Source: an uncultured Eubacteriales bacterium
GTDB taxonomy: Bacteria; Bacillota; Clostridia; Lachnospirales; Anaerotignaceae
NCBI GenBank assembly: GCA_902406135.1
Contig: CABPCX010000108.1
Location: 1 to 6,743, forward strand
Direction: 5' to 3'
DNA length: 6,743 nucleotides
The translations under genes and the position numbers were made by a program. This document shows, piece after piece, positions 1 through 6,743 of this stretch (positions are counted from its first letter, which is position 1; every line of letters begins with the position of its first letter). The notes beneath the pieces were generated by a model. The model had not been told where the DNA came from. It did no database searches and worked only from the letters and a program-made list of their open reading frames with translations.

Positions 1-156
1 TCACGGAATTTCACACTCCCTTCACCTGCCACTGGCAGCGGTCGTGCTCAATTCTTCGCAACTCTGAGTGCTTCCTTCCCCCGGTGGGCTATAAATGCAG
101 ATATATATCACCGTAAATTAAAAACCAAGTTCTTACGACTTGTTATTCAGGTAACT
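1..156. other. Unassigned intergenic stretch downstream of the CapA-family gene
   Basis: No gene can be named here. The plus strand is open in frame 1 from the window edge to a TAA at 196-198 (65 codons), but without a start codon in view, without a recognisable motif, and running straight through the terminator of the opposite gene, so it is not called as a gene. The first half contains short inverted repeats such as CTGCCA/TGGCAG around 27-39, and its base composition looks richer in G and C than the A/T-rich second half. A weak hairpin lies at 126-142 (CAAGT/ACTTG with a 7-nt loop); read on the minus strand it is followed by a G and five T residues, so it might be a weak backup terminator. 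The first 100 bases could be part of a dispersed repeat or an RNA continuing outside the window; this cannot be decided here. Confidence 0.4.
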
Positions 157-187
157 AAAAAGACCATATTCAAAATGAATACGGCCT
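157..187 (-). terminator. Rho-independent terminator after the CapA-family gene
   Basis: Read on the minus strand, an 11-bp stem (AGGCCGTATTC pairing with GAATATGGTCT, two G-U wobbles) closes a 5-nt loop and runs directly into a T-tract (157-161). It begins 33 nt after the TAG stop of the CapA-family gene and so ends the fumarase-CapA transcription unit. The T-tract is present on the minus side only, so it works mainly in that direction. Confidence 0.85.
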
Positions 188-220
188 CTTACTATTAACT
201 TTTATTCCGCTTTCTATCCT

Positions 221-1507
221 CTACGCCACCTCATAAAAAACATACTCATCCTGTATCTCCTCCAGAGGTATATCCCTGTTAAGAAGCATCTTTGTGGTCT
301 GGGAATGTATTTCCTTAAGTCTTGGTATATCCTTGCTTCTTACGGTATTTATGAGCTGGTCCTCGGGGAGGGTAAGCATTTCATATACACTTCTTACGAC
401 AAAGTGATTCTGCCACTGGGCATTTTGGAACTGGGTCCAGATGGGTACAAAGGATACTTTCTTTATGTATGTGTCATCTCCCTTTTTCTGAAGGTCGATA
501 TTAAGGAGTATAGACGCATTTCTCGGAGGTGTAGTCTGGGAAGATATGAAATTTCCCATGGAATACATAACAAATCCTGTCCTTGTACTGCCGTCATCTT
601 CCGTTATCTGCACCGTCTCCATGGGCTGAAGTACATGGGGGTGGCTGGCAACAACTATATCCGCGCCGGCATTAAGCATCATATGCGCCCAGTCTTTAAA
701 CGTATCCCTGACATATTCCTCATATTCGTTTCCCATATGAGGAAGTACGATGATAACATCGGGATTAAGGGCCTTTGCCCTTGCTATATCGCTTTTTACA
801 AGTTCCTCATCCAGACGGTTTACGAGCCAGTCCTCAGGAACGGGTATTCCGTTGGTGCCGTATGTATAGGATAAAAAGGCTATCTTTATGCCGTTTACGT
901 CTTTTATGAGTATGTTGTTCCTTTCTTCTGCACTGCGGTATGTGCCCATATGGTCAATGCCTCTTTCGTCCAGTACGTCAAGGGTTCTTAAAACTCCCGC
1001 CATACGCTTGTCCATACTGTGGTTATTGGCTGTGGTCAGTACGTCAAAGCCAGCGTCCTTTATGGCATCGGCAAAGCTGTCGGGCGAATTAAAACATGGA
1101 TAATCGCTTATGCCCACATCTTCCCCCGCAAATACCGTTTCAAGATTTCCTATAACCAAATCGGCATTATCAAAATATTTTTTCATATCCGTAAAGTTAT
1201 GGGAAAAATCATAGGTGCCCGTGGCACTGTCGTAGGCTTCGTTATACTGGTAGCTGTGACACATAATGTCTCCCGTAAAGGTCAGTTTCGCATCCGTTAT
1301 GATGCTTCCCGTTTTTCTTTCGGTCATATATTCCGCCGCATTGAATGCCATAAAGGCCTTTTCCATGGTGTCTATAAACTTAAAGCCCACAATGGCAAAA
1401 AAAGCTATCATAAGAATAGGAACGGCAAAAAATCTAATTTTTCTTTTTCTTCGCCTTTTCTTTCTTACGGGTTTATTTATTTCTGTATTTCTCCTTCTCT
1501 GATTCAT
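221..1507 (-). CDS. CapA-family membrane-anchored metallophosphatase-fold protein (poly-gamma-glutamate capsule synthesis CapA/YwtB-like)
   Basis: The protein has 428 residues. It has a strongly basic cytoplasmic N-terminus (RKKRRRKRK, about 15-23), one membrane segment (about 28-45), and an extracytoplasmic PGA_cap domain with the calcineurin-like metal-site motifs in order: FTGDIMCH (about 77-84), IGNLE (119-123), ANNHSMD (160-166), LPHMGNE (255-261), SHPHVLQPME (288-297) and YSMGNF (315-320). The GD, NNH, PHMG and SHPH residues are the expected metal ligands. CapA proteins take part in making or anchoring poly-gamma-glutamate, but most clostridial members are untested and no capB or capC neighbour is visible, so the substrate is unknown. 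The ATG at 1507 is preferred because AGGGGA lies 10-12 nt before it; an upstream in-frame GTG at 1525 would place that ribosome binding site inside the gene. It overlaps the fumarase beta gene by 35 nt, suggesting cotranscription and translational coupling. Family assignment is firm; function is not. Confidence 0.88.
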   Translation of the reverse strand: MNQRRRNTEINKPVRKKRRRKRKIRFFAVPILMIAFFAIVGFKFIDTMEKAFMAFNAAEYMTERKTGSIITDAKLTFTGDIMCHSYQYNEAYDSATGTYDFSHNFTDMKKYFDNADLVIGNLETVFAGEDVGISDYPCFNSPDSFADAIKDAGFDVLTTANNHSMDKRMAGVLRTLDVLDERGIDHMGTYRSAEERNNILIKDVNGIKIAFLSYTYGTNGIPVPEDWLVNRLDEELVKSDIARAKALNPDVIIVLPHMGNEYEEYVRDTFKDWAHMMLNAGADIVVASHPHVLQPMETVQITEDDGSTRTGFVMYSMGNFISSQTTPPRNASILLNIDLQKKGDDTYIKKVSFVPIWTQFQNAQWQNHFVVRSVYEMLTLPEDQLINTVRSKDIPRLKEIHSQTTKMLLNRDIPLEEIQDEYVFYEVA

Positions 1508-2024
1508 ATAGATTATTCCCCTCACTGTCTATTATCACAACAAGCGGCATATCCTCAACATAAAACCTATGTATGGCCTCGGTACCCAGGTCTTCATAGT
1601 CTATTACCTCGGCGCTTTTTATATGTTTTGCTATGAGGGCGGCCGCTCCTCCGGTCGCTCCGAAATATACGGCCTTATTTCTTTTCATGGCCTCTATTAC
1701 TTCTTTTGTTCTTGCACCCTTTCCTATCATACCCGTTGAACCGTTATCAAGAAGTACGGGAGCATAGGCGTCCATTCTTCCTGACGTTGTAGGTCCTGCG
1801 GAACCTACGGGATTTCCCGGCTTTGCAGGAGAGGGTCCCACATAGTAGATTATCTGGTCCTTTATATCAAAGGGAAATTTTCCTGTTTTTTCAAAGCCTT
1901 CAACCATTCTTTTATGGGCGGCGTCCCTTCCGGTATAAATATATCCCGTAAGGCTTACAATGTCTCCGGCCCTGAGTTTTGCGGCTTCTTCCTTTGTAAG
2001 TGGTGCTTTTACTTCTACCCTCAT
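1473..2024 (-). CDS. Fumarate hydratase class I, beta subunit (C-terminal swivel domain type)
   Basis: This is the beta subunit of a two-subunit Fe-S hydro-lyase that interconverts fumarate and L-malate in the cytoplasm, here 183 residues, which is normal for the stand-alone subunit. Visible family motifs are LTGYIYTGRDAAHKR (25-39), GPTTSGRMD (77-85), MIGKGA (99-104), YFGATGGAAAL (120-130) and LGTEAIHRFYVEDMP (146-160). In class I fumarases this part forms the swivel domain that carries substrate-binding residues, while the cluster cysteines lie in alpha. Its ATG overlaps the alpha stop codon as ATGA (2021-2024), and GGAGGT sits six nt upstream within the alpha gene, so equimolar coupled translation is likely. 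The charged tail ESEKEKYRNK lies in the stretch that overlaps the CapA-family gene. L(+)-tartrate dehydratase beta (TtdB) is the main alternative; the families cannot be separated by eye. Confidence 0.92.
   Translation of the reverse strand: MRVEVKAPLTKEEAAKLRAGDIVSLTGYIYTGRDAAHKRMVEGFEKTGKFPFDIKDQIIYYVGPSPAKPGNPVGSAGPTTSGRMDAYAPVLLDNGSTGMIGKGARTKEVIEAMKRNKAVYFGATGGAAALIAKHIKSAEVIDYEDLGTEAIHRFYVEDMPLVVIIDSEGNNLYESEKEKYRNK
1518..1523 (-). promoter_or_regulatory. Ribosome binding site deciding the CapA-family start
   Basis: GAGGGG on the minus strand, followed after 10 nt by ATG at 1507. It lies inside the 3' end of the fumarase beta gene. The in-frame GTG at 1525 overlaps this site and has no comparable site of its own, so the ATG is the likely start. 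Confidence 0.6.
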
Positions 2025-2863
2025 AATATCACCTCCGCGTGTCTTGTAACATGACAGCTGATATTTACAGCTATGGGCATACCCGCTATATGGGTGGGGA
2101 ATGATTCCACGTTAACGCCAAGCACCGTAGTCACTCCGCCCAGTCCCTGGGGTCCTATGCCAAGGGAGTTCATTCTTTCCAAAAGTTCTTCTTCCATTTC
2201 CCTTAAGTGGGGCTTATCCGAATGGGAGCCGATTGGTCTCAAAAGAGCTTTTTTAGCCAGAAGTGCTGCCATTTCAAAGTTTCCGCCAACACCAACGCCC
2301 ACAACCATTGGAGGACAGGGGTTTGGTCCCGCCTCGTCTACGGCCTGTACTATAGCATCTTTGGCACCTTCTATACCCGCCGAAGGCTTAAGCATATAAA
2401 TCTTGCTCATATTTTCACTGCCGAATCCCTTGGGAGCCACAATTATTTTTATCTTATCTCCTTCAACTATATCATAGTGGATTATGGCAGGTGTATTGTC
2501 CTTTGTATTTTCTCTTATAAAGGGGTCGGAAACAACGGATTTTCTCAAATATCCGTCTCTGTATCCCCTTCTTACGCCCTCGTTTATGGCATCTGTAAGA
2601 AGTCCGCCCTTTATATGAACTTCCTGTCCCAGCTCAACAAACACAATAGCCATTCCCGTATCCTGACAGATAGGCACATTTTCGTTTTTAGCTATATCCG
2701 CATTATCCGTCAGCTGGCAGAGTATTTCTTTTCCTATGGGTGATTTTTCCGTATTTTTTGCCGCTTCAAGGGCATTATATACGTCATCGTTCAAAACGCA
2801 GTTGGCCTTTATGCAAAGTTCCCTTAAGGCGTCTATTATCTCATTTACTTCTATTTCTCTCAA
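2021..2863 (-). CDS. Fumarate hydratase class I, alpha subunit (4Fe-4S, two-subunit type)
   Basis: The alpha subunit of the oxygen-sensitive class I fumarase (fumarate + water to L-malate), 280 residues from a TTG start. It carries the three cysteines expected to hold the catalytic 4Fe-4S cluster: CQDTG (Cys66), NPCPP (Cys183) and SCHVTRH (Cys270). Other family signatures are KGFGSEN (145-151), GVGVGGNFE (189-197) and GIGPQGLGG (235-243). The TTG at 2863 is chosen because AAGGAG lies 8 nt upstream and the resulting MREIEVNEI N-terminus matches the usual family start; the longer GTG reading at 2872 overlaps that ribosome binding site. The gene starts only 17 nt beyond the gyrA terminator, so its promoter is unclear. 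In an anaerobe it would serve the malate-fumarate-succinate reductive branch or aspartate-derived fumarate. Tartrate dehydratase alpha (TtdA) is the alternative. Confidence 0.93.
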   Translation of the reverse strand: MREIEVNEIIDALRELCIKANCVLNDDVYNALEAAKNTEKSPIGKEILCQLTDNADIAKNENVPICQDTGMAIVFVELGQEVHIKGGLLTDAINEGVRRGYRDGYLRKSVVSDPFIRENTKDNTPAIIHYDIVEGDKIKIIVAPKGFGSENMSKIYMLKPSAGIEGAKDAIVQAVDEAGPNPCPPMVVGVGVGGNFEMAALLAKKALLRPIGSHSDKPHLREMEEELLERMNSLGIGPQGLGGVTTVLGVNVESFPTHIAGMPIAVNISCHVTRHAEVIL

Positions 2864-2871
2864 TTTAAGCA

Positions 2872-2877
2872 CTCCTT
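2872..2877 (-). promoter_or_regulatory. Ribosome binding site deciding the fumarase alpha start
   Basis: AAGGAG on the minus strand, 8 nt before the TTG at 2863. The GTG at 2870-2872 shares its last G with this site and cannot be served by it, which argues for the TTG start and against the longer reading. Confidence 0.7.
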
Positions 2878-2879
2878 TT

Positions 2880-2914
2880 AAAAAAGCCCCATACAGCTTT
2901 TGACTATATGGGGC
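2880..2914 (-). terminator. Rho-independent terminator after gyrA
   Basis: On the minus strand an 11-bp stem (GCCCCATATAG pairing with CTGTATGGGGC, one G-U pair) closes a 7-nt A-rich loop and is followed at once by six T residues (2880-2885). It sits 12 nt after the gyrA stop codon. The T-tract directly abuts the A-rich ribosome binding site of the fumarase alpha gene, leaving no room for a separate promoter between terminator and gene. Confidence 0.9.
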
Positions 2915-2926
2915 CTCATAAAACGT

Positions 2927-5401
2927 TTATTCTTCCGTTTCCGTTTTTTGGCTTTCTTCTTCCATTATATCTTCTTCGTCAATTTTTGCAATACCGGCAA
3001 CACTGACGCCTTCACCAAGATTTATGAGTTTTACACCCTGGGATATCCTTCCGAAGGTTGATATTTCTTTTCCTCTAAGTCTTATGATTACGCCTTCCGA
3101 TGTAACTATCATAAGTTCTTCATTGTCGCTTACCTTTATGACGCCTGAAAGAAGTCCTGTCTTTTCAGTTATCTGGTGTATCTTTACACCCTTTCCGCCT
3201 CTGTACTGAACGTTAAAGGCGCTTTCTTCGGTACGTTTTCCGTATCCGTTTTCGGTTACATTAAGGAGTTTGTCGTTTTCCTCGATTATATCCGATGAAA
3301 CAACATAGTCGTCTCCCGTAAGGGTTATGGCCTTAACTCCCGTTGCCGTTCTTCCCATGGGACGTACATCGTTTTCATTGAATCTTATTCCCATACCGTT
3401 TCTTGTGGCTGCGAATATATCCTTTGTTCCGTCCGTAAGGAATGCGGCTATAAGCTCGTCTCCCTCTCTGAGGTTAACGGCTGTAAGTCCTGCCTTTCTT
3501 ATATTTGCAAAGCTGGACATATCGGTCTTTTTGATAACGCCGCTCTTTGTCACCATAACAAGATATTTATCGTCTTCAAAATTCTTAACGGGCACAACGG
3601 CTGTTATGGTCTCTCCCTGGCTTATGCTGAGCAGGTTCACTATGGCAAGACCCCTTGCGGTTCTTCCCGCTTCGGGTACCTGGTATCCCTTTATGCGGTA
3701 TACCCTGCCGAAGTTTGTAAAGAACAGCAGATAATCATGGGTAGAGCATACGAAAAGTCTTGTGACTGCATCTTCTTCCCTGGTCTGCATTCCCATGATA
3801 CCTCTTCCGCCTCTATTCTGGCTCTTATAGGTGTCAAGGGGTGTTCTCTTTATATAGTTGAGGTTTGTCATGGCTATAACGCTGGCTTCTTCCTCAATAA
3901 GGTCTTCAATGTCTATTTCGCCGGGGTTCTGAACTATCTTTGTTCTTCTTTCGTCGTTATATTTGTCCTTTATTTCAAGAAGTTCTTTTTTGATAACGTC
4001 CAGAAGCTTGTTTGTATCGGCAAGTATTTCCGTAAGCTCTTTGATGAGAGCCATGAGGTTTCTGTATTCCTCATCGATTTTTTCATGTTCCAGTCCCTGA
4101 AGTCTCTTGAGCTGCATATCCAGGATGGCCTGCGCCTGAACGTCAGAGAGAGAGAATCTTTCCATAAGTCTTTCTTTGGCATTGTCGTAGCTGGTCCTTA
4201 TTATGCTTATTACTTCGTCGATATTGTCGATGGCTATTCTCAAGCCTTCCAGGATATGAGCCCTCTTCTGAGCCTTATCCAAATCAAATTTTGTCCTTCT
4301 TGTAACGACATCTTCCTGATGCTTGAGATATTCCTCAAGTATCTGTTTAAGATTAAGCACCTGGGGCTTGCCGTTTACAAGGGCTATCATTATGGCTCCG
4401 TAGCTTTCCTGAAGCTGCGTGAACTTATAAAGCTGATTAAGTATAACGTTGGCATTTACGTCCTTCTTAAGCTCTATGATTATTTTTATGTCGTCACCCG
4501 ATGAAGCATCGTAAATATCGCTTATGCCCTCTATCTTTTTGTCCTTTACAAGCTCCGCTATCTTTTCGATAAGTCTGAGCTTATTTACCATATAGGGTAT
4601 CTCTGTTACGACTATTCTTTCCCTGCCGCCATGCATGGGCTCTATCTCGGCAAGGGAACGTACTACTATTTTTCCCCTTCCTGTCTTATAGGCTGCCCTT
4701 ATGCCGCTTTTTCCTAAAATTGTGGCGCCTGTGGGGAAGTCGGGACCCTTTATGTATTCCATAAGGTCCTCAATTTCCGTGTCCTTGTTTTCCTTTTTGT
4801 TGTCTATCATAAGGACACAGCCGTCTATTACCTCTCCCAGATTGTGGGGCGGTATGTTTGTTGCCATACCTACGGCAATACCCGTAGTACCGTTAAGAAG
4901 TATATTGGGTATTCTTGAAGGAAGTACAACGGGCTCCTTCTCGTTTTCGTCGTAGTTTGGTACAAAATCAACGGTATTTTTATCAATATCAGCCAGCATA
5001 GCAGCCGTAATCTTTGACATTCTGGCCTCTGTATACCTGCTGGCAGCTGCGCCGTATCCGTCTATGGAACCAAAGTTACCATGTCCGTCTACAAGCATAT
5101 AACGCATGGAGAAATTCTGAGCCATACGTACCATTGCCTGATATATGGAGCTGTCACCATGGGGGTGGTACTTACCCATTGTATCACCGACGATACGGGC
5201 TGACTTTCTGTAGCCCTTGTTGGGGTCCAGATTCATCTCGCTCATGGAGTAAAGTATACGTCTCTGAACAGGCTTAAGACCGTCCCTTACATCGGGAAGA
5301 GCCCTGGCCACAATAACGCTCATGGCGTAGTCAATATAGCATTGTTTCATTTCGTTGTTTATGTCAACGGAAATGACTTTATCCAGTTCTTTTTCACTCA
5401 T
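2927..5401 (-). CDS. gyrA: DNA gyrase subunit A
   Basis: Complete GyrA of 824 residues, the DNA breakage-reunion subunit of the A2B2 type II topoisomerase that introduces negative supercoils. The winged-helix region holds the quinolone-determining motif [17 protein letters not shown] (72-88) and the catalytic tyrosine Tyr123 in [26 protein letters not shown] (171-187) and the coiled-coil/tower segment follow. The C-terminal beta-pinwheel carries a degenerate GyrA box QNRGGRG (528-534) and a second box-like QYRGGKG (732-738), which with the full-length pinwheel and the gyrB neighbour argue against ParC. The tail is acidic ([16 protein letters not shown]). The ATG at 5401 is preceded by AAAGGG with an 8-nt spacer. 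Ser84 matches the usual quinolone serine, but the residue four positions later, normally Asp or Glu, is Gln88. It is followed by a strong terminator and separated from gyrB by an unusually long structured gap. Confidence 0.98.
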
Positions 5402-5536
5402 CTTTATAACCCTTTCAAATTTTCATTAAAAGACGTTTTATCGAAATTGGTGTCTCTGAAGACAACTCATTATCTAAATTCTTTCGGACTCGGCTATCAA
5501 AATTCCGATCTCCGAATCCTATCTAAATATTTCATT
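5402..5536 (-). other. gyrA leader region
   Basis: 135 nt between the hairpin array and the gyrA start, with no coding potential noticed. It contains an imperfect hairpin at 5483-5516 (6-bp outer stem TTCGGA/TCCGAA and 4-bp inner stem TCGG/CCGA around an 11-nt loop) and a small 5-bp hairpin at 5451-5464 (TGTCT/AGACA). The gyrA ribosome binding site AAAGGG is at 5410-5415. The leader is long enough to hold a separate gyrA promoter. Confidence 0.5.
5471..5500 (-). promoter_or_regulatory. Weak candidate sigma-A promoter for gyrA
   Basis: On the minus strand TTGATA (5495-5500, five of six to the -35 consensus) is followed after 18 nt by TAGATA (5471-5476); an overlapping GATAAT (5469-5474) fits the -10 consensus better but at a 20-nt spacing. 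The -35 hexamer falls in the loop of the imperfect hairpin at 5483-5516. By-eye match only. Confidence 0.22.
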
Positions 5537-5689
5537 CACCCTGTGAATTCACTTCACAGGGTGTCCGTTCTCTAAAATCCTGCCTGTGCCTGAAACAAAA
5601 AGTTTCTTTTAGGAACTTTTTGTTTCCTCACCGACTATGCAGTAACTTCCAAGCCGAAAACCCGTTTTCGGCTTAACAAGCACTCCGTC
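5537..5689. repeat. Modular hairpin array, copy 1 (gyrA-proximal)
   Basis: A 153-nt unit made, in plus-strand order, of hairpin X (5537-5563: 11-bp stem CACCCTGTGAA/TTCACAGGGTG, loop TTCAC), a 28-nt linker, hairpin Y (5592-5626: 15-bp stem GAAACAAAAAGTTTC/GGAACTTTTTGTTTC with one wobble, 5-nt loop), a 24-nt linker (5627-5650), hairpin Z (5651-5674: AAGCCGAAAAC/GTTTTCGGCTT around CC) and a short joiner (5675-5689). None of the hairpins is followed by a clear T-tract on either strand, so they do not look like ordinary terminators. No open frame of note was seen across it. Which strand, if either, is the functional one cannot be told. Confidence 0.88.
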
Positions 5690-5869
5690 CGCTGCGGAAA
5701 TTCATTTTCCGCAGTGTCCGATAAATTTTCCTTCGCCCGTGCCTGAAAATAAAAGTTTCTCCTGGGAACTTTTATTTTCCTCACCGACTATGCAGTAACT
5801 TCCAAGCGAAAATCCCTCAGGATTTTCGCTTCAAGCCGAAAACCTGTTTTCGGCTTAACAAGCGCTCCG
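5690..5869. repeat. Modular hairpin array, copy 2 (gyrB-proximal) with one extra hairpin
   Basis: A 180-nt second copy of the unit. Hairpin X is at 5690-5716 (11-bp stem, loop TTCAT), then a 28-nt linker, hairpin Y (5745-5779: GAAAATAAAAGTTTC/GGAACTTTTATTTTC), a 24-nt linker (5780-5803) identical to that of copy 1, an extra hairpin (5804-5831: AAGCGAAAATCC/GGATTTTCGCTT, loop CTCA), hairpin Z (5833-5856: AAGCCGAAAAC/GTTTTCGGCTT around CT) and a 13-nt joiner differing from copy 1 at one base. The 27-nt length excess over copy 1 is the extra hairpin plus one base (29 nt), less a joiner shorter by 2 nt. The unit ends five bases from the gyrB stop codon; a small AGCGC/GCGCT hairpin (5861-5873) covers the junction. 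Confidence 0.88.
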
Positions 5870-5874
5870 CGCTC

Positions 5875-6743
5875 TCAATAATCCATCTCCGCATACTGCG
5901 CATTCTCTGCAATAAACTCACGTCTGGGCTCTACATTGTCACCCATAAGCATACTGAATATCTCATCGGCAGTAATGGCGTCTTCCAGGTCTACTCTCTT
6001 TAATATTCTGTGTTCAACGGCCATGGTAGTATCCCTGAGCTGGTCGAAGTCCATTTCTCCAAGACCTTTGTATCTCTGTACTTCCTTAATGCCTGTCCTG
6101 CCTATTTCGGCATAGAGAGCTTCAAGCTGCGCATCGTCATATACGTAATAGTGCTGTTTGTTTTTCTCAACTCTGTAAAGGGGAGGCTGAGCGATATATA
6201 CTTTGCCTTCCTTTATGAGCTCGGGCATATATCTGTAGAAGAATGTCAGAAGCAAAGTTCTGATATGGGCTCCGTCCACGTCGGCATCGGTCATGATGAC
6301 GATTTTATGGTATCTGAGCTTTGATATATCGAAATCTTCGGAAATTCCCGTTCCGAAGGCTGTTATCATATTTTTTATTTCCTCGGAATTAAGTATTCTG
6401 TCAAGTCTGGCCTTCTCAACGTTAAGTATTTTACCTCTTAGGGGAAGGACAGCCTGGGTTCTGGGGTCTCTGGCCTTGATGGCTGAGCCGCCGGCTGAAT
6501 TACCCTCTACGATGTAGATTTCACATTCCGTAGGGTCCTTGCTTGTGCAGTCCGTAAGTTTTCCGGGAAGCTTTGTATTTTCAAGGCCTGTTTTTCTTCT
6601 TACAAGTTCTCTGGCCTTTCTTGCGGCGTCCCTGGCCCTGGAAGCCAAAAGTCCCTTTTCAAATATGGTCTTGGCCACCGAAGGATTTTCCTCAAGGAAA
6701 TACTCAAGTTTTTCGGAAAGCACCGAATCAACGGCTGTTTTAG
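5875..6743 (-). CDS. gyrB: DNA gyrase subunit B, C-terminal part (runs off the right edge)
   Basis: The last 289 codons of gyrB, including the stop; the N-terminal ATPase domain lies beyond the window edge, and the frame is open to the edge (reading ...[14 protein letters not shown]). Visible features are the [13 protein letters not shown] stretch, the TOPRIM domain with EGNSAGGSA (about 6484-6510) and the metal-binding DADVDGAHI, the [15 protein letters not shown] motif, and the C-terminal [10 protein letters not shown] and VEPRREFI motifs that contact GyrA. The GyrB type is supported by YKGLGEMD and by the gyrA gene downstream, as ParE pairs with parC. The usual EGDSAGG aspartate is replaced by asparagine, and the next stretch reads SAIKARD instead of the common SAKQGRD. 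The GTG at 6723 is internal, not a start. No terminator with a T-tract follows, so readthrough into gyrA is likely. Confidence 0.97.

What the first reader, a model, noticed from the sequence alone, without database searches (positions are those of the whole stretch)
5537..5869. Two-copy modular hairpin element with fixed spacing between gyrB and gyrA
The gyrB-gyrA gap is filled by two copies of a unit built from hairpins X, Y and Z. The X-Y linker is 28 nt in both copies, the Y-Z linker is 24 nt and identical in both, X always has an 11-bp stem and a 5-nt TTCAY loop, and Y always has a 15-bp stem and a 5-nt loop. Such an architecture resembles composite REP/BIME-like or small non-autonomous elements, but I recognise no named family. 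Possible roles include RNA stability or processing between gyrB and gyrA, a mobile repeat, or a protein-binding DNA element. In E. coli, BIME repeats are bound by DNA gyrase, which makes the location next to the gyrase genes worth a look, though this is only an analogy.
Basis: partly seen in the sequence, partly recalled or inferred. Interest (0 to 1): 0.78.

Follow-up and report, generated by a model that had tools for sequence, protein, structure and literature searches.

The report
Terminator-targeting mobile hairpin repeat family
Between the two gyrase genes of an unnamed bacterium related to Anaerotignum lie two copies of a hairpin repeat that occurs dozens of times in related genomes, often right behind stop codons, and that in over a third of the copies checked in two more distant relatives sits between two copies of a predicted transcription terminator, so it is likely a small mobile DNA that would home in on gene ends.

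Summary
They belong to a dispersed family: a covariance model from 60 copies finds 28, 55 and at least 57 copies in three related draft genomes. Stems change by compensating substitutions; the Y core (AAAAGTTCC..GAAACTTTT) and X core (GGAARTGAATTCC) stay fixed. Copies mostly follow a gene on the same strand (106 of 135) and often start at its stop codon (57 of 110 within 21 nt; 8.4 expected). Wobble pairs favour the antisense strand, 161 G.T against 35 A.C, so that strand likely folds. In two other genera of the family the same element lies between direct copies of a predicted terminator hairpin (16 of 42; control 1 of 603), and seven orthologues of one such gene, without the element, read as having one terminator. 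I conclude: a new family of non-autonomous mobile repeats that likely targets gene ends and terminators, unusual because the duplicated target is a whole hairpin (23-43 nt). Hairpin targeting as such is known (IS1272). The enzyme is unknown: six families searched give no match in G001 and G004; an IS30-type lead in G011 is unresolved. The gyrase link is probably incidental.

The parts
5537..5872 (-). whole two-unit array, read in gyrB/gyrA sense from W to X; the strand that appears to fold is the + strand
   Evidence: R1 matches at 5533-5676 (+, 89.1 bits) and 5686-5833 (+, 81.8 bits)
5537..5563 (+). hairpin X of unit 1, loop TTCAC
   Evidence: X core conserved in the alignment
5592..5626 (+). 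hairpin Y of unit 1, with the family's fixed T.G wobble
5627..5650 (+). 24-nt Y-Z linker, identical in both units
5651..5674 (+). [not shown]
5690..5716 (+). hairpin X of unit 2, loop TTCAT
5745..5779 (+). hairpin Y of unit 2
5780..5803 (+). 24-nt Y-Z linker of unit 2
5804..5831 (+). [not shown]
5833..5856 (+). [not shown]
   Evidence: family D2
5862..5872 (-). short hairpin W (GCGCGGAGCGC) beside the gyrB stop codon
   Evidence: W touches the stop codon in many relatives
5875..5877 (-). gyrB stop codon (TGA)
5402..5532 (-). rest of the gap up to the gyrA start, not matched by the model

Best explanation
The gyrB-gyrA array consists of two tandem copies of a dispersed family of four-hairpin repeats (W-Z-Y-X), which is likely a non-autonomous mobile element that inserts at the 3' ends of genes, at or beside their terminator hairpins, and would be copied through a single-stranded intermediate folded on the strand antisense to the upstream gene. 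Shown: dispersal, compensating stem changes, grouping of copies by genome, same-strand position at stop codons, antisense-strand wobble bias, and in G011/G041 direct copies of a hairpin on both sides of the element. Inferred: that these hairpins are terminators (read from sequence), that the element moves by transposition, that the hairpin is the target and is cut at its two bases so that the duplication is as long as the hairpin, that an enzyme acts in trans, and that the window's array grew from one insertion by local duplication. In a gyrBA transcript the hairpins would be passengers that may affect gyrA expression; this is untested.
For: Dispersed: Y-core pattern 14, 17 and 52 matches in G001, G002, G004, reversed-pattern control 0; R1 28, 55 and 57 matches, with 57 candidates scored per genome, so 55 and 57 are lower bounds. 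Structure: 23 of 35 predicted pairs have at least one sequence with both sides changed and the pair kept, 62 copies. Grouping: 141 of 143 copies have their nearest relative in the same genome. Position: left gene on the same strand in 106 of 135 copies that have a called one; within 21 nt of its stop codon in 57 of 110, against a mean of 8.4 and a maximum of 18 in 5000 random placements. Strand: antisense-strand G.T 161 against A.C 35 outside the invariant pair, 298 against 36 with it; the sense-strand MAFFT alignment agrees, A.C 65 against G.T 24. Duplications in G011/G041: 16 of 42 copies score 14 or more, 1 of 603 mismatched flank pairs; among 24 elements with both ends set, 10 score 16 or more with 23-43-nt duplications 0-4 nt from the ends, control 0 of 922 (5 of 922 at 14); 9 of those 10 fold end to end, 547 of 4000 random windows. 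Empty sites: for one such gene 7 of 7 orthologues read lack the X motif within 500 nt and read by eye as having one terminator (seven of 53 other genomes with a match). Homology of the G011/G041 form: R1 matches full length and in the expected orientation in 26 of 32 loci at E of 0.01 or better, best 2.6e-8 (loci chosen by the X motif or the right end).
Against: No enzyme is tied to it. G001 and G004 give no match to six families, but drafts are incomplete, and G002, G011 and G041 do hold rve matches, G011 also one TnpB and one reverse transcriptase match. No terminator duplication in the window, and in the main genus only 4 of 67 solitary copies pass, against 6 of 560 in the control; that small excess looks like other flanking repeats. 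So the terminator target is carried over to the window's form by homology. In the extra set G003/G025/G048/G041/G008/G047 only 1 of 14 loci passes at 14, control 1 of 182. In G011 orientation is mixed (left gene same strand 11, opposite 9, none 3); in G041 it is 18, 2, 1. In G002 the X helix goes against the strand bias (5 G.T, 8 A.C), and the A3 alignment was fitted to an antisense-strand model. Copies at orthologous sites are slightly more alike than average in 5 of 7 pairs, so some sites may be inherited. Gene calls are crude ORF calls.
Confidence: 0.67

Rival explanations
1. A functional 3'-end RNA element: the hairpins work in the mRNA or in an antisense RNA (stabiliser, processing site, or barrier against transcription from downstream) and are kept at gene ends by selection.
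For: Same-strand placement at stop codons, 46 convergent against 5 divergent gene pairs, compensating pairs, a T-tract within 12 nt after X in 22 of 50 G002 copies, some shared orthologous sites (gyrB in window, G001, G002, G004).
Against: The sense strand pairs worse than the antisense strand; the bias is alike between convergent (55:11) and codirectional genes (39:9); among upstream genes of 80 copies only six genes were found shared between genomes, copies group by genome; hairpins are duplicated around copies in relatives.
Confidence: 0.2
2. A miniature derivative of a hairpin-targeting insertion sequence with a DDE transposase (IS30, IS1182/IS1272 or IS1202 kind) that acts in trans.
For: IS1272 inserts into terminator hairpins without sequence preference (passages of PMC4923244); IS1202-subgroup elements make 16-28-bp duplications (passages of PMC10132070). 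G011 has three contig ends with the same right end AACTTTTTTGACAGTCTG followed by a hairpin (L272-L274); beside it in L273 lies a stretch 79.5% identical over 72 nt to the flank of a gene annotated as IS30-family transposase in a Treponema plasmid. G011 ends CAGGGTGTC and GACAGTCTG are imperfect inverted repeats.
Against: IS1272 deletes part of the hairpin and makes no duplication; duplications here follow the hairpin (23-43 nt); NF033594 not over its cut-off in 8 genomes; G001 and G004 have no rve match. In L273 the IS30-like stretch may be a second insertion, and the full element was not seen.
Confidence: 0.25
3. A REP/BIME/REPIN system moved by a RAYT-like Y1 transposase, now lost or unassembled.
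For: Inverted pairs within 400 nt all face with X, none with W, and 28 of 40 paired G004 copies have a 75-78-nt gap, REPIN-like; single-strand folding bias.
Against: PF01797: 0 in G001 and G004, one with an internal stop in G002, 0 in G011. G005 and G032 have 59 and 62 Y1 matches and no R1 match, though G005 has 13 X-core matches.
Confidence: 0.07
4. A purely local duplication in one gyrB-gyrA gap.
For: The 24-nt linker was found only in the window.
Against: Dozens of copies elsewhere.
Confidence: 0.01

Closest known systems
REP / BIME / REPIN elements
   Same: Extragenic, hairpin-forming, high copy, mostly behind coding regions, inverted pairs and clusters (abstract of PMC3733652; passages of PMC3116915)
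   Different: Four linked hairpins instead of one 20-40-bp palindrome; no Y1 transposase match in G001 and G004; fixed orientation to the gene in the main genus; hairpin duplications in relatives
BOX elements of Streptococcus pneumoniae
   Same: Modular composite repeat with a variable number of inner modules, predicted stem-loops, thought parasitic (passages of PMC3049150)
   Different: Modules and placement differ as far as described there; sequences were not compared
IS1272 / TnSha1 (IS1182 family)
   Same: Inserts into terminator hairpins with little sequence preference (passages of PMC4923244)
   Different: IS1272 carries a transposase, cuts blunt, deletes part of the hairpin and makes no duplication; here a whole hairpin is duplicated and the element is non-coding
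MITEs
   Same: Short, non-coding, imperfect inverted ends in G011, flanking duplications
   Different: Parent element not established; duplication as long as the target hairpin
IS1202 family, long-duplication subgroup
   Same: Target duplications of 16-28 bp
   Different: NF033594 not over cut-off; duplications reach 43 nt and track a palindrome
Group IIC introns
   Same: A terminator or attC stem-loop lies just upstream of the insertion site (passages of PMC7923331)
   Different: No reverse transcriptase match in G001, G002, G004, no Rfam intron match; no target duplication expected from intron homing (recalled)
Integron attC sites
   Same: At gene ends; only the bottom strand folds and acts (passages of PMC7923331)
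   Different: Scattered behind single genes such as gyrB; attC boxes not recognised (by eye, recalled)

Membership tests
REP/REPIN | RAYT (Y1) transposase in the genome | tested here: not met
   PF01797: 0 in G001, 0 in G004, 1 with TGA in G002; drafts may be incomplete
REP/REPIN | inverted pairs with a spacer | tested here: met
   56 copies in X-facing pairs, none W-facing; 28 of 40 in G004 with a 75-78-nt gap
REP/REPIN | GTAG or CGTC tag beside a 20-40-bp palindrome | not tested
   no scan made
MITE | terminal inverted repeats | tested here: inconclusive
   G011 ends match at 7 of 9 positions by eye; not found in the window's form
MITE | target-site duplication | tested here: inconclusive
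   met in G011/G041, 16 of 42 and 10 of 24; not clear in G001, G002, G004 and not found in the window
MITE | related autonomous element | tested here: inconclusive
   six enzyme families searched; three G011 contig ends share the right end, one beside an IS30-like stretch, not resolved
IS1272/IS1182 | insertion into terminator hairpins | tested here: met
   G011: 10 of 24 copies between two hairpins, 9 of 10 folding end to end; terminator nature read from sequence only
IS1272/IS1182 | partial deletion of the hairpin, no duplication | tested here: not met
   whole-hairpin duplication
IS1202 family | ISNCY/IS1202-type transposase | tested here: not met
   NF033594 not over cut-off in 8 genomes
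Group IIC intron | intron RNA structure / reverse transcriptase | tested here: not met
   Rfam none; PF00078 0 in G001, G002, G004, 1 in G011
attC | integron integrase and cassette array | not tested
   no integrase search made
BOX | boxA-boxB-boxC sequences | not tested
   no sequence comparison with BOX made

The most novel reading that the evidence does not exclude
A mobile element that recognises folded intrinsic terminators and is inserted by cutting both bases of the hairpin, so that each insertion duplicates the gene's complete terminator whatever its length, moving as a single strand read from the antisense side and served in trans by an enzyme not yet described for this reaction.
Probability: 0.25. 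Interest if true: 0.85.

Novelty: new variant of a known kind. Interest (0 to 1): 0.64.

Why it matters
If right, it gives a repeat that colonises gene ends with little harm because a working terminator is left on both sides, and a natural assay for hairpin-directed insertion that duplicates rather than deletes the hairpin. It would also explain part of the hairpin-rich intergenic DNA in this family. It makes two questions testable: what enzyme cuts a terminator at both bases, and which strand is the moving intermediate.

Tried and rejected
Exact linker searches: none in genome or viral contigs. Plasmid and phage collections with the window gap: no match. Rfam: three weak chance matches in the window and, in 20 loci of relatives, only a SAM riboswitch. 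Enzymes: Y1, TnpB zinc ribbon, reverse transcriptase, ISNCY_2, rve, IS110, none tied to the element. Sense-strand mRNA element as main reading: set back because A.C mismatches exceed G.T on that strand. Target duplications in the main genus: looked for, not clear. The first duplication script gave two artefacts from loci cut at a contig end (L237, L239); they were dropped and the count redone on 42 copies. Of the 24 elements at least two (L255 minus strand, L233 plus strand) look spurious and were left in the count. Literature: ten searches listed no description of this repeat or of whole-terminator duplication; searches did bring up IS1272, which targets terminator hairpins with deletion. The library holds open-licence papers only. 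Gene names such as dnaA and CapA are recognised by eye and recalled, not searched.

Full report
What is there. The window holds the end of gyrB, gyrA and three further genes on the minus strand. Between the gyrB stop codon (5875-5877) and the gyrA start (5401) lie two units of hairpins. The gyrB-sense strand folds far better than shuffles, z = -10.6. A short hairpin W touches the gyrB stop codon, and the unit next to gyrB has a second Z-like hairpin.

Not local. gyrA relatives led to genomes G001 (Candidatus Metalachnospira gallinarum, L001), G002 (isolate SUG1366, L002), G003 (Anaerotignum sp. MSJ-24, L003) and, in the same genus, G004. The Y-core pattern occurs 14, 17, 0 and 52 times in G001, G002, G003, G004; reversed control 0. 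An alignment of 62 copies shows fixed cores and changing stems: 23 of 35 predicted pairs have a kept pair with both sides changed. A covariance model of 60 copies (R1) matches 11 of 58 genomes of the family at E of 0.001 or better, under strict filters: G004 57, G002 55, G001 28, G003 11, others 1-5 (57 candidates scored per genome). The X core CGGAARTRAATTCCG is in 27 of 58 genomes; the reversed control has two hits in all.

The gyrB-gyrA gap. It holds two copies in the window, a 154-nt tandem array of 2.9 copies in G001, one copy in G002 and one behind gyrB in G004 at a contig end. In G003 and some other relatives the gap is short and empty. Sites change: the CapA-like gene of the window has no element behind it, its counterparts in G001 and G002 do (orthology to the window by eye).

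Position. R1 over 100 of the fetched sources gave 146 matches, 143 distinct. With crude ORF calls the left neighbour is on the same strand in 106 of 135 copies that have one (8 have none). Gene pairs: 40 (+,+), 19 (-,-), 46 convergent, 5 divergent, 33 with one side uncalled. Of 110 copies with both neighbours, 57 lie within 21 nt of a same-strand stop codon; random placement and orientation in the same gaps gives 8.4 on average and at most 18 in 5000 trials. For 45 solitary copies it is 22 against 4.7. Inverted pairs within 400 nt are all X-facing; 28 of 40 paired G004 copies have a gap of 75-78 nt.

Which strand folds. In the sense-strand alignment A.C mismatches outnumber G.T 65 to 24, apart from a C.A in Y present in 62 of 62. 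From the antisense strand over 143 copies: G.T 161, A.C 35, plus the near-invariant T.G (137 of 143). Counting distinct helix variants only, 108 against 31. The bias is alike in convergent (55:11) and codirectional (39:9) settings; it fails for X in G002 (5:8). The antisense strand is therefore the better folder, as DNA or RNA I cannot tell.

Spread. 141 of 143 copies have their nearest relative in the same genome. Seven copy pairs at orthologous sites are 0.51-0.64 identical, against averages of 0.54-0.59 for the same genome pairs; five of seven are slightly above. Among upstream genes of 80 copies, eight cross-genome matches cover six shared genes. This fits bursts with turnover; gene conversion and some inheritance remain possible.

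The telling relatives. In G011 and G041 the same order W-Z-Y-X recurs, with Y core GTTCC..GAAAC. I read 20 regions from each, chosen by the X motif out of 47 and 36 matches. R1 matches full length in the expected orientation in 26 of 32 of these and later loci at E of 0.01 or better; three more are weaker and three match only in part. Here a hairpin that reads as a gene's terminator often stands directly before the element and again directly behind it: 16 of 42 copies, 11 of 21 in G011 and 5 of 21 in G041, against 1 of 603 mismatched pairs. For 24 elements with both ends recognised (nearly all G011), 10 have 23-43-nt duplications 0-4 nt from the ends, control 0 of 922 at a score of 16 and 5 of 922 at 14. 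Nine of ten fold end to end against 547 of 4000 random windows. In 14 loci of other genomes one G025 copy passes at score 14 and one G003 copy at 12, controls 1 and 4 of 182. For one G011 gene, orthologues are in 53 of 56 other genomes searched; the seven fetched have no X motif within 500 nt and read as a single terminator behind the stop codon.

Mechanism. The simplest account is an element that takes terminators as targets. If both strands are cut at the 3' base of an extruded hairpin, filling in duplicates the entire hairpin, whatever its length. Because terminators sit close behind stop codons, the position in the window's genus would follow, with W as what remains of, or replaces, the terminator. 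This last step is inference: no clear duplication is seen in G001, G002, G004 or the window.

The missing enzyme. G001 and G004 have no match to Y1, TnpB zinc ribbon, reverse transcriptase, rve or IS110 models, and ISNCY_2 is over cut-off in none of eight genomes. G002, G011 and G041 have rve matches, G011 also one TnpB and one reverse transcriptase match. While checking this report I found three G011 contig ends that carry the right end AACTTTTTTGACAGTCTG followed by a hairpin but other inner DNA (L272-L274). Beside it in L273 lies a stretch resembling the flank of genes annotated as IS30-family transposase in plasmids of Treponema saccharophilum and Latilactobacillus curvatus (Pfam finds an HTH_38 domain in both and an rve domain, over its cut-off in one). 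It may be the parent or a second insertion next to a hairpin. Because of this and of the rve matches I lowered the novel case from 0.30 to 0.25 and raised the rival of a DDE insertion sequence.

Known kinds. It works like REP/REPIN, BOX and MITE repeats but fails or leaves open a defining feature of each. Insertion into terminator hairpins is known for IS1272, which deletes part of the hairpin and makes no duplication (passages of PMC4923244). I file the window's feature as a member of a new family of that broad kind, with an unusual target duplication. The gyrase connection proposed by analogy with BIMEs has no support beyond the position itself.

Noticed in passing
L004, L005, L008, L010, L018, L028: gyrB-gyrA gap: In other Anaerotignum-like genomes the same gap holds different hairpin repeats (for example TTAGGGACGCTGTCCCTAA and AAGGGCTTTGCCCTT types), so the gap seems to collect unrelated hairpin repeats.
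   Followed up: no
L272 (minus), L273 (minus), L274 (plus), at the contig ends: Three G011 contig ends share the right end of the element followed by a hairpin, but with other inner DNA; one lies beside an IS30-like stretch.
   Followed up: partly
L002 about 440-640; L035, L039, L142: A further repeat (GAGAGCAAACCGGGAGAATGTACC...) lies behind or inside the X position of several G002 copies.
   Followed up: no
L220-L239: G011 copies carry optional nested modules inside Y and behind X, giving element lengths of about 230, 290 and 350 nt.
   Followed up: partly
window 5481-5519: A further imperfect hairpin lies between the array and gyrA (TTCGGA...TCCGAA), seen by eye; not matched by the model.
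   Followed up: no
G004 contigs C41, C118, C200, C247, C309: Several copies sit at the very ends of contigs, so near-identical copies probably break the assembly and counts are too low.
   Followed up: no
L203:925-1027: A SAM riboswitch lies shortly downstream of a G041 copy.
   Followed up: no
G005, G032: Two genomes of the family with 59 and 62 Y1 transposase matches have no match to the repeat model.
   Followed up: no
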